A stretch of DNA of 64,000 bases from the IMG/VR virus record IMGVR_UViG_3300030419_006795, positions 1 to 64,000 of that record; one strand, 5' to 3'. The stretch comes from a virus. This document shows, piece after piece, positions 1-64,000 of this stretch (position 1 is the stretch's first letter; the number at the start of each line of letters is the position of its first letter). The notes under the pieces are model-generated. The model was given only the letters and a program-made list of their open reading frames with translations, was not told the DNA's origin and did not search any database. The position numbers and the translations under genes are program-made.

Positions 1-69
1 GCTTACTTGCAGCACAATTCCACGGTGCGAATGATCGTGAATACTGTGTACCAAATCGCCAATTTTCAT
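1..69 (-). CDS. Tiny GDLV protein, partial (runs off left edge)
   Basis: The ATG at 69 opens a frame reading MKIGDLVHSIHDHSHRGIVL before the window ends. Its start overlaps the stop of the upstream gene as ATGA (69-66), so translation is coupled. The M-K-x-GDLV start followed by a GIV strand is shared with several other tiny proteins of this window (462-617, 3791-4030, 13165-13395, 26611-26862) and suggests a small SH3/KOW-like beta barrel. That fold is inferred from pattern only. The function is unknown and the C-terminus is not in the window. Confidence 0.6.
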   Translation of the reverse strand, partial: MKIGDLVHSIHDHSHRGIVLQVS

Positions 70-239
70 TTGTCGCTCTTCTTTTTGCCGATAATATCAA
101 AATCGAAACACTCCATGCAAATTCTATCTTCAGTAGCCTTGCGCCTACAGAGATCAATAATCTGTCTTCTATGGTGCTTAATCATATTATAGTGTGCTTC
201 TATGCATTCGTCAATCAGTTTCTCCATGTCTGGGCTCAT
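66..239 (-). CDS. Small hypothetical protein with CxxC
   Basis: This 57-residue product has a helical, charged N-terminus (MSPDMEKLIDECIEAHYNMI), a basic middle and a CMEC motif near residue 38, with another Cys at about residue 29. These could bind a metal. I chose the ATG at 239 because AGGAGG lies 9 bases upstream; the in-frame ATG at 248 abuts that Shine-Dalgarno (SD) sequence directly and is too close. The gene overlaps the 3' end of the 211-465 gene. I do not recognise the family. Confidence 0.55.
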   Translation of the reverse strand: MSPDMEKLIDECIEAHYNMIKHHRRQIIDLCRRKATEDRICMECFDFDIIGKKKSDK

Positions 240-465
240 TTTTGACATCCTCCTGACATACCACCACGGCATCCTGCTCTTCATGCAACTTTACGACGTA
301 AAATACTTTACCTTCATAAATTTCACACGGAAAAGCAGCGACAGGCATGACAGCCATCGCAGGGCCGCCGTTGGTGGCAGGGTTAGTGTTGATTTCAACA
401 CTGGCAAACTGTTTATCAAATGAGTCAACCATGCCCACAAGAATAAACGTAGTTAAAATTTTCAT
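211..465 (-). CDS. Small hypothetical protein, hydrophobic N-terminus
   Basis: This 84-residue protein starts MKILTTFILVGMVDSFDKQF, a short hydrophobic stretch that could be a weak signal sequence or membrane anchor, followed by a mixed beta-like body (GKVFYVVKLHEEQDAVVVCQ). Its ATG overlaps the stop of the upstream gene (ATGA, 465-462), which indicates translational coupling. No motif gives a function. Confidence 0.55.
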   Translation of the reverse strand: MKILTTFILVGMVDSFDKQFASVEINTNPATNGGPAMAVMPVAAFPCEIYEGKVFYVVKLHEEQDAVVVCQEDVKNEPRHGETD

Positions 466-617
466 GCTGTCTCCAAAACTTTAAGTGAAAAGAAATTGTG
501 ATGATTAATTCTACCACAAAACCATCGAACCCATATGGCAGTGCCGTCAACAAGCTCAACGGTGCCTACAGATCCATCGGTTTGATTTTGAACAAGGTCG
601 CCTAAGTTGAAATCCAT
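462..617 (-). CDS. Tiny GDLV protein
   Basis: This 51-residue protein starts MDFNLGDLVQNQTDGSVGTV and ends in a W-V-R-W strand. I placed the start at 617 because GGAGG sits 7 bases upstream; the longer frame back to 650 has no such site. The pattern GDLV, then G-T/I-V, then a Trp strand resembles the other tiny proteins of the window, so a small beta barrel is likely by pattern. It is the second gene after the promoter at 638-666. The function is unknown. Confidence 0.6.
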   Translation of the reverse strand: MDFNLGDLVQNQTDGSVGTVELVDGTAIWVRWFCGRINHHNFFSLKVLETA

Positions 618-637
618 TTTTCTTCCTCCATGCTTAT

Positions 638-666
638 AATATAGTACCATATGGGTAAAAAATCAA
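638..666 (-). promoter_or_regulatory. Sigma70-like promoter with palindrome in spacer
   Basis: On the minus strand TTGATT (666-661), a 17-base spacer and TATATT (643-638) precede the 462-617 gene. The spacer contains the inverted repeat TACC-ATATG-GGTA (645-657), the same kind of ACC...GGT palindrome found in the spacers at 5602-5620 and 37063-37077. It would direct transcription of the tiny genes at the left end. The assignment rests on sequence match only. Confidence 0.6.
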
Positions 667-693
667 GTCAAGAAAATGTAAAGAGCAATTTAT

Positions 694-963
694 TTACTTC
701 CTCTCTCCCATTTCTTGTTCTAAAATTCTTAAAAACCTTTGAACATCTTCGTGATGTTCCTCGTCGAATTCATGCCCCTCCAAGCTCTTGACAAATTCAG
801 ACAGCAACATTTCATAATCAAAAATGTGATCGCGAGCATCTGATAAGAGGGCCTGTAGGTTTTTACACTTAGTGATCCAAAAGTTTAATTCATCATAGTA
901 ATTTTCTTTTGAACTGCTTTTGTTGCCTGCTCGGCGCGGATCATATCCATCGTGATAACTCAT
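694..963 (-). CDS. Hypothetical acidic helical protein
   Basis: The product has 89 residues with a flexible N-terminus (MSYHDGYDPRRAGNKSSSKE) and a long predicted helix rich in E, L, D and H. I set the start at ATG 963, which has GGAG 6 bases upstream. The open frame continues to 1140, but that stretch runs through the tRNA-like gene and is a shadow. It overlaps the stop of the candidate 34-residue gene upstream as ATGA. The function is not recognised. Confidence 0.55.
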   Translation of the reverse strand: MSYHDGYDPRRAGNKSSSKENYYDELNFWITKCKNLQALLSDARDHIFDYEMLLSEFVKSLEGHEFDEEHHEDVQRFLRILEQEMGERK

Positions 964-1064
964 CTTGTTCTCCAGTAGTAAATTGCGGCGTTGACAAGGG
1001 GTCTCCTTGCCCATGATTTCCGAAGTGCCGTATCCTCCGTAGTGATTCCAATGTTTGCAACCAT
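960..1064 (-). CDS. Candidate 34-residue gene coupled to 694-963
   Basis: ATG 1064 has a moderate AAGGGA about 6 bases upstream and opens a frame (MVANIGITTEDTALRKSWAR...) that ends as ATGA on the start of the next gene. The coupling argues for a real gene in what would otherwise be a 140-base gap between the tRNA-like gene and 963. The composition, with many Arg and Trp, and the short length leave doubt. Confidence 0.35.
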   Translation of the reverse strand: MVANIGITTEDTALRKSWARRPLVNAAIYYWRTR

Positions 1065-1106
1065 TAATTTCCCTTGCATGCAGGGTCAGCATCACACATG
1101 CTGATA

Positions 1107-1188
1107 TGGTAGGGGCGACGGGACTTGAACCCGCATGCACCAGTTACTCCACAATGCACCGCTTATAAGACGGCGGAGATACACCCCC
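1107..1188 (-). tRNA. Aberrant tRNA-like gene, possible anticodon UAU, no D-arm
   Basis: The 3' half is a textbook tRNA: T-stem GCGGG/CCCGT with loop TTCAAGT, acceptor strand CGCCCCT, then A and encoded CCA (1109-1107). A matching 5' acceptor strand GGGGGTG lies at 1188-1182 (seven pairs, two wobble). A 5-bp stem GCCGT/GCGGT with loop CTTATAA would put UAU (Ile, AUA codons) in the anticodon. Only 7 bases (TATCTCC) separate the acceptor from this stem, so a D-arm is missing. The variable region is 23 bases and can form its own stem (GCATTG/TGGTGC). It may be a decayed or chimeric tRNA from two neighbouring genes, or a functional D-armless one. Confidence 0.45.
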
Positions 1189-1201
1189 ATTCGGGGGTTG
1201 A

Positions 1202-2350
1202 TTATGCATCAGGATAAAGTGAGTCGTCACGTGAAAATTGCATGATCTTGTATTTGATAATCTCAATTTCATCGCTATCCCATTTGACGTAACGATACGA
1301 ATTGGTGCGTCCCTTGTTCTTGTTCTTGAATACCTCGTTCCACTTTGCCATGAGTGCAGCCGCACCATAAGTGGCATAGTTATTTGAAGAATCAAAGAAC
1401 AGCTCAGTTGACCAGTTCTTTAACTTGCTTAACTGAGGCGAGCTACCGCGTATGAGCGCCATAAATTCCTTCAGTCGAGCTAGTCCTTCCTCGCCGTTAG
1501 GTATTCGATTTTTGCTAACGTGAATAAAGGCTGTGATTGCTTCAAGAGCAGAGACAGGAATCTCGTCGATACCCTGAAAGGTAGCCTTAATCAAGTCAAT
1601 TGCGGTCGAAATGTTCGGCGCAGACTTTTTGCCCCATGCAACGTCTTTGTGATCTCCACCGACAGTGCGAATAACGCGCTGTAGTGTTGATATTCCTTCG
1701 ACAAGTGGTGTTTCGGCGCTCTTGTTGAGATGATCCAAACAGAATCCGCTTGAGTTGGCGATGCTCCACGTGTCGCAAGCCATCTTGTGACGCGAGTGCT
1801 TGTTGTCAAGTAGCTGCTGAAGGAACTTGTCGTATGATGAGATGGCAGCGTTGAACTTATCTTGGGCGTTGAATAGCTTACGACTCTCATCAACACTCTT
1901 CACAATCCTGATAGATGCTGGAACCATGAACACGTTGTTCAAAAAAGCTGCGGTGGCTCGACCACCACCATCACGAATAATGAAAACATCCTCATCTAAG
2001 ATGTAATCAATATCGAGTGGTTGGAACTGCATCGGATCGAATTTCTTAGCGATCCCAATGATCTTGCGCTTGCGAGTGCGATCGGTCAGGCAGTTGCGCT
2101 GGCCCCAGTCCTCTCTAATCTCTGCTTTTCGTATGTCAAAGAGAGTTGGTACATAACTGGCATGGTATATGCCACCAAATGATGGTACAGCGGTTGGGCC
2201 TTTCTTGGCCTTCCATTCGTTAAATTCGTCAACAACATCTTGATGGTCCTTGATGTTCTGATCGACGGTATAGCGAACTCGCTTTTTAGCGGTCGCTTGC
2301 TTGTATTGTTTTGTCACTGCGGACGTATATTGTGGTTTAAGTCTAGACAT
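1202..2350 (-). CDS. ParB-like nuclease-fold protein
   Basis: This 382-residue protein has, at about residues 70-160, a segment that looks like the ParB/Srx N-terminal domain. A DIRKAEIRED helix is followed by a strand-rich part and the box IIRDGGGRATAA, which corresponds to the ParB 'DGxxR' box (typically DGxHR). The first 50 residues are basic, and the C-terminal 200 residues are helical without a motif I know. Such domains occur in phage regulators and in DNA-binding or modification proteins; the exact role is not clear. It is preceded by its own sigma70-like promoter (2417-2444) and an inverted repeat (2392-2410). That placement would suit autoregulation, but this is inference. Confidence 0.55.
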   Translation of the reverse strand: MSRLKPQYTSAVTKQYKQATAKKRVRYTVDQNIKDHQDVVDEFNEWKAKKGPTAVPSFGGIYHASYVPTLFDIRKAEIREDWGQRNCLTDRTRKRKIIGIAKKFDPMQFQPLDIDYILDEDVFIIRDGGGRATAAFLNNVFMVPASIRIVKSVDESRKLFNAQDKFNAAISSYDKFLQQLLDNKHSRHKMACDTWSIANSSGFCLDHLNKSAETPLVEGISTLQRVIRTVGGDHKDVAWGKKSAPNISTAIDLIKATFQGIDEIPVSALEAITAFIHVSKNRIPNGEEGLARLKEFMALIRGSSPQLSKLKNWSTELFFDSSNNYATYGAAALMAKWNEVFKNKNKGRTNSYRYVKWDSDEIEIIKYKIMQFSRDDSLYPDA

Positions 2351-2391
2351 TATATTCTCCTATTAATTTAATTTATATAAATTTGACTTGC

Positions 2392-2410
2392 GTACGAAAC
2401 TATATCGTAC
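2392..2410. promoter_or_regulatory. Inverted repeat, possible operator
   Basis: Gtacga (2392-2397) and tcgtac (2405-2410) form a perfect 6-bp inverted repeat with a 7-base centre. It lies just downstream of the -10 box at 2417-2422 and upstream of the ParB-like gene start (2350), covering the expected start of transcription. A DNA-binding protein placed here would block the promoter. The ParB-like product is the obvious candidate, without direct evidence. Confidence 0.45.
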
Positions 2411-2416
2411 TCAACT

Positions 2417-2444
2417 AGTATAACAAAATGCAAGATTTTGTCAA
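2417..2444 (-). promoter_or_regulatory. Sigma70-like promoter for ParB-like gene
   Basis: TTGACA (2444-2439) and TATACT (2422-2417) on the minus strand are separated by 16 bases. The site lies in the gap between 2350 and 2455 and points at the ParB-like gene. There are no competing boxes nearby. Confidence 0.6.
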
Positions 2445-2454
2445 GCAGATAGTA

Positions 2455-2697
2455 TCATTTTTTTACAATTTGAAAATCAAATACCCAAACGAAAGGCTTG
2501 TCTCCCCTCTTATAAGGTACGCCATGCTTGATTAATTTATCAACATCTTTTTTGTGAATCACTTGGGCATCCCAGCCATCAGCACCCCAAAAATCTTTTG
2601 GCTTTAATACTCGCTTAATAAGTTTAACGCGAACATACTCACTATCAGCCAATGCAAATGAGCGTACCGAAATAATATCGCCGGGTTTGTTTTTCAT
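2455..2697 (-). CDS. Small hypothetical protein (PGDI-type barrel-like)
   Basis: This is an 80-residue protein beginning MKNKPGDIISVRSFALADSE, with later strands (FVWVFDFQIVKK) at the C-terminus. The ATG at 2697 directly follows the tRNA at 2704-2780. The open frame upstream of it is the tRNA read as protein and is rejected. The PGDI start is a looser version of the GDLV start of the other tiny proteins. It is probably co-transcribed with mgtC and the tRNAs. Function unknown. Confidence 0.55.
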   Translation of the reverse strand: MKNKPGDIISVRSFALADSEYVRVKLIKRVLKPKDFWGADGWDAQVIHKKDVDKLIKHGVPYKRGDKPFVWVFDFQIVKK

Positions 2698-2703
2698 AAT
2701 AAA

Positions 2704-2780
2704 TGGTGGGCTCTCTCGGGCTTGAACCGAGGACCATCCGGTTATGAGCCGGGTGCTCTGACCAACTGAGCTAAGAGCCC
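2704..2780 (-). tRNA. tRNA with anticodon CAU (Met or lysidine-type Ile2)
   Basis: A complete cloverleaf on the minus strand: acceptor GGGCTCT/AGAGCCC, D-arm with AGTTGGTC loop, anticodon loop CTCATAA (CAU) on a 4-5 bp CCGG stem, T-arm CTCGG TTCAAGC CCGAG, discriminator A and encoded CCA (2706-2704). Without the modification state, Met and Ile2 cannot be separated. The first base (2780) is also the last base of the TAG stop of the mgtC-like gene, so this tRNA must be cut from the mRNA. Confidence 0.93.
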
Positions 2781-3460
2781 TATGTTTCCTCTTTTCCGAT
2801 AAACATTGAAAATTCATCGTCTTGGATTGTATTTAGAACATTAATTAATGTATCAAGTTGCAAGTCGCTTGGCAACTGAATAATCAAATCAAGTTCAAGT
2901 TTTCTCTTATCTTTGATGTGCGTAGAGATTGAAATAATTTTAACCTTCTTTGATTCCAGAATGGTTCGCAAATCATTGAGAATACGAGGGCGATCGTTTA
3001 ACCGCACCTTCAACTCTCTCACTCTTTTAGGCTTAAAGAGCCAACGAACGGGTCGGCTAATAACTTCCAATGCGAACAGAACAAATCCTGTAATTATCGT
3101 TGCGGCCGCGTGATAGCCTGCGCCGCATGCGATGCCAATAATGGCTGTTGTCCACAGTGATGAAGCAGTGGTGATTCCTTTGACGTTAACGCCAAAACGC
3201 ATAATTGCTCCAGCGCCCAAAAAACCAACACCGCTCACGACTTGTGCAACAATTCGTGCCGGATCGCTCTGAAATTGTGGCGATGAAAAGTCGTGGGAGA
3301 ACGATATTGATAGCGCCGATGCAAGGCACGCACCCATACCAAGAATAATATGAGTGCGAAGACCTGCGGGCTGGCTGTGAATTTCCCGCTCAATCCCAAC
3401 CGCTGCGCTCAATCCGAGCGCAACCAACGCATTAACTCCAAATGCAGCCGTGTCAATCAT
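2780..3460 (-). CDS. mgtC: MgtC/SapB family membrane protein
   Basis: The 226-residue protein has the MgtC/SapB layout. About four to five membrane segments occupy the first 130 residues. They carry the family signatures LGLSAAVGIERE, the GLRTHIILGMGACLASALS block and GVGFLGAGAIMR. A soluble C-terminal ACT-like domain of about 80 residues follows (LKVRLNDRPRILNDLRTILE). In bacteria MgtC acts in magnesium adaptation and modulates the F1Fo ATP synthase; it is not a usual phage gene. Translation is coupled (ATGA, 3460-3457) to a 30-residue gene upstream. Two tRNAs lie between the promoter at 3741-3769 and this operon, and the next tRNA begins on its stop codon. The length is normal and nothing looks broken. 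Confidence 0.88.
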   Translation of the reverse strand: MIDTAAFGVNALVALGLSAAVGIEREIHSQPAGLRTHIILGMGACLASALSISFSHDFSSPQFQSDPARIVAQVVSGVGFLGAGAIMRFGVNVKGITTASSLWTTAIIGIACGAGYHAAATIITGFVLFALEVISRPVRWLFKPKRVRELKVRLNDRPRILNDLRTILESKKVKIISISTHIKDKRKLELDLIIQLPSDLQLDTLINVLNTIQDDEFSMFIGKEET

Positions 3461-3549
3461 TCATCCCCACGTCGGAATCGATCACGAGGATTTTCAAAAC
3501 CCCGCAACCATTCAAATACTTTTATGGCCCACTGTTTAAGTTTGCTCAT
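3457..3549 (-). CDS. 30-residue protein coupled to mgtC
   Basis: A strong AAGGAG precedes ATG 3549. The frame reads MSKLKQWAIKVFEWLRGFEN followed by a basic PRDRFRRGDE tail, and its TGA overlaps the mgtC ATG. The first 18 residues form an amphipathic helix with aromatic residues, suited to lying on a membrane. Short peptides are known to regulate or bind MgtC in enteric bacteria (MgtR, for example), but this one has no sequence likeness I can claim. It may simply be a leader that couples translation. Confidence 0.6.
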   Translation of the reverse strand: MSKLKQWAIKVFEWLRGFENPRDRFRRGDE

Positions 3550-3566
3550 TTCTTCTCCTTTTAAGA

Positions 3567-3641
3567 TGGTGGGTCAACTGGGATTCGAACCCAGAGCCTA
3601 CGGGTTAAAAGCCCGGTGCTCTACCATTGAGCTATTGACCC
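3567..3641 (-). tRNA. tRNA-Lys (UUU)
   Basis: A 75-base canonical tRNA on the minus strand: acceptor GGGTCAA/TTGACCC, D-loop AATGGTA, anticodon loop CTTTTAA, T-arm CTGGG TTCGAAT CCCAG and encoded CCA (3569-3567). It follows tRNA-Leu by five bases, and both sit directly behind the promoter at 3741-3769. Confidence 0.96.
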
Positions 3642-3646
3642 GCAAA

Positions 3647-3732
3647 TGGTAGCTGAAGCGGGACTCGAACCCGCAAGCCCCATGGGCGTCAGATTTTAAG
3701 TCTGATGTGTATACCAATTCCACCATTCAGCC
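3647..3732 (-). tRNA. tRNA-Leu (UAA)
   Basis: An 86-base class II tRNA with acceptor GGCTGAA/TTCAGCT, anticodon loop CTTAAAA (UAA), a long variable arm (around CGCCCATGGGGC), T-arm GCGGG TTCGAGT CCCGC and encoded CCA (3649-3647). It is the first gene after the promoter at 3741-3769. Confidence 0.95.
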
Positions 3733-3740
3733 ATTCATAT

Positions 3741-3769
3741 AATATAGCACCGGAATCTAGACAAGTCAA
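3741..3769 (-). promoter_or_regulatory. Sigma70-like promoter for tRNA-Leu/tRNA-Lys/mgtC
   Basis: TTGACT (3769-3764), a 17-base spacer and TATATT (3746-3741) lie 9 bases before the tRNA-Leu gene. Transcription would begin at or very close to the tRNA 5' end. Confidence 0.7.
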
Positions 3770-3790
3770 GTAAAAAGTGCAGAGAGAGTC

Positions 3791-4030
3791 TCAAGATTCG
3801 CTTAAAATTTCAAAACCGTCTTGTATTTGATGGAGGACATGCAGTTGACCACAACTTAACATTGAGACAATGACAGAGCAGGGATCTTGAGATGATATAT
3901 CGAGAACAATTCCATACTCATAGACAGGGTTGTAGGGTTTTACGTTAGAACTACACGTACCTGCCAAAAAAGATGTGTATTCGACTATCCACCTGATTAA
4001 ATCGCCGACCTTTGGTTGCTTTTGGTACAC
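3791..4030 (-). CDS. Small GDLI protein
   Basis: This 79-residue protein starts at GTG 4030 (MYQKQPKVGDLIRWIVEYTS). It contains KVGDLIRW and, 30 residues on, YEYGIVLDIS, the same GDLV...GIV spacing as the other tiny proteins. Four bases separate it from the upstream gene and there is no clear SD, so re-initiation is likely. Function unknown; a small beta barrel is inferred. Confidence 0.55.
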   Translation of the reverse strand: MYQKQPKVGDLIRWIVEYTSFLAGTCSSNVKPYNPVYEYGIVLDISSQDPCSVIVSMLSCGQLHVLHQIQDGFEILSES

Positions 4031-4037
4031 ATAGTAA

Positions 4038-4265
4038 TTATTCTATTTCTGTTTTTATCAACAAAGTTCTGAATAATTGGATCTCGCTTTCACTAAATTC
4101 TGACGAGCTAGGGTTGAAATTGCTTTGTAAGTCTTGTAAGAATTCAACAAGATATTCCCTCTGGATGTTTAATTCTTGGAGTTCTTTGCGGAGTTGAATT
4201 TCGCGCTGATCGATATTTTGTAATTGAATCGTGCAAAATAACTTAAATTGATCAAATTTGCTCAT
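4038..4265 (-). CDS. Hypothetical coiled-coil protein
   Basis: The 75-residue product is nearly all helix. From residue 15 to 50 it has heptad-like Leu/Ile with many Gln, Glu and Arg (NIDQREIQLRKELQELNIQR), which suggests a short coiled coil and a homo-oligomer. Its ATG overlaps the stop of the nucleotidyltransferase gene (ATGA, 4265-4262). The family is not recognised. Confidence 0.55.
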   Translation of the reverse strand: MSKFDQFKLFCTIQLQNIDQREIQLRKELQELNIQREYLVEFLQDLQSNFNPSSSEFSESEIQLFRTLLIKTEIE

Positions 4266-5191
4266 TGCTCCATCGACATCATTTTATCGTACGACTTTGT
4301 TTTTAGATCAGACAATCTCTGAAGGTAGTCTGTGCGCCTCAGAACCTTGAAGGCTACGTTTTCTATTGAATACTGACCCTGTGAAGTTTTCAATCCGCTA
4401 GCGCGCATGTTTCTGATCTTCTCTTTCAGTCGGTCTGACATTTCGTATGCTTTTTTGGGATCTTCCTCCATCTCATCTTCGGCAAATTCGATCTGCGTCA
4501 TTATCGATGCTGCTTTTTTCTTAACATTTCCCTCGTCAATTTCAAAAATCTGTTCGCTAGGGCCGGGCTCAATCGTCCACTTGTCGTTGGTGACCGAATA
4601 GATGCCGGTTGAGATATGATCTTCATCATCATCTTCAACATATATTTCAACTTCATATTGATCAATCATAATCTCATGCGAGTAGTTCCAATTAACTCTT
4701 TTAGCGTCAAAGAAGCCCTTCACGATTTCAGTGTTATCATCAATTGTCGCAAAGTCAACAACAATGTGTAAATCAACATCAGAATATTTTGACCAGTTAT
4801 AGTTGGCTAATGAGCCAGTTAGTCTCACATCGATTATATTTATTCCCATTTCAAGGCTATCAATAAAGTCTTGTGCTATCTGTAAGAGCCTTTCCCTAAC
4901 TTCAGGGAGTAGCTTTTTATTATCCCACAGAGATGGCGCCAGTTCGTCCTGCGTGTCAAATCCGTCGACGGTCACGTCTTCAGGCGCAACTTCCTCAAGC
5001 GCCCCAAAACCGCCGGGCGCGCTCTTAGATCTACTTGTGCTAGCTCGCTTTGTAAAAGGTGGGGTATTTTTTTGTTTACCACCAGATACATACATGGCTT
5101 TCTTTTTTTTATGTCCCTTTCTCACCCTCTTTTGATATTTGGATATTTCATCAATTGTTGTTAAGAAATCATCCCATATGACATCGTTCAT
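4262..5191 (-). CDS. Nucleotidyltransferase-fold protein
   Basis: This 309-residue protein has the pol-beta-type nucleotidyltransferase signature at about residues 123-145. TGSLANYNWSKYSDVDLHIV gives Gly126-Ser127 followed by Asp138-x-Asp140, the metal-binding pair. The third carboxylate may be in YEVEIYVEDDDED near residue 180. Residues 20-65 are basic, low-complexity and probably disordered. The substrate could be a tRNA, protein or small molecule. Similar proteins recur in large marine phages without a known role. It is translationally coupled to the small coiled-coil gene downstream. Confidence 0.65.
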   Translation of the reverse strand: MNDVIWDDFLTTIDEISKYQKRVRKGHKKKKAMYVSGGKQKNTPPFTKRASTSRSKSAPGGFGALEEVAPEDVTVDGFDTQDELAPSLWDNKKLLPEVRERLLQIAQDFIDSLEMGINIIDVRLTGSLANYNWSKYSDVDLHIVVDFATIDDNTEIVKGFFDAKRVNWNYSHEIMIDQYEVEIYVEDDDEDHISTGIYSVTNDKWTIEPGPSEQIFEIDEGNVKKKAASIMTQIEFAEDEMEEDPKKAYEMSDRLKEKIRNMRASGLKTSQGQYSIENVAFKVLRRTDYLQRLSDLKTKSYDKMMSMEQ

Positions 5192-5210
5192 ATTCTAACC
5201 TCTGTAGTAA

Positions 5211-5552
5211 TTAGTTGGTTGGATATGTAATTTGCTCGCCATCTTCAAATGTGAATATTGTTTTATTATCGGGATGGGGGAGGACGTGAACTTTCAGGAA
5301 ATCACCGAGAGAATCAAAAATTGCAATACCTCCTCTCGGTGGTGGATATAGCCAGTGAATGATACAGTGACCTGAAGCCAATTCAACTCCTTCGATTACC
5401 ACGCCCTCACCGGACACACCCGTCTCGTCGCTTTGGCGACACACGGTAAATGTACGAATGCCGCGCGGGGCCAATTTTGGTGGTGGTTTTGGCTTAAGTT
5501 CGGCAGCTTCGGGCGAATCTTCCTCTGTTGTTTTTGGATCATTGTTTTCCAT
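5211..5552 (-). CDS. Hypothetical protein with Pro/Lys-rich linker
   Basis: The 113-residue product has an acidic and then proline-rich N-terminal 30 residues (KPKPPPKLAPRG) and a beta-rich C-terminal part that looks compact (GEGVVIEGVELASGHCIIHW). It is the first gene behind the promoter at 5597-5625. I do not recognise a family. Confidence 0.55.
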   Translation of the reverse strand: MENNDPKTTEEDSPEAAELKPKPPPKLAPRGIRTFTVCRQSDETGVSGEGVVIEGVELASGHCIIHWLYPPPRGGIAIFDSLGDFLKVHVLPHPDNKTIFTFEDGEQITYPTN

Positions 5553-5596
5553 TTATTGTTCTCCATTTGATAGAGCTTAAAGCCTACCAAGTATAT

Positions 5597-5625
5597 AGTA
5601 TAACCAATGTCTAATTGGTTGTCAA
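5597..5625 (-). promoter_or_regulatory. Sigma70-like promoter with palindromic operator in spacer
   Basis: TTGACA (5625-5620), a 17-base spacer and TATACT (5602-5597) give a near-consensus promoter. Almost the whole spacer is an inverted repeat, AACCAAT-GTCTA-ATTGGTT on the plus strand (5602-5620, 7-bp arms). A protein bound there would sit between the two RNA polymerase contacts. Related ACC...GGT palindromes fill the spacers at 638-666 and 37057-37085. Confidence 0.72.
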
Positions 5626-5629
5626 GTGA

Positions 5630-6409
5630 TTATTCGATAGAGGCGAAGTCAATCTCGGCAATAGGTGCAACATAAACAATACTATCGATAAGGCCGTAAT
5701 TGTCACCACTATATGAAATCTGGATGGCGCTTAAAACACCTATCAGTTCTCCATCCAAGTTAAATATGCCAGAGCCCGATGCCCCATTCCATGCGTATGA
5801 TTGAAGCAAAAACTTATCATAAACATAGCCTGATATGTGGCCCTTGATTGTTAATAGGGCCGAATCATTTGGATATCCAGAATAATAAACCCTCTCTCCG
5901 ATAGAATAGTCTTTTGATAAATTAAGATTAGGATTGAGTTTGATGGGGATTTTTGTAAGCAATTTATCCTCAAGCTGAATCAACATAACATCCATATCCG
6001 GGTCGACATAAACGAACCCGGCACAGGGCGCGGTTTCCTCCGAGGCGGCAATAAACATCATTGTATCGCAATCGTTACCGACATGCGCTGCTGTTAAGAT
6101 GTAGGGCTTGTCTTTATAGGTCACATATGTTCCGGTAGCAATTGCCGGGGAGAAAAACGGTGGCGCATCAAAACTAATCATAGAGAATATTTTAACTGTT
6201 GAATTTCTAGACTTAAAGATTGTTTTTCTTTCTCGATTGGGCAGGTTGCTTGAAATGTTTTCATGTGATTGTTCGCCAAAAGATATATTTGGAAAGTAGC
6301 TTCTCTCAAGTTTACTTTGTATAAAGAGGGAGATAGAAAACATTATGATCGCGAATACCGCAATTATTGACAAACGTAAGTGTTTCTTGAAATCAATAAT
6401 ACGTCGCAA
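5630..6409 (-). CDS. Membrane-anchored trypsin-like serine protease
   Basis: This 259-residue protein has one N-terminal membrane segment (about residues 11-30), then a chymotrypsin/HtrA-like protease domain. His109 lies in LTAAHVG, the Asp is among DPDMD (136-140), and Ser201 is in NGASGSGIF. There is no PDZ domain. The fold would face the periplasm if inserted N-in. The start is TTG 6409, chosen because AGGAGG lies 8 bases upstream, directly after the stop of the 1177-residue gene. It could process a phage or host envelope protein; the substrate is unknown. Confidence 0.75.
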   Translation of the reverse strand: MRRIIDFKKHLRLSIIAVFAIIMFSISLFIQSKLERSYFPNISFGEQSHENISSNLPNRERKTIFKSRNSTVKIFSMISFDAPPFFSPAIATGTYVTYKDKPYILTAAHVGNDCDTMMFIAASEETAPCAGFVYVDPDMDVMLIQLEDKLLTKIPIKLNPNLNLSKDYSIGERVYYSGYPNDSALLTIKGHISGYVYDKFLLQSYAWNGASGSGIFNLDGELIGVLSAIQISYSGDNYGLIDSIVYVAPIAEIDFASIE

Positions 6410-6422
6410 ACTAAATGCCTCC

Positions 6423-9400
6423 TTAAACTTGATGCTGATACATAAATATTGTAGGCAGCTCTCTCAGTCCTAAATCTTTAGCGGCAAAGACAATATCAAT
6501 GCCGCCTGTAATTTTTGCTCTCCCGTTTTTTCCTATTGCCACCACAATTGGATTATAAGTGCCGTGATTGATTATGTTCTTTTTAACACTATCGAATTCC
6601 CTTGTGGTGTTTCGATAAAATGGTGAAGTAATAAGCCCCCACAACTCCTCGACATTCACCATTGTGTGATATGACATTTCATTATTGTCAGTGGGTATAT
6701 CGTAGACCCTCTCGCCGCTGCTTACCCACGCATCTATCAAGTCTTGGATTGAGGGTGTTGGTGTGGGAACAAACGGGCCTTGACGCGGCGCATTGGCCGC
6801 ACCAGCAGTCATCCCCCCAAATCCAGCAACTTCGCTAAGTTCCTTGGATACCAGTTCGGCTTTGCCCATGCCTCCGGGGACAATCTTGAATCCCTTTATT
6901 TTTAACAATGATGGCAAAAGCACCAATTTCATGTAATCATCGCGGGATTGGCGACCCAACAATTCGAATTTAATTTTTAATGTCGAGTACCAATTTTGTG
7001 CGTCTTCACGGAAAGTTACCCCACTAACAACAGTGACGCCATCGATTCCACGAATTTCCGTTTCAGTCTCGCCGCGCTGGCCGCCACGCTGTTTTGACAT
7101 GGAGCATTTAATTAGTATCTGGTAAATTCTCAAATCGTATGAAGGATCTCTTTCGTTAATAATGCTCAGGGCTTCTTCAATTAATCTGTCGCGCTCTGAG
7201 TCGCTGTTCCATGTTTTTTTGTTTTCCTGCGCTGGTCTTGGGGCGCCCATTGTGCCGGTGGCCGATGGCGCTTGGTTTCTCGTGACCATGTTAACAGGCT
7301 GCCCACCCATCTTTGCTACTTGGTGGGGTACAAGCTCGCCAAACATAACGGGCGCACCGGTGTTTCTGTCAATCTCTCCCATCTCCGAATAAGAGCGGAA
7401 GTTGTTTTGTAGCATGGGAATAATAAACTTGGTTGCCATGATGTATCTTTCGGCTTCGCCCATATCCGCATAATTATCTTCAAACCATGTAATGATAGCA
7501 TATACTTTCCTTGCTATCTCTGCGGTAGAGCCATATCCCTCTTCGTCTCCATATTGATCCAGTACGTCGCCGTATATCTTTTTGGCATTGTTGATCTGGA
7601 TTTGAAGCTGATAGTTATCCATTATTTTATCTCTGCGTTTGTTAATCTTCTCGCTATGACCTTCAAGAGCCATGCCGATAATCTTGTCAGCAGCAGCAGT
7701 CACAAGTTCTTCGTTCTCGTTCAAGAACGCTGCAATCTCTTGGATAATCTCAAACTCTTCTGGGGGTGATTGAGGGTTGACACGCATGCGATACAGCCAC
7801 TTGATTTTTATAAGAGGATATCTTTCCCGATTGCCGTCTGGGCGGTAGTTTACATCTTGGAACACAACGAAGTCAGTGTCGTCTGCTAAGACCATCGTCG
7901 GATCAGCGCCAGCATGCTTATCACCGAAGTCAAGTTTCTGTTGTCCGGGCGCGCTAGCCTTAGACTTTAAGTGGGTTGTGATGTTTTTGGATAGCTCTCT
8001 CGCGAATTGAATTGAGTAGTCGTTTGTTCCTCGCATGTTGGCAAAACTAAACGCCGGCCCATAACCAAATATTTCACGGAACACCGCATCAGGGTTCACG
8101 CCCATACGATTACCTGTTCCTGTTCCGTACATCTGTGCTCTCGCGGAGTCAAACTTGCCTGTATATGTGTGAAGCGGCTGTCCGTCGTCTGCGGTCCAGT
8201 CGAATTCTAGGCCGCCTTTGTCCTGCTTGACGTGCCACTTGTCAAGGTTTGTGAGCTTCATCAACTCTTCTCGGGAGCGGTCGTAGGCGCTCTTCGCCGT
8301 GTAGCCGCCAGCAGCAAGGTTCTGTCTGATGCTTTCCTTGTATGCCGGGGCCTCATCTTCTTCAAATTCCAGCATGTTGTTGACAAAGACGGCAAACTCT
8401 ATCACCTCGCCATCTTCGTCGACTGAAAATGTTTCATTGCTAAACAGTGTAATGACCAAGTGGACCGTAGGGTCGGGATTTGGATCGAACTCCTCGTCTT
8501 CTGGTTGAGCACCCACGAGTTTTCTTAGGCTGACGTCCCAGTCACCATCATCACCCGGCATCTCATAAATCATGTCATCAATACCAAGTTCGTCGATCAA
8601 CTCACGCAGTCCGCTGTAACTCCGTGGAATGTCCTCAAACTCGGCACCATCCGGGGTGTAGCCCGTGTCCGTTGCGCTGTAATCTGGCCAACCAAGATCG
8701 ATCTCAAAGCTGTATTCTGCGCTGGCGTAGCAGTAAATATCATTCATTTCTTCTTCAAGACTGTAACCAACACTTCCGTGTTGAAGCTCGTCTTGGTTGT
8801 CGTTGTATCGTTCCACTTGACCTTGACAGTACTCTTCTGCTTTCTCTAAGCGGTCTTCAATAGAGCCGTGAAAGTTTGCATTGGTTTCTTGGCTGAGATA
8901 CTCAATCATCTCTTGTATGCCTTCCTGATCGCCTGAGTGCTCGCCTGTCTCTTCTACATTCTCGACACGCATGTTGTCGATGAACCATGCGATGTGATCC
9001 CAAACGTCTTCGGGCGGTGCGTCGTTTTGTCGACCCTTGATTTGATAGATCGTGTTCTCATAATCGCTGTAAGTCATTGTAACATAAGATGATGACTCAC
9101 GTCGCTTGCCTTGCTTCTTGCGGAGAGATACTAGTGTGCCGCGACTGTCAGATCCGCAGTGTCCCATGCGGCTTGCTTCAACATCGCAGGATGACACATT
9201 TAGGTTGTACCAGTAAGAGCCGTCATCAAATGTGTGGATAATGAACTCTGGGTCTTCTTTGTTCGCAAGATATTCAAGTGCCTTGTTTTGAGCGTCCTGA
9301 ATACTGTATTCATCTTTGATAAGTTCGTAGTTGGTCGGGTCATCATTGAGAAAGCTAACAAGCTCAGAGTATTGATTCAACCAGTAGTGGAAGTTCTTAC

Positions 9401-9956
9401 CGGCGAGGCTGCGTAGGTACTCTTTGAAGCTCTCCACCTTCTCGCTTGGAAGGCCGGCCTTGCTCAACGCCTTGACTGCCTTCATAAATGCCTTGCGCCA
9501 TGTACCTTGGGGCTTGCCCAGTGCGTTACGGATGTTCGCGATGACAAAGGCCACTCTCTTATTTTGTTCCATCCTTTCTTCGTCGTAAAAGTCGCGAGGC
9601 TGATTAGATCCTTGATTTAAATCATAAGGCGCCACTACCCGAGCAACTGGATCTCTTGTATATAAGTTTGTGCCGTGCTCATAAGAATTGTTAGTTATAA
9701 CGTAGTTTCTAAACACATCATCAATAAGAAACTGAGCCACCTCCCATTGAAGGTTGTCTACCATGGTAGCATCAGCCATTCCACCGCGGGACTTCTTCCA
9801 ATTATTCGCGATATACATGCGAGCCTTCTCAGATGTGTCCGGCATCGCGTCTTCTAAGTAGTCGATGACAAATTCGGGGAGGCCTATGTCTCGCAGGCCT
9901 TCTGTTAAAACTTCTTCATGTAAATAATTAAACCAACTCGCGGTTGAAATATCCAT
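6423..9956 (-). CDS. Giant 1177-residue protein, C-terminal ParB-like segment
   Basis: This is the longest gene of the window. The N-terminus (SWFNYLHEEVLTEGLRDIGL) is helical. Around residues 255-330 there is a block with MGHCGSDSRGTLVSLRKK, a beta segment (YVTMTY) and YQIKGRQNDAP, which recalls the PcfJ-type conserved core, though I cannot confirm it. Residues 380-560 are very acidic. The last 80 residues (KKNIINHGTYNPIVVAIGKN then GGIDIVFAAKDLG) have the order of strands and helices of a ParB/Srx domain without its usual GxxR box. There are no membrane segments. It stands between the phosphomannomutase and protease genes rather than the virion block, so an intracellular role is as likely as a structural one. 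Confidence 0.5.
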   Translation of the reverse strand: MDISTASWFNYLHEEVLTEGLRDIGLPEFVIDYLEDAMPDTSEKARMYIANNWKKSRGGMADATMVDNLQWEVAQFLIDDVFRNYVITNNSYEHGTNLYTRDPVARVVAPYDLNQGSNQPRDFYDEERMEQNKRVAFVIANIRNALGKPQGTWRKAFMKAVKALSKAGLPSEKVESFKEYLRSLAGKNFHYWLNQYSELVSFLNDDPTNYELIKDEYSIQDAQNKALEYLANKEDPEFIIHTFDDGSYWYNLNVSSCDVEASRMGHCGSDSRGTLVSLRKKQGKRRESSSYVTMTYSDYENTIYQIKGRQNDAPPEDVWDHIAWFIDNMRVENVEETGEHSGDQEGIQEMIEYLSQETNANFHGSIEDRLEKAEEYCQGQVERYNDNQDELQHGSVGYSLEEEMNDIYCYASAEYSFEIDLGWPDYSATDTGYTPDGAEFEDIPRSYSGLRELIDELGIDDMIYEMPGDDGDWDVSLRKLVGAQPEDEEFDPNPDPTVHLVITLFSNETFSVDEDGEVIEFAVFVNNMLEFEEDEAPAYKESIRQNLAAGGYTAKSAYDRSREELMKLTNLDKWHVKQDKGGLEFDWTADDGQPLHTYTGKFDSARAQMYGTGTGNRMGVNPDAVFREIFGYGPAFSFANMRGTNDYSIQFARELSKNITTHLKSKASAPGQQKLDFGDKHAGADPTMVLADDTDFVVFQDVNYRPDGNRERYPLIKIKWLYRMRVNPQSPPEEFEIIQEIAAFLNENEELVTAAADKIIGMALEGHSEKINKRRDKIMDNYQLQIQINNAKKIYGDVLDQYGDEEGYGSTAEIARKVYAIITWFEDNYADMGEAERYIMATKFIIPMLQNNFRSYSEMGEIDRNTGAPVMFGELVPHQVAKMGGQPVNMVTRNQAPSATGTMGAPRPAQENKKTWNSDSERDRLIEEALSIINERDPSYDLRIYQILIKCSMSKQRGGQRGETETEIRGIDGVTVVSGVTFREDAQNWYSTLKIKFELLGRQSRDDYMKLVLLPSLLKIKGFKIVPGGMGKAELVSKELSEVAGFGGMTAGAANAPRQGPFVPTPTPSIQDLIDAWVSSGERVYDIPTDNNEMSYHTMVNVEELWGLITSPFYRNTTREFDSVKKNIINHGTYNPIVVAIGKNGRAKITGGIDIVFAAKDLGLRELPTIFMYQHQV

Positions 9957-9996
9957 TAATAATCTCCATACAGTAAATAGTCATTTTTACGACTAT

Positions 9997-10755
9997 CTAC
10001 GCAAATTGCCCACTCTTTAGTAATTCAGACGTTTCCGCCCACCCATCGACCTCGATAGCTTGTCCATTGGCGCTTTGCTCAAGGGCAACCGCGAGCGGGT
10101 AATCATTGCCGGGAAATGGAATTCGATCACCAAAAAATATAATCTTATTTTGCTCGATCGCTTCGTTAAAATATTTCTCAATTACTTGCGACTTGTCATC
10201 GCCTAGGTTGAATATATCAATACTAACGGCGCCGCCAATTGCAAAGTCCAGTGACGTGTACCTCTCCTTTAACAGAGAAACTATCTCTTCTCTCTCTCTG
10301 TTTTCTTCATCGAAGTCTACATATTCTTGTCTTTGTTCGGCTGTCGCTTTTCTTCCCACAATCGAAAAGTTTACCATTCCGACTCTTTCTTCGTAATGGC
10401 GGCCGGTCTTAGTGTGGTAATCGGAAGTTTTAACAAGATTGTCCAAGTCTCGATAGAGCCCTTTTGGCGGTACAAATTTATTTTCATAAACTATCTCCCA
10501 CTGACTATAGCCAACATCATTAATGCTCTCGATTTTTTGATAAAATATATTACCCATACAAGCAAAAACACCCGAGCAGCAATCGAGTATTTCCATCCCA
10601 AGCTGGTTCAATATTCTAACAAATGAGCCTCCGGAGACAATATAAACCTCTTTGCCCTGCATCCATTGTAAGAATTGTTTCGCAAACTTAGGTTCGATTT
10701 TTTGCTTGGCGGGCGTTAGTGTGCCATCAACGTCGAACAAATAAATAATTCCCAC
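9997..10755 (-). CDS. Eukaryotic-type phosphomannomutase (HAD family)
   Basis: The 252-residue protein opens with the HAD motif FDVDGTLTPAKQKI (Asp8, Asp10). It continues with features of the PMM1/PMM2 family: VNFSIVGRKATAEQRQEYVDF and FAIGGAVSIDIFNLGDDKSQ, then FFGDRIPFPGNDYPLA with late acidic metal ligands. The length equals that of PMM enzymes (about 245-260). It should interconvert mannose-6-phosphate and mannose-1-phosphate, feeding GDP-mannose. A cupin of the sugar-isomerase type follows downstream, which supports a hexose-phosphate role. The start is GTG 10755 with GGAG 5 bases upstream. Confidence 0.82.
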   Translation of the reverse strand: MGIIYLFDVDGTLTPAKQKIEPKFAKQFLQWMQGKEVYIVSGGSFVRILNQLGMEILDCCSGVFACMGNIFYQKIESINDVGYSQWEIVYENKFVPPKGLYRDLDNLVKTSDYHTKTGRHYEERVGMVNFSIVGRKATAEQRQEYVDFDEENREREEIVSLLKERYTSLDFAIGGAVSIDIFNLGDDKSQVIEKYFNEAIEQNKIIFFGDRIPFPGNDYPLAVALEQSANGQAIEVDGWAETSELLKSGQFA

Positions 10756-10775
10756 ATAGTCTCCCGAAATTTAAC

Positions 10776-11174
10776 TTATACTCTTACATAGTCTGATCTT
10801 GAGTTGTCGCCGATTTCAAGAACCTCGCTTTGCTCAATCGCTGTCAACTTGTAGGGACAATTCGATTGAATGTTTATTGCATCGCCGGCCGCAAATAACT
10901 CCGTTTTCATCGGGTGCTGCACAGGATCCTCCTGAAAAAGTTCAGATCCATACGTAATTTCGACCAGTCCGCTCATGATATACAAAGTTTCGTTTTTGTT
11001 TTTGTAGTACTTAAAACTTGTGCTGTTTCCAGCATTAATATGTAGAATCTTGCCAACAATTGTGGACATTGCCGCCCATGAGGTTTCCCAGCCCCATTCT
11101 TTTTCAGTCTTTATCGACTTGGTTCTCCATGCTGATCTATATTCGGTTGAACTATTAGATGTTGTCATAACCAT
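10776..11174 (-). CDS. Cupin, mannose-6-phosphate isomerase (type II)-like
   Basis: This 132-residue single-domain cupin has WGWETSWAA near residue 29, then a strand KILHINAGNSTSFKYYKNKNE, YIMSGLVEI and FAAGDAINI. This order matches the cupin domain of bifunctional mannose-6-phosphate isomerase/GDP-mannose pyrophosphorylase. In the first cupin motif the usual His pair reads FKYYKNKNE, so metal ligands seem altered. It lies 20 bases after the phosphomannomutase-like gene's 5' side in the same transcript. The isomerase role is inferred, and an inactive or different sugar-binding role is possible. Confidence 0.6.
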   Translation of the reverse strand: MVMTTSNSSTEYRSAWRTKSIKTEKEWGWETSWAAMSTIVGKILHINAGNSTSFKYYKNKNETLYIMSGLVEITYGSELFQEDPVQHPMKTELFAAGDAINIQSNCPYKLTAIEQSEVLEIGDNSRSDYVRV

Positions 11175-11175
11175 A

Positions 11176-11526
11176 CTACTCCCATAATACTTGTATCAAT
11201 ATAATAATTATGGACAAGATGACGCAAACTAACGTTTTGGGCCTAAACATGCTTTCATTTAACAAATACCAAGTCAATAGGGGAAATACCAAAAATGAAA
11301 TTCCAAAGGTTAATAGGCGGGCACTCCAGATAGATTCAAGTGCAACGGTAGCATGTCTCCATCCAAAATAAAAAAGTAGACCACACGGGAAAGAATATAT
11401 AGCGACAGTGGTAACAGGATGGTCGCGCCACCAATCCCAAATGTATTGCGAGTTAAGCTGAAACCATGCGAGAACGTGGCCTAGGCTAAAAAGTAAACAT
11501 GCAATCAACAAATCACGACTTAACAA
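11176..11526 (-). CDS. Four-helix membrane protein (half-DMT-like)
   Basis: The 116-residue product has four hydrophobic segments, roughly residues 5-22, 38-58, 66-86 and 95-115, with WRDHPVTTVAIYSFP in the first loop. The layout is that of small DMT-superfamily transporters, which act as dimers, but I do not see a diagnostic motif. The start is TTG 11526, supported by GAGG 9 bases upstream; no ATG is available before residue 93. It overlaps the 3' end of the methylase-like gene by 14 bases and sits one base before the cupin gene. Confidence 0.55.
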   Translation of the reverse strand: MLSRDLLIACLLFSLGHVLAWFQLNSQYIWDWWRDHPVTTVAIYSFPCGLLFYFGWRHATVALESIWSARLLTFGISFLVFPLLTWYLLNESMFRPKTLVCVILSIIIILIQVLWE

Positions 11527-12280
11527 TTAACATTTCCTCTGCTTTTTCTTGTGTGGTTTCGGTCCAGTTTCTGCTGAAATATTTTATTTCAAACTCCTTG
11601 TAGATGTCGTGTAATTTCTTATGATAGCTACAAACGATTATCCATTTTTTTCTATCAGCCATTTTTTCTTTAAGCTCCCAGTGATCTATGTTGGGATTAA
11701 TAACTGTATCAGCTTGAGCATCTGGCAGCAAGCGATATGAAAATTTGGGCGGGGTTGCGATAATGTACTCGTCGTCGGGAATAGCGTCGATAATATTTAT
11801 CGGCAATATATCATCGTGCATTTTAGGTTCCAAATTTAGCAAATCTAAATTTTTCATGTTGTAGTAATTTAAATCATTGACATGCTTCAAGCCAATCCAT
11901 TTGCCACCGAATATTTGACCCTCCGCGTTGCAACGATTGAGAGCGTAAAACTGCGCAGAGCGAACAAATACATCAGGATTTTTTTGAAAATTCTCCTGCA
12001 TGTGATAGTAGAATCTCTCCTCAAGATGTTCATATTCGAGTGTAAACTTAATGTTCTGAATCAAGCGTTGCGGATCTTGCTTCAGGCAATCCCAAAATTC
12101 ATAAACACACCAGTGGTGAGTGTGGCCTACAATATTTCGATCTTCCATGCACATCCGCAATTCAAGGCCGCCGTTTACAAAGAATGGAAAATGTATAGTA
12201 TCATACTCGTCAGGCAGCGAATTAAAAACTGCGGAAAATGCTCCGGAGCGATTATTCAACAATCTTAGTGGCGTCTTCAT
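11513..12280 (-). CDS. D12-class DNA adenine methylase-like protein, altered catalytic motif
   Basis: The 255-residue protein follows the D12 (Dam) pattern in its second half. FYALNRCNAEG corresponds to the 'LNR..F.G' motif, GGKWIGLKHVNDL follows, and a Rossmann-type strand-turn reads EYIIATPPKFSYRL where Dam enzymes have DPPY. A C-terminal WIIVCSYHKKLHDIY resembles the 'iSN' strand. The N-terminal FxG AdoMet motif is not clear. With TPPK in place of DPPY it may be inactive or act on a different group. The start lies within the glutaredoxin gene and has GAGG 3 bases upstream. Confidence 0.5.
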   Translation of the reverse strand: MKTPLRLLNNRSGAFSAVFNSLPDEYDTIHFPFFVNGGLELRMCMEDRNIVGHTHHWCVYEFWDCLKQDPQRLIQNIKFTLEYEHLEERFYYHMQENFQKNPDVFVRSAQFYALNRCNAEGQIFGGKWIGLKHVNDLNYYNMKNLDLLNLEPKMHDDILPINIIDAIPDDEYIIATPPKFSYRLLPDAQADTVINPNIDHWELKEKMADRKKWIIVCSYHKKLHDIYKEFEIKYFSRNWTETTQEKAEEMLIVKS

Positions 12281-12545
12281 GTTCCTCTTCTCTTGGTGTT
12301 AAAAAATAATCCATTAAATCGGCATGTCCGCCAATTAATCTTTCCTCCTTAGTCTCACTATCACATTCGAAAATTATTGGAATAGTTTCCCAGCCGTGTT
12401 CTTTTTTTAAGCTTTCTAGATAATTTGGAGAGTTATCAATTAAGGTCAAGACATATTCAGCCTCTGACTCATTAAGCAGATTAATTGCGCGTACACAAAA
12501 AGGACAAACGGTATTAGCAAAGATATGGTAATATTTATTTTTCAT
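12252..12545 (-). CDS. Glutaredoxin
   Basis: The 97-residue protein has the glutaredoxin fold pattern: a first strand, then NTVCPFCVRAINLL with the active dithiol Cys14-x-x-Cys17, ETIPIIFECDS with the cis-Pro (about residue 55), and the late GGHADLMDYF glutathione-binding segment. Phage glutaredoxins supply electrons to ribonucleotide reductase, and a class II RNR is encoded at 29.3-31.3 kb. It overlaps the genes on both sides. Confidence 0.85.
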   Translation of the reverse strand: MKNKYYHIFANTVCPFCVRAINLLNESEAEYVLTLIDNSPNYLESLKKEHGWETIPIIFECDSETKEERLIGGHADLMDYFLTPREEEHEDATKIVE

Positions 12546-12879
12546 CTTCAGTGGGCGTATCCGACTCGGGCAAATTAATATCTTGCAATGAAGATATCCG
12601 CTGCTTCATTAAATAATCATGGTGTCCATATGCGACAGAAGAGCATTCATTTAGCGAAAAATCAACTTCGGCCAAGCTATCCCTAATACTACCTATAAGC
12701 AGCATGAGGCCAGAAATGTTGTTGTTGTCAACAAGTTCATTAATTTTTGGAACATGATCATCAAAATCTTCAACAAGTTTGGATAGTTTAGACAGAGACC
12801 TTATCATGAGTCTTTTAATTTCTGCGTCCATTTCATCGGCGCGTATCGAGTATTGGACTGTTAATCTTTGGTTTGACAT
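12535..12879 (-). CDS. Hypothetical helical protein
   Basis: This 114-residue protein is almost entirely helical (MDAEIKRLMIRSLSKLSKLV; DSLAEVDFSLNECSSVAY) with an acidic tail PESDTPTEDEK. A GGGGG-type SD precedes the ATG. It overlaps the glutaredoxin gene by 11 bases. Function unknown. Confidence 0.55.
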   Translation of the reverse strand: MSNQRLTVQYSIRADEMDAEIKRLMIRSLSKLSKLVEDFDDHVPKINELVDNNNISGLMLLIGSIRDSLAEVDFSLNECSSVAYGHHDYLMKQRISSLQDINLPESDTPTEDEK

Positions 12880-12880
12880 A

Positions 12881-13177
12881 TTACCCCCTGATGACCTTCT
12901 TTCCGGCCGAGAAGAGCTTTTTCTCTACCATCTCGGGTGTTCCGACGACAACAATTTCTTGACCGGAAGAGCCCTTTTGCAAAGAAATTCGTGTAAACCT
13001 CTGCCTTCTGTCGAGGCCAGAAGGCAGTTGATCTTCATTCAAAAGTTTCAAAGAATGATCATCCTCGCGCATGAGTACAACATGCTCAGAGTTGATATAA
13101 ACCTCTCTAAGTTTATATGTTCTACCTTCGGTAATATTTAAATCTTTCGCTATCTCAGTAAATTTTACAACGGGCAT
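12881..13177 (-). CDS. Hypothetical small beta protein
   Basis: This 98-residue protein begins MPVVKFTEIAKDLNITEGRT and alternates short strands (TYKLREVYINSEHVVLMRED) with basic residues. The SD GGAGG lies 4 bases upstream of the ATG, and the gene starts inside the end of the 13165-13395 gene. The start-and-strand layout resembles the tiny proteins nearby but lacks GDLV. Function unknown. Confidence 0.55.
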   Translation of the reverse strand: MPVVKFTEIAKDLNITEGRTYKLREVYINSEHVVLMREDDHSLKLLNEDQLPSGLDRRQRFTRISLQKGSSGQEIVVVGTPEMVEKKLFSAGKKVIRG

Positions 13178-13395
13178 TTTTCCTCCAATAAATATAAATT
13201 TTTACCCTTGACGCACCACCTTTGGCCATTGTAAAACACTTCGGCGATATCATTATCGTATCTTTCAACCACCACCACTTTAATTGGTTTATCAGTTTTA
13301 TAATATGCGATTGGGGTGGCGTCCTTGTTACTGGTTTCTTCAAATTGCATTAGCGTGACGTTCTGCGGTACGTAATATAAGTCTCCTATTTTCAT
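13165..13395 (-). CDS. Tiny GDLY protein
   Basis: The 76-residue product begins MKIGDLYYVPQNVTLMQFEE, almost the same start as the partial gene at the left edge (MKIGDLVHSI), and ends with NGQRWCVKGKNLYLLEE. The true start is ATG 13395 with GGAGG 5 bases upstream. The longer frame to 13485 is the groEL 3' end in another frame. It follows groEL by 17 bases in the same transcript. A small SH3/KOW-like barrel is inferred. Confidence 0.6.
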   Translation of the reverse strand: MKIGDLYYVPQNVTLMQFEETSNKDATPIAYYKTDKPIKVVVVERYDNDIAEVFYNGQRWCVKGKNLYLLEEKCPL

Positions 13396-13412
13396 CGATA
13401 CCTCCTTGGCTC

Positions 13413-14984
13413 CTACACTTGAACAATGGCGTGGTTTGTCGTGATTAGTGTGCCGGCAACTGAAATTGCATTTTGCAGTGCGCACCTTGTAACCTTGACC
13501 GGATCAATAATCCCCGACTCAACCATGTTTACCATTTTCCTGCTTCGGAAATCATAACCAGATTCAACATCCGATACTTCAATTTCCTTAATAATTAAAT
13601 CAGCCGATTCGCCAGCATTAGCTGCCATCTGACGGATCGGACTAAAGGCCGACTCCAGCACGATATTAACGCCAAGCCGCTGCTCTTCGTTCTCTACTTC
13701 GATGTCTAGATCTTTACATGCGCGAATGAGCGCAGTGCCACCACCAGAAACAACGCCCTCGGCTTGAGCAGACTTAACTGCCTCCAGAGCATCTTCAATT
13801 CTGTGTTTCTTTTCAATCATCTCAATTTCAGTGTGAGCGCCAACATAAATTACCGCCACGCCTGATGCCAATCTTGTGATTCTGTCTTGAATTGCCTCGC
13901 ACTCATGAATTGATTCGGTCTCGTTTAGTTCTTTTTTTAAGATTTGGATTCTTTCATCGACCTTGACATGATCGCTATTTGCACCTACGATTGTAGTATT
14001 ATATTTTGTTGATTCAATGCTATCAGCAGATCCGAAATGCTTTAGTTTAACTTCACTTAGCTTGATACCGGACTCTCTTGTGATAAATTCCGCATTCACA
14101 GACAACGCCAAATCGCTCAGAATGTTTCTGCGCTCTTCGCCGTAGCGCGGAGCCTTAATCGCAGCAACCTGTAGAGTGCCACGCATTGCATTCATAATTA
14201 GCGCGGCCAATGCCTGACCCTCAATGTCTTCGGCCACTATAATTAGGGGCCGGCCCTCACGCGAGATCAACTCAAGGGTTGGCAAAATCTGTTCGACCGT
14301 TGAGATTTTAGCATCCGTGACGAGTATGAGCGGATCTACATAACTCATCACCCCTCTGCGTTCGTCGGTAACAAACGCACCAGCACAGTACCCGGCATCG
14401 AAATTGAAGCCTTCGGCAATATCCAAAGTTGTCTCGACCGCTCTGGCCTCTTGAATGGTTACGGAGCCATCCTTGCCAACACGGTCGACTGCCATGGCGA
14501 CCAAATCGCCGATTGATTTATCATTGTTAGCGGAAATGGTTGCAATGTGCGAAATGTCATTAGCGCTCTTTATGGGTTGAGATAGTTCAGTCAATCGATC
14601 GCAAATGGCGTGACTAGCGAGATCCATACCACGCTTGAGTTCAATTGGAGAAACACCGGATGTAATATACTTTTGAGCATTGTTCAACAAAGAGCGTGTA
14701 ATTACGGTTGATGTCGTAGTACCATCACCGGCATCAGAATTGGTTTTAATGGCCGCTTGTTTAATAATTTGTGCGCCTGAATTCGTAATCAAATCATCAA
14801 AGAACACGAATTTGGCAACAGTAACTCCATCTTTTGTGATGAACGGTGCCTTGTTCTTCTCTTGTAGAATTACGTTTCGGCCGCGAGGACCTAGGGTGGC
14901 AGCAACGTTATCTGCAAGAACGTTTGCGCCTTCGAGAATCTTTTTTTGTAGAGATTCCTCATTATCATATTTTACTTGTGGCAC
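13413..14984 (-). CDS. groEL: Chaperonin GroEL
   Basis: This 523-residue protein is a full chaperonin. NVAATLGPRGRNVIL is followed by Asp52 in TKDGVTVA, the ATP-site DGTTT at 87-91 and GVVSGGGTALIRA near residue 400. The apical domain is present. The C-terminus stops at TTNHAIVQV without the Gly-Gly-Met tail of bacterial GroEL, so the cavity floor differs. The start is GTG 14984 with GGAGG 4 bases upstream. It has its own promoter (15005-15033). No groES stands beside it, and the likely partner is the GroES/gp31-like gene at 28801-29091. Its probable role is folding of phage proteins such as the capsid. Confidence 0.97.
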   Translation of the reverse strand: MPQVKYDNEESLQKKILEGANVLADNVAATLGPRGRNVILQEKNKAPFITKDGVTVAKFVFFDDLITNSGAQIIKQAAIKTNSDAGDGTTTSTVITRSLLNNAQKYITSGVSPIELKRGMDLASHAICDRLTELSQPIKSANDISHIATISANNDKSIGDLVAMAVDRVGKDGSVTIQEARAVETTLDIAEGFNFDAGYCAGAFVTDERRGVMSYVDPLILVTDAKISTVEQILPTLELISREGRPLIIVAEDIEGQALAALIMNAMRGTLQVAAIKAPRYGEERRNILSDLALSVNAEFITRESGIKLSEVKLKHFGSADSIESTKYNTTIVGANSDHVKVDERIQILKKELNETESIHECEAIQDRITRLASGVAVIYVGAHTEIEMIEKKHRIEDALEAVKSAQAEGVVSGGGTALIRACKDLDIEVENEEQRLGVNIVLESAFSPIRQMAANAGESADLIIKEIEVSDVESGYDFRSRKMVNMVESGIIDPVKVTRCALQNAISVAGTLITTNHAIVQV

Positions 14985-15004
14985 TTTCCCTCCGTGGTAT
15001 AAGT

Positions 15005-15033
15005 ATTATAATCAAATAATGCAACAATGTCAA
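15005..15033 (-). promoter_or_regulatory. Consensus sigma70 promoter for groEL
   Basis: TTGACA (15033-15028), a 17-base spacer and TATAAT (15010-15005) match the bacterial consensus at all twelve positions. The site lies in the 52-base gap before the groEL GTG start and gives a leader of about 15 bases containing GGAGG. Confidence 0.85.
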
Positions 15034-15036
15034 GAA

Positions 15037-16557
15037 CTATGATTTAGTTTTTTTCATATAATCTTCAGTTTCTGACTTAATTGTGCCTGCTGTGTTTGCC
15101 GCGGCAATGCCCTCTGATTTGTCGCCGGCGACAAAATAGGCATTGATCTGCTCTGAGAGATTTTGCACTTTTGAGAATAGATCAAAAATCTGCTGGTTAA
15201 GAACATCAGCATATCTCTCGGCTAATTCTGTGACCGCTTGACGGCCGACGTAGATGATTCCAACATAGCCAAAGCCATCTTTATCATAGCCCTTTTCTTT
15301 ATAGTAGTTTGCGCCAATAATAAATTGCGTTTCGCCGGCTGCACCGGTATAGCCAGAAGTTTTAGAAATAAGAGTCCAAAATTCATTCTTGTTTCGCGCG
15401 AGGGCGGCTTTTAATATGTTCACCGATTCGGCATAAGACCTGTATCCTTCGTGTCCCCTTTGTGCTACTTGCTTTCTGCGTGGATCCGCTGGTGGCAGCT
15501 CAACGTCACTTCTTTTGAGTGGCTCGCCTGTCTCTTTGGACACGATTATCATCTTTTTGCCGCCGGCAGATGGCTTAAGCTCAATCGTGGGCAGAACCTG
15601 ATTCAAATAGTTTGCATCATACACCGATACGAGATAATTATACACCTTCTTTGATGTCCCATGAAGGCTGGCTACCTGCTCATCGGAGAGGAAGTCCACA
15701 TTTTGTTCTGTCTCCATCTCACCACCAATTTCAGGGGCTGCATTCAGATCTTTCGGCAAAAGAAGCAGGGGCACATTGTTTTTATTGCTAACCAGCGATT
15801 CAAAGAATGTTTCTGCGGTAAAATCAAACTGGAAAAATCTGATATATTCTTTTCCTTTTAGTTTCTCTCCTGCCTCTTTTTCCCTAAACGACTTAAGGGC
15901 GACAACATAGGTCATCTTGCCCTCGGCGCCGGCGCTACCAACATATTGGCCGCTCTCCGGATCTTGCTTGGCGGCGCCGGGATCAATGAAGTGATCCACC
16001 AGATCTCTATAGCTGCCGTGTACATCGCCCGGCTTCTCGGTCAACAGCTTCAAGCTTATCGGATTATCGTCTGCGTCGATTAGGTCTTGAATTCCAGCAG
16101 TACCTGCCGGCACCTGCTGTCCGGACAAGAGCGCCGACAAAAATCCTTCAAATGTAAAACCGGCAGCAGATGCATTGAAGTGCACCATAATATTGGTCAA
16201 GGTGTCCAACAGGACAATGTTAGTTAAAATTTCGGAAACATCATCTGTTTGTGGCGGGTTGGTTAGGAAATCGTTAATTAAATCAATCTTATCCTTTAGA
16301 GTTGTGCCGTGTTGAACAATTCTTCCTAGGAGCTTTTGGATAATTTCCCGATCTTGTGAACCTTCCTTACCCCACATCTTTTCTGATATTCGAATAATGG
16401 GCATCGTTACGGACAATTCTTTGTCTTGAATCTTCTCGGGTGCCGGCTCTCGCTCCGTAATCAAGCCCGAGTCAACGACCTGCTCGACCATTTCAATTAA
16501 TTGATTGAGCGTAAAGTCTTTACCGTGATGTTTTAATATTAATTCTTCAAGACTCAC
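15037..16557 (-). CDS. Hypothetical protein, nuclease-like central motif
   Basis: This 506-residue protein starts at GTG 16557, chosen for GGAG 9 bases upstream and a GTGA overlap with the upstream stop. Around residues 130-175 it reads FTFEGFLSALLSG, then IQDLIDADDNPISLKLL and later GSYRDLVDHF. The E...D...S-L-K order is reminiscent of a PD-(D/E)xK nuclease core, but that is a weak by-eye match. The rest has EYIRFFQFDFTAETFFESL and helical parts. No membrane segments. It is coupled to the L,D-transpeptidase-like gene. Other possibilities include a virion protein. Confidence 0.45.
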   Translation of the reverse strand: MSLEELILKHHGKDFTLNQLIEMVEQVVDSGLITEREPAPEKIQDKELSVTMPIIRISEKMWGKEGSQDREIIQKLLGRIVQHGTTLKDKIDLINDFLTNPPQTDDVSEILTNIVLLDTLTNIMVHFNASAAGFTFEGFLSALLSGQQVPAGTAGIQDLIDADDNPISLKLLTEKPGDVHGSYRDLVDHFIDPGAAKQDPESGQYVGSAGAEGKMTYVVALKSFREKEAGEKLKGKEYIRFFQFDFTAETFFESLVSNKNNVPLLLLPKDLNAAPEIGGEMETEQNVDFLSDEQVASLHGTSKKVYNYLVSVYDANYLNQVLPTIELKPSAGGKKMIIVSKETGEPLKRSDVELPPADPRRKQVAQRGHEGYRSYAESVNILKAALARNKNEFWTLISKTSGYTGAAGETQFIIGANYYKEKGYDKDGFGYVGIIYVGRQAVTELAERYADVLNQQIFDLFSKVQNLSEQINAYFVAGDKSEGIAAANTAGTIKSETEDYMKKTKS

Positions 16558-17183
16558 GCTATCATACTCCAATCTTCTTCAGTAATTAGGGTGTAAGAAA
16601 AAGTGTCACCATATAAACTTCCAGACTTCTTAATTAGTTTCATAAAATCAGAGAACTCAGAAGCTCTCGCAAAAACTTGACATCCGGCAGACCATTTTTC
16701 TACCTTAGTCGATTCGACACGGCCGGATTTATGGATATTCACTCCATAGTACCCACTAGTTACTGTATCTGGCTCCATGTCTAGAATTTCATCCTTATCT
16801 GAGTCGCGATATACAGATATAGGGCCGCCGGTTTGCACAAGTGCTTCATAAACTCCCCTGTGCTTGCCAATTTTATAAATTGATCTGTATTGATTCGGAA
16901 CGACAATTGCTGTGCCGGCAACATTCATCGGCTTCTTTAGCCAGTATTTACCGGGATCCGTCGTTATTTGATAGGTTCGCACTTCCCATTTTTTGCGACC
17001 ATTGCGGTATATAGCCAATAGCATGTCATCAAACCTATTGGCTTTTGGGTTTGAATTCCTCACACCCACAATATTAACGTTCCATGAAATATTTCCGTCA
17101 AAAAAAACATACCCCTTCTCATCAAATGTTCTTTTAATCTTATCTACAATTAAAGAAGCATGCCATCCCTTAATAGTTGCCAT
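16554..17183 (-). CDS. L,D-transpeptidase/peptidoglycan peptidase-like protein
   Basis: The 209-residue protein carries, near its C-terminus, YYGVNIHKSG followed about 20 residues later by WSAGCQVFARASEF. This H-x(n)-S-x-G-C order is that of L,D-transpeptidase (YkuD) and related catalytic domains with a Cys nucleophile. Upstream are beta segments typical of such folds. It has no signal peptide. The second ATG (17183) is 8 bases from GGAGG and is preferred to 17189. A role in cutting or altering host peptidoglycan at lysis or infection is likely, and it could be the endolysin or a helper. No other lysis gene is evident nearby. Confidence 0.55.
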   Translation of the reverse strand: MATIKGWHASLIVDKIKRTFDEKGYVFFDGNISWNVNIVGVRNSNPKANRFDDMLLAIYRNGRKKWEVRTYQITTDPGKYWLKKPMNVAGTAIVVPNQYRSIYKIGKHRGVYEALVQTGGPISVYRDSDKDEILDMEPDTVTSGYYGVNIHKSGRVESTKVEKWSAGCQVFARASEFSDFMKLIKKSGSLYGDTFSYTLITEEDWSMIA

Positions 17184-17195
17184 TGCCATATCCTC

Positions 17196-17873
17196 CTAAA
17201 CAATCACGTCAGCGATACCCAACTCAACAGCCTCTTCGGCAGACAAATAAACATTCACCTTTTTCTCAATCAGCTTTTTTAGCTGAGTTTTTGTCATCGT
17301 AGTTTCGTTAACAAGTGCATCGATGTACATCTCTTGAATGTTTTGGATCGCCTCCATCTCGTTAACAAGATCGTGCAAGGCGCCAGCATTTCCCGCATTA
17401 ACAGCATGAATCATGACCCTACAGTTTTTGCCTATTTGGCGCTTACCCTTTGTACCAGAAGCCAATAGAAGCACCCCGGCTGACATAACCTTGCCCCAGC
17501 CAGTGGTGTGAATCTCTTGTTCCAAGTCCTGCACCTTTTTCATAAGATCATAAATTGCAAACATATCGTCAGCGCAGCCGCCGTATGTTGAAATGTGAAA
17601 TTCGATTGGCTTCCTTTCTTCTTCTTTCTTATTTTCCGTTGGCATGAATTGTAGTAGCGAGTACACAATGTCTGCTGTCTTTTCAGCATCTAAATCAGAA
17701 AATAGCCCGATTCTGTGTACTGCGTCGTCTGTTATTTTTAAATCCCCCAACAAGTCGCCGGCTGTTACGATAGATATTTTCTTCTCATCATCAGCTTTAG
17801 TTTCCTTTTGGGCTCCGTTGTCCTCCAATACTTCTTTTATAATATCTTTAATTGTTTTTTTTATAAATCTCAC
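17196..17873 (-). CDS. clpP: ClpP-family serine protease
   Basis: The 225-residue protein matches ClpP: FHISTYGGCADDMFAIYDLM, the nucleophile Ser131 in GKVMSAGVLLLASG, and His156 in CRVMIHAVNAG with the long helix after it. The end YLSAEEAVELGIADVIV is typical. The catalytic Asp segment reads IEKKVNVYLSA and lacks an obvious Asp, so the triad may be incomplete. The N-terminal 45 residues are an extra charged helix. The start is GTG 17873, inside the upstream gene. Phage ClpP proteins often act in head maturation, but this one lies far from the capsid genes. Confidence 0.85.
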   Translation of the reverse strand: MRFIKKTIKDIIKEVLEDNGAQKETKADDEKKISIVTAGDLLGDLKITDDAVHRIGLFSDLDAEKTADIVYSLLQFMPTENKKEEERKPIEFHISTYGGCADDMFAIYDLMKKVQDLEQEIHTTGWGKVMSAGVLLLASGTKGKRQIGKNCRVMIHAVNAGNAGALHDLVNEMEAIQNIQEMYIDALVNETTMTKTQLKKLIEKKVNVYLSAEEAVELGIADVIV

Positions 17874-18231
17874 TCAGCTTCTCCATTGCTTGTTCCCAGT
17901 CGCTAAAATCGGCCATAAATTCATATCTGTCAGATAAGGTAGACTTTATATTCTGAATGCTTTGCCTTTTCCAGCGGCTAAATTCTTCTTCTTGAATATG
18001 GCAAAGCGCGTCAATATTTTTCTCTGACTCGCCGCACTCTATCAAGGTTTTATATTTAATTTGCTTGATGTATGCCATATCAACAGCGGCGGCGCCCAGC
18101 AGCCTCAAAGAGGTCTCTACTGCGTTTCTTATGATCGCAACCGACAGCCCTAGAGAAAATAATCCACCAAAAACTTTAGCGGTGACAATACCAAAAATAA
18201 AAACCAAAACAGTATATAAAAACATTTCCAT
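17848..18231 (-). CDS. Membrane protein with helical cytoplasmic tail
   Basis: From ATG 18231 this 127-residue protein has one or two hydrophobic segments in residues 1-45 (YTVLVFIFGIVTAKVFGGLF) followed by a long charged helical tail. The -10 box ends at 18241, so a transcript would begin near 18234 and the message would be nearly leaderless. The GTG at 18240 would fall outside it. ATG 18225 is the alternative start. Neither ATG has an SD. The function is unknown; a holin-like role is possible given the neighbouring peptidoglycan-type enzyme, but this is a guess. Confidence 0.55.
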   Translation of the reverse strand: MEMFLYTVLVFIFGIVTAKVFGGLFSLGLSVAIIRNAVETSLRLLGAAAVDMAYIKQIKYKTLIECGESEKNIDALCHIQEEEFSRWKRQSIQNIKSTLSDRYEFMADFSDWEQAMEKLSEIYKKNN

Positions 18232-18240
18232 AGCTAGCAC

Positions 18241-18269
18241 ATTATATCATAAAAAAATGCCACTGTCAA
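18241..18269 (-). promoter_or_regulatory. Consensus sigma70 promoter overlapping a terminator
   Basis: TTGACA (18269-18264), 17 bases and TATAAT (18246-18241) match the consensus fully. The -35 box is made of the terminator hairpin's loop end and right arm, and the spacer contains its T-run. The upstream transcript is thus closed and the next one opened on the same 45 bases. Confidence 0.82.
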
Positions 18270-18285
18270 GCAAAAACAGTGGCAT
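18251..18285 (-). terminator. Rho-independent terminator after the acidic-protein gene
   Basis: On the minus strand ATGCCACTG and CAGTGGCAT (18285-18257) form a 9-bp stem with an 11-base loop, followed by seven T (18257-18251). It stands 26 bases after the stop of the 18312-18908 gene. Confidence 0.85.
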
Positions 18286-18311
18286 CTATAACACGTTAAT
18301 TGATTGACAAA

Positions 18312-18908
18312 TTAATTTTCCAACTTTTTAAGAATTCTCTCTGCAAGTTGTGATACCACGTCTTCCATGTTCTTTTCTTTTTGGAGACGCTGTGCCACTC
18401 GTTGGGCTACAACTTCGATTAAATCTTCTTCGTTGAGTTCTACTTCGTCGCTTTCTTCTTCTTGCATGGGAACTTCTTCTTCCTCACCCCCTCCAAGTTC
18501 CGCATCCAAATCTACTTCAGCTTCTGGCTCGCCGGGCAATTCATCCTCGCCTTCGCCTACTGCTGCAGCAATTTTTTCCATTGCCGGCAATGCCGCGGCA
18601 ACGCTTTGAGCATCTTCTGTCGACAGCATAACCTCACCACCTGCATCTAAATCATCCACAGGCTCAGGCACATCATCAACTGGCGGCTCTTCTTCCATTC
18701 CCCCAAGATCGGCATCAAGGTCCATCTCCTCGGTCTCAAGTTCTTCTTCTTCTTCGAGAGTCTCCTCATCGTCGAATGAAACTTCTTCCTCAACAGGCTC
18801 CTCGTCTGCCGCATAGATTTCATCAATCTTCTTCTCGGCAAGTGTTTCGAGATTAGCTAATTTAGCGAATTTTCTAAATTCTGCTTCGCTTAATAACTTT
18901 TTACTCAT
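18312..18908 (-). CDS. Very acidic protein, function unknown
   Basis: This 198-residue protein starts at ATG 18908 (AAGGAG 11 bases upstream). The first 30 residues form a mixed helix (SKKLLSEAEFRKFAKLANLE). The middle is dominated by Glu and Asp, and the last 45 residues are an amphipathic helix (EVVAQRVAQRLQKEKNMEDV). The composition resembles scaffold or core proteins and also the gene at 62933-64000, which has the same acidic stretch plus a C-terminal helix. It could be a head core protein placed away from the capsid genes. Low complexity makes homology uncertain. Confidence 0.5.
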   Translation of the reverse strand: MSKKLLSEAEFRKFAKLANLETLAEKKIDEIYAADEEPVEEEVSFDDEETLEEEEELETEEMDLDADLGGMEEEPPVDDVPEPVDDLDAGGEVMLSTEDAQSVAAALPAMEKIAAAVGEGEDELPGEPEAEVDLDAELGGGEEEEVPMQEEESDEVELNEEDLIEVVAQRVAQRLQKEKNMEDVVSQLAERILKKLEN

Positions 18909-18966
18909 AATATTTAAAACTCCTTTAACGTGTTCTGTATTAAATAGTGTCCCCATGTTTAAAAAG

Positions 18967-19239
18967 CTAAAAAAACGGGTTTTCGTCAGATAGAATGTTT
19001 TTAATTTTTTTTAACGCCTTGGATTCAATTTGTTTGATCCTAGCAAAGGTGACACCAACTCTTAGAGAAACCTCTCTTAAGGTGAGGGGGCCGTGATTAA
19101 AAACTGTTATGAGACAACAGTTATAATCTTCCTCATAATCTATCCACTGCCGGCAGTCTTTAGCGGGACAGGACACTTTCGAAGATATACATTTTCGTGA
19201 ACAAGGCCGAAGGCCGTCCACAGATCTATTGCCTTTCAT
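18967..19239 (-). CDS. Sigma-70 region 4-like small protein
   Basis: This is a 90-residue protein. Residues 10-30 contain four Cys (RPCSRKCISSKVSCPAKDCR), which could hold a metal. Residues 35-85 read YNCCLITVFNHGPLTLREVS then LRVGVTFARIKQIESKALKK, a close match to the helix-turn-helix of sigma factor region 4, which binds the -35 box (TLREVSLRVGVTFARIKQIE). No regions 1-3 are present. It could act as a phage transcription factor that redirects RNA polymerase to late genes. It overlaps the upstream small gene by 14 bases. Confidence 0.65.
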   Translation of the reverse strand: MKGNRSVDGLRPCSRKCISSKVSCPAKDCRQWIDYEEDYNCCLITVFNHGPLTLREVSLRVGVTFARIKQIESKALKKIKNILSDENPFF

Positions 19240-19504
19240 TTCTTACAAAATGTACCTTAGCCTGCTCAATCATTGCTAAATGCAAATCACTAATCAGACC
19301 AAACGGTTCGACAATCTCCACATCACCTTTTGAGATCCACAACTCCTCGGACAGAATGTCGTCATCTGGGCTGAATTCTCTGTTGGTCCACTTGACTTTA
19401 ATCCAATCGGTCTCTTCTCTCTTTTCTTGGTTGACAATGACACCAAAGTTGATGATGTCGTTTTTCTTTGAAAAATGTGCTACAATTTCACCTATCTTAT
19501 TCAT
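19226..19504 (-). CDS. Small hypothetical protein (GEIV start)
   Basis: This 92-residue protein begins MNKIGEIVAHFSKKNDIINF, with GVIVNQ at about residue 22 and WIKVKW at about 34. This is a looser case of the GDLV...GIV...W pattern. The ATG overlaps the upstream stop (ATGA, 19504-19501). It is a probable small barrel; function unknown. Confidence 0.5.
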   Translation of the reverse strand: MNKIGEIVAHFSKKNDIINFGVIVNQEKREETDWIKVKWTNREFSPDDDILSEELWISKGDVEIVEPFGLISDLHLAMIEQAKVHFVRNERQ

Positions 19505-19836
19505 AATTCTGGATACTCCTTTTCTATTAGATCGAATATGTTTTCTATTTCACTATCCTCAAATGAGAATTTTTTCGCATTTTCAATACCTTCGTCAATT
19601 AATTTTCTTGATTTTTTGATATTGTCCTTGCTTTGTATTTTGTTTTCCTTTCTATAATCCTCAATAAAATCAATAATTCTAGAATCTTTATTGAGGTAGC
19701 CTGTAATAATTGATCGAAAAAATGTCGCTTGGGACATGCCATCATGCTTCAATTGAATTTTTAGCTTCGCATGTCGATGATCCGACTCGTTGAATATAAT
19801 TCTTTTTTGTTGCTTGCCATATTCAATATCTGACAT
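19501..19836 (-). CDS. Possible ribbon-helix-helix protein
   Basis: In this 111-residue protein residues 8-50 read QQKRIIFNESDHRHAKLKIQ, a strand followed by a helix, then GMSQATFFRSIITGYLNKD, a turn and second helix, as in ribbon-helix-helix DNA-binding proteins. The rest is a charged helix. It starts as TAATG on the stop of the IMPDH/GMPR gene. It is a candidate repressor for the promoter palindromes, but no evidence connects them. Confidence 0.5.
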   Translation of the reverse strand: MSDIEYGKQQKRIIFNESDHRHAKLKIQLKHDGMSQATFFRSIITGYLNKDSRIIDFIEDYRKENKIQSKDNIKKSRKLIDEGIENAKKFSFEDSEIENIFDLIEKEYPEL

Positions 19837-20873
19837 TAGTTACTCTTCAAAATATGCGTGCTGCTTTCACTGATGCTGGCGTTTGTTTGTTTGATGAATT
19901 TAACATTTGCGTGTAATTCATTCAGGCAGCGGGCGCCCGAATAAGAAAACCCCGATCTTATGCCCGTCTCTAGTTCGTTGACGACCTGCGCTAGCGGGCC
20001 CTTGCTGGCGACAAATGCTGAGATTCCCTCCAGTGAACTAGTTTTACCACGCCACTTCATTTGAGCTTCCTTGCTGGCCATGCCACGATATACCTTGTAT
20101 TCCCTACCATCCTTGTTTTTGATAATCTCTCCCGGTGTCTCGGTTGTTCCGGCCAGCAAAGAGCCAACCATAACCATGTGAGCACCAGCAGCCAAAGCTT
20201 TTACCATGTCGCCAGAGTTCTTAATGCCGCCGTCTGCAATAATCGCAACGCCACTAGAGTGGCTGGCTTTCGAACAATCTATAATGGACTGCAGCGTTGA
20301 TACTCCATGGCCAGTTTGTATTCTTGTTGAGCATATTGAGCCGCCGCCTATCCCCACACGCACGCTGTCTGCGCCCCAGACTACCAAGTCTTCAAAGGCT
20401 TCCCTTGTTGCAACATTGCCGGCCATAATATGTACATCATCGCTTAAATTTGTCTTAAGTGTAAACAGCGCATCCTTCATTAAAGAATGGTGGCCATGAG
20501 CTATATCTAGACATAATATGCTGGCGCCATTATCAACTATAGCGGTGGCGCGTTCAAGATAATCACCAGTAACACCGACTGCTGCAGCCACTGGCAAATC
20601 TGCCGGGAGTTCTGCGCGTACGTTTCTTACTAATTCGACTTGTTCCTCAATGGTATTATATCGATGTAGGATAGCCATGCCTCCAAGTTTGCCCATCTTA
20701 ATGGCCATGGCCGCCTCAGTAACCGTATCCATCGGTGAGGCAACTATTGGCAGTGAAAAAACATGATGCCCGTCGAGATTCACGCCGATGTTAATTTCAG
20801 ATCTAGATTGAATGTCAGAGTACTGAGGCACCAACAAGACATCATCATAACTTAAACACTCTGTGAGTTTCAT
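19836..20873 (-). CDS. IMP dehydrogenase / GMP reductase family enzyme
   Basis: This 345-residue TIM-barrel protein begins LSYDDVLLVPQYSDI and has ASPMDTVTE, AAVGVTGDYLERA and the nucleotide/Cys loop GIGGGSICSTRIQTGHG (Cys near residue 184). It also has IADGGIKNSGDMVKALAAGA, GSLLAGTTETPGE and YRGMASKEAQ. There are no CBS domains. The length and the GGGSICSTR loop fit GMP reductase as well as CBS-less IMPDH, and sequence alone does not settle which. It would set the IMP/GMP balance during infection. It is coupled to genes on both sides (TAATG). Confidence 0.9.
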   Translation of the reverse strand: MKLTECLSYDDVLLVPQYSDIQSRSEINIGVNLDGHHVFSLPIVASPMDTVTEAAMAIKMGKLGGMAILHRYNTIEEQVELVRNVRAELPADLPVAAAVGVTGDYLERATAIVDNGASILCLDIAHGHHSLMKDALFTLKTNLSDDVHIMAGNVATREAFEDLVVWGADSVRVGIGGGSICSTRIQTGHGVSTLQSIIDCSKASHSSGVAIIADGGIKNSGDMVKALAAGAHMVMVGSLLAGTTETPGEIIKNKDGREYKVYRGMASKEAQMKWRGKTSSLEGISAFVASKGPLAQVVNELETGIRSGFSYSGARCLNELHANVKFIKQTNASISESSTHILKSN

Positions 20874-21112
20874 TAATCGTCCTGTGGCGGGTTTTGAGCC
20901 GCCTCTACTTGTGCGCCGAAGTACTTGTTAAGAGTTTCCAAGGCGCGTTCACAGTCAGTTAAAGTGTTGGTCCATTTTTGGATTTCTGCAACATAATCTG
21001 TATGTCCGCTAACTGCTGTCGGATCATTGAAGAACAGCTCCAGTGCGACCAAAGCTTCTTGTGCTTTTGAGCGGTAGTGGTTTGTTGCAGCGTAATATAA
21101 ATTTAATTTCAT
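20873..21112 (-). CDS. Small hypothetical helical protein
   Basis: The 79-residue protein begins MKLNLYYAATNHYRSKAQEA and is predicted to be two helices with a short loop (NDPTAVSGHTDYVAEIQKWT), ending in NPPQDD. Proteins of this type with the YYAATNHYR start are seen in marine T4-like phages without a known role; this is from memory. The ATG overlaps the thioredoxin stop. Confidence 0.55.
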   Translation of the reverse strand: MKLNLYYAATNHYRSKAQEALVALELFFNDPTAVSGHTDYVAEIQKWTNTLTDCERALETLNKYFGAQVEAAQNPPQDD

Positions 21113-21468
21113 TTTTGTATTTCTCCATAATATTTTTTTATATTTCTTTCGATGTATAGTTTGCTATACCATGTGTGGTTGTTTGGAAAATCTGGTTCTT
21201 CAAAAAAATAATATTTTTTGTTCGGAACAACATTATAAAGCAATATTGTCGGCACACCGCTGAAGCCTAGTGCCTTGGGCATTGTTGGATATTTGTCAAT
21301 GTTGATTTTGTAGAATTTTAAATCTGGAAAATTTTCCGCAATGCCTTCCAATAGGCCGGACAACTTGTGACAATAGTGACAACCATTGCTATAAAACTTT
21401 ATTAGGGAAGGGGTGCCATCACTTCTTAAGTTTTTAAATGTTTTTAAATCTAAATTTTCAATCAGCAT
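21109..21468 (-). CDS. Thioredoxin-like protein
   Basis: This 119-residue protein has the thioredoxin active site Cys30-His-Tyr-Cys33 (FYSNGCHYCHKLSGLL), a following helix, KFYKINIDKYPTMPKALGFS and the cis-Pro turn GVPTILLYN. It probably donates electrons to the class II RNR or keeps phage proteins reduced. It overlaps the Zn-ribbon-like gene by 11 bases and the 20873-21112 gene by 4. Confidence 0.85.
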   Translation of the reverse strand: MLIENLDLKTFKNLRSDGTPSLIKFYSNGCHYCHKLSGLLEGIAENFPDLKFYKINIDKYPTMPKALGFSGVPTILLYNVVPNKKYYFFEEPDFPNNHTWYSKLYIERNIKKYYGEIQK

Positions 21469-21703
21469 TGTTTATAACCTTTGTTGCAATGTCATGACAG
21501 TCGGGGCAAAATAGTCTGACGACCTGTTCCTTTTCTTTCACGACAACCTTCCAAGAGAATACCATTTCTCTATCGGTTTTGTCAAATGATTTTTCACAAA
21601 CATTACATTTAATTGGTAATTTCTCAAAAAGGCTCATCTGTTCGGCTAGCACCTCACTATTCTTTGCCTGCTTTTTAAGTTTTCTTTTTTGTGCTCTATT
21701 CAT
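21458..21703 (-). CDS. Small zinc-ribbon-like protein
   Basis: From ATG 21703 (MNRAQKRKLKKQAKNSEVLA) this 81-residue product has a very basic first helix, then two Cys pairs: IKCNVCEKSF and about 25 residues later LFCPDCHDIA, which together fit a zinc ribbon. The longer frame (to 21766) lies inside the sulfotransferase gene. The basic helix plus zinc ribbon suggests nucleic acid binding. Confidence 0.55.
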   Translation of the reverse strand: MNRAQKRKLKKQAKNSEVLAEQMSLFEKLPIKCNVCEKSFDKTDREMVFSWKVVVKEKEQVVRLFCPDCHDIATKVINNAD

Positions 21704-22409
21704 GTGCTCTCTCGTAAAGTTCAAAATCTTTCCTATAAATCCTTTCAATGATTCTTTTATTTTCATTAGTTAAAAATAAATCATAAAAGTTTTTTGAATC
21801 AGATTTGTTCTCGTGAAGAATATTAAACATTTTAATTCCCGTATGATGTTCAACGATTGATGGTATTTTATGTATATCCCTCATAGCCACCAACTTGTTG
21901 ACTGCAATTTTATCCTCGATTGATATCATATAATGAGATGGCAGCATATGAATTGCCGGGCCAGAATGAAAGAATCCATAAGATGAATCCAACGTACTAT
22001 TATTGCACCGGAAAATTTTTGACCTTGATTTGTTCCAGTCTTCACAAAATATCAAATATTTTTCCCATTCATGCAACATTCTTTCATCAGTGGCACCTTG
22101 TGAATAATATTTCTTTCCATAATCAGAATGCACCATAAATGCGGACACGCATCTCTCATAGGGATTCCTAATAATCGCAAAGGACCAGCCGGGCAATCTT
22201 TTAAATTCTTGTTGATAATCAAGAATTGTACAATGGCCATGGCCGTTCCAACGATGCCCGTGCCCGGGGCGCACAACTTGTACCTGATTGTGGCTGGGTT
22301 GCAAATCAGTCGCCATAATTGAAGACTTTAGGGCCTCCGATACACTGGTGCCGCCAGACTTAGGGATGTGTATAAAACACAATTTATGATCCCACGAAAT
22401 AAAAGACAT
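21696..22409 (-). CDS. Sulfotransferase-family protein
   Basis: The 237-residue protein carries both PAPS-binding signatures. The 5'-phosphosulfate loop is IHIPKSGGTS (residues 13-22), and the 3'-phosphate motif is IIRNPYERCVSAF (79-91). WDHKLCFIHIPKSGG at the N-terminus is typical of membrane-free sulfotransfer_2 proteins that modify glycans. The length is normal. In a phage it may decorate host or virion surface sugars; the acceptor is unknown. Possible partners are the mannose-phosphate genes at 10-11 kb and the sugar-related genes at 27-28 kb. Confidence 0.8.
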   Translation of the reverse strand: MSFISWDHKLCFIHIPKSGGTSVSEALKSSIMATDLQPSHNQVQVVRPGHGHRWNGHGHCTILDYQQEFKRLPGWSFAIIRNPYERCVSAFMVHSDYGKKYYSQGATDERMLHEWEKYLIFCEDWNKSRSKIFRCNNSTLDSSYGFFHSGPAIHMLPSHYMISIEDKIAVNKLVAMRDIHKIPSIVEHHTGIKMFNILHENKSDSKNFYDLFLTNENKRIIERIYRKDFELYERAHE

Positions 22410-22414
22410 TACAA

Positions 22415-22909
22415 TCAGCGACTCATCGTATATGTTTTAGGATAATCGCCGTAGTTGCTTCCGGAGTCGGCGGTGTTGCTGAACACCACGACTGCCGATG
22501 GAAATGGCGCTGAATTGCTTGAGTCGCCAAATTTGAGCCGGCCTTTAACAAAGTGTACTTCCTTTGCCTTCATCACATAATCATGCCAGTATCGAGTATC
22601 CGTTCTCGCAGGGATTAACATTACAACTGTTGTGTTTTCATTTTTGCTCTCGTCAAAAGCTTTCTTGATCCAACTGTTGATTTCCCTGCCGTAGGGTGGG
22701 TTTACAAAAACCGTGTTATTTTCCCAATCTTTGCTAAGTCCGTCATCATTGGCGGTGTAATATTTTACACACTTAGCAGTCTCCTCGCTTGCGCACGGAT
22801 CAAGGGTGAAGGGCCCAAATCTCCAATTTAGTTTTTCAAAAAAATCTTTCGGAGTCTCCCATTCGTTTGACTTTGAGCTGAACATGATCTTCTGTGTTTT
22901 ATCATTCAT
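22415..22909 (-). CDS. Phage N6-adenine DNA methyltransferase (Dam-like)
   Basis: The 164-residue protein is of the short phage Dam type. MFSSKSNEWETPKDFFEKLN and FTLDPCASEETAKC come first, then the catalytic VNPPYGREINSWI (Asn70-Pro-Pro-Tyr73), VVMLIPARTDTRYWHDYV and GRLKFGDSSNSAPFPSAVVVF. It should methylate adenine N6 in DNA, protecting phage DNA from host restriction. No restriction partner is present. ATGA coupling links it to the 41-residue membrane protein gene upstream. Confidence 0.88.
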   Translation of the reverse strand: MNDKTQKIMFSSKSNEWETPKDFFEKLNWRFGPFTLDPCASEETAKCVKYYTANDDGLSKDWENNTVFVNPPYGREINSWIKKAFDESKNENTTVVMLIPARTDTRYWHDYVMKAKEVHFVKGRLKFGDSSNSAPFPSAVVVFSNTADSGSNYGDYPKTYTMSR

Positions 22910-23031
22910 TTTGCCTCCTTGGCATTTCTAAAATTTTCAGCAATTATTTCTATTCCTATTCCTAATATAACCGCCGCGGCGACATATGCAAATATAAAAG
23001 ATGAAGTAATTCTGTCCTTAAGGCCTCTCAT
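22906..23031 (-). CDS. 41-residue single-pass membrane protein
   Basis: ATG 23031 opens MRGLKDRITSSFIFAYVAAA followed by VILGIGIEII and a short charged tail. It has one membrane helix with a positive N-terminus. The TGA overlaps the Dam-like ATG, and the start overlaps the stop of the basic 49-residue gene, so all three are coupled. It is below common gene-calling cut-offs. Function unknown. Confidence 0.6.
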   Translation of the reverse strand: MRGLKDRITSSFIFAYVAAAVILGIGIEIIAENFRNAKEAK

Positions 23032-23177
23032 CTTCCTTGGCCTCGGTACCTCTTTTTGTATTTCTTGTTACCACCATGGGGCCCGGGTGTGCCATATTTT
23101 GTTAATTGACTTGAGCCGATGCTTGTCTTCTTTTTCTTCTTGTTGTTTTTTCTATCATGATTTTTCTTAGACGACAT
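23028..23177 (-). CDS. 49-residue very basic protein
   Basis: AAGGAG lies 5 bases before ATG 23177. The frame reads MSSKKNHDRKNNKKKKKTSI, then GSSQLTKYGTPGPHGGNKKY and KKRYRGQGR. It has about 20 Lys/Arg of 49 residues and probably binds nucleic acid. It sits directly downstream of the DnaE-type polymerase gene. The family is not recognised. Confidence 0.6.
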   Translation of the reverse strand: MSSKKNHDRKNNKKKKKTSIGSSQLTKYGTPGPHGGNKKYKKRYRGQGR

Positions 23178-23186
23178 TGTTTCTCC

Positions 23187-26100
23187 TTATGCTAATAGTC
23201 TAAATGTTTTGCCAATCGCGTAGGTTGAAAAGCCCCAATTTTCATCGTAATTTAATCTCGCCATGTAAGGTCGATTTAAATTAATCTTATCTTTTTCGGG
23301 CTTCACTCCCCAACAGCGAATCTTTGTCAAATTATTGTTGCTGTCGATAACTTCAACAATCCAATACAGTTTGCCATTCTTTGTTTTTCTTGGTATAATT
23401 TTTCGAGGTATAAACCAACACACCTGAAGATCTTCGTCGAACTCAGAAATTGGTGGGACAAATTTCTCATTGAGTCGCTCAATTGTGTCAGCACCGATTA
23501 CAAGATTGATTGGGAATATGCCCGTCAAATCGGTTTTAAATTGTATAATCTCCTCTTCGCTAAAATCACCTTCGGGTCGATATGTTTCTATATTTTCGCC
23601 AAGCTTCTTAAGATTCTTTGGTCTGTCAACCACACATGCTGACCAGAAGTGCTTTCTGCCTGTGAATCTCTCGTCCATAAGGTTATCAAGTGCCCCGCCT
23701 CGACACAGAGCATCAAGAGATTTCTTATTTAGTTTGCTATAGACAACCTCGTCGTTAAACAGCAGAGACTCTGCATCATTAAAAGGGCGACAATTAAGAA
23801 TTTGCTCAATAGCGGACAAGCCCAAACCCTTAATGGATGTTAATGGTTGGATCAGAGTCTTGCCATCATCGCTGATTTCCCATACGGTACCGGACTTGTT
23901 AATATCCAAGGGCGCAATATCAAAACCATACTTCTGGGCAATATTTATTGCCTTTTCTTTTCGAACCTCGGGCTCCTTGTCCAAGAATGCTGCCATCCAT
24001 TCGGCAGGATAGTAATTCCACAACCATGCGCATTGAAACGATATCACACTGTATGAAACCGCATGCGACTTGTTAAAGCCGTAGCCAGAGAAATATTCAA
24101 ATTTATTCCACAATGAAGTTGCGTCGTCTAGCCTGATATCTTTCTTTGCGCAGCCACTAGTGAACTTGATCCTAAGCTGATCTTTTACTCCTCCCTTACC
24201 TGTTCCCTTCTTGGTCAACACCTTTCTCAACATGTTGCCTTCATCCAAACTTAGGCCACCAAGCTTGTTTGCCAATAGCGCAATTTGCTCCTGAAAGATT
24301 AGGAATCCGAACGTCTCCTGCGTGATGTCTCTTGCCTCGTCGGTCAGATACTTAATGTATTGTGGGTTTTCTTTTGCTTCCAAATATTCATCATGCACAC
24401 CGGCAGCTAATGGGCCCGGGCGATAGATAGAGGTGATGGCAGACAAGTCGATAATATTGCGTGGCTTAACTCTGGTGCAAAATTTCTGGGCGCCCTGCTC
24501 GGTAAACTGGAAGATACCAGCCCACTTGCCGGCATGAAAGATGTTTTCATATACCTCTTGATTATCAAAATTCAACACATCCGGGTGGAGATTCTCTGCA
24601 TAGTAATTGCTAACGTCTTCAAACGTGGGATTTTCGATATTGTGATGACGACGAAGGATGTGTTCAATGCAGCCCTCCATCATCTTAAGGGTCGACAACC
24701 CAAGCAAATCAAATTTAATAAAACCCATTGGCTCAAGGTGTCGGACGTTCTGGCCCTCTGACCATGGCGCCTGTCGCACACCGCCTGAGTTAATGAGCGG
24801 CATGCTTTGGTCCAGATCTTCAGCGATAACAACACCGCCGGCATGTCTAGAACAAGAGCGGACCTGACCAACCAATCCCTCAACGTGAGATTTAACGGCA
24901 GGATACTTCTGTAAGTATGCCTGCAGTGATGGGGAAAACTCCATGACCTCTTCCCAAGTTGGGTTATAGACACCAGCACGAACACCATGCTTTCTCTTGG
25001 CCTCGGGCGTGGCTTCACGGATCATAACAGAGGTGACGGTGTTGACCTCCGTAAACGGAATTCCATATAATTTTGAGATATCCTTAATTAAACTTTTGAG
25101 CTGCAATGTGTTCCAATTGGAAATTGGAGCTACACAGTCTTCGCCCCACATTTCAACCAGCCTCTCTTTGAGTGCCATGCTGTCGGATACATCATAGTCA
25201 ATATCAGGATAATCGGTCGCATCAGAGCGTAAAAATCTTGAGAATAGAAGGCCATGCTTGATTGGATCAATTTGGGTGATGCCCAGCGCATAGGCAACAA
25301 GAGAACCTGCGGCTGAGCCGCGGCCCGGGCCGGCTAGCATCATGCTGGCAGCCACATCGGCGATAGATTTCATTGTTAAAAAGTATTTTGAAAAGCCACG
25401 CTCATCAATCGTGTTCAATTCCATCTTAAGGCGGTCAGTGTATTTCTTGTTTTTATGTAGACCCCTCTCTTTCAAGCCCTCAAGCGCAAAGTTTACAAGC
25501 GCCTGTGTAGCTGTAAATCCTGCCGGCACAACAAATTCAGGCAATCGTACCGTGTTGTCTGGCAGGAAGTCTTCGATTCTATCGAACGCAATTCGATGCG
25601 TCTCTTGGATGCTGCTCAACACAACATCGTCATCATACTCAAACCCGGTTGATTTTGAGTAATCTTTATAACTTTGCCATATTTGATCGCCATTCTTTGG
25701 ATAAAGCTCATATCCAATTTCTTCAACTCCATCCGGAAGTTCAGATTCCTCATCGGCCCATGAGGGCCGGCCTTTACCAAGCCAACCAAGACGCTTGTAA
25801 AGCTCTCTGTCCTTCCAAGCGTCAGGGTTGGGGTAATGGCTGTCGGCTGTTGTGATCAGTCCAACGCCAAACTCTTGAGCAACTTGAATTACAAATTGAT
25901 TAAGTTCATGCTGCTCGTTGATGTTGTTCCATTGTATCTCGGCATACCACCTATCACCGAAAATGTCGACCATACGTCGAGTGGACTCACGCATAGCGTC
26001 GAGCACTGCTTCAGGGCCCTCTTCTCTATTTTCCCAATAGTTTCCAGCGTACACCCCGCCAAGACAAGCAGAGGAAGCAATGATACCTTCATTGTATTTT

Positions 26101-26621
26101 TTAAGAAGCGCATAATCAATACGGGGATATCGATAAAAATTCTCAGCCTTGTAAGATTCCGATACTAATTTAAATAGGTTGTTTAATCCAGTCTGGTTCT
26201 GCGCCAACAGAACAAGGTGGCGACGGCGGCGCAAAATGTCTTGTGTTTTTTTGCTGTTGCCCTCATCTTCGACGGTTGCGCCGGATTGTTCGTCTTTCTT
26301 TATTGAGCGAGCTGCCTTCTTGTCTTCCATGGCTTGTTCATACGCTTCACGCCACTCAGATATCGACGGCGTAAAGTACGCTTCGCATCCAAAAATAGGC
26401 TTAAATTTCTTGCCGGCCTCTTGCATCTTCTTGGCATGCAACACTTGATATGCCAAACCATTCATGTTGCCATGGTCAGTGAGAGCCAAGGCATCACAGC
26501 CATTATCGTATGCAAAATCCATATGGGCCTGCGGATATCCGATAGCATCAAAAAGCGAGCCGGCAACACTGTGGGCGTGTAGTCCTACAAACTTTATTTC
26601 TGAATTGGTTCTATTCTTCAT
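23187..26621 (-). CDS. dnaE: DNA polymerase III alpha subunit (family C, DnaE type)
   Basis: The 1144-residue protein is a nearly full-length DnaE. The PHP domain has HAHS (15-18), TDHGN (48-52), GCEAYF (78-83), a His at about 135 and TTADSHYP (258-264). These ligands look intact, so metal-dependent proofreading is plausible. The palm has GPGRGSAAGS (431-440) and the catalytic PDIDYD (Asp473, Asp475, Asp477), with the third Asp probably in FIKFDLLGL. The C-terminal 100 residues resemble the OB domain. This would be a replicative polymerase. A family A polymerase is also encoded at 37927-39111. A basic 49-residue gene follows it. Confidence 0.95.
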   Translation of the reverse strand: MKNRTNSEIKFVGLHAHSVAGSLFDAIGYPQAHMDFAYDNGCDALALTDHGNMNGLAYQVLHAKKMQEAGKKFKPIFGCEAYFTPSISEWREAYEQAMEDKKAARSIKKDEQSGATVEDEGNSKKTQDILRRRRHLVLLAQNQTGLNNLFKLVSESYKAENFYRYPRIDYALLKKYNEGIIASSACLGGVYAGNYWENREEGPEAVLDAMRESTRRMVDIFGDRWYAEIQWNNINEQHELNQFVIQVAQEFGVGLITTADSHYPNPDAWKDRELYKRLGWLGKGRPSWADEESELPDGVEEIGYELYPKNGDQIWQSYKDYSKSTGFEYDDDVVLSSIQETHRIAFDRIEDFLPDNTVRLPEFVVPAGFTATQALVNFALEGLKERGLHKNKKYTDRLKMELNTIDERGFSKYFLTMKSIADVAASMMLAGPGRGSAAGSLVAYALGITQIDPIKHGLLFSRFLRSDATDYPDIDYDVSDSMALKERLVEMWGEDCVAPISNWNTLQLKSLIKDISKLYGIPFTEVNTVTSVMIREATPEAKRKHGVRAGVYNPTWEEVMEFSPSLQAYLQKYPAVKSHVEGLVGQVRSCSRHAGGVVIAEDLDQSMPLINSGGVRQAPWSEGQNVRHLEPMGFIKFDLLGLSTLKMMEGCIEHILRRHHNIENPTFEDVSNYYAENLHPDVLNFDNQEVYENIFHAGKWAGIFQFTEQGAQKFCTRVKPRNIIDLSAITSIYRPGPLAAGVHDEYLEAKENPQYIKYLTDEARDITQETFGFLIFQEQIALLANKLGGLSLDEGNMLRKVLTKKGTGKGGVKDQLRIKFTSGCAKKDIRLDDATSLWNKFEYFSGYGFNKSHAVSYSVISFQCAWLWNYYPAEWMAAFLDKEPEVRKEKAINIAQKYGFDIAPLDINKSGTVWEISDDGKTLIQPLTSIKGLGLSAIEQILNCRPFNDAESLLFNDEVVYSKLNKKSLDALCRGGALDNLMDERFTGRKHFWSACVVDRPKNLKKLGENIETYRPEGDFSEEEIIQFKTDLTGIFPINLVIGADTIERLNEKFVPPISEFDEDLQVCWFIPRKIIPRKTKNGKLYWIVEVIDSNNNLTKIRCWGVKPEKDKINLNRPYMARLNYDENWGFSTYAIGKTFRLLA

Positions 26622-26862
26622 CTTTTTCCTGTTTCTTTTTTTTATTAACTGGGTTTAAATTTTCGAGGAGTGATTCCGTTACGATGTGTTCTTCATCCCC
26701 GCAGAGAACAACCCATCTATCATATAGATAATATCCTTTTTCGGGCAACTTGTCAACCTTTTTTATGAGTATACCTACTTTTGTTTCATTGATTGGAAAT
26801 ACGTCAGGAAGACCCATCGGGGCCGGGAACCTGACAAGATCACCTTTCTGAAACTTTTTCAT
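26611..26862 (-). CDS. Tiny GDLV protein
   Basis: From ATG 26862 the 83-residue protein reads MKKFQKGDLVRFPAPMGLPD, then VGILIKKVDK and a YLYDRWVVLCG strand, with a Lys/Glu-rich tail. The GDLV, G-I-L and W-V-V pattern matches the other tiny proteins. The longer frame to 26925 lies inside the next gene upstream. Function unknown; a small SH3/KOW-like fold is inferred. Confidence 0.6.
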   Translation of the reverse strand: MKKFQKGDLVRFPAPMGLPDVFPINETKVGILIKKVDKLPEKGYYLYDRWVVLCGDEEHIVTESLLENLNPVNKKKKQEKDEE

Positions 26863-27715
26863 GTAATTTATTTCTCTTTGTTGTCTTCCTAAAAGATTCG
26901 CTAGGGAGAGCAATACTGCATTCACTAGCGATGTACTCTCTATAATTACTCCAAGAATCGATAGGGAAGTACCACGGAAGAGAAATAATTTCTTTTTTTT
27001 CCAATGTTAGCTCATTAAAGACGGTTTTGAGATCAAAATTTCTAGCAGACCACCTTTCTTCCGCAGAGAGGCGCTGGGTCGGATACTTATCGCCGGGCGC
27101 TGGCGGGTGATAGCTTCTAGTGGTGCTGTCGTTGACGTGACTCCTGCATCTTTTAAAGTCCTCGCCATTAAACGTAAATCCAAGATATTCGTTATCTTTT
27201 ACCGTCTTTCCGTTATAATTTATAATCACGTTTGTTTCTGGATCTATTATTTGCGCACGGTATGACCTTATTTCATTTGGCTCATAAACTCCGTAAGGAA
27301 AAGCGCAATAATACTTATGGGGAGTTAGCCAGTTACTAATAGAATTAGAGGTGGTGTATGACACATACGCCCCATAAAGTATGCTCCAGCCTAGGCTGTC
27401 GCGACGATCACGATCTTTTGGGTGGACCGGCACGTAGTAGATTGGAATCTCTTTTCTAGATTCGGTCGGATATCGATCATGTGTGCGGCCATACCAAACC
27501 GGATCTTGAATCCATTCGCCCACCCTGCTTTTAATAAGCGGTTGCATATCATTATTTGCAACCACCCAAATTGTCTGACATCCGGCCATGGCGCACTCGT
27601 AAACTGCCCTCTCAATCGCTGTGTAGTTTTGATCGAGGGGCATCAAGCAATCGTGCCAATCGAAGCCAAAGTTAAATTTTGCGCCGGCGACTGGCACAAT
27701 ACCCGCTAAATGCAT
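26840..27715 (-). CDS. Nucleotide-sugar transferase-like protein
   Basis: The 291-residue protein starts MHLAGIVPVAGAKFNFGFDW and continues with HDCLMPLDQNYTAIERAVYE and AGCQTIWVVANNDMQPLIK. This follows the layout of sugar-nucleotide transferases (N-terminal substrate loop, then a helix and a strand ending in VAN/D). The canonical GGxGTR loop is replaced by VAGAKFNFGF. The C-terminal half has no known motif. Homologues of this kind are common in marine T4-like phages, by recollection. It may belong to a glycan or nucleotide modification route with the gene just upstream. Confidence 0.55.
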   Translation of the reverse strand: MHLAGIVPVAGAKFNFGFDWHDCLMPLDQNYTAIERAVYECAMAGCQTIWVVANNDMQPLIKSRVGEWIQDPVWYGRTHDRYPTESRKEIPIYYVPVHPKDRDRRDSLGWSILYGAYVSYTTSNSISNWLTPHKYYCAFPYGVYEPNEIRSYRAQIIDPETNVIINYNGKTVKDNEYLGFTFNGEDFKRCRSHVNDSTTRSYHPPAPGDKYPTQRLSAEERWSARNFDLKTVFNELTLEKKEIISLPWYFPIDSWSNYREYIASECSIALPSESFRKTTKRNKLHEKVSER

Positions 27716-28590
27716 AATTTTCTCACAGTATTTGCAATTTTATCATTTGCTGGCGCCATGCCTATGAGTAGATCAAATTCAGATTTTTTATTATTTACTA
27801 TTGATGCACTTTCCACAATGTCCGGCGAATTAAGTGGGAACCTATCGCGTCTTAAGCATGATGTCTTAATCGCATAATATTTATTTTTGCCTGTTTTCTT
27901 ATCGACTCCATTTGAGGCACCGCGCATTCCATGTTTTTTCATTACATCTTCCGCCTTAAATCTTGCATATGTATCTGAGCATTCAAAAGCATCAAGGTCG
28001 CTTTCGTCAATAAATGAAATGGCGCACATATCTTTAATTTTTGACGGCACCCTTGCTGAATCATAAAACCAAAGTTTTGAAACAAATTGATCTTCCGTCT
28101 CAATCAAATCAACATCATGGCGGCCGCCTGAGTGTATAGATATCCAATCAAGTATCAAAAAACGATTTGGCTCTTTCTTAATTTTTAGATTAGTTTTTTG
28201 ACCGTCAAACACAACTGCTTTGTTAAAATTGACTGTTGTGATTTTTGAGTATTCGTTAAATATCTTCAGTTCGTTTTCCGTGAATCTTAGCGAATCTGCA
28301 ATGTGAGCCGTCGGCATAAGCCCACAAAGATTCAATATAAAATACAGCTTCTCCCACAGGGCCAATTTTTGCTGACCTAGCGAGAGAGGCCCCGACGGGG
28401 TGTTAAGGGTTCTTGGCGGATCCAGTAAAAAATCTATATCTTGTTTATCTTTAAAATAATCAAATTTGTGTGGCTTATTGTTGCCCACAGAAAACACTGG
28501 GGCGCCTGTGGTGAAAGAATACATCAGTGCACCCAGAGAGGCTCCGATCACTATTTCATCGTAGAATAAATTATGTAGGGTACTATTCAC
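27706..28590 (-). CDS. Hypothetical protein with Rossmann-like N-terminus
   Basis: The 294-residue protein is taken from GTG 28590, which overlaps the upstream stop (GTGAATAG); an ATG at 28632 without SD is the alternative. Early on it has YDEIVIGASLGALMYSFTTG, a strand-Gly-x-Gly-x-x-Gly-like turn (GASLGA), as in dinucleotide-binding folds. This could mean a flavoprotein or a UDP-galactopyranose-mutase-like protein, but no second motif confirms it. It is next to the nucleotidyltransferase-like gene and overlaps it. Confidence 0.45.
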   Translation of the reverse strand: MNSTLHNLFYDEIVIGASLGALMYSFTTGAPVFSVGNNKPHKFDYFKDKQDIDFLLDPPRTLNTPSGPLSLGQQKLALWEKLYFILNLCGLMPTAHIADSLRFTENELKIFNEYSKITTVNFNKAVVFDGQKTNLKIKKEPNRFLILDWISIHSGGRHDVDLIETEDQFVSKLWFYDSARVPSKIKDMCAISFIDESDLDAFECSDTYARFKAEDVMKKHGMRGASNGVDKKTGKNKYYAIKTSCLRRDRFPLNSPDIVESASIVNNKKSEFDLLIGMAPANDKIANTVRKLCI

Positions 28591-28804
28591 CCTCAATTTC
28601 TTTCTTGTGGTCGATAATCGAAGAGATGGCATCTGTTAAGGTGGAAGGATCGGTTCCACCTATACAAAAATAACCCTTAGTCGAGGGGGCCTCGATGCTT
28701 GCCTGAAATTTTACAATGTTAATAGAATCAAGCAGGTCCAGTATCCTTCTTCCGTGGGCCTCGGAGTCATATTCAATTATCAACTTTGTAAAACTTAATT
28801 TCAT
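28583..28804 (-). CDS. Small hypothetical protein
   Basis: The 73-residue protein begins MKLSFTKLIIEYDSEAHGRR and has a strand-helix-strand layout with a helix ending in DAISSIIDHKKEIEGE. Its ATG overlaps the stop of the GroES-like gene (ATGA, 28804-28801). Family not recognised. Confidence 0.5.
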   Translation of the reverse strand: MKLSFTKLIIEYDSEAHGRRILDLLDSINIVKFQASIEAPSTKGYFCIGGTDPSTLTDAISSIIDHKKEIEGE

Positions 28805-29091
28805 GATTGAGCCACATCTTGCAGCACACCATAGACATAGTTTTCCAAAACAACTGTAAAAACGTCGGAGCCATTTTTCAGTTCTTGGACCATGTTAGTA
28901 TCAACAATCACAAGATCGCCCTCCAACAACATCAAATTACAGTCTAGGGCAGATTTTAAAACCCTACAAGTTGTAAAGGGGGTCTTTTTTTGCGTGTATT
29001 CCTCCGGGAGTAAAATATCGCTTTGTTCGGGACTAGCTGCTTCCTGTTGCACCTCTACCCAAACATGTCTGTTTACAGGATTAAATTTCAT
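28801..29091 (-). CDS. GroES/gp31-like co-chaperonin
   Basis: The 96-residue protein has the Cpn10 order: NPVNRHVWVEVQ (first strand), ILLPEEYTQKKTPFTTCRVL in place of the mobile loop and roof, LLEGDLVIVDTNMVQEL, and the terminal strand VVLENYVYGVL. It resembles T4 gp31 and marine phage co-chaperonins more than host GroES. It is likely the lid for the phage GroEL at 13413-14984, although the two genes are 14 kb apart. GAGGT precedes the ATG, which overlaps the end of the 29081-29314 gene. Confidence 0.75.
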   Translation of the reverse strand: MKFNPVNRHVWVEVQQEAASPEQSDILLPEEYTQKKTPFTTCRVLKSALDCNLMLLEGDLVIVDTNMVQELKNGSDVFTVVLENYVYGVLQDVAQS

Positions 29092-29314
29092 TTTTTACCT
29101 CTTTTAAAATTGTGTTTTCGTGTATCTTATATTCTTTTTGAGTCAAAAAGATATCTTCTCTGGTATTACAATGCCTGCAGTACATGGTCATGTGTACATT
29201 GTTGCCTTGAGTTGACCTTACGTTTCCTGCAGGAATCCAGTAACACTCGTTTCCATTTGCCTTGCACCTTCTCTTTAAAAACCTCGCGTCCATCAAATGA
29301 TTAAAATTTCCCAA
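29081..29314 (-). CDS. Small Cys/His-rich protein
   Basis: The 77-residue product has Cys at about 17 and 24 plus YCRHCNTREDIF near 46, with several His, and may bind zinc. I take the TTG at 29314 as start because GAGG stands 6 bases upstream. ATG 29293 is the alternative. It lies between the RNR gene and the co-chaperonin gene in one operon. Confidence 0.5.
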   Translation of the reverse strand: MGNFNHLMDARFLKRRCKANGNECYWIPAGNVRSTQGNNVHMTMYCRHCNTREDIFLTQKEYKIHENTILKEVKNEI

Positions 29315-29322
29315 CTAACACC

Positions 29323-31305
29323 TCACATTATCGTGCACGAATCATTTGTGCAAAATTTGGAACCAACGCCGCCTTGATCGGTATCAACTCTACTAATTGG
29401 CTTAATTCTACTCACCATCTCATCATAAAGTTCCTTGCTAATTGGCTCATATGGCGCCTGCTTGTATCCCGTTTCTTCATATTTCAAGAACGACACGGCC
29501 TTTAGTCTTGTCTCATACATTTCAAGTGCCTCTTTTATATTATGTGCCTCTTCAGGCTTAAATGTCACAGTAATTGAAACGGAGTTGTCGGCCCAATAGT
29601 GTTGGTATTGTGCTGCAATTTCAAGCTGCTCCCATAAGGAAACATCCCTTTTACCTTTTACGTAGTATGGCTCATGCACTGGAAACTCCACGCAGACGGT
29701 ATTCGGAGAATACTCATCATTTTCAATAGTATAGCCGGCTTCTTTCAAATTGTCAAGTAAATCTGAATCTTTTCCAAATCTAATTCGTCTAATATAGTAT
29801 TCATTTTCAGGAAAGTGAATTCCGGGGGTCGATCCATTCAACAAGGAAACAGTGCCCGAAGGTTTAATGCTAGTCATCCTGATCGATCTTGGAACACACA
29901 GCCAGTTAGAATATTCTTTATCCAAGTCGCGAATGTGATCATAGGCGTTATCGCACCAATTTAAAATTTCACGGCGGCCGAACTTATTAAATGCCTGAAC
30001 AACGCCCGACTGGGACAATCCGATTCTTCGGTTTTTCAACATGATCGCATTTGTCTCTGGCCAGTGAGTGTTGATTAGCGTTACAGTCTTGCCATAAAGA
30101 TAGGCGATCTTGAGCGTCTTAAGGTAATCATCATAATCCTCATGTTTTGCAGGATAAGTCTCAACCAAACAACACAATTCGGCATCTTCTAGCTGCTGCT
30201 CAACGCATGGATTGAAGCCAACCACGTTAATATCATCGTATTTTGTACCGTCCTTAAATCTTCCGCGAGTTCTGGCGTTGTCTAGCCAAATATAGCCCGG
30301 CTCACCATTGATTTGACTTTGCTCTGCATGCCAAGTATAGTCCATCCCCACTTTTGCATGGAAGGAGTTGTTTGAGTTCCATCGATGGTGGTATAGTTTC
30401 TCCTGATCGTTCTTCATCATGAGATATTGCATGTCATCATGACTGCCAATGGCCAGTGCGGCTGATCGGCGCACATTGCCAGACACAACGCAACGGCCAA
30501 TAAGGTTTTGCGTGTCAACCAGATCTGTTGAGGTGATAGGCTGACCAACTCTAGAGTTGTATAGCTCTGTTAGTGACTCATGGAGTTCTTTCAGGGGCCC
30601 ATGACCGCTTGAGGTTCCACCAAAGCCGCGGATTGGCGCGCCAAATGGCCTAATAGCAGAATAATCAAATTGTGGCACTTTAGCGCCAAAGTAAAAGCCA
30701 TCCAACAGCATTCTGACCGACTCTACCCAGCCTTCTCGGCTGTCTGGGATTGTATGTAATTCGCTTGTCCATTCTGGCTCTTTGATGATTGCTGAGTCAG
30801 CGCCCTTGGTGTCGAAGCCTACGCCTATCCCCACCATCAAGGCATCCATAATCCATGCAAAAAGGTACCCGCCCTTTGTGGATATATCCTTCGTCGATCT
30901 AAAAGCACAGTTAAACAATGCGGCGCCGGTTCTTTCCTCAATAAATTTGGTGCCCATCATCCACAGGCCGCGGCCGGGAGGGGTCCACTTCAAAGTAAAA
31001 AGTCTGTCATATGCATCTTTGGCGGTTTTTTGTGCTTTCGCATCGTTCCACTCAAGACCTAAAGTTCGCACGTGCTGCTTTTGTACAGTGAACATCCCCT
31101 CGATAACGCGTCGGCATGTTTGGTACCACTCTTCCGTTCCAGAAGTATCAGGATCAAATTCACTCAAGCGGCGAGAATACGTCCTTTTAAACGTAACATA
31201 CCCCAAGGGTCCCCATGGGACTTCTTTCTCCTTATACTGTTCAATAAAGCTTTCTGATAAACGAAAGCGGCGAATAGTCGCCGATTCTATGGTACCAAGA
31301 TTCAT
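29323..31305 (-). CDS. nrdJ: Class II (B12-dependent) ribonucleotide reductase
   Basis: The 660-residue protein has the layout of monomeric adenosylcobalamin-dependent reductases. Features include the PWGPLGYVTFKRTYSR start, PGRGLWMMGT, the substrate Cys region ALFNCAF, GVGVGFDTKGAD-type loops, NPCVEQQLEDAELCCL with the thiyl-radical Cys region, and MTSIKPSGTVSLLNGSTPG. The C-terminal redox pair is in KFCTNDSCTIM. It makes deoxynucleotides from host nucleotides and needs cobalamin but no oxygen. Glutaredoxin and thioredoxin genes in the window may reduce it. GGAGG lies 7 bases before the ATG, overlapping the stop of the helicase gene. Confidence 0.93.
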   Translation of the reverse strand: MNLGTIESATIRRFRLSESFIEQYKEKEVPWGPLGYVTFKRTYSRRLSEFDPDTSGTEEWYQTCRRVIEGMFTVQKQHVRTLGLEWNDAKAQKTAKDAYDRLFTLKWTPPGRGLWMMGTKFIEERTGAALFNCAFRSTKDISTKGGYLFAWIMDALMVGIGVGFDTKGADSAIIKEPEWTSELHTIPDSREGWVESVRMLLDGFYFGAKVPQFDYSAIRPFGAPIRGFGGTSSGHGPLKELHESLTELYNSRVGQPITSTDLVDTQNLIGRCVVSGNVRRSAALAIGSHDDMQYLMMKNDQEKLYHHRWNSNNSFHAKVGMDYTWHAEQSQINGEPGYIWLDNARTRGRFKDGTKYDDINVVGFNPCVEQQLEDAELCCLVETYPAKHEDYDDYLKTLKIAYLYGKTVTLINTHWPETNAIMLKNRRIGLSQSGVVQAFNKFGRREILNWCDNAYDHIRDLDKEYSNWLCVPRSIRMTSIKPSGTVSLLNGSTPGIHFPENEYYIRRIRFGKDSDLLDNLKEAGYTIENDEYSPNTVCVEFPVHEPYYVKGKRDVSLWEQLEIAAQYQHYWADNSVSITVTFKPEEAHNIKEALEMYETRLKAVSFLKYEETGYKQAPYEPISKELYDEMVSRIKPISRVDTDQGGVGSKFCTNDSCTIM

Positions 31306-31306
31306 A

Positions 31307-32689
31307 CTATTTCCTCCTAAAGTTTGCGTATTTCTTCTTTAATAATTCTGATTGCTCTTTCGCACTCAATGGCGGAGCAGCAGTTATTTCAGTTTGATTG
31401 TTCGTAGATGTAATTACATTATTGTTCTCTGAAAGGACTTTAATTTTTACAACACTTGTGTCCATAAATATTGGATATGTGACACCGTCAGGCCCATTCC
31501 TATTTTTAGCAATAAAAATTCTTCCAGTATTTGCTCTTTTATCGTCAATAGTTCTCGATACAGAGAAAATAAAATCGGCAACAAAGCATTTATTAAACGC
31601 TTCTGAAATTGACTCCATTGTTATTACCTCGGCATTCAGGCCTGAGCGATTTGTTTGAGAGGCGGTCCAAACAGGGCATTGAAATTCACCAGCAATACAA
31701 CGTAGTTCTTCGTAAATTGTTTCCAGTTCGTTTCTCTTTTCTTTTTGAATTGAAACTGGCCGCAACAAGTCGCCGTAATCAACAATAATCATGCCGGGCT
31801 GAATGCCCCGCTTCATGAGTGACGATAGATGTGATTTTATAGTATTAGTGCTGGCGCTCTTGGTTGGGTATTCTTTGATAATCAACTGTCCTGATATGTC
31901 CTTGATGTTTTCAAAAATCTCATCTTTAAAATTGCTCAATTCGCCAAGAGGGTACCCAACTATGCAACTATCGTATCTTTTGGCGATTACAGAATCTTGC
32001 AATTCTAAAGTATAATGAATCACAGTCTTACCTTGAAGCACCGCTTGAGCGCCAAGGTGTACAAGAACCATGCTTTTGCCGGCGCCTGTAGGGGCTATGA
32101 CTACGCCCAATTCATTCTTCCCTAGGCCACCCCCACAGATGGAATCAATCTCGTCCCAGCCAGTTGTAACGGGGTTTCTGAACTTGGGTTTGAATCTCTC
32201 CTCAAAATCGACAAGATAATCATATCCAAAATTAGTATCAGAACCCAAAATTAGGGCTTCATTGATTACTTTCGATATCTCATCAAAAGACGACTTTTTA
32301 AGCAAATTAACGGAACGTAGCATTGCCTCCTTTAATTTTTGCTTTCGGCAAAAATCCAGAGCGGTATCTTTGATGTATTCCGAATCATGTAAGCCGCTCT
32401 CTTGAATCTTAGCAAAGTACTCGATCGCCTGTTGTCTTGTAACCTCGTTTTCACTTTCCAATTCCGTCTGTAGGATTGTTTCAATGGTATCCGCGACGGG
32501 ATGAAGATTGTACTTTGCACGATACGTAAACAACTTGCTGACGAATACCCGAAGATACTCCAATTCAAGGAAATTGATATCCAAAACTTCCATGATTTGA
32601 TCTGCGAACGGTCGATCTTCGAATATAAGTTGACATAGCCCCTCCTGAAAGGAAGTGCCGAATTTTGAGAAGCTGGCTTGCTCTTTCAT
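31307..32689 (-). CDS. Replicative DNA helicase (DnaB/gp41 type)
   Basis: The 460-residue protein has a helical N-terminal half and a RecA-like C-terminal half with Walker A APTGAGKS (189-196), HYTLELQDSVIAKR, Walker B in GMIIVDYGDLL (about 290) and WTASQTNRSG. This is the DnaB/gp41 order. It unwinds duplex DNA at the fork. No primase is seen in this window. It is the first gene after the promoter at 32711-32740 and overlaps the RNR leader. Confidence 0.9.
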   Translation of the reverse strand: MKEQASFSKFGTSFQEGLCQLIFEDRPFADQIMEVLDINFLELEYLRVFVSKLFTYRAKYNLHPVADTIETILQTELESENEVTRQQAIEYFAKIQESGLHDSEYIKDTALDFCRKQKLKEAMLRSVNLLKKSSFDEISKVINEALILGSDTNFGYDYLVDFEERFKPKFRNPVTTGWDEIDSICGGGLGKNELGVVIAPTGAGKSMVLVHLGAQAVLQGKTVIHYTLELQDSVIAKRYDSCIVGYPLGELSNFKDEIFENIKDISGQLIIKEYPTKSASTNTIKSHLSSLMKRGIQPGMIIVDYGDLLRPVSIQKEKRNELETIYEELRCIAGEFQCPVWTASQTNRSGLNAEVITMESISEAFNKCFVADFIFSVSRTIDDKRANTGRIFIAKNRNGPDGVTYPIFMDTSVVKIKVLSENNNVITSTNNQTEITAAPPLSAKEQSELLKKKYANFRRK

Positions 32690-32710
32690 GTGCCCTCACT
32701 TTGAATTATA

Positions 32711-32740
32711 TTATATAACACTAATTGCTTGATTGTCAAT
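32711..32740 (-). promoter_or_regulatory. Sigma70-like promoter for helicase/RNR operon
   Basis: TTGACA (32740-32735) and TATAAT (32716-32711) are separated by 18 bases on the minus strand; TATATA with a 16-base spacing overlaps. The site stands about 20 bases before the helicase ATG (32689). Confidence 0.72.
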
Positions 32741-32752
32741 AATGCAACACGA

Positions 32753-33724
32753 TTAACTAGTTGATTTCTTCCTATCAGCGACAAAGGAATTCATCTTAAT
32801 TTTTAGCTCAGACCAGTCCCATTCTCCAAATCCATCTTCTATCATCATGCGCATAAATTCTATCTTATTGAATTCACACTCAAATTCACGAACTGCGTAT
32901 TTTATTTTATTTTTTGATTGGTAAGATAACTGCGGTGAATAAAGTTGCATCATTTTATAATTGTGATCCACTACCTGTTGATTTTCGGCTATACTTTGAT
33001 AGAATTTTAACTTGCTTTCGGCGCTCTCACAATATTCAACAACATCATCCGATGTGTAGGTTTTCCCTTCTGACAAAAACGGTAAACGCTTTTTAATCCC
33101 AGACATGCCCACACCCTTAATGCCGGGGAGATTATCCGAAGCATCACCAGCAATTGCTCGGGCTAATGCCATGTTCGTGGGATGGATGCCGTAATCTTCA
33201 ATAATTTTATTTTTATTGTAAACCTCTTTTTTAACCGGTCGATATAAAACAGTCTTATCGTCGCACAATTGCAAAAAATCCCGATCATTGGATACAATGA
33301 CCTTTTGCCAATCTGCATAGTCGGGCATTTGCGTGACATAAGAAATAATGTCATCGGCCTCCGTTTCTGGTATCAAAACCTGAATCATGGGAAGACAATT
33401 AAGATATTCAAACAAGCGGGTTTGTTGCCAGATTTTATTTTCCAACTCCTCCGCTTCAGTAAGATTACGCACAGATCTATTAAGGCGTATCGGTTTCCGA
33501 CCCTCTTTGTAGTTCTTGTCCATTGTCTTGCGTTTTTTAGAGCCGTTAGGCCCATCCCATGCAATAAAAACACTGTCTGGCTTAATTTCTCTGATAAGCT
33601 TTTGGATGATTTTTAAGAAACCCTTAACACCTCCAATTGGTTGCCCATTTGTAGATAAACTAGGATCAACGATATAGGCTCTCAGGTAAGCATTTAGGCC
33701 ATCGATAATTAAAAGTCTTTTCAT
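32753..33724 (-). CDS. 5'-3' exonuclease (FEN / PolA N-terminal type)
   Basis: The 323-residue protein begins MKRLLIIDGLNAYLRAYIVD and has FIAWDGPNGSKKRKTMDKNYKEGRKP-type arch residues. The acidic cluster ETEADDIIS, SNDRDFLQLCDD and the helix-hairpin-helix GDASDNLPGIKGVG follow. All metal-binding acids of the PolA 5' nuclease domain appear present. In bacteria this domain is fused to PolA; here it is separate from the family A polymerase at 37.9-39.1 kb. It would remove RNA primers. It overlaps the VOC protein gene as ATGA. Confidence 0.9.
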   Translation of the reverse strand: MKRLLIIDGLNAYLRAYIVDPSLSTNGQPIGGVKGFLKIIQKLIREIKPDSVFIAWDGPNGSKKRKTMDKNYKEGRKPIRLNRSVRNLTEAEELENKIWQQTRLFEYLNCLPMIQVLIPETEADDIISYVTQMPDYADWQKVIVSNDRDFLQLCDDKTVLYRPVKKEVYNKNKIIEDYGIHPTNMALARAIAGDASDNLPGIKGVGMSGIKKRLPFLSEGKTYTSDDVVEYCESAESKLKFYQSIAENQQVVDHNYKMMQLYSPQLSYQSKNKIKYAVREFECEFNKIEFMRMMIEDGFGEWDWSELKIKMNSFVADRKKSTS

Positions 33725-34023
33725 TTTTCATTTCCGTATTGGATCAGTTCGTAAATATTTTTCCACGGATCACTTTTGTAAACAGAAGTGGTGCCGTCTC
33801 TATGTTTCTTGGTTTTTTCATTAAGGTCGAATTCTTCAACCTCAAATGCAATATGGGCAGGGTGCTGTGTTTTGGTTACAAACGCTAGCTTGATGTTCTC
33901 AAATTGAACCACGGCCCATGTCTCATCAGAATACAGGAGGCTTGCGCCAAATTGGTCACAATACCATTCGGCCGACTTTTGTGGCTCAGGCGTTGTCAGA
34001 GCAATGTGATCGATCTTATTCAT
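33721..34023 (-). CDS. VOC-superfamily (glyoxalase-like) protein
   Basis: The 100-residue protein starts MNKIDHIALTTPEPQKSAEW and has WAVVQFENIKLAFVTKTQH, AHIAFEVEEFD and DPWKNIYELIQY. These are the beta-alpha-beta-beta-beta halves of the vicinal oxygen chelate fold. It has about half the usual tandem length, so it would work as a dimer. The substrate is unknown. It is translationally coupled on both sides (exonuclease and UvsE). Confidence 0.75.
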   Translation of the reverse strand: MNKIDHIALTTPEPQKSAEWYCDQFGASLLYSDETWAVVQFENIKLAFVTKTQHPAHIAFEVEEFDLNEKTKKHRDGTTSVYKSDPWKNIYELIQYGNEK

Positions 34024-34949
34024 GCGGCCTTCTCTAATGAAAGCTTGCGATATTCTAGCAATGCAAGTTCTTTGTGCTTGGCCTCGATCATAACATCGAG
34101 ATCGTGGCCATAGTCGTCAAAAGGATTGCGAATCATGTCTGAGTGTGCTTGTGGTTTGATCTTGGGATTGTTGTGCTCGACGGAGCGGGACTCAGCATAG
34201 TGCACGACGGGCTTGATGTCGCCCCACGTAGAAAGGGCTAGCTCAAGCGCCTCTTGCTCAGACTGGCCGCCGGGATGCAGCATGTGATGATGATAGTCGA
34301 ACACGATAGGTATGCCAATGCGCTTGTACACGCCGTCATATAATTCCTGTGTGGAGTAAAGTGACGGCTTGTCATCGTTTTCGACGGTGAGGCGGGTACG
34401 AACATTTTCCGGTAGGCGCTCAAAATTTCGACAAAAATTGTCGAGAGCAAAAGGCTTGTCACCGTAGGCTGCACCGACGTGAATATTGAGCTTGGCATAC
34501 GGCGTGCGTGGCAAACCGATAAGGTCAAACAAATCGCCATGCACAGTCAAATCAGTCTTGGTGAGCTGAAATACTCGCTCCTTGGGCGAGGCTAATTTAT
34601 TGAACGGGCCGGGGTGTGATGTAAGGCGCATGTTATGTTGGCGCGCAAAATTACCAGCGGATAGGGCCGCGGCATGGATAGCGCCAAAGTTGGGCATGTC
34701 CTGTAAATTGTACTCGCTAGCCCACGGAATGATGTCTGACGACAATCGGTAAAAGTAAATATCGTTAGCAAGATTCCATTCAAGGATCTTGCGTAAATCG
34801 CGCAAATTCTGCAGAGCTAGCTCTGAAGCATATTCGACACCTTTTTCTTGAAAGGTGCGCTTGATCATAGTGCGATTGGTTGTGATGCGCTGGGACTTGG
34901 GACGATTTGAAAATCCCATATTAATACATGCGTAGCCATAGTTTCTCAT
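34020..34949 (-). CDS. uvsE: UV damage endonuclease UvsE/UvdE
   Basis: The 309-residue TIM-barrel protein begins MRNYGYACINMGFSNRPKSQ and has DIYFYRLSSDIIPWASEY, LTSHPGPFNKLASP, LNIHVGAAYGDK, LTVENDDKPSLYS, VFDYHHHMLHPGG and PVVHYAESRS. These are the His/Glu/Asp metal ligands of UvdE. It nicks DNA 5' to UV photoproducts, a useful function for phage in sunlit water. GGAGG is 9 bases upstream and the promoter at 34980-35008 is just before it. Confidence 0.93.
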   Translation of the reverse strand: MRNYGYACINMGFSNRPKSQRITTNRTMIKRTFQEKGVEYASELALQNLRDLRKILEWNLANDIYFYRLSSDIIPWASEYNLQDMPNFGAIHAAALSAGNFARQHNMRLTSHPGPFNKLASPKERVFQLTKTDLTVHGDLFDLIGLPRTPYAKLNIHVGAAYGDKPFALDNFCRNFERLPENVRTRLTVENDDKPSLYSTQELYDGVYKRIGIPIVFDYHHHMLHPGGQSEQEALELALSTWGDIKPVVHYAESRSVEHNNPKIKPQAHSDMIRNPFDDYGHDLDVMIEAKHKELALLEYRKLSLEKAA

Positions 34950-34962
34950 AAACGAATACCTC

Positions 34963-35008
34963 CCTCAAGGTTATATACTATTATAACTCTGGGGGAGGCA
35001 AAAGTCAA
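34963..35008 (-). promoter_or_regulatory. Sigma70-like promoter for uvsE operon flanked by an inverted repeat
   Basis: TTGACT (35008-35003), 17 bases and TATAAT (34985-34980) precede uvsE. CCTCCC in the spacer and GGGAGG in the leader (plus strand cctccctcaagg near 34960-34970 and ctctgggggagg near 34987-34998) can pair. A transcript does not contain both arms, so this would be a DNA operator rather than an attenuator, or a coincidence with the SD. Confidence 0.65.
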
Positions 35009-36150
35009 GCACTTTGTGTTGTTTGATCTGCAGATTCATCCTCGTAAAAATCTGATGCTTTTCCTTCTCGCAGTTCGAATTTAAGAACCACCTCTTCGTC
35101 CATTATGCTCAACACCCTCTCTCTGAAATTTTCATCATTCATAATAATATCAGCCCATCGAGATGGTTGAAACTTCTTTGTGGTGTTGTTGCCCATATCA
35201 AGCGTGTACCATGCGCCGGACGAAGTCAGGTGCTTGGATCCCTTAATTGCGTTAAACCAACTTTCTTCATCAAGAATTCTAACGCTGTCAGACCACATGA
35301 TTCTAAAGTTACAGTTGCGGCCGGCAGTACCAAACCTCGACTTTTCGATCTTGGCCTTAACTTCGGAGCCAATGCGAAACCCATTCTCATCCTCAATGTA
35401 TGATGACTTTGCTTTTCGTCCAGTCAACCAAATTCGCAAAGAATAAGCATAGTGCATCGCTTTTCCGCCGGGCGTCATATATGGAGTTGTCATTGCCTCA
35501 ATACGTGCCATTGGGCCTTGCGGAATATTCGTCTTTAATTGGTTTAGTACCAAAAAAGTCGACTGAGTGTCCGCGATTGGCACTGTGAGTTTTGACATGC
35601 CCTTGGCAAGGATTCTTGCCTTTACTGCCATGGAAGATTGTGGATTAAAATCACCCTCAACATCAGAAACACTTGGGGTCAAAGCCAGTGAATCCCAGAT
35701 GAATAGCATCTGATTTTCATTATTTCCTAGTAGATCCTCAATCGTTTCAAGTACAAACTCAACAGAAACAGCCTGAACATACAGCAAGCTATTTAAATCA
35801 CAACCAGCACGCTCAAGGAACGCCGGGTCGATTGCCGACTCAGAATCAAAATAGATAACGTCAATCCCCATTTTTTGAGCATTCGCAGCAATCTGCGCGG
35901 CCATATATGACTTGCCGGTCGCTTCAAGGCCGGCAATTTCCGAAACCTTGCCTACTGGAATACCCGCACGTTTGCCGCGGCAAATAATTGAATCAAGCCA
36001 CCGAGAGCCGGTGGGGATCCATTGTTTAACTGACGTTGGGTTCTCATCAGTTAAATCATGTGCTACATTTTGGCCGGCCTTCTTGTTGATGAGCTTGCGC
36101 ATATCAGACATAGAAAGCTTTCCGGCCTTTACTTTTTTAGCTCTTGCCAT
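35005..36150 (-). CDS. uvsX: RecA/UvsX recombinase
   Basis: From ATG 36150 (GAGG 5 bases upstream) the 381-residue protein shows GSRWLDSIICRGKRAGIPVG, Walker A GLEATGKS (74-81), IYFDSESAIDP, Walker B MLFIWDSL (148-155) and a loop region TTPYMTPGGKAMHY. Its length and motifs fit UvsX-type recombinases. It ends with an acidic tail. It drives homologous recombination and replication restart. The SSB gene is next upstream, the usual functional partner. Confidence 0.93.
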   Translation of the reverse strand: MARAKKVKAGKLSMSDMRKLINKKAGQNVAHDLTDENPTSVKQWIPTGSRWLDSIICRGKRAGIPVGKVSEIAGLEATGKSYMAAQIAANAQKMGIDVIYFDSESAIDPAFLERAGCDLNSLLYVQAVSVEFVLETIEDLLGNNENQMLFIWDSLALTPSVSDVEGDFNPQSSMAVKARILAKGMSKLTVPIADTQSTFLVLNQLKTNIPQGPMARIEAMTTPYMTPGGKAMHYAYSLRIWLTGRKAKSSYIEDENGFRIGSEVKAKIEKSRFGTAGRNCNFRIMWSDSVRILDEESWFNAIKGSKHLTSSGAWYTLDMGNNTTKKFQPSRWADIIMNDENFRERVLSIMDEEVVLKFELREGKASDFYEDESADQTTQSA

Positions 36151-36216
36151 AAAATCCTCTAATTGGTATAAAAAATGAGGCACCTGTTCCCCGTGCCTCC
36201 CTGCGGGACTAGCACA

Positions 36217-36981
36217 TTAGCCAGCCAGTAGCTCGTCAAAAGCAGCGTCCACACTATTTGTTTCTTTTTCGTACTTGTGGGTCTCGCTTGATCGCTGCTC
36301 TGCACTGGCGTCTCCTGACAAATATTCGTCAAGGATTTGGTCGATCTCCTCCGGAGTCGAGCGTTTGAATAGTGCCATAATATCAGGCACACTATCCAAG
36401 AGGGCAGGGATTCGCTCCTGATCCTCCAGAAGTGGCGACGTTGAACGTCGCATCTTCATGCTAGTTTGAGGGTATGCGCCGGGGCGCGTTGGCTTGGTAT
36501 ATGTCACTGCGATGTCCGTGCCCTCATCGGCATCTGTGATATCTCCGTACTCGGGATCCAATACATATCCCAGCAAAAGCTCATAAGCCTTCTTGCCGTA
36601 GCCGTAAACCTTGACACCCGCATCCTCGTCATCGCGAGAAATTACCGGTGAAAAGTATCGGGCCCGAACAAACAAGGACTTGGCCAGCTTCTTGCTTTCT
36701 TCATCATTGTTGTCGACGCCTTCACGCCACACTGAAGAAGCAAAGTCGCAAATTGGGCAACGATCGCCGAAATTGCGTTTTGGGCACATAATGCCGCCCT
36801 TATAGTTGGGCACATTATAGTGAAAGTGAACCTCCTTGAAGGGGTCCCCATCGTCTGTTGGTACGATTCGGATGATAGACTCGCCCTCTGGTGGGCGCCA
36901 GAATACATCCGACTTGTTGTTTTCGTTTTCGCCCCGAAGGGTTGAGAGCTTTTCTCTCATTAGTTCCATGTTGATTGACAT
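36217..36981 (-). CDS. Single-stranded DNA-binding protein (gp32-like)
   Basis: The 254-residue protein starts with a basic helical segment (LREKLSTLRGENENNKSDVF) and WRPPEGESIIRIVPTDDG. It carries the gp32-type zinc-ligand pattern: His52 or His54, Cys66, Cys75 and Cys78 in HFHYN...MCPKRNFGDRCPICD. The C-terminal 60 residues are acidic, as needed for contacts with recombinase and polymerase. GGAG is 8 bases upstream of the ATG. Together with UvsX, helicase and polymerases it forms the replication set. Confidence 0.88.
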   Translation of the reverse strand: MSINMELMREKLSTLRGENENNKSDVFWRPPEGESIIRIVPTDDGDPFKEVHFHYNVPNYKGGIMCPKRNFGDRCPICDFASSVWREGVDNNDEESKKLAKSLFVRARYFSPVISRDDEDAGVKVYGYGKKAYELLLGYVLDPEYGDITDADEGTDIAVTYTKPTRPGAYPQTSMKMRRSTSPLLEDQERIPALLDSVPDIMALFKRSTPEEIDQILDEYLSGDASAEQRSSETHKYEKETNSVDAAFDELLAG

Positions 36982-37024
36982 TTAATTTTCTCCTTTTGTC
37001 ATTTTGTGCTATTGCACGTATAGT

Positions 37025-37085
37025 ATATCGAGCAAATGTTCCCGATATCTAAAGCTATTATAACCACTATTTGTGGTAATGTAAA
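37025..37085 (-). promoter_or_regulatory. Sigma70-like promoter with two palindromes (SSB/UvsX operon)
   Basis: TTTACA (37085-37080), 17 bases and TATAAT (37062-37057) head the SSB-UvsX operon. The spacer contains ACCAC-TATTT-GTGGT (37063-37077). A second inverted repeat, atatcg (37025-37030) and cgatat (37043-37048), lies just downstream of the -10 box around the expected transcription start. Two operators at one promoter suggest control by more than one protein. Confidence 0.7.
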
Positions 37086-37093
37086 GTGTTATT

Positions 37094-37930
37094 TTATGTT
37101 TGAATAAAGTGTGTTGAATGTTCACAATAAGCTAAGTCGTAATCATACTTAGTTGGATAAATTGCGTATGAAACATCAATTTCGCCATCTTCTGATTTGT
37201 TGCTTATATTGGTCAAGATTTTAGTATACAGCCCTTCGTCACTTTCTAGTGTTTCTTCATTTATACCTATATAATATCTCTTTTCCCTAACGTTGTCAAG
37301 CTCAAAAAACAACTTTTCTTCAAAATCTTTCATTGCAACAATGCCAAAGGTTCGGATCCTAGATATGCTTTGTGATTCATGAAGTTTGCCCAGCATTGGC
37401 TTTGAAAATCTAAAAACATTCATCATGTGAATCGAAGAAACAATTGTACTATTGATGCTGTCCCAATAGTTTTTTATTGGAATTGAGCCAAGAATGCTTT
37501 CAAAATTGTAATTATTGATTACATTTAATGAAACAAACAGCCCCGAACGTGTATACTCCTGTAATATATTAAATATGGCGCGGTTCTGGAGTTTCTTTTT
37601 GGCTGTTAACAGCTTGACTTCGGGATGTAAAAAGAAGACGCTGATTTTGTGATCTTTTACTTGCTCTAAAAGGGCCAGCGTTGCGTTTGCCAGCAAAGAG
37701 TCACCAGCAATTATAAAATATATATCATTATCAACTTCACTAAAAAATTGTTTTAAATCTGGTGTGTTTTCTTCGATAAATTCGGGCTCCATATTATCTG
37801 GTCGCCATTGATATTCGTTTTTGCTTTCTCCCTTGACGTCGCCAACTTTATAAATATTATACTGCGGGTAGCCTGCGAACTTTTCCGCTACGTTAATTCC
37901 GGCGGTACCAACTCCAATCACACTGATCAT
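37094..37930 (-). CDS. Divergent FtsZ/tubulin-fold-like protein
   Basis: The 278-residue protein starts MISVIGVGTAGINVAEKFAG, the glycine-rich first loop of FtsZ (VIGVGGxGxN). At 71-91 YFIIAGDSLLANATLALLEQ occupies the place of the tubulin signature (AGMGGGTGTGAAP) with its glycines lost. Then ISVFFLHPEVKLLTAKKKLQ and NILQEYTRSGLFVSLNVINN follow the FtsZ order of strand, 'NEG..R' helix and IPN strand. The C-terminal 80 residues could be the second domain. GTP hydrolysis is doubtful. It is ATGA-coupled to the family A polymerase gene. Another Rossmann protein is the alternative reading. Confidence 0.5.
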   Translation of the reverse strand: MISVIGVGTAGINVAEKFAGYPQYNIYKVGDVKGESKNEYQWRPDNMEPEFIEENTPDLKQFFSEVDNDIYFIIAGDSLLANATLALLEQVKDHKISVFFLHPEVKLLTAKKKLQNRAIFNILQEYTRSGLFVSLNVINNYNFESILGSIPIKNYWDSINSTIVSSIHMMNVFRFSKPMLGKLHESQSISRIRTFGIVAMKDFEEKLFFELDNVREKRYYIGINEETLESDEGLYTKILTNISNKSEDGEIDVSYAIYPTKYDYDLAYCEHSTHFIQT

Positions 37931-39111
37931 AGGTTTAGTTTCCTTAAATCACCGAAGTTTTTGCCAGCCTTAACAGTTGTCGAAAACTTGTCCAATTTGT
38001 TATTGGAGAACAGTTCGACTAACTCTGGTATGTGGCCTTTATCCTCATTTGCCATATCAATCACAATCTCATCATGCACGGAAAATGCAATTTTTGATTT
38101 TTTATCTTTCAAAAAATTATGAATCACATTCATGCGATCGGATATAGTGTCGGCACACGTACTTTGCAGGCAATAATTTAATGCCTTCTCTTTGTTGACT
38201 TTGATCCGCCTGCCATAGACGGTTTGAAGCTCCCCGTCGCTCCAGTACTTCTCAATAATTTTATCACGATCGTAGAATTCAGAACTTACATCATCAGACT
38301 TGGGGTTATAGAGCCATGCAAAAAATCTCTTTTTAGCTTCATCGCGATCGAGTGTTTTATCAAATATATTTTTTGCATTCCATTCATGGATGTCGTGCTC
38401 TGGCTGTTGTTCCCCCAAAAGGGACAGCAGCGTTCTGACTTCGGCTCCATTGTAATCCAAAGCCAGTAGCCAATCATTTTGTGGCTTAATTACCCCCCTC
38501 AAGGCTTTCGGCATTGTCAATATTGGAAAAGAATCTGGGGTGTTAGTAAACCGGCCTGTTTTTGTTCCGAATATGTTGTATGAGCAGCGTTTTTCGTATT
38601 TTTTCAAATTATGAAGATAGCCCTTCATAGCATGCGAGAGGCTAGCCTTTTGAATAGAATTATAATCGATGTTTAGTTGCTGGTGTTTTATGTCGTATAC
38701 TGTTTTGTATGTTTCGCTCAAGAAATCGTAGTTGTCGGGTTTATCATAATTTTCAAAAACATGCTTTGTGATGTTGTTTCGAACATTAAAGAATTCCTTC
38801 AAAAACCCATGAGGTACCAAATCATACAAACAATTGTCATATAATGAAACTTTAGCTATTTGAAAGGTTTTCAAATATGCCTCAAACTTCTTTTTCACGC
38901 GCTTCCAATCGCCCAGCAGGTGCTCGGGGCATACTTCGGCCAATTGTTGACCGTTTGCATAAATATATGCATATTCAACATCCATATTGTCCAGATAAGC
39001 TGCGTATTTCCACGTTTTGGTTAAATTCTCCGGTAGCTTATTGAATATAAGCTCCCCACCAGAATAGACACCAACACAGCTTTTGTTGTCATCAATAGCT
39101 TGAAATATCAC
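37927..39111 (-). CDS. polA: Family A DNA polymerase (polymerase domain only)
   Basis: From GTG 39111 (AGGGG 5 bases upstream) the 394-residue protein has all family A motifs in compact form: GTKTGRFTNTPDSFPILTMP, motif A LALDYNGAEVR (Asp219), motif B RDEAKKRFFAWLY (Arg256, Lys260, Phe264, Tyr268) and motif C SVHDEIVID (His346-Asp347-Glu348). The two glycines usual after Phe and Tyr in motif B are Ala and Asn. There is no 3'-5' exonuclease domain, and the N-terminal 140 residues are unlike Klenow. The 5' exonuclease is a separate gene at 32753-33724. It may process primers or be a second replicase beside DnaE. Confidence 0.88.
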   Translation of the reverse strand: MIFQAIDDNKSCVGVYSGGELIFNKLPENLTKTWKYAAYLDNMDVEYAYIYANGQQLAEVCPEHLLGDWKRVKKKFEAYLKTFQIAKVSLYDNCLYDLVPHGFLKEFFNVRNNITKHVFENYDKPDNYDFLSETYKTVYDIKHQQLNIDYNSIQKASLSHAMKGYLHNLKKYEKRCSYNIFGTKTGRFTNTPDSFPILTMPKALRGVIKPQNDWLLALDYNGAEVRTLLSLLGEQQPEHDIHEWNAKNIFDKTLDRDEAKKRFFAWLYNPKSDDVSSEFYDRDKIIEKYWSDGELQTVYGRRIKVNKEKALNYCLQSTCADTISDRMNVIHNFLKDKKSKIAFSVHDEIVIDMANEDKGHIPELVELFSNNKLDKFSTTVKAGKNFGDLRKLNL

Positions 39112-40387
39112 GTGCACCCCTATAAATTGCCATGTTTAGTTTATATTGCTCTTCTTGGGTCAGACCTTTAGCAAAATTATGATAGGATCCAGATTCACCG
39201 GAAACGTCACAAATTGCAATCTCCATCATCCATAATATATCCCTAATGGGTAGTTTGTCAACCATTTTTGAAAGATTGTTGTATAAAATGTGTAAATTCT
39301 CTTCATTTAAGATTGAATTTGATTCGATATTTCTCAATCTAAGATACAACCACAGCCAGTAATGAGTTGAATAAAGCTTGGTAGCATATTGAATCGTTAT
39401 CTCTTTGCGTGTTATGCCCCTAATCATCGTTTCACCATTCGAGCACATAAAGGGCTCAGTATCATAAGGATTAAGAGCAACAAAAGAATTATACATGCCC
39501 ACAAGCGTTGTAATAAGCAACTCAAATCCGTCCGGTGCTGCTATATCGTAATATGATGTGAGCACAATGTCAACATGCTCTAGATCACTATTTACAGCCG
39601 GTCGCACATCGTAATTCTCCATATATCTTTCCATCTGGGTCGATCCAAGATCTGCAATCATTCGCCATGGCGCAGATGCGTCAACATAGAATCCGTGTTC
39701 GCGCGCATTGTTTAAATAAAATTCAAAATTGGGACTAGAAATAAATGCATCAAACTTTCTTTGATCGTCGTCATAGTTTAAGCTTGATATTTCGACCACC
39801 AGCCCACTAACCAAGGGCGAACAGAATCTGCTTTTTATAAAACCAGATCGAGTGACAGGTATTTTGTCGGCGAATTGATAAAATAAACCCTCTACAGTTC
39901 TCATAAAATCTTGAAAATTTTTAATTTGTAAATTTTTATCAAAAACATGCTGATTTATTGCATTAAAAATGTTTTGTCGATGTTTGGCGTACTCTGCGTC
40001 TGCACTTATGTGACCCTTGTATGGCACAATATTACTTAAAAATGTTTCATTGGTGGCTAATTCACCTTTATATTGTTTTTTTCTAAAAGCTGCTTTAAAG
40101 TCCGCAAAAGCATCAGCAACAAAATTAACCAATCGTATTTGTGATTCACTGCGGGATTCAAGGCTTTTGAGTGAGGGTCCGGTAAGCGCTTTTGGTCTCA
40201 AAATTATAGGGGCGGGCAATCTGGCAACCCTACCATACAGTTGAAATTCATACAAATTGAAAAATACAAAATTTGCATATCTTTCTGAATAGTCTATCAA
40301 CAGGTTGTCTGTGTTGTATATGGTTTTTTCATTGAATATACCCCGTGCGTTTACTAATCGATTTGATCCTTTAAATGATTTTGCCAT
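39092..40387 (-). CDS. Hypothetical protein, probably virion-associated
   Basis: The 431-residue protein begins MAKSFKGSNRLVNARGIFNE and is a mix of helices and strands with many aromatic residues. No catalytic motif or membrane segment is seen. GGAG is 8 bases upstream and it follows the 1031-residue hub-like gene by 11 bases, so it closes the structural block. It overlaps the polymerase gene. A tail or baseplate role is inferred from position only. Confidence 0.5.
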   Translation of the reverse strand: MAKSFKGSNRLVNARGIFNEKTIYNTDNLLIDYSERYANFVFFNLYEFQLYGRVARLPAPIILRPKALTGPSLKSLESRSESQIRLVNFVADAFADFKAAFRKKQYKGELATNETFLSNIVPYKGHISADAEYAKHRQNIFNAINQHVFDKNLQIKNFQDFMRTVEGLFYQFADKIPVTRSGFIKSRFCSPLVSGLVVEISSLNYDDDQRKFDAFISSPNFEFYLNNAREHGFYVDASAPWRMIADLGSTQMERYMENYDVRPAVNSDLEHVDIVLTSYYDIAAPDGFELLITTLVGMYNSFVALNPYDTEPFMCSNGETMIRGITRKEITIQYATKLYSTHYWLWLYLRLRNIESNSILNEENLHILYNNLSKMVDKLPIRDILWMMEIAICDVSGESGSYHNFAKGLTQEEQYKLNMAIYRGARDISSY

Positions 40388-40398
40388 TTTTTATTCTC

Positions 40399-43300
40399 CT
40401 ATTCATCGGGCAGGCGCGTATACCGTTTCTCGCCTGTTCTCGAATTTTCGACGTACCCAACAACATCGCCGGCCTGTGCCTCGTTGGGCGTCACGACGAT
40501 GCCGATCCGGTCGAACTTTCCTCTTTCGTCGAGGCTAACATTGTCAATTTGTTTTGGTAGAGATTCGCAGTCTTCTGCCGCTTCGGCCATCACAGACGGC
40601 GCCAATTCAGGATCATGGCGGCCGCCTCGTGCAACCCATGTGGCATATAGCGTTGTTTCGTATATTCCGCTTGTGATTTTACTGGCGGTCTTTGTAATCA
40701 TATAATATCCGCCCATTCCGAGCTGCCAAGCGAGACTGCCGTACCCATCGTCTCCTTTATCATCTTGTGGTGATCCCATCATTGAACCCAAACCGCGTGG
40801 GTCAACATATATGTACGATCCCGGAAAATAATTTAAATTGCCAAACATGGTAATCGTTACCGCATAGGGTTCCCTAACTTGAGCCAAGCCTTCGTAACCC
40901 TCTTGTTCAAGCATCATTTCTTTGAAATATTTCTGTTCGGCTTTTTGAAATTGTATATTTTTAACCATACCCTCGCCGCGGCCGATTTCAAAATGAGGAA
41001 TACCGACTTGGGCATCGTTCACATAATGACCTTTTCTGTTGTGGGGATAGGCGCGAGAAGCATAAAATACAATATATTGGTATGTCGGCTTGCTTTCTGT
41101 GGCCAGCTTATCTACGGAATCTGAGGTTCTAATCAGAGCCCGTGAACCTTTTTGAGTTATTTCATCTATGTCGATTCTTTTCATGCCGGATTTGGATGCT
41201 GCCATGGTGGCCGGGTCGGCGCCTCGAACTGAGGCTAGCCCAGAAAGATAACTGACTCGGGCATGAACTTTTGAAATTGCTGAAGATCCAAAACACTCGG
41301 CATCCCCAGCAGTTGTAAGAATACTATTCATCAAGTCTTTGACAAAATTACTCAATGGATATTCAGGCTCTCCGCCTTTCGAGATTACTTTGCCCATAAA
41401 CCATTCCACAAAATAATCAATAGATACCGGGACGTCTGCCATGTTGGCCCTGTAAATTGCGCCTGTTTTTGGTTCCACTAATTCGATATCTCCGGTCAGA
41501 ATTCTTAAACCTTGGAAGGAGTGAGAAAAAGATAGAAAATCTCCATCAACATCCGGATTGCCTGATGCTATATTGTGTGCGTCCGAGGTATATTCAGAAA
41601 TGTTTCCAAGGCCTGCGTCGAGCAAGTCGCCAAGAAAAAAGAAGGGCAGTATGTATTCCTTGTTTGATGTGGGGCGACGAATTAATCCAGTTAAATTTTC
41701 AGGTAAATCTTTCTTTTTATCATAGGCATCTATTATATTAAGGATGTCTTTTTCAACATCATTTTGGACAAAGTTTTCACCTTCTTCTATCTCAAGTGAG
41801 TCGTCTTCAGCCCATGGGCCTAGCTTATTAAAACTATCTAGGGCCGCCATGGGTATGATATGATAAAATATCTTTTTTTCGCTTCCTAATTTTTCCAATA
41901 ATGTTTTCAAAGCAGTCTTTTTGTCTCTCTCTGCTTCCAAGGATAATTCTTTTTTCAATTTTGATTTTTCTTCCGAGGTACAGTCAGATTTAGAAATTAT
42001 TCTAAGGGTGGACTCTCTTTTTAAGTACTTTTCCATTAAATCGGTATTTGTTAGAACATTTGCATACTTTGTTGAAAAAGCCGCATCAATATATGCCATA
42101 TAATCAATATCGAAAGTAACCCTGCCCAGATCATCAACGTTAAATGTGTGAGAAACCATTGTTAAATTAAAGATCACAGAAGAGTTTTCTATCGCTGTTC
42201 TTAACTCCTGATCTTTAAACAGCTCCTTATCCAAGCCAGATCTAGGTACTGACCAACCAGCAATAACTTTGATCCTGTAGCTTTCAGGAAATGAGTCCCG
42301 GTTTGGATCTTTTTTTCCGCCGGAGGCGCTGCTGGTTCTTAGTGCCAAGTCAACATATCTAAAGGTTTGCCCAGAATTGCTCCTTCGAATTCTAATTATG
42401 TCGTTAAATGAATCGAAATGCATGCTTAGCTTAGCTTTTATCGCTTTTTTGGCTGTAAAAAAGTTACTACCATCAAAGGTTATGTCAAAGCTGTTTAGGC
42501 CGGATCCGGCGCCGCGGGCAGAGCGACTTTCAAAGACTGTCATGTCGGTTCGGGTTACGTGTGTGTCAAAAAGTATTTCGTTATGCCGTTCGGTACCATT
42601 CGGCAATCTATGTACCTTAAATATTCTCAGTAACGGTATCAATGCCGATATCTGTGCTGTCGTTAGGTTATTTAATTCTTCGCTTTTTGAGTTCCCGATT
42701 AATTTATTCATTAATCCAAAGGGCTCACCTACAACGGGAATTGAGGTATTTGAAACTCCGTCAAAATATGGTAATTTTCTACTACGATCAACCTCATCAA
42801 CTACGTATCCGGAATGAAGCGTTGCGCTAAATTTTGCAAAACGTTTTATGCGACTCAACAAATAGCACTGTTGTCTGAATCTCTGTTGTTGTCCGTATGT
42901 CTTCCCGGCAACTGTCCCGGCAACACCTGATGCCGCGCGGGATCCGGCCGGTGCACCGGTGGCGGCCGTGGACGGGCGCGTTTTTGGCGCAAGACCCATA
43001 GCCGCAGCCATTGGGCGGCCTTTTTCCCCATACCAAGCCGGATACAAAGGCGCAGGAACATAACCTTCAGATGGTTGCTCTCCGGGCTTAAGAATCTTGA
43101 TTCCTGCGTCTTCCATGGACTTGTTGCTTTTAGCTACGGTTTCATCATAGGCAGCAAGGGTTTTCTCTGCGTCTATGAGTTCTTTATGTGGGGATTCTGT
43201 CTCGGGTATGCCTAATGCTGTAATTTGCTCCCGTGTTCTCGCTAGCGTGTCTGAGTAGCCAACCCAACCCATATCGCCCGTTGCAATCTCGTCAATATAG

Positions 43301-43494
43301 CCAGAATTCGGAGAACCGTTGTACTTTTGGATTGCAGTGGAAAGATTTGTTTGGTATGTATCAGCTAGGGCACGTGCCGCATTTTTGCGCTCTGTTTCTT
43401 CGCGGGCCGTTTGCCTCTGCTTCTCGGCGCTGGCGCCGTAGTTATATCTCTTCCCGATATTTGACCAAGTAACTGGTGCCCCATTATCACTCAT
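40399..43494 (-). CDS. Large tail/baseplate hub-like structural protein
   Basis: This is a 1031-residue protein. The first 190 residues are helical and then Ala/Gly/Pro-rich (MAAAMGLAPKTRPSTAATGA). The centre has beta-rich stretches such as VSHTFNVDDLGRVTFDIDYM, reminiscent of hub proteins of the gp27/gpD class. Near the C-terminus FPGSYIYVDPRGLG and GGYYMITKTASKITSGIYET look like an OB or barrel domain. It sits between a LysM-like protein and the last structural gene, the usual hub position. The hub assignment is inferred from layout. Confidence 0.55.
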   Translation of the reverse strand: MSDNGAPVTWSNIGKRYNYGASAEKQRQTAREETERKNAARALADTYQTNLSTAIQKYNGSPNSGYIDEIATGDMGWVGYSDTLARTREQITALGIPETESPHKELIDAEKTLAAYDETVAKSNKSMEDAGIKILKPGEQPSEGYVPAPLYPAWYGEKGRPMAAAMGLAPKTRPSTAATGAPAGSRAASGVAGTVAGKTYGQQQRFRQQCYLLSRIKRFAKFSATLHSGYVVDEVDRSRKLPYFDGVSNTSIPVVGEPFGLMNKLIGNSKSEELNNLTTAQISALIPLLRIFKVHRLPNGTERHNEILFDTHVTRTDMTVFESRSARGAGSGLNSFDITFDGSNFFTAKKAIKAKLSMHFDSFNDIIRIRRSNSGQTFRYVDLALRTSSASGGKKDPNRDSFPESYRIKVIAGWSVPRSGLDKELFKDQELRTAIENSSVIFNLTMVSHTFNVDDLGRVTFDIDYMAYIDAAFSTKYANVLTNTDLMEKYLKRESTLRIISKSDCTSEEKSKLKKELSLEAERDKKTALKTLLEKLGSEKKIFYHIIPMAALDSFNKLGPWAEDDSLEIEEGENFVQNDVEKDILNIIDAYDKKKDLPENLTGLIRRPTSNKEYILPFFFLGDLLDAGLGNISEYTSDAHNIASGNPDVDGDFLSFSHSFQGLRILTGDIELVEPKTGAIYRANMADVPVSIDYFVEWFMGKVISKGGEPEYPLSNFVKDLMNSILTTAGDAECFGSSAISKVHARVSYLSGLASVRGADPATMAASKSGMKRIDIDEITQKGSRALIRTSDSVDKLATESKPTYQYIVFYASRAYPHNRKGHYVNDAQVGIPHFEIGRGEGMVKNIQFQKAEQKYFKEMMLEQEGYEGLAQVREPYAVTITMFGNLNYFPGSYIYVDPRGLGSMMGSPQDDKGDDGYGSLAWQLGMGGYYMITKTASKITSGIYETTLYATWVARGGRHDPELAPSVMAEAAEDCESLPKQIDNVSLDERGKFDRIGIVVTPNEAQAGDVVGYVENSRTGEKRYTRLPDE

Positions 43495-43496
43495 AA

Positions 43497-43832
43497 CTAA
43501 TACCCTAGCATGTCATAAACCCTGCTAAGGGGGGTTGGAATATGAATCACTTCGCCCGGAGACATGTGAGCTTCAGTTGGCGCCGTATTAAACCATGCAA
43601 TTATCCACCATAAACTTGCTTCGCCGTAAAACTGATCGGCTAGCCTGTAGAACCTGTCTCCTGCTGTCCAAACATGCGGAGTTAGATTAACCAACGAACG
43701 ATCATATACAGATGGGTGTCTTAAATTTGCGGAGTTGTAGTGTTCCACTATTTTGATTTTTCTCCGATCTCTCAATTCGTCATAAACTTCGTTGTCATTC
43801 GTAACGACTGTTCTGTTGCTATATCTTCCCAT
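43497..43832 (-). CDS. LysM-like baseplate protein (gp53/gpX-like)
   Basis: The 111-residue protein has a C-terminal LysM-type segment: PHVWTAGDRFYRLADQFYGE, ASLWWIIAWFN and SPGEVIHIPTP. This reads as the 'GD.l..iA..y.g....w..I...N......l..G..l.IP' pattern of LysM and of baseplate proteins such as T4 gp53 and P2 gpX. It is near the hub gene and likely joins hub and tube. The length is typical. Confidence 0.7.
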   Translation of the reverse strand: MGRYSNRTVVTNDNEVYDELRDRRKIKIVEHYNSANLRHPSVYDRSLVNLTPHVWTAGDRFYRLADQFYGEASLWWIIAWFNTAPTEAHMSPGEVIHIPTPLSRVYDMLGY

Positions 43833-43844
43833 CTCAATTTTCCT

Positions 43845-45152
43845 TTATTTTTTATTGGCCTTGTTTCTTCGTATTCGTCTTATTGCATTGGCCGTATTGT
43901 AGTCATTCTGGGGGTTGGTTCCAAAGCCGGGACTCCACGGTGCGTTGTTCTGGCCGGTATGATCGCGGTTGTATGGCCAATCAGCACTAGAGCCTCGGCT
44001 CCTTCGGCCAGTCTCCCTGTTCCCTCTTCTGTTGAAATAGTCTTCGGCGCCTCTGGCAGCGGAAGCTCTCATGTTAGAACACCTTCCGCCTGCGCATGCG
44101 GCCGCATCATGTTTTGCCAGCGCTCTTCCAAATAATCCATTATATCTCGCTTGAGCATTTAAAATATCAGCTTCTTTATCGCGAAATTCGCGTTCGGACT
44201 TGATTAGACCATCTATGTCATCTTGCGTAAGGCCCGCTTGAAAATGAGTCTCACCATCGTTTATACCATATGGCCAATTGCTAGATCCGTCACTAAAAGC
44301 TGCTGATTGCGCGCCGCCGGCTTTACCGGGGGTGCGAATAATTCCGTTTTCGTCCCATCCAAGCGGTATTTCGTGAACTGGAGCAAATGTTATATCGACT
44401 TCTATTAGTTTTGGTATAATTGCCCCTTGGCCGTGAAAAACACCAACATCTGTATCTAAATTTAGATTCACGGTGACGCTGGTTATAGCACCCAACAGCC
44501 CAGTTGGTGTGCCGCCCTGTATTCCGCTGCGGCCGACAGTTTGTCTGGCATATGAAATTGCCGACCTTACTCGGGCGGTACCGCGCGTGCTTGGGCCAAC
44601 GACACGGTACCCATGGTGACTTTTAATGTTGATTCCCGGATCACCCGAAGCGTGTCTTGAAACCATGTTCATAAACTGCATTCTGACAAGCGGAGATTGC
44701 ACCAGATGCGTGCGTGAGGGGCCCGCGGTATGGTGTGTTGCGCTATATCCCGGATATAACATCTTTAAAAACACCTGAAGTCTGGCTAAGTTTTCCACTG
44801 CCTCGCTTAATGTGGCAGCGGGCACCTTCCATCCGATAGATATTTCTCTACTTGTATTCTTATAGCCGTACACTGGATCGTGTCTGCCGAATATAACCTC
44901 TGTATTCCAGTCAGAGCTGTAAGTTTCCACAAAATTGGTGATAAAAGCCTTGAAAGGAATATATGTATTTGTTCCAACATGTTCAAATCCCAAAATAGAG
45001 CCCTTTAGGTTGGCCATGGCATCGGATCCATCCATATATGGCTGGACCATGGGGGCAATGCCCGGGAATTGAGAACTACCTGCCGGAGTGCTAATTGAAT
45101 GCATTTCTCCAGTGTCTGTATAATACTTAAGGGCGTCAAATAAGTTAGCCAT
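43845..45152 (-). CDS. Tail/baseplate structural protein, paralogue 1
   Basis: The 435-residue protein is a clear paralogue of the next gene upstream (45153-46403). Shared stretches include ANLKGSILGFEHV, KAFITNFVETY, EVIFGRHDPVYGYKNTSREI and GWKVPAATLSEAVENLARLQ, followed by the 'G.LG.I.S.TVN...D...GVFHG.GAIVPKLIE' block near residue 240. Its C-terminal 130 residues, charged and low in complexity, differ. It is probably a tail-tube or baseplate component. GGAGG is 4 bases upstream, with a start adjoining the stop of its paralogue. Confidence 0.65.
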   Translation of the reverse strand: MANLFDALKYYTDTGEMHSISTPAGSSQFPGIAPMVQPYMDGSDAMANLKGSILGFEHVGTNTYIPFKAFITNFVETYSSDWNTEVIFGRHDPVYGYKNTSREISIGWKVPAATLSEAVENLARLQVFLKMLYPGYSATHHTAGPSRTHLVQSPLVRMQFMNMVSRHASGDPGINIKSHHGYRVVGPSTRGTARVRSAISYARQTVGRSGIQGGTPTGLLGAITSVTVNLNLDTDVGVFHGQGAIIPKLIEVDITFAPVHEIPLGWDENGIIRTPGKAGGAQSAAFSDGSSNWPYGINDGETHFQAGLTQDDIDGLIKSEREFRDKEADILNAQARYNGLFGRALAKHDAAACAGGRCSNMRASAARGAEDYFNRRGNRETGRRSRGSSADWPYNRDHTGQNNAPWSPGFGTNPQNDYNTANAIRRIRRNKANKK

Positions 45153-46403
45153 CTATCCTCCTCCTTCTTCGTCGCCGGGTGACGGATATCCGGCTGCAGC
45201 ATAACCTGCCGCCATCCTATAGGGATCTCTTCTCAAAGATGGATCACGCATTCTTTTATTATAGTATTTGGCATCGGCGCGTTTAAAAACGCCCCCCATG
45301 AAGCCAGCATGCCTGACTTGGGCAATTTGCCGGGCGGCTTCTTTATCAGCACGCTCCTGAAGAAGGGCAACCCTATCACTTTGGGCGCTAGCCATGGCAT
45401 CAAGAGTCTCCCCTTGCAGCATTGGATCAAAATCTGGGCCTATTCCGTACGGGAATGAAGAATGAGCGGCCAACGAAGTTTGCATTTTGTTGCCGGCATA
45501 CCCAGCATATCTGGATTTGTCGAAATCTGAAAAACCACCCATCGCGGTGGATTTGTGTAATCTATACGAAGGAAGGGCATTGCCGTTGCTATCGCGCTCA
45601 GGAACCCACTTGTCAGATGACATGTTCCAGCCAAGAAGACCTTCGTGAATCGGATTAAATTCCATAGTTATTTCTATCAGCTTTGGAACAATAGCTCCAT
45701 CGCCATGGAAAACGCCAGCATCTCCTTCGACATGATGGTTAACCGTGATGCTTGAAATAACACCCAGAAGACCCGTATCGGTGCTGGTTTCAAATGTAAC
45801 ACTTCCCGGGCGTGCGCCGCTAGCACGATCGGCGCGCATACCTAGGCGCCGGCGCATATTGCGCGGAGTGCCGATGCTGACTGTGGGGCTGGTTGGGCCT
45901 GCGTTGGTTATCATGTTGGTAAACTTTAGTCGCACTAACGGTGGCGACGTCATGCCTAATGCATTGTACGCTAGATCTTTATCGGGGCCGGGATTTGTGT
46001 TATAGGAAGGGTATTGGTACCTTATAAGGTTTTGAACTTTTTCTAAGTTTTCGATGCCTTCAGCTAAACTGGCAGCCGGAATATTCCAGCCGATTGAAAT
46101 GCTCCTTTGTGTGTTGCGAAATTGCAACAAAGGATCTGGTCGACCAAACACGGTCGCCTTTTCCCAGCTAGAATCATAATTTTCATTAAACTGAGTTATA
46201 AAGGCTTTAAAAAATACAGAATTTCCAGATGGGATATGTTTGAACCCAAGTATTGAATGTTTAAGATTCGCTAGATCATCCGAGCCATCGCTAAATGCAT
46301 ATGTGGCCACGCCCGGGCGCTGAGTACTGTTTGTTCTATGAACTTCGCCAGTAATCGAGGCGTACTTATTCGTATTAAAATTTGGTATGGTTTCGTCTGC
46401 CAT
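45153..46403 (-). CDS. Tail/baseplate structural protein, paralogue 2
   Basis: The 416-residue protein matches its downstream neighbour over most of its length (ANLKHSILGFKHI, KAFITQFNENY, ATVFGRPDPLLQFRNTQRSI, GWNIPAASLAEGIENLEKVQ, GVFHGDGAIVPKLIEITMEF). The N-terminal 25 residues and the C-terminal tail (ending PSPGDEEGGG) are its own. The pair arose by tandem duplication, one gene ending where the next begins. They may form a hetero-oligomeric ring at the tube-baseplate junction. Confidence 0.65.
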   Translation of the reverse strand: MADETIPNFNTNKYASITGEVHRTNSTQRPGVATYAFSDGSDDLANLKHSILGFKHIPSGNSVFFKAFITQFNENYDSSWEKATVFGRPDPLLQFRNTQRSISIGWNIPAASLAEGIENLEKVQNLIRYQYPSYNTNPGPDKDLAYNALGMTSPPLVRLKFTNMITNAGPTSPTVSIGTPRNMRRRLGMRADRASGARPGSVTFETSTDTGLLGVISSITVNHHVEGDAGVFHGDGAIVPKLIEITMEFNPIHEGLLGWNMSSDKWVPERDSNGNALPSYRLHKSTAMGGFSDFDKSRYAGYAGNKMQTSLAAHSSFPYGIGPDFDPMLQGETLDAMASAQSDRVALLQERADKEAARQIAQVRHAGFMGGVFKRADAKYYNKRMRDPSLRRDPYRMAAGYAAAGYPSPGDEEGGG

Positions 46404-46474
46404 GGCTCTCTCCCTCTGTTATAACTACTATCTTTTCAAATAATTGTTTAATTTAAATTGTCTTTTAAATGCGT

Positions 46475-49153
46475 TCACCCAGTACCGGTACCTTGCTTGA
46501 TACGGCCTTCAAGATGTTCATATGTAACTGGCTTGCCTCCCAAGAAGTCTATTGTTCCTTGTCGATCTAATTGAACCACGATATTGCCGGTGCCTGCCCC
46601 TGCTGCGGTGTGGGTACTTGGCGCGCCGGGAAGAGATCTGGCAGCAGTTCCAGCGGTCACAACGGCTGCCGCGGCGGCACGACCGCCCGCTTCGCCGGCG
46701 CCCACAGTTACCGCCATCACTTTTTGGACTATTGCCGCCTGCAGGTTGGGGAAGCCTTCTAGTTTTTCTAGCTTTCCAAGGGCAGTAGTAAGCGCTACAA
46801 CACCGCCGGCTAAGCCAAGGAATGCCCCAGCAAGGCCGCCCAGTGGCAGGATGGCTATTCCAGCAGCATAAGCAAGGAGTGGTAGGGCCGCGGCCATGGC
46901 GCCGATACCCACTGCTAAGTCTAAAGGATTAATATTTGTAAACAATTCACTCAGCGCTCCAACAAATAAAGACATTCCTGCTGCGGCAAGGCCAATTCCC
47001 AAACCTACTAGTCCGACGGCGGCGCCAAGCATGAAAATTAGTGGAACCGCCGGTGCCGCGGCTATGGCTATCGCTGCCAATGTGCCAACGAGGAGGACGA
47101 ACCCAAGCATCAGGGCTCCGACAGCCCATGCTGCTGGTCCTGCAGCTTCTCCCAAGCCTGCAAATGAGGAGATCATCTCGGATATTCCTAATGTTGCAAG
47201 GGCGACTCCGGCGCCCATCAAGACCATGGCACCGCCCATTGCTAACATCGGGACTGACATCCTTCCTATAGATGCTGCGGATGCATCTGATACTCTGCCT
47301 AGTACAACTATGGCCAAAGAAAAAGCTACCATGCCTTCTAAGAAGTTGGAGGCAAATTGTTTTTCAAACAGAATATAAGCCAATGCACCAAGTGCCAATG
47401 AGAGTACAAAGGCGACCTTAGACCATTTTCCTGAGCTTAAGGCTGCAGCCGTCTGCGCACCAGCAAGGCCCCAAGCGGCGAATTTCATGCCTACCATTAC
47501 ACCAATCATACTCTTCATCATTTTTATGTTTTCTGGCTGTTTGACCCAATGTATAAATTTTGCAAATCCTTTGGCTAGCTTAACCATGTCTGGTGCTAGC
47601 TCAATAGCAATTGTTCTCAACTCGGACATAAAGTCTTTAAGTTGTTGTTGTTCCCGATAATACTTGGCCCAATCTTCAGAAGTTTTGTTGGCCGTTTCTC
47701 CGAGAAGGTCAAATTCGCCGCGCATCATCATAGCCAATTCACCAACAGAAGAGAACCCTATGGCTTCAGCTATCGCTTTCTTTTCAAAGTAAGCCATTGT
47801 ATCGAAAGATTTACCTGCAGCATCTAAAGCATCTTTTAACATCATAAATCTTTCTGACGGGCTTCTCGCCATCATAAGATCTAGTGCGTTTACAAAGTCT
47901 CCACCAAGCATGGCGTTTAGGCTACCTACAGCTTTCGCTGATCCCTCAAATGTATCAAATTGATCACTAATTGAAATTAATCTTTGCATTTCAATTCCTG
48001 TTGCTTTCTGAATACGGGTCAAGGCTCTCATTTCTTTGCCCATGCCTTTACCCATCGCTGCAATTGAGGGGACTACCGAGTCCATCGCTCCAATGATAGT
48101 TGAAGGAACCATTCCAATCGAAGCTGCGTAATGTCCTAATTGTGCTGCATTCTCAGCGGCCGCCACACCTGAAAGGCCCATTATTCTACCGCTGACCTGC
48201 GTTGCTTTAGAGAAGTCGCCAAAAGAAACACCCGCTTTTTGCGCTGCCATGGCTAAATCTTGTATCTGTGCTCTTGCTGCTGGAGTCATCATTGAAAACT
48301 CACTCACGGTTGTGAAAAGCTCCGAAAATGATTCCTGTACTTGGTCTGTGGTGTAACCTAGCTCGACAAAACTCTTGGCCACATTCTGTGCTTCGGTTGC
48401 CATATCGGCACTCATCCCGGTTGTCATTCGAAGATTTACCCCTACATCATATATTGATATAGCTAATTTGGCAGCCACCATGAAGAGAGCAGTAAGAGAC
48501 TCAATGCCTTTGTTTCCAATGCTGTCCAAGATACCAGCGAAACCGCCCATCGCCGCAGACATTTTTTTCAAGCTATTTTCTTGGAACATCATTAAAACAA
48601 GATCTTTGGCGAAAGATGTGTGTGTTTTTTGGCTTATACCCAAAACACGAGCCAGAGTGTTGCCAACTCTTGTGCCGGCATCTGCTTGTTCATTTAAAAC
48701 ATCTAGCTTTTCAGTAGCAACTTCTAAGTCAGCTTTTGCAGCCCTAATTTGTTGCAGGTACTGTGCGTAAGTCAGCTGACCTTGTTTATACTGGTCTTCA
48801 ATTTTAGCCAACTTAGAGGCTTCTATTTCTTTATTCACCTCTGCTAAATCAACAAGGTCTTCAAAGCTTTTTTTATGGGCCTCTAAAATTCCTTTCTGTG
48901 TATTAAGCTGGTCTATTCGCTCTTGAATTTCTGTTGAGTTCTTCTCACGAAGGCCCAATATTTCTCGGAGAATGACGCGCTGTTCGTTTAGCGACTTGTT
49001 CACTTCCGATTCAGCGATATTGTGTTGCGCTAGAAGATCAAGCTGTTTTTGCTCTAATTGAGCGCCTTCTTTTTTCGCTTTCTTGATCTCTTCTAAAGCG
49101 CTTAGAAGCTCTTGGGTTCTTTCTAATTCTTCTTTAGTAAAGATTTGCGACAT
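46475..49153 (-). CDS. Tail tape measure protein
   Basis: The 892-residue protein has about 170 N-terminal residues of coiled coil (ELERTQELLSALEEIKKAKK; QERIDQLNTQKGILEAHKKS). A long helical part follows, then hydrophobic Ala/Gly-rich helices at about 540-830 (ALPLLAYAAGIAILPLGGLA) as in tape measures that enter the host membrane. It stands between the tail chaperones and the baseplate genes, the canonical position. At one residue per about 1.5 angstrom it would fit a tail of about 130 nm. Confidence 0.85.
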   Translation of the reverse strand: MSQIFTKEELERTQELLSALEEIKKAKKEGAQLEQKQLDLLAQHNIAESEVNKSLNEQRVILREILGLREKNSTEIQERIDQLNTQKGILEAHKKSFEDLVDLAEVNKEIEASKLAKIEDQYKQGQLTYAQYLQQIRAAKADLEVATEKLDVLNEQADAGTRVGNTLARVLGISQKTHTSFAKDLVLMMFQENSLKKMSAAMGGFAGILDSIGNKGIESLTALFMVAAKLAISIYDVGVNLRMTTGMSADMATEAQNVAKSFVELGYTTDQVQESFSELFTTVSEFSMMTPAARAQIQDLAMAAQKAGVSFGDFSKATQVSGRIMGLSGVAAAENAAQLGHYAASIGMVPSTIIGAMDSVVPSIAAMGKGMGKEMRALTRIQKATGIEMQRLISISDQFDTFEGSAKAVGSLNAMLGGDFVNALDLMMARSPSERFMMLKDALDAAGKSFDTMAYFEKKAIAEAIGFSSVGELAMMMRGEFDLLGETANKTSEDWAKYYREQQQLKDFMSELRTIAIELAPDMVKLAKGFAKFIHWVKQPENIKMMKSMIGVMVGMKFAAWGLAGAQTAAALSSGKWSKVAFVLSLALGALAYILFEKQFASNFLEGMVAFSLAIVVLGRVSDASAASIGRMSVPMLAMGGAMVLMGAGVALATLGISEMISSFAGLGEAAGPAAWAVGALMLGFVLLVGTLAAIAIAAAPAVPLIFMLGAAVGLVGLGIGLAAAGMSLFVGALSELFTNINPLDLAVGIGAMAAALPLLAYAAGIAILPLGGLAGAFLGLAGGVVALTTALGKLEKLEGFPNLQAAIVQKVMAVTVGAGEAGGRAAAAAVVTAGTAARSLPGAPSTHTAAGAGTGNIVVQLDRQGTIDFLGGKPVTYEHLEGRIKQGTGTG

Positions 49154-49163
49154 TTACTAGCTC

Positions 49164-49490
49164 CTATTTAAAGGGCCACTTTAGCCCCGTTGCTCTTTCA
49201 AATTTTCTAACTGATTGGGTTAGAATTGACTTATCTTGGAGAGTTCTTGGATCGTCTAGTCCAAACTGCTTGTAGGAATCCAAATATCTTTTTTCTTGCG
49301 CAAGAGCGTTTACGAACGATTTAACCTGAGTGGGGTGGCCCTTAATTTTTACAGGGATCGGGGAATCATTGAACATGTACTTAAGAATACTCTTGACAGC
49401 AAACCCAAACATTTTTAAAAAACTTTCGTTTAAGGTGTCATTCGAGCACTCGTTAAAATCGATAATAATGGGTTGCAAATCATCCGACAT
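49164..49490 (-). CDS. Small tail-region protein
   Basis: The 108-residue protein begins MSDDLQPIIIDFNECSNDTL and is helical with a basic C-terminus (TQSVRKFERATGLKWPFK). AGGAG is 9 bases upstream. It lies between the terminator at 49538-49560 and the tape measure gene, so it needs its own promoter or read-through. A tail assembly role is inferred from position. Confidence 0.5.
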   Translation of the reverse strand: MSDDLQPIIIDFNECSNDTLNESFLKMFGFAVKSILKYMFNDSPIPVKIKGHPTQVKSFVNALAQEKRYLDSYKQFGLDDPRTLQDKSILTQSVRKFERATGLKWPFK

Positions 49491-49529
49491 ATTAAAATTC
49501 TCCTGAATCAGTAGTAATTAGTTTAAACT

Positions 49530-49560
49530 GTAATAAAAAACCCTGAACACTTCAGGGTTT
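49530..49560. terminator. Bidirectional-looking Rho-independent terminator
   Basis: Aaaccctgaa (49538-49547) and ttcagggttt (49551-49560) form a 10-bp stem with a 3-base loop. On the minus strand it is followed by TTTTTTATTA (49540-49531), a good terminator after the tail chaperone reading frames. It would lower tape measure expression relative to the tube and chaperone. Confidence 0.85.
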
Positions 49561-49565
49561 TATTG

Positions 49566-49781
49566 TCATGGCATTTTTGGTTGATTCTCGGGCGACAAAG
49601 TATACGTTTGGCGGCCGCGTCCGGACGAAGCTCCTTCAATTGCCTTCTTTTCATCTTCTAGCTGTTTTAGTAGTCTTTCTACAAACCACTTTCTCAGCCC
49701 AATTGGTAAATTGTAGGCTTCTGAAAAGCTCCAGCCTCCTGAATATTTTAAGAAAAAGAATTGCTCATAAACATTGAGCAT
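49566..49781 (-). CDS. C-terminal frame of tail assembly chaperone (frameshift extension)
   Basis: From ATG 49781 this would be a 71-residue protein (MLNVYEQFFFLKYSGGWSFS...). The same frame stays open upstream of that ATG through GLTDDY back to the T7 run at 49800-49806 inside the end of the 285-residue gene. No SD stands before ATG 49781. The likeliest reading is that ribosomes shift frame by +1 (or -2) on the T7 run, making a long form of about 360 residues, as lambda gpG/gpGT and many tail chaperones do with -1 shifts. Separate initiation or a sequencing error in the homopolymer are the alternatives. Confidence 0.6.
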   Translation of the reverse strand: MLNVYEQFFFLKYSGGWSFSEAYNLPIGLRKWFVERLLKQLEDEKKAIEGASSGRGRQTYTLSPENQPKMP

Positions 49782-49785
49782 ATAA

Positions 49786-50643
49786 TCATCGGTCAGGCCA
49801 AAAAAAGTCCGCGGTTAACGGAACCTCCATTTCCTGTTCATGATCGCAGGACGGACAAACGAAATTTTGTGTTAAATCAACATTTGGAGCTGTCAATTTA
49901 TATGCCAAGCGAATTTGTCTTGCGTCCATGGATGGCATATTCTCAATAAAACCGTTTACATCAGCAGGGTTGTTGCTGCCGTTGACAGATACCACAAATT
50001 GTTTTAATTGTCGTGTCACGTTTTTTTCGCCTCTTTTTGACTTGCGATCCATTTCGGTGCCCTTGACGAGACGTTTCTCGTCCATCCCAGTAAGAAGCCT
50101 AAACTCAACTGTAACTCCAGTGGTTGGAAGTTGAAGCAAGAATGTTCCATTTTCTGTTGGCTGTACTGCCAGTGGATTATCGGGGTCTCCCTCAAAAATA
50201 TCACATTGGTTCAAATTGAACGAATATTTTGTTGTTTCTGAACAGGCAGGGCATGTAACCGCCGTTCTGTAGTCGCTGCCGTATGCAGAAACTCTGGCTG
50301 CTACTATCATGGCATTTTTATCACCAATCAGCATGCTGTCTATGTTGATTTGCTTATTTACAATTATATTGCTCAAAACACGATCCAAAGCGACACCTTG
50401 CTTGAGCAAAGTTCTAGATGTTAAAATATCTTCCTCTTTTGCGGTCATATGTCGCACCTCAATGTGCTGCTGCCCGTGTAGCGGGTGGCCGGGAGGATAA
50501 TGTTTACCTTTCGATGGCAATTCTACAAATTCAGTTGGAACTACATAAGAAAAGGTACTTTCTGTTTCTTGTTGAACGTTCGGGGGTGCTGCTCCCGCGT
50601 CTTGCATGTTGGCACCCAAGCGTTCGGGGTTATTTCGACTCAA
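49786..50643 (-). CDS. gp26-like baseplate hub / tail assembly chaperone
   Basis: The 285-residue protein shows the T4 baseplate (gp26-type) family layout: EFVELPSKGKHYPPGHPLHG, EVRHMTAKEEDILTSRTLLK, MLIGDKNAMIVAARVSAYGS, and two zinc pairs CPAC (about 132) and CPSC (about 267). It lies between tube and tape measure, the position of tail assembly chaperones. The start is TTG 50643 with GAGGTG just upstream. It ends ADFFWPDR after a run of seven T, where a +1 shift would fuse it to the 49566-49781 frame. Confidence 0.7.
   Translation of the reverse strand: MSRNNPERLGANMQDAGAAPPNVQQETESTFSYVVPTEFVELPSKGKHYPPGHPLHGQQHIEVRHMTAKEEDILTSRTLLKQGVALDRVLSNIIVNKQINIDSMLIGDKNAMIVAARVSAYGSDYRTAVTCPACSETTKYSFNLNQCDIFEGDPDNPLAVQPTENGTFLLQLPTTGVTVEFRLLTGMDEKRLVKGTEMDRKSKRGEKNVTRQLKQFVVSVNGSNNPADVNGFIENMPSMDARQIRLAYKLTAPNVDLTQNFVCPSCDHEQEMEVPLTADFFWPDR
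49800..49806 (-). other. Candidate frameshift site, T7 run
   Basis: The minus strand reads GCG GAC TTT TTT TGG CCT in the 285-residue frame, which stops 4 codons later. Skipping one T gives TTT TTT GGC CTG ACC GAT GAT TAT ATG and enters the downstream frame without a stop. A -1 shift instead would meet TGA almost at once, so only +1 or -2 works. Confidence 0.6.
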
Positions 50644-50670
50644 ATTTCACCTCTCAATTTGTTAGTCATA

Positions 50671-51276
50671 TTAAACGGAGCTTCCGTCAGGAGTAAAGAA
50701 GTTGTTAACGCCTGTTCCGCCGGCTGTAACAGAACCAGCAGTGTTGGTCTCAAGGCGCGCCCAATCATATCTTAACACAACAGAAATATTTGTTAACTCA
50801 TCGTTTCCATATTCTAAGTCGCCATATTTCACATCTTGAACCCAAGCATTCCAAAGGGTCCATTTTTCAATAGTTTGTCCAGTACCGTCAATCTGGGAAA
50901 CAAAAACTTGTCCAAGCGAAGATGCGGCGCCGGCTTTTGACATGGTACCAAGAGAGTTAACATCGGAAGGGGGCGAATAGCCAGACTCCTGCACGATTGA
51001 GCTAATGGTAGCGGCAACGTCTGGATCGACCGGATCGACCAATTCAATTGTAATCTCGTTCCAAGTAACTGAACCGGGATAATAGAAGGTGTGGTTTAGG
51101 TACTTATGTTCCGCATTAGCGACCGTAAAACTCGGCTTATTAACCGACTTTGCGAACCAAAGTATAGGACCTCCCGTCTTACTGTCTACGTTCGAAAACT
51201 CAACCTTAAATCTAAAATTTCTTTTCGGATCTCTAAGGCTAGCGTCGTCTCCGAAATTTTCTGCCCAAAATGCCAT
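50671..51276 (-). CDS. Tail tube protein (gp19-like)
   Basis: The 201-residue protein has the T4 gp19 / marine tail tube layout. DPKRNFRFKVEFSNV and ILWFAKSVNKPSFTVANAEH are followed by FYYPGSVTWNEITIELVDPV, the central KWTLWNAWVQDVKYGDLEYG and SVVLRYDWARLE. It polymerises as hexamers inside the sheath. It lies directly after the sheath genes, as expected. AGGAG stands 11 bases before the ATG. Confidence 0.88.
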   Translation of the reverse strand: MAFWAENFGDDASLRDPKRNFRFKVEFSNVDSKTGGPILWFAKSVNKPSFTVANAEHKYLNHTFYYPGSVTWNEITIELVDPVDPDVAATISSIVQESGYSPPSDVNSLGTMSKAGAASSLGQVFVSQIDGTGQTIEKWTLWNAWVQDVKYGDLEYGNDELTNISVVLRYDWARLETNTAGSVTAGGTGVNNFFTPDGSSV

Positions 51277-51339
51277 TATGTTTGTAACTCCTTTCTAAAA
51301 TAAGTAGTGTTGCAAGAGGAAAAAGACCCCTCTTATTTA

Positions 51340-54330
51340 TTAATCATCAAATGATGCGCCTGTTGAAGCAACGACGAAGTCGATTGCAATAAATTCGATA
51401 GCCCTTGTCGGCTTAATCATTATTTTGGCATACAAAATGTTTTGATCAATCAGGTCTGGTGTGGTAGTAGACTCATCAAGTATAAGTCGGTATTCCGAAA
51501 TTCCAAATCTAGCCTTAGTGTTCGCAAGGAACGGCTCGACTAATGCAATAAATCTATTCCACGTGGCTTCAACATTTTGGTCAAAAAGAACCCTTGTTGC
51601 CATTCTGGAAATCTGTTTCTTGAGATAAATTGTAAGCCTTCTCACATTAATGCGATCAAGTGCAGATTGAGTGTCTTGTAGGGTTTTCTGTCCAAATACT
51701 ACAATTCCATTTGATGGGAAAGACGCAATTGGATTAATATTTGCTTCATAAAGCTTGTCTCTATCTTTTGACGTCAACCTATCGGAAACTGACAGTACCG
51801 GTAGGCCTGCGGCGCCTTGGCTTAAGCCGCCTCTATTGAATCCTGCTGGTGCGAACCAAAGTTCTGATTTTGCCTCCGAACTGGCAAAAACACCAAGCAT
51901 CGGAACAGATGGTGGTACCCAGAATATTCGACCACTTGTCTCATCTTTGATTTGAACCCATGGGTAGAACGTACAGCCATAGCTGCTATCTAAGCCTCGA
52001 TTTCTTAACGTCGAAACAGCATTTGATACTGTTCCCTTTCTCTCTGTTATGCTTTCTGTGCCTTCAGTGTCGGCCGTATAAACATTCTCGATATCAATAA
52101 CCGCTAATGCATCGCCGCGATCTTCACATACGTTCATCAGATGTGTTGTAAGCTGGGCATTAGTTAAGCCGGGAACGGTGGCCAGATTCATCTCTACGAA
52201 CTCTGGATCCGCCACGGTATCAATTGCTCTCTTGATTGTGTTAAAAGCATAGTTGTTGGTTTGCGTGGTGGTCGTACTAAAGCCACTGTTTCTAAGCGGC
52301 TCTGCTTCGGTAATATCGAAACCATCAAAGCCGCCGGCAAATGGCGCTGTAAACTTGTCATATCCTGCATCGAGAATACCTTCATAAGAACTTGAAACAG
52401 CCGTGCAAGACGTTCCTGCAACTCTAGAGCCAGAAGCATATTCAGCATCGTTGCCCTTTCTAACGATATCATCGAGCGTAAATGTATGTGAATACTCCAT
52501 ACCGGTCGATGTGGCTGTTAGGCCGGCCGGCAAGGCTCTAAGCGCCTCGGGGGTGCTCTGGTCATATGCGGTGCTGAATCGGTTGCGGCCTGTTTGGAAT
52601 CCAAAATATGCTTTCCTTAAAGAACCCATGGTAGCGTCGGAAGCACTTACTCTTAATTGCGTAGCGGGGAAGCCAATTGAGGCCGTAATTCTCAAATCGC
52701 CCGGGAGAATGAGATTGGCGGAAGAGCCGGAGGGTGCCTCTTCGGCAAGGCCCGTGCCCTGTCGAATATAGTACTTAAACGTCCAGTCTCCTTCTGAAAT
52801 ATCATTGATGCCCTTAAAGAAGTGATACCCAGTGCCATCAGAGTTTCCGGCAGAATCTAGATTGAGATAATCAGATGGGAAAGAGCCCGATGGGGCGTTT
52901 CTAGGGTTTCCAGAAGCCTGAGCGGCATCGACGCCACTAAGAATAAGAAAATCTCTAGGCTTGGGTGGTCCATAATAGCCAAATGGCAGATAGACCGGAT
53001 CTACAGATCCTTCTGCTACAGAATTAGCAACTTCAACGCGAACAAATTTAGATTGGTTCTTAAAGTCACCCTGCAGGCGTAATCTTCTCTCCCCTTCGTT
53101 CCAAGTGTAGTATTGATCTCCAATTTTTCTTGCGACATAATTTGGAGAAGACGGATCCAAGTTGCAGTTATCGAATCTTTCAATTATCTTTACAGCGTTA
53201 TCGTTGTCTCTAATGTTTCTGAGAACGACCGAGAATGAACCGAATCTGTCGTTTTTGCTAGTCGATCTCTTAATTCTTTCAATTGAAACTTTAACATTTT
53301 TGTGTAACCACTCTCCATTCTCTAATCCGTGCAATCTAAAAAGCTGTGGTGCGCGGCTGTTGTTGTTTGGGTTAAATGTTGCGTAATCGGTGGTAAGGTC
53401 TTGTCCAATAAACCAACCAGCGACTGCATTTTGATAACTTTGTTGATTTGTGTGGTATCCGTACGATCCTGATTGAATTGCCACAATTGCACCCAACATT
53501 GAGCCTGAAAGTCCAAGTTTTCTGACTTGGTTTTCATATGTCTCACCAAGCCAGTATTTTTCTTGATTATCTGTTGCTGTAATCGTTGTGTTCGTTAATT
53601 GTGGGTTTGTATTAAATCTTTTACGAATAAACTTTTCGCTGTTATCATTAAAATTGAAATTTGTCTTAATAATCTGGCCCGGGGTATCGGCGGTGGCGTC
53701 TTGGACTATTACCGTAAACGTGTTGTTGTCAGAATCTAACGCGTCAGTATCCGAATGGAACCAAGCAGCTGAGCCAGTATGAGTCGAGGTGTCGCTAACG
53801 CCCCCAAAGCCTCTGAGGCTGCCTGACAAGACAATATTGTACCCCTTCTTCATATACCAAATGGCAGCCAATGTTCCACTAGCGACAGTAGTCGTAGAGG
53901 CCGAGGGGATCACAAACAGGCCATATGCTCCGCCGTTGTCTTCCGCAGTTGCAGATGCGTTATCCAGCTTCCACCCAGCTTCGCCGGCAGATGATTCATA
54001 ATCGTCGTGCTGGGATCCCAGAAGCCTGACAAAAGTAACAGGGCCAACATTTGACCTCAAATATGCTTGAGCCGCAAACGGGCCATAGGTTGGGCCGATA
54101 TAGTTTCCTTGTCTAGAGACGTCGTCCCCAGCGCCGCCGGCAATTGGATATCCAAAATTCTCTACAAATTGAGAAAAAGAATCTACCTTTACTGGTCGAA
54201 GGCCTTGACCTCGTTCAGATCTACCTATAACAACTGGTCCAATTACATCTGCTGTTCTGGGAATAAAAGAGTTATCAATTTCATTGATAAAGACTCCCGG
54301 CGAGACGAATTTGAAATTCTTTACTGACAT
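51340..54330 (-). CDS. Tail sheath protein, copy B
   Basis: The 996-residue protein begins MSVKNFKFVSPGVFINEIDN and ends IAIDFVVASTGASFDD. It contains the sheath signatures ESITERKGTVSNAVSTLRNR, YPWVQIKDETSGRIFWVPPS, VFGQKTLQ and NVRRLTIYLKKQISRMATRV. The C-terminal 300 residues are nearly identical to copy A upstream and the middle differs by several insertions. It is longer than T4 gp18 (659 residues), with extra surface domains. Two divergent sheath copies may both assemble, or one may replace the other in some conditions. AAGGA is upstream of the ATG. Confidence 0.92.
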   Translation of the reverse strand: MSVKNFKFVSPGVFINEIDNSFIPRTADVIGPVVIGRSERGQGLRPVKVDSFSQFVENFGYPIAGGAGDDVSRQGNYIGPTYGPFAAQAYLRSNVGPVTFVRLLGSQHDDYESSAGEAGWKLDNASATAEDNGGAYGLFVIPSASTTTVASGTLAAIWYMKKGYNIVLSGSLRGFGGVSDTSTHTGSAAWFHSDTDALDSDNNTFTVIVQDATADTPGQIIKTNFNFNDNSEKFIRKRFNTNPQLTNTTITATDNQEKYWLGETYENQVRKLGLSGSMLGAIVAIQSGSYGYHTNQQSYQNAVAGWFIGQDLTTDYATFNPNNNSRAPQLFRLHGLENGEWLHKNVKVSIERIKRSTSKNDRFGSFSVVLRNIRDNDNAVKIIERFDNCNLDPSSPNYVARKIGDQYYTWNEGERRLRLQGDFKNQSKFVRVEVANSVAEGSVDPVYLPFGYYGPPKPRDFLILSGVDAAQASGNPRNAPSGSFPSDYLNLDSAGNSDGTGYHFFKGINDISEGDWTFKYYIRQGTGLAEEAPSGSSANLILPGDLRITASIGFPATQLRVSASDATMGSLRKAYFGFQTGRNRFSTAYDQSTPEALRALPAGLTATSTGMEYSHTFTLDDIVRKGNDAEYASGSRVAGTSCTAVSSSYEGILDAGYDKFTAPFAGGFDGFDITEAEPLRNSGFSTTTTQTNNYAFNTIKRAIDTVADPEFVEMNLATVPGLTNAQLTTHLMNVCEDRGDALAVIDIENVYTADTEGTESITERKGTVSNAVSTLRNRGLDSSYGCTFYPWVQIKDETSGRIFWVPPSVPMLGVFASSEAKSELWFAPAGFNRGGLSQGAAGLPVLSVSDRLTSKDRDKLYEANINPIASFPSNGIVVFGQKTLQDTQSALDRINVRRLTIYLKKQISRMATRVLFDQNVEATWNRFIALVEPFLANTKARFGISEYRLILDESTTTPDLIDQNILYAKIMIKPTRAIEFIAIDFVVASTGASFDD

Positions 54331-54374
54331 ACTTATGATTCCTTTCTGTTATTCATGTTTTTGTTTGTTCTGTG

Positions 54375-54439
54375 ACATGTGTAAATAGTATTTCGAAGCT
54401 TGAAAAGCGTTTTGTTCTCTGCTGTTGAATAAAATGCCA
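54375..54439. repeat. 65-base intergenic repeat, copy B
   Basis: This aligns without gaps to 57542-57606 (about 50 of 65 positions by eye), including tgtaaatagtatttcgaag (54380-54398). In the other copy the right end is the last codons of the 57585-58514 gene. Here it is only a vestige, marking the duplicated unit. The conserved part may also be a late promoter, 50 bases before the sheath start. Confidence 0.7.
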
Positions 54440-54457
54440 TTCTTTCAAGTTCCTCGA

Positions 54458-57400
54458 TTAATCATCAAATGATGCGCCCGTTGAAGCAACGACAAAGTCA
54501 ATTGCAATAAATTCAATTGAGCGCGCGGGCTTGATCATTATCTTAGCGTACAAGATATTCTGATCAATCAAATCTGGTGTTGTCGTCGAATCGTCTAAAA
54601 TTAGGCGATATTCCGAAATTCCAAATCTGGCCTTGGTGTTTGACAAGAGCGGCTCGACTGCTGCTTTAAACCTGTTCCACGTGGCTTCAACATTTTGATC
54701 GAATAAGATGCGGGTGGCCATTCTGGAAATTTGCTTTTTAAGGTAAATCGCAAGTCTTCTGACGTTGATTCTGTCAAGTGCCGATTGCTCTGACTGCAAA
54801 GTTTTCTGTCCGAACACCACAATTCCAGTGTCTGGGAATGTCGCAATCGGATTAATATTCGCCTCGTAAAGAGCATCACGATCTTCGGAAGTCAACCTTT
54901 CCTGCACGGATAAGACTGGCAATCCTGCGGCGCCGTCTGAAAGGCTGCCTCTGTTAAAGCCGGCTGGCGAGAACCAAAGCTCTGATTTTGCTTCCGAGCT
55001 AGCGAAAACACCCAGCATGGCCACAGAAGGAGGCGTCCACAGAATTCTACCTGAAGCTTGCTCTTTGATCTGAACCCATGGGTAGAACGTGCATCCGTAA
55101 CTGTTGTTTATTCCTCTGTTTCTCAAGCTAGTGATAGCTTGTGATACTGTTCCCTTTCTCTCTGTTATGCTTTCTGTGCCTTCAGTGTCGGCAGTGTATA
55201 CGTTTTCAATATCAATTATTGCCAGTGCGTCACCGCGATCTTCACACACATTCATAAGGTGTGTTGTAAGCTGAGCATTAGTTAAGCCGGGAACGGTTGC
55301 AAGATTCATTTCGATGAATTCTGGATCGGCAACACTGTCAATGGCTCTCTTAACTGTGTTGAAAGCATAGCTATTTAGATTGTTTGAAGATATGCTCCAT
55401 TGGCTGTTTCTAAGAGGCTCCGCTTCGGAAACATCGAAACCGTCATATCCGCCAAAGAATGGTGCTGTGAACTTATCGTAACCTGCATCCAGTACACCCT
55501 CATATGAGCCACTTTGGGCAGTTACGGAAAGATTGTTCAAGCGGGAGCCTGAAACCCAATAACCATCCGAGCCGGTCCTTCTAATATCATCCAACGTGAA
55601 TATGACTGAATTGGCCACGACGCCCGGTGAAGTTGAAGTAACATCAGCCGGAAGGGTTCTCAGGATGTCTGGGATACTCGGGTCGAATTCTGTGCTATAT
55701 CTGTCCTTGCTGGCTTGGAAACCAAAGTACGAATCTCTTAGATCTCCCATAGTCGCATCAGAAGCACTAACGCGCAAAGGAATTTCTGGAAACTCAATTG
55801 TTCCTGTAAGATCAAAGCGGCCGGTGTGAATAAATGCGGCGGTGTTTGGCTTGGGGTTGTTACCCATGGCTGCCGAGCCAGTGTGAGCACCACTCTTTGG
55901 GAATGGGAAACTGCTAGAGGCGTGAGCTGCAGTTCCAACAAGACTTCTGGCAATGCTTGATCCAGCCGTGACAAATGCGGACTTGCCTACATCATCACCA
56001 CCTATAAGTGAACCAAAAGTCCCATCTGCACTGGCAGTGTAGGCTTGGTTGTGTGGCACATTAGTTCCACTTACAAACATAAAGTCTCTGAATTTAGGTG
56101 GACCATAAAAGCCGAATGGCAGATAAAGCGGATCTTTTCCACCTTCAGCAATGGCTTCGTCAACTTCAACTCTAAAATACCTAGACTGATTTGGATAATC
56201 ACCTTGCAAGCGCAGCCTTCTCTCTCCTTCGCTCCAAGTGTAGTACTGATCTCCGATTTTTCTAGAAATAAAATTAGGCGATGCAGGGTTTAAATTACAT
56301 TGATCAAATCTTTCCAAAACTTTAACAGCATTGTCGTTGTCCCTGAGTGATCTCAAGACAACCGAGAAGCTGCCATACTTATCGTTTTTTGATGTAGATT
56401 TTTTAATTCTTTCGATTGATATTTTCGCATTTTTGTGCAGCCATTCGCCATTTTCAAGACCATGAAATTTGAACAACTTGGGGGCGCGCAGTGGGGTTGC
56501 AACGCAGAAACTACCAACATCACTTTCAAGATCTTGTCCAATAAACCAGCCGGCCGTAGCGTTTTTGTAGCCCATCTTCATATCTTGCATGCCGGTTTTA
56601 GCGGAGCCAGACTGAATGGCGACAATTGCGCCATATGAGGAGCCTGTTAGGTTTAACTTGTTTAAGCTTCTTTCGTAAGTTTCCCCAAGCCAGTAATACT
56701 CACGATTTGCAGATGGAGTGATTGTCGCATTTGTCAATTGTGGGTTTGTATTAAATCTTTTACGTATAAATTTCTCACTGTTCGGATTGAGGTTAAAACT
56801 CGTTTTGTGTATTGTGGCGCCGGCGGCACTTTGAATGTGTGCGGTAAACGAATTATAGTCACCATCCAAAGAAGAGCTAGTGCTTCCAAAAAGTGCGGCG
56901 GCGCCGTCGAAGTCGGCCAGTAGGCGCCCATCACCATCGAAGCGAGGACCAGAGTAATCTGGGCCATAGCCCCTCAAGGTCCCACTCAAAGTGAGAGTAT
57001 ATCCTTCTTTCAAGTACCATACTGCAGCCAATGTACCCTTTACGGCCGTTCCAATCGATGCAGACGGAACCACAAGTAATCCGTAAGCTCCACCATTGTT
57101 GGCGAGCGTTGTGTTTAAATTGGCAGTGTTCCATCCAGCCAATCCTGTGCTGGTGGCATCATCGTGCTGTGCCCCGAGAAGCCTAACGAAAGTAACGGGG
57201 CCAACTTTAGCGTCCAAATATGCTTGTGCGGCCATTGGCCCATAAGTGGGCCCAATGTCGTTCCCATGACGAGAAACATCCATGCCGCGACCGCCGGCGA
57301 TGGGATATCCAAAATTTTGAACAAAATCAGAGAAAGAGTCGACCTTTATGGGTCTAAGTGCTTGTCCGTGGGCAGATCTTCCAATAACAACTGGGCCTAT

Positions 57401-57487
57401 GACGTCTGGCGTTCTAGGAATGAATGAGTTGTCAATTTCATTAATGAACACCCCCGGCGAAACAAATTTAAAGCTTTTTACTGACAT
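54458..57487 (-). CDS. Tail sheath protein, copy A
   Basis: The 1009-residue protein begins MSVKSFKFVSPGVFINEIDN and shares the length, order and C-terminus (VVASTGASFDD) of copy B. It has the same core motifs (GYPIAGG, TYGPMAAQAYL, AVIDIENVYTADTEG-type region, LRLQGDYPNQSR). Most differences are in residues 130-250 and 450-640, surface-exposed parts in other sheaths. It is the first of the pair in transcription order. AGGAACC precedes the ATG. Confidence 0.92.
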   Translation of the reverse strand: MSVKSFKFVSPGVFINEIDNSFIPRTPDVIGPVVIGRSAHGQALRPIKVDSFSDFVQNFGYPIAGGRGMDVSRHGNDIGPTYGPMAAQAYLDAKVGPVTFVRLLGAQHDDATSTGLAGWNTANLNTTLANNGGAYGLLVVPSASIGTAVKGTLAAVWYLKEGYTLTLSGTLRGYGPDYSGPRFDGDGRLLADFDGAAALFGSTSSSLDGDYNSFTAHIQSAAGATIHKTSFNLNPNSEKFIRKRFNTNPQLTNATITPSANREYYWLGETYERSLNKLNLTGSSYGAIVAIQSGSAKTGMQDMKMGYKNATAGWFIGQDLESDVGSFCVATPLRAPKLFKFHGLENGEWLHKNAKISIERIKKSTSKNDKYGSFSVVLRSLRDNDNAVKVLERFDQCNLNPASPNFISRKIGDQYYTWSEGERRLRLQGDYPNQSRYFRVEVDEAIAEGGKDPLYLPFGFYGPPKFRDFMFVSGTNVPHNQAYTASADGTFGSLIGGDDVGKSAFVTAGSSIARSLVGTAAHASSSFPFPKSGAHTGSAAMGNNPKPNTAAFIHTGRFDLTGTIEFPEIPLRVSASDATMGDLRDSYFGFQASKDRYSTEFDPSIPDILRTLPADVTSTSPGVVANSVIFTLDDIRRTGSDGYWVSGSRLNNLSVTAQSGSYEGVLDAGYDKFTAPFFGGYDGFDVSEAEPLRNSQWSISSNNLNSYAFNTVKRAIDSVADPEFIEMNLATVPGLTNAQLTTHLMNVCEDRGDALAIIDIENVYTADTEGTESITERKGTVSQAITSLRNRGINNSYGCTFYPWVQIKEQASGRILWTPPSVAMLGVFASSEAKSELWFSPAGFNRGSLSDGAAGLPVLSVQERLTSEDRDALYEANINPIATFPDTGIVVFGQKTLQSEQSALDRINVRRLAIYLKKQISRMATRILFDQNVEATWNRFKAAVEPLLSNTKARFGISEYRLILDDSTTTPDLIDQNILYAKIMIKPARSIEFIAIDFVVASTGASFDD

Positions 57488-57541
57488 ATTTACGGTTCCT
57501 TTTTATAAAATGTATCTATTTAACCCATATTTGGTACTATA

Positions 57542-57606
57542 ACATCTGTAAATAGTATTTCGAAGTTCTAAAAGCGCTTTGTTATTAACTCTTAGACAAA
57601 ATGCCA
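57542..57606. repeat. 65-base intergenic repeat, copy A
   Basis: The partner of 54375-54439. It spans the last seven codons of the 57585-58514 gene and the gap before sheath copy A. The core tgtaaatagtatttcgaag is at 57547-57565, 60 bases before the sheath ATG. Confidence 0.7.
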
Positions 57607-58514
57607 TAGTCGCGGGGAAATTCTCTTTCTTTATCGATGCTTTCATCGTAATCCCCAGCCAAAACACGCTCTTGGGGTTGTCGTAATTCGACTACGTTTT
57701 CATCAATTCTGACAATTGGGCGATCCCGGTCTTCGCCATCGCCTATTAAGTATCCTAAAACTCTGATTGTAATTTCGGTGATGAATTTCCTGTTGTCTTC
57801 ACCCATGTTCGCAGTATTATTAGATTGAGAAAAGTCCGATTCGACAAACGCCTCGTATCTGTGGCCGTTTCTGTTCAGCAAGAAAGAATTAATTTGGCCC
57901 GGGCGAGTAATAAACGGCGTAACAAGTTCGTTCATCTGGCTTTGATATTCGGTCTCAATTGTTATTTTGTAATTTGCATTAATATAAACGGGAATTGGTA
58001 TAGAAACAATTTGAATGACTAGTTTTTTTAAATTTTTGTGTGGGTAATGCTCCTGAATTGTGCCACCAGTTTGATTTGCCGGTCGAACAGCATCATTAAC
58101 AAGGAATTCTCTCGTTTTGTCTTGTTTGATTCTTTTTGCAATTACAAAACGTCCAGATCTGCCATTTTTTTTATCGGAAAAAAGGTGGGCTTGAAAACCG
58201 CCCTTTCTGGCGGGATCTTTTGTTATGTTTGTCCTTTCGATAGTTATTAAGGGTAATTTTAAATTACCTGTTTCGTCTCTTAATTGTTTTTTGTTTTTAA
58301 TCTGAAAGGCGCGCTCAGGGGTAACCCACAAGACTGGTACGGGCGACAAGCCCTTGTTGGTGGAAGCAACCGGTCTCAAATCTTCTTTTACCCAGCTAAC
58401 CAAAGACTGATCAACAACTTCAATTGTTGAGGCATGCATGCCAATGTCTTGGAGTTTAAAATTGCCATATTGTGCGGGTAATTTCGCAAAATCAAAGTTC
58501 TTTTTAATCGGCAT
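57585..58514 (-). CDS. Tail-terminator/neck-region structural protein
   Basis: From ATG 58514 the 309-residue protein starts MPIKKNFDFAKLPAQYGNFK. It is beta-rich in its second half (LVIQIVSIPIPVYINANYKI, TIETEYQSQMNELVTPFITR, ITEITIRVLGYLIGDG). The position between the connector and the sheath suggests a tail-terminator or sheath-stabiliser role like T4 gp3/gp15. The frame opens earlier (58559) but that part overlaps the upstream gene. Its 3' end is part of the duplicated repeat. Confidence 0.6.
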   Translation of the reverse strand: MPIKKNFDFAKLPAQYGNFKLQDIGMHASTIEVVDQSLVSWVKEDLRPVASTNKGLSPVPVLWVTPERAFQIKNKKQLRDETGNLKLPLITIERTNITKDPARKGGFQAHLFSDKKNGRSGRFVIAKRIKQDKTREFLVNDAVRPANQTGGTIQEHYPHKNLKKLVIQIVSIPIPVYINANYKITIETEYQSQMNELVTPFITRPGQINSFLLNRNGHRYEAFVESDFSQSNNTANMGEDNRKFITEITIRVLGYLIGDGEDRDRPIVRIDENVVELRQPQERVLAGDYDESIDKEREFPRDYGILSKS

Positions 58515-58992
58515 CGAATAATCCCTCTCTTGCTCTGACGCATATAGCAGAAATTTCAAACCTATTGTCTATTTGGCCAAAAAGTTGCCTAGGCTCTTTT
58601 AAAATGACAATTTCGTAAAAAGTCTTACCGTAAAGTATGAAGTCTCCCTCTCTAACAAAAAGATTTTGATCTTCTTCAAGTCTTCTTTTGTGGAAATTAA
58701 CCGTGATTCTTGCCTCTTTGTCTAGTCCTATGTTTTCCGAGTATTTTGTCCCATATTCATTTAATTCAACAAGTGCGTAAACTCTTATTGGTGGTAAAAA
58801 TGTTTTTTCAATGGCTTCGCCATATAATTCATTGAAATTTGTATGCTCAATGTCAATCGGATAATATAAAACCTGCTGGCCGATGATTTTTTCAATTAGC
58901 TCATCGTTTACCTTTTTTACTAAATCGCGCTCTTTTTTACCAGTGAATAACGGGGCTGGCGGTGCGTCTGGCTGTCTCCATTCATCTGACAT
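58504..58992 (-). CDS. Neck/head-closure protein
   Basis: The 162-residue protein begins MSDEWRQPDAPPAPLFTGKK and has QQVLYYPIDIEHTNFNELYG, IRVYALVELNE, ARITVNFHKRRL and GDFILYGKTFYEIVILKEPR. This strand pattern is that of head-completion/closure proteins (gp14-like). It follows the 422-residue neck protein by 5 bases. The function is assigned by position and fold pattern. Confidence 0.6.
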   Translation of the reverse strand: MSDEWRQPDAPPAPLFTGKKERDLVKKVNDELIEKIIGQQVLYYPIDIEHTNFNELYGEAIEKTFLPPIRVYALVELNEYGTKYSENIGLDKEARITVNFHKRRLEEDQNLFVREGDFILYGKTFYEIVILKEPRQLFGQIDNRFEISAICVRAREGLFDAD

Positions 58993-58997
58993 CTAAC

Positions 58998-60266
58998 TTA
59001 TCCTACAAAAATCGGCAATGGGGAATTCTTTAAAACATTGGCGGCCGCTTCGCTAGCTTCATTTTGCGTCTTAGTCAGTTCTGTGTAGGTTAATTGATCG
59101 AGTATTTCCATCAATTTGTCCCTTAACTGTTGTTGCTCTTCTTTTGCCTGATTAACCAACTCTGGACCATTCAAGGTCACAGATTCTCCCGGAATTGGCA
59201 ATGTAGCAAATTTACCTCTGACTTGACCCAGCATTTCTTTTGAGACCGCCAGTGCATATTTTCTAATCCATTGTTTACCTATGGAGTTGATGTTTTCAAA
59301 AGGTAGGTTATCGAATGGCAGTGTATTTAGGTTGTTGACGCCAACTATTCCCGAATTATAGTCATCATCGTCTACCCATGCATCTGTGGGGATCATAAAT
59401 TTTACCCACATTCTATCGTTGTTTCCGTAATCACTTGGGGTGGGATGTAATCTGAGTCTATTGTTGATTAGTTCATATGAATAATGCGAGGTTCTTGTGT
59501 AGATTGAGTCTTCGTACATGATGGCCTGCATCTTGTTCTGCCAAGTCGGTATTATTTCAAAAGTTGCGTCATCGGCAAATTGTCCATATGTTGAATAGTT
59601 GCCAACAACGCCGACGCCGCCGTAATATCCGTAAAATCTCCACATTGCCCTTGGCGACTTATAAAAGACTCTCGTAATTAATACCTTTTTGCCTCCAACT
59701 TTGCCAGAATAAGGAACTGAGTCTCCCTTGTCATCAACTCCGGAGTTTGAAGCAGAATCAATAATATCTTGCAAATCATAATCTTGTTGATTTTCGCTTA
59801 TGGCGAATGAGGCTGAATATTCTCTGATATTTCCTCCAATGGTTGCTTCCGACCCAAAACCCTCAGCCATTCGTCTGGCGTATCCAAGCTCAAATTTCGG
59901 ATATTTCAAATTAACGCTTTCTGGGCCTGATTTCAATTCGCCTTTATGATCGAACGTACCGGTCGCGTCTCCTAGTGAATTAGCTAGCAGGTTTTTCGAT
60001 TGATGTAAATTGACAATGTAAGAATACTCTAACACAGCCTCTTCATAGGCGGAGTATACATTTGCTGTTGTGATTTCAATGTCAATTACATCTCCACCGA
60101 GCTTCTTATAAACATAGGCCACTTGGGCTGCGGCGCCAGATATAAAATCGGCAGATCCCGTGTATATTCCGAAAGGAACTGACGCAGCTACATCATCGGT
60201 ACTCCCCGTAGCGGTTAGTACATTTTCCGGTGTTGTTGATTTGGGACTTAAATTTGGTTTTGCCAT
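58998..60266 (-). CDS. Neck protein (gp13-like)
   Basis: The 422-residue protein has YKKLGGDVIDIEITTANVYS, AYEEAVLEYSYIVNLHQSKN, FYKSPRAMWRFYGYYGG and IPTDAWVDDDDYNSG. Helices in which aromatic residues recur (KQWIRKYALAVSKEMLGQVR) close it. The order agrees with neck/adaptor proteins of T4-like phages in which the N-terminal helices contact the portal. GGAGG is 9 bases upstream of the ATG. It stands just after the terminator of the head gene. Confidence 0.65.
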   Translation of the reverse strand: MAKPNLSPKSTTPENVLTATGSTDDVAASVPFGIYTGSADFISGAAAQVAYVYKKLGGDVIDIEITTANVYSAYEEAVLEYSYIVNLHQSKNLLANSLGDATGTFDHKGELKSGPESVNLKYPKFELGYARRMAEGFGSEATIGGNIREYSASFAISENQQDYDLQDIIDSASNSGVDDKGDSVPYSGKVGGKKVLITRVFYKSPRAMWRFYGYYGGVGVVGNYSTYGQFADDATFEIIPTWQNKMQAIMYEDSIYTRTSHYSYELINNRLRLHPTPSDYGNNDRMWVKFMIPTDAWVDDDDYNSGIVGVNNLNTLPFDNLPFENINSIGKQWIRKYALAVSKEMLGQVRGKFATLPIPGESVTLNGPELVNQAKEEQQQLRDKLMEILDQLTYTELTKTQNEASEAAANVLKNSPLPIFVG

Positions 60267-60379
60267 GCATAGACGCCTCCTGTACTAAGTAGTTTTAAGA
60301 TACTTAAAAATGAAAATCTCAAAAAATTGGCGGCGAAAAAAATTCTGGAATTGTGTTTTTTGAAGATTCGTTTGGTTTT

Positions 60380-60417
60380 GAGAAAGAAAAACCCCCCCAA
60401 CCAAAAGGAAGGGGGGG
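60380..60417 (-). terminator. Rho-independent terminator after head fibre-like gene
   Basis: CCCCCCC and GGGGGGG (60417-60392 on the minus strand) form the outer stem, with an inner CC/GG pair around a short loop. TTTTTCTTTC follows. It stops transcription of the 60458-60970 gene before the neck genes. Confidence 0.88.
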
Positions 60418-60457
60418 ATAGAAACTCTATATTAAAATCAATTAATATCTAATATTC

Positions 60458-60970
60458 TTATGCTGGCGTGATACCGTTGTAGTTGTTGTGAATGACGACA
60501 GAAGAGGCAGTTCTTGTGCTACCTGACACATACCAGTCGGTGCCATCACAGTCAAACTGAAGGTAGTCACCGACAGTCAAGGCGCCGCCTGAACCGTCCA
60601 TCATAATCGCAGAAGTTGCATTTGTAATCTCTAAAATGGCTCCGGCAACCATGATGTTACCTCCCATATCGACGGTAGAGCTTCCTGTGTCGACTAAGAA
60701 ATCCTTCGTTCCCTCATCATCGCTAGCGGTTGCCAAAATGAACTTAAAAGTCAAGCCGGCTTGCGGTGTCGGCAACTGAGCCACAACACTCACTGTTCCG
60801 CAATTAATAAAGTACGTAGTGCCTGAATCGGCCGCTGTAAGTGTTTTTGTTGGCGCGGAGACCGTTCCAACCGAAGACAATGTTTCAGTCGGGTTGACTC
60901 TAATTTTGAGCGCGTTGCTGTTTTGGTTAATTAACTCGCGAATGCGAGCGTGACCTAATCTTTTTCCCAT
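60458..60970 (-). CDS. Beta-rich head decoration/fibre-like protein
   Basis: The 170-residue protein has a helical N-terminus (MGKRLGHARIRELINQNSNA) and then a repetitive beta body with many Gly, Thr and Ser (SGTTYFINCGTVSVVAQLPT; VGDYLQFDCDGTDWYVSGST). This resembles trimeric head-fibre or decoration domains. It is bracketed by terminators on both sides, so it is expressed as a separate unit, as expected for an abundant surface protein. The family is not certain. Confidence 0.55.
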   Translation of the reverse strand: MGKRLGHARIRELINQNSNALKIRVNPTETLSSVGTVSAPTKTLTAADSGTTYFINCGTVSVVAQLPTPQAGLTFKFILATASDDEGTKDFLVDTGSSTVDMGGNIMVAGAILEITNATSAIMMDGSGGALTVGDYLQFDCDGTDWYVSGSTRTASSVVIHNNYNGITPA

Positions 60971-60993
60971 TATATATTTCTCCTTATTTTAAT

Positions 60994-61042
60994 AATTTAT
61001 AACGTGTTTATATAGAGGTATACACCTCAAGTATCCACTTGA
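60994..61042 (-). promoter_or_regulatory. Possible late promoter with two adjacent inverted repeats
   Basis: Upstream of the head fibre-like gene the minus strand has TATAAATT (61001-60994), one base off the T4 late box TATAAATA. Two inverted repeats stand just before it: gaggt-atac-acctc (61015-61028) and tcaagt-atcc-acttga (61027-61042). No sigma70-like -35 is evident. It must contain the start signal for this gene because a terminator precedes it. Confidence 0.45.
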
Positions 61043-61087
61043 ACACTTATTAATGATGTGCCCTCTGCTTATACATAGCCTCAGATA

Positions 61088-61122
61088 CACAAAAAGCCCC
61101 TGCTTTTTTCAAAGCAGGGGCT
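61088..61122. terminator. Strong bidirectional terminator after capsid gene
   Basis: Agcccctgcttt and aaagcaggggct (61095-61122) form a 12-bp stem with a 4-base loop and T-rich tails on both strands (minus strand TTTTTGTG). It stands 24 bases after the capsid stop. Confidence 0.92.
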
Positions 61123-61146
61123 CTTTTTATTGGACTACGCTATCGA

Positions 61147-62907
61147 TTAGCTAGTAGCGCCGGCTTCGCCGACCATACCGCGAACGATAACCAGACCGTA
61201 CATATCAGGTCGGACCATCTTCTTCGCATAGCGAGTCATGACTCCCTTACGGGGCACGAAATCTTCTGGTCCGAAGATTGTAGGTGTAGTTTGCAGTGGT
61301 ACGTACGGTGCGTACACATATCCGCTTTCGAGGAAGCTTCCTCCCTTGCGGCCGACAAGAATTACACTTCGCAAGAAGTATGGATCGACATAGACGTCCC
61401 ACTTCTTAGAAAGGTTTCCAGTCTTAACAGCACCGACTGTTCCAGTTTCGCCGTCAACAGTGACATTGGCACGGAATCCAGCAGTGAACTCAAGAATAGC
61501 AGCAACTTCAGGGCTACAAACGATGAAGTTAGCACCACCTCTTAAGGTCTTGCGATGGATCTGAGCCGACACGTCATTAATGGTCTCAACAAGAGTCTCA
61601 TACCACTCACTGACGGTACCGGTGAAGTCAGGGGCAGCCGAAGCAGCACCAACCTCATCACCAGTGGTACGGTTCAGGAACATACCGGGTGAACGCGACC
61701 AGTAATACTTACCAGCCTTAGCGCCGTTAACAAGATCGGCAAGAATTTCGCGATCAATCTCAAGAGCAATTTGCTCAGAAAGGATCTGAGTAAGCTCGAC
61801 CTCGGCGTCAAGGTTGTGGTAGGCATTAAGATCTTGTCCTAATTCCGGAGTCCACTTAGCCTTCAGCTTCTTGGTCTGCGCCGTTACGGCGATTGAGCCG
61901 ACCTGAATGTCGATCTCTGGGATGTTACCCTCGTTTTCAAGGGCCCAATCAGTTGCACCGATAACAGAACCAACGGCCGTAGCGCTTTGGAGCTTATCGA
62001 TAATTGGGAAAGTAACTTCAAGAGCACTTGCAGTGACGTAGTTACTAAGAACTTCCTGAGTGGTAGTTGTTACTTCGGAACCTGTAGATGCAAAGACCAA
62101 CAGAACGTGCGATTGTGCTGAACCAGAGAACTGAGTCAGTCGACGCACTTGGTGGCCAGCGCTGAATGTTCCAAGGGTACTATCATAAAGCGTAATTGCT
62201 TGAAGATTACCCGGGGATCCGTCCAAAGTGTTACCATTAGAGCTTGTAAGTCTTGCAACTGGAACCTTGACAACTTCAACTCGGGTAGAACCAGAGGTGA
62301 GATCGAGGTCGTAGCGACAAATTCTATCAAGCTCCTGATCACCGGTACCAAAGGTACCACTGTGGTGGTGATCAACCAAAAGGTTGGTCAAAGAAGCAGT
62401 GGTCGAGGAATAACCGTTGTTTAAGTTAAACGGACCATCCTCGGCATTGTCGAGCGTCATGTCCACACCGCCGGTGATCTGTTGACCCACGACTCCTTGG
62501 CCATAAATAGACTCATTCTTCTCATATGATAATCTTCCGTTTGTACTGGTACCTTCACCAATGGTGTTGGAAACAGTAAAGTCAAGGAAGAAGATCAGAC
62601 CCGATGGCAAGCTCATTGGCTGCACGGATACTAAATCATTCGCGATTAAACCTGCGAATACTCGGCGGACAATTGGGAATGCAACAGCAGCAAAGCCCTC
62701 AACATCACCACCCGACATTGTTGAAACCTCACGAAGCAGTTCCTTCGCTTGATTTTCTAAAAGTCGAGCCATGCTTTGACGCTTACGCTCATCTTGCAGT
62801 CCTTCAAGAAGACCAGTTTTTTCCCACTTCTTGAGAAGTGCGTGACCTTCTTTTTTCATATCACGATTGACCATGCCCTCGGTCAATCTTTCTACGATAC
62901 TAGACAT
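61147..62907 (-). CDS. Major capsid protein (gp23-like)
   Basis: The 586-residue protein has the T4 gp23 features. A helical N-terminal 60 residues, likely removed on maturation, precedes FAAVAFPIVRRVFAGLIAND and LVSVQPMSLPSGLIFFLDF. In the second half are LKAKWTPELGQDLNAYHNLD, EVELTQILSEQIALEIDREI, VSAQIHRKTLRGGANFIVCS and MTRYAKKMVRPDMYGLVIVR. It forms the hexamers of the head. GGAGG is 9 bases upstream, and a strong terminator follows. The scaffold gene is directly upstream, the usual order. Confidence 0.93.
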   Translation of the reverse strand: MSSIVERLTEGMVNRDMKKEGHALLKKWEKTGLLEGLQDERKRQSMARLLENQAKELLREVSTMSGGDVEGFAAVAFPIVRRVFAGLIANDLVSVQPMSLPSGLIFFLDFTVSNTIGEGTSTNGRLSYEKNESIYGQGVVGQQITGGVDMTLDNAEDGPFNLNNGYSSTTASLTNLLVDHHHSGTFGTGDQELDRICRYDLDLTSGSTRVEVVKVPVARLTSSNGNTLDGSPGNLQAITLYDSTLGTFSAGHQVRRLTQFSGSAQSHVLLVFASTGSEVTTTTQEVLSNYVTASALEVTFPIIDKLQSATAVGSVIGATDWALENEGNIPEIDIQVGSIAVTAQTKKLKAKWTPELGQDLNAYHNLDAEVELTQILSEQIALEIDREILADLVNGAKAGKYYWSRSPGMFLNRTTGDEVGAASAAPDFTGTVSEWYETLVETINDVSAQIHRKTLRGGANFIVCSPEVAAILEFTAGFRANVTVDGETGTVGAVKTGNLSKKWDVYVDPYFLRSVILVGRKGGSFLESGYVYAPYVPLQTTPTIFGPEDFVPRKGVMTRYAKKMVRPDMYGLVIVRGMVGEAGATS

Positions 62908-62932
62908 TTTAAATTACCTCCTTAAATAATTA

Positions 62933-64000
62933 TTATTTTATTCCAGCTAGTCTTTTCAAACGTTCCGACAGCGGATCGTCTGAGGGCTCCTCTTTACGAG
63001 AACCCCTTATAATTGCGGAGGGTCGTGCGATTGCTTCGCTCAATGATTTTGGAGTACGTTTCTCTTTCGTACTACCCACTGTGCTTTGAAGGGTTTCACA
63101 TAATACCTTCGCTTCTTCAACTGAACCTGCATTTGAAATAGCTTCGACAATTTTACTTTTTTGTCGCTCATTCAAGGAGGCGCTACTGAGTATTCGGTTC
63201 GTATACAGTAATCTTGCATTTGAAAGATTAACTTCGTCGAGTTTATCTTTCAGCGCAACCACTGCGGATGAAAACTTTTCATTTTGATCTTTAAGAGAGT
63301 TGTTCTCTTCCATCAATTCTTCTACAGCCTTTTTGAGAGCCTTTACGTCTTCTTCGACTTCATCGTCGCGTCGGCGTGCTAACTCTCTTTCCATTTCAGC
63401 TTCAATGTGCTCAGCCGGGCGTCCAGCCCAGCCAGATAATGCCGGTTTTAAATCAACCGTCAATTTTTCATAAATCTTATCTACTAATTCATCTTCAAAA
63501 GAGTATTCTAATTCCTCATCTTCATCGAGCAATTCTTCCTCTTCTTCTTCAATAACTTCTGAATCATCAATCTCTTGTTCTTCGGACTCATCCTCGGATA
63601 ATAATTCGACGATAACATCGTCTGAAATTTCAAAATCTTCGGACTCGGCAACTTGTTGTAAAACGGCTTCTTGGTCCTCTGCAGATCCCATGTCGGATGT
63701 TGTTAGGTCTGCTGCAGCCTTGGAAAGCGCCGAAAGATCAATATCCAATTCAATTTGTTCATCTTCATCGGGGCATGGACATGCTTTGTCTCCATCAAGT
63801 GCAGCAAGCGGAGTGTCTGGTGCAGGATCGTCCATGGGCTCCGGGCCCGCATCCATTCCCAAAGGATCCATTGCAAGAGGTGCGTCTTGTTCAAGCAGCT
63901 TGTCAAGCGTTTGCTTAACCTCGCTGGAATATTTTTCAACAATTGCGTTTTCTGCGTTTTTAAGAGCCGCCTCTTTTAGGGCAGTGGCGTCTATAATTGC
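62933..64000 (-). CDS. Capsid scaffold/prohead core protein, partial (right edge)
   Basis: The frame is open from 62933 to the right edge with no stop, so the start lies outside; 355 residues are visible. Residues read AIIDATALKEAALKNAENAI at the edge, then a Pro/Asp-rich part, a very acidic centre (EVIEEEEEELLDEDEELEYS), a coiled coil of about 70 residues (LKKAVEELMEENNSLKDQNE) and a basic C-terminus ending RLKRLAGIK. Acidic body, coiled coil and basic capsid-binding tail fit gp22-type scaffolds, and it lies 25 bases before the capsid gene. The ATG at 63871 is internal. Confidence 0.75.
   Translation of the reverse strand, partial: AIIDATALKEAALKNAENAIVEKYSSEVKQTLDKLLEQDAPLAMDPLGMDAGPEPMDDPAPDTPLAALDGDKACPCPDEDEQIELDIDLSALSKAAADLTTSDMGSAEDQEAVLQQVAESEDFEISDDVIVELLSEDESEEQEIDDSEVIEEEEEELLDEDEELEYSFEDELVDKIYEKLTVDLKPALSGWAGRPAEHIEAEMERELARRRDDEVEEDVKALKKAVEELMEENNSLKDQNEKFSSAVVALKDKLDEVNLSNARLLYTNRILSSASLNERQKSKIVEAISNAGSVEEAKVLCETLQSTVGSTKEKRTPKSLSEAIARPSAIIRGSRKEEPSDDPLSERLKRLAGIK

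Follow-up and report, generated by a model that had tools for sequence, protein, structure and literature searches.

An MgtC-family gene set between tRNA genes in a phage contig with T4-type head and sheath proteins

A soluble C-terminal ACT-like domain is found in many, not all, members of the MgtC/SapB superfamily (PF02308). Peptides of the MgtR type bind MgtC and promote its degradation by FtsH. MgtR itself, encoded in the mgtCBR operon of Salmonella, is hydrophobic and spans the membrane (available text of PMC6813294), and the C-terminal part of MgtC is conserved within the Salmonella-type subgroup (available text of PMC4469704). The accessible part of PMC6658541 states that Asn92 of Salmonella MgtC is required for contact with both the F1Fo ATP synthase and PhoR, names an Asn92Thr construct, presents the MgtC–PhoR phosphate activation of Salmonella, and describes the mgtC leader as an RNA of 296 nt that responds to ATP and to charged tRNA-Pro.

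Phage-borne mgtC is already in print: in the accessible part of PMC12371270, mgtB/C are among the virulence genes of Salmonella that searches with Salmonella sequences detected in phages of IMG/VR. A literature search, with subscription journals partly outside its reach, found no paper on the function of phage MgtC or on its tRNA context. As far as these searches reach, the new elements reported here are a clade of phage MgtC-family proteins, its tRNA setting and an empty site.

The locus, its phage and an empty site

The window analysed here is a stretch of 64,000 nt (positions 1 to 64,000) of the virus record IMGVR_UViG_3300030419_006795, a contig of 101,932 bases. Its T4-type major head protein (phrog_138, E 3.1e-72) and tail sheath proteins (phrog_23, E 4.5e-63 and 6.3e-62) assign the contig, by homology, to a large T4-like phage. 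Two large tail-sheath paralogues of 996 and 1009 aa adjoin each other on the minus strand (51340–54330 and 54458–57487), and a trypsin-like peptidase (PF13365) with a hydrophobic N-terminal stretch is encoded between phage genes (5630–6409, minus strand).

All features of the mgtC locus lie on the minus strand and are given in the direction of reading. A sigma-70-like promoter candidate, TTGACT-N17-TATATT (3741..3769; 10/12 match), stands just upstream of tRNA-Leu (UAA; 3647..3732); the region has eight such promoter-like sites against a shuffle mean of 7.9, that is, no excess. The next gene is tRNA-Lys (UUU; 3567..3641), with an encoded CCA end that is abutted by a 17-nt leader (3550..3566). 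A 30-codon frame (3457..3549) follows and overlaps, at ATGA, the start of the mgtC/SapB-family gene (2780..3460; 226 aa). Downstream lie a tRNA with the anticodon CAU (2704..2780) and an 80-aa open reading frame, ORF80 (2455..2697). The tRNA genes were called by both ARAGORN and Rfam. For tRNA-CAU, ARAGORN gives Met, and the acceptor stem of the Rfam match begins at 2780; the five E. coli matches listed all carry the annotation tRNA-Ile, and similar tRNAs in phage records are labelled variously Met, Ile or Lys. We take this tRNA to be probably of the lysidine type (Ile2), not Met.

A counterpart of this region was reached through the nucleotidyltransferase gene (65% identity) in a sister phage, the 82-kb contig L430 (IMGVR_UViG_3300030419_005317). 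It carries tRNA-Leu, tRNA-Lys, 20 nt of spacer, tRNA-CAU and then a homologue of ORF80 (54 of 83 aligned columns identical), and TTGACG-N17-TATATT stands at the same place upstream of its tRNA-Leu. The spacer between tRNA-Lys and tRNA-CAU is thus 20 nt long in L430 as against 786 nt in the window, where it holds the small frame and mgtC. Neither is present at the L430 site, and the L430 record gave no match to PF02308 or to the small frame. Compared with this empty site, the small frame appears to belong to the same insert as mgtC. The single empty site, together with the absence of the MgtC family from 49 of 50 head or sheath relatives (50 of 117 loci were searched, many of them fragments), suggests insertion rather than loss.

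An alignment-based scan of viral sequences returned 98 relatives of the MgtC-family protein, of which 80 were kept. Homologues at 52–100% identity (best segment) occur in seven contigs and in the sister contig IMGVR_UViG_3300030117_007612; the next relatives reach at most 37% identity over most of their length, and 46% at most in shorter stretches. A tree was built by a quick method from 147 proteins, leaving out identical ones and those below 140 residues. In it the six distinct close homologues all fall to the same side of a starred branch with an SH-aLRT of 99, and the nearest bacterial rows, among the bacterial matches listed, are Anaerolineaceae at an unstarred fork. T4-type head proteins were found in five of seven clade records; the other two, fragments of 61.7 and 29.5 kb, gave none. 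On sequence grounds we recognize a clade of six distinct MgtC-family proteins in large, mostly T4-like phage contigs.

In four of the six distinct clade members a tRNA is no more than 33 nt away from mgtC; the loci of L135 and L136 have none. With identical proteins counted once, a tRNA within 150 nt of mgtC occurs in 2/59 other viral rows and, among the matches listed, in 1/80 bacterial rows. Within 1 kb the counts are four clade, seven other viral and, again among the matches listed, two bacterial rows.

Five contigs of 155–204 kb have head proteins 62–72% identical to that of the window phage, and those of three long clade members are more distant (49–67% in the main aligned pieces). Because the closer relatives lack PF02308 in all five cases, mgtC has a patchy distribution across the phage tree, along which it would have been gained, lost or exchanged. 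No host or donor of the gene was found in the bacterial scans, which covered the matches listed and 395 genomes of the Mariniphaga phylum. In that phylum 88 genomes matched, the maximum of 182 bits being the Mariniphaga centre itself; two clade members, which have the advantage of being rows of the profile, score 393–400 bits.

Such patchiness, with the family missing from nearly all head or sheath relatives searched, would suit a passive cargo: an mgtC captured at a tRNA spacer and having little effect on infection. Against this, on several deep phage branches the frames have stayed intact and the membrane-domain residues conserved, and the codon usage of mgtC resembles that of the phage's own genes. 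These three features argue for long retention, and we consider passive carriage unlikely.

The encoded protein

The 226-aa protein matches PF02308 with E 7.4e-36 (123.6 bits; gathering cut-off 31.4), and its C-terminal part matches Pfam ACT_4 with E 3.1e-6 (28.2 bits; cut-off 27). Five helices are predicted between residues 4 and 141, followed by the ACT domain at about 145–226. The earlier note, which had proposed a phage-encoded MgtC, was right on this point, the carrier being a T4-like phage. A PHROG search with the protein gave no match better than E 0.07.

The best NCBIfam match is the YhiD-type model PRK09977, with 114.6 bits, below the equivalog cut-off of 214; three other clade members score 126.6–135.7 bits against the same model and cut-off. 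The Salmonella MgtC model PRK15385 gives 91 bits, far below its equivalog cut-off of 255, with MgtC of Salmonella houtenae scoring 489.8 bits as a positive control. In BLASTP comparisons, residues 4–189 align with YhiD of E. coli K-12 (32% over 196 columns), and only residues 21–130, the membrane domain, align with S. houtenae MgtC (44% over 110 columns). By these comparisons the phage protein is closer to YhiD of E. coli than to MgtC of Salmonella.

An AlphaFold2 model, based on six clade sequences, has five helices and an ACT-like half and is of moderate confidence (pLDDT 72.3, pTM 0.55). The ACT fold of the model, residues 143–226, matches the C-terminal domains of MgtC from Mycobacterium tuberculosis (2lqj; Z 10.3, 3.2 Å, 86 residues) and Pseudomonas aeruginosa (7qa5; Z 9.4, 2.8 Å, 85 residues), with which many other ACT domains tie in the fold match. 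A fold search with the whole model found no PDB match at E ≤0.001, and a second search covered only residues 143–226 well.

The residue corresponding to Salmonella Asn92 was located through a Salmonella-type MgtC from a record labelled Escherichia phage ECO95, used as the numbering row; a 441-base piece of this gene has no match among 5,426 E. coli genomes. The S. houtenae MgtC frame is annotated four residues short, and the numbering was adjusted for this. The Asn92 column is occupied by Thr97 in the window protein and the Cys99 column by Thr104. Threonine is found at the Asn92 column in 9/9 clade rows, in 57/75 other viral rows and, among the matches listed, in 80/80 bacterial rows. Since the bacterial rows share this threonine, we read Thr97 as ‘not of the Salmonella kind’ and not as ‘inactive’: threonine is the usual residue across the family as sampled, and its meaning outside the Salmonella subgroup may differ.

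The remaining viral rows have Asp in one case and Asn in 17 of the 75 (L142, L148, L150–L153, L159, L160, L169, L170, L174, L176, L183, L201–L203 and L207), and 15 of the latter also have Cys99. By these residues, the Asn-bearing rows look like a second kind of MgtC among viral contigs, one closer to that of Salmonella.

A protein working as Salmonella MgtC does would inhibit the host F1Fo ATP synthase, activate PhoR, or both, with more phosphate for phage DNA synthesis as a result. The shared PF02308 domain, the similarity of the membrane domain to that of S. houtenae MgtC and the published phosphate activation through PhoR speak for this reading. It has against it the threonine in place of the asparagine required, according to the accessible part of PMC6658541, for both contacts, the unaligned C-terminal domain and the score of 91 bits against the MgtC equivalog cut-off of 255, and we judge it quite improbable. 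The earlier note had suggested a role in low magnesium and an effect on ATP synthase; both rest on the Salmonella protein and are not carried over by the features tested, and the ATP-synthase effect in particular finds no support in clade proteins that all have Thr at this column. The phage protein probably does not grip ATP synthase or PhoR in the manner of Salmonella MgtC.

The short frame upstream and the tRNA downstream

The 30-codon frame that the earlier note had placed before mgtC, with a strong Shine–Dalgarno (SD) sequence and a stop codon overlapping the mgtC start, is indeed present. The SD, AAGGAG (3555–3560), is located in the leader 5 nt upstream of the ATG of the small frame; by a scripted rule the mgtC ATG has no SD of its own. 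Both frames are also kept in the sister contig 007612, where mgtC differs at 2 of 678 bases, both changes being synonymous, and the small frame at 1 of 89 bases (E30 to K). The two contigs are mosaic. Up to about 6.4 kb they are for the most part nearly identical, and in the compared part of the gene at 6423–9956 they differ at 189 of 2,978 bases. This comparison is therefore uninformative on selection in the small frame.

The peptide had been described as amphipathic and as a possible partner of MgtC. Its helical moment (residues 2–19) is 0.43. When these residues were shuffled 10,000 times, 930 shuffles attained this value, which is thus not significant; the earlier observation therefore holds for the two frames and is weaker than stated for the amphipathic character. 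The peptide is charged, with a maximum mean hydropathy of −0.22 over 19 residues. Its codon usage, tested on as few as 30 codons, scores below that of 98% of 528 segments from real genes and falls at the median of 1,224 open segments outside genes. When the 106-nt gap was shuffled 5,000 times by dinucleotides, 120 shuffles (2.4%) produced a comparable frame, defined as an ATG frame of at least 25 codons with an SD-like site and an end no more than 10 nt from the start of mgtC. ATGA overlaps are common in the window, being found in 8 of 62 adjacent gene pairs of a rough gene set.

Within the clade the small frame occurs in 2/9 rows or 1/6 distinct proteins, those of the window phage and the sister contig; the five other distinct members do not have it before mgtC, and the seven records carrying them gave no match to it. 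Nor did 19 of 20 head or sheath relatives; the one that matched is the sister contig, which doubled as positive control. A search of the phage collection gave no credible match (best E 3), and two codon patterns from the middle of the frame retrieved only the sister contig from the viral collection. Small frames led by an SD and ending at the mgtC start are found in 5/57 other viral rows and, among the matches listed, in 1/78 bacterial rows, with identical proteins dropped and rows with too little upstream sequence left out, and their sequences are unrelated.

Other clade members start mgtC in different ways. L132 and L137 lack the small frame and have an SD at mgtC itself, L131 has a weak SD, and L135 and L136 have neither an SD at mgtC nor the small frame. 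In the last two, TATAAT hexamers stand 5–6 nt before the mgtC ATG (L135, 2457–2462; L136, 2456–2461), a placement from which their mgtC transcripts are possibly leaderless. Small frames of another, hydrophobic sort, each with an SD, occur in two members: that of L131 (276–374; 32 aa) stops 116 nt before mgtC and has a maximum mean hydropathy of 2.8, and that of L135 (2286–2417; 43 aa) stops 50 nt before mgtC and reaches 1.5. They have no PHROG match and are unrelated to the window peptide; by their hydrophobicity they may be small membrane companions of another kind. No clear upstream small frame was seen in L136.

The peptide could be a true regulator or partner of the phage MgtC, replacing an MgtR-like peptide through another mechanism. 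Its place in the same insert relative to the empty site, the overlapping start, the strong SD and its conservation in the sister contig are in favour of such a role. The absence of the pair from five of six distinct clade members, which the earlier note itself had named as the finding that would refute a partnership, the lack of viral matches beyond the sister contig, the unrelated sequences of SD-led frames elsewhere, the codon usage and the absence of hydrophobic or significantly amphipathic character all count against it, and we regard it as improbable. Since the frame is confined to one lineage, has no matches and is not gene-like in codon usage, we rank a translational lead-in above a partner peptide. 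The frame, whose coding status is unproven, would then mainly load ribosomes for mgtC, which lacks a clear SD at its own start; this is probably its role, with the peptide being no conserved partner of MgtC. As to a likeness to MgtR, we rejected the peptide as an MgtR homologue, as it is not hydrophobic and lies upstream of mgtC. A leader of the Salmonella style was rejected as well: the leader is 17 nt long here, with nothing unusual in the folding around it (z 0.08). Of the interpretation in the earlier note, the phage MgtC-family protein is thus supported, and the ATP-synthase effect and the partner peptide are not.

At its other end, mgtC shares a base with tRNA-CAU. The third base of its stop codon, the G of TAG, is G1 of the tRNA at 2780, on which ARAGORN and Rfam agree. 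Such a shared base was seen in 1 of 37 distinct tRNA contexts among the viral loci examined. A sample of 80 loci with tRNAs preceded by TA, taken among the matches listed, yielded 68 usable contexts, three of which end a frame of at least 100 codons on G1; one of these frames encodes a rubrerythrin and one a phrog_18407 protein. The geometry is uncommon, not unique.

RNase P cleaves directly before G1 of a tRNA. A cut at this point of tRNA-CAU would leave an mgtC mRNA ending in UA, a non-stop message. The idea is workable because these phages encode tmRNA, which was found in all eight T4-like contigs above 150 kb examined, four with and four without mgtC (in G052 by Rfam only). The genes are located in L434 (534–866, plus strand), L436 (489–849, minus), L435 (471–810, minus), L439/L440 (one gene), L451, L469, one of the G056 pieces L477–L491 and one of the G011 pieces L458–L467. 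The tags predicted by ARAGORN end in LAA, that of the sister contig's tmRNA included. Two shorter records, G009 and G051, gave no tmRNA over the cut-off, and the 102 kb of the window's own record, which is incomplete, gave none. Annotated phage tmRNAs are known, for example in Streptomyces phages. A specific link between phage tmRNA and mgtC was rejected, as relatives without mgtC also encode tmRNA.

The overlap might accordingly be regulatory, with RNase P trimming the mgtC stop codon and phage tmRNA handling the non-stop mRNA. The locus would then be a tRNA-punctuated operon, as in mitochondria, giving either a mature tRNA and a tmRNA-rescued mgtC message or an uncut message; we see little chance of such an operon here. 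The identity of the two bases by both programs and the tmRNA of the sister contig, with its LAA tag, favour regulation. The overlap is limited to this lineage, however: in the three other tRNA-adjacent clade members the nearest tRNA is 26–33 nt away, and only in L131 is it downstream of mgtC. Similar overlaps elsewhere, in the 3/68 contexts listed, suggest that compactness alone may be a sufficient explanation, and the presence of tmRNA in relatives without mgtC and its absence from the window's incomplete record add to the case against. A regulatory overlap is, in our view, very unlikely.

Working model and comparison with known systems

From the anatomy, family, clade and site comparisons we infer a working model for transcription, coupling and function. 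A 786-nt cargo unit, consisting of the SD, the 30-codon frame and mgtC, occupies the tRNA-Lys/tRNA-CAU spacer of a putative phage tRNA operon that would begin at the sigma-70-like promoter. The tRNAs and mgtC would be carried on one transcript and then parted by tRNA processing. Ribosomes would load at the small frame and pass on to mgtC. Taken as a whole, this account of an insert in a tRNA spacer, with a lead-in frame and a YhiD-like membrane protein, has about an even chance of being correct. More tentatively, and with rather less confidence, we suggest that the protein may be placed in the inner membrane of the host and there, controlled by its ACT domain, adjust ion or nutrient transport of the host during infection.

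The phage mgtC is a modest, well-mapped piece of phage cargo. Its clade suggests that MgtC-family proteins, best known from pathogens, are recurrent cargo of large T4-like phages beside tRNA genes, and the presumed before-and-after site, as given by L430 and the window, is a handle on what this cargo does. The base shared by stop codon and tRNA is a simple test case for how a phage separates the coding and tRNA parts of one transcript; if the non-stop reading were true, the dose of MgtC would be tied to tRNA maturation. The locus is also a warning that neither the ATP-synthase story of Salmonella nor its MgtR-partner story can be transferred by name alone.

Compared with the YhiD/SapB-type protein of E. 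coli (PRK09977), the phage protein aligns over the membrane domain and part of the C-terminal region; it differs in scoring below the equivalog cut-off, in being phage-borne and in its position between tRNA genes. With Salmonella MgtC (PRK15385) it shares the PF02308 membrane domain, whereas the C-terminal sequence is unaligned and Asn92 and Cys99 are replaced by Thr97 and Thr104. The ACT-like C-terminal fold of the model is as in the M. tuberculosis and P. aeruginosa MgtC structures. Like MgtR, the window peptide has 30 residues and is encoded in the same operon as an mgtC-family gene, but it is charged instead of hydrophobic, lies upstream and overlaps the mgtC start. Bacillus phage G (gp262) and Bacteroides phage BKO1-TP1 likewise encode PF02308 proteins or mgtC; the phage G protein differs in belonging to a separate starred branch and in having no C-terminal ACT region.
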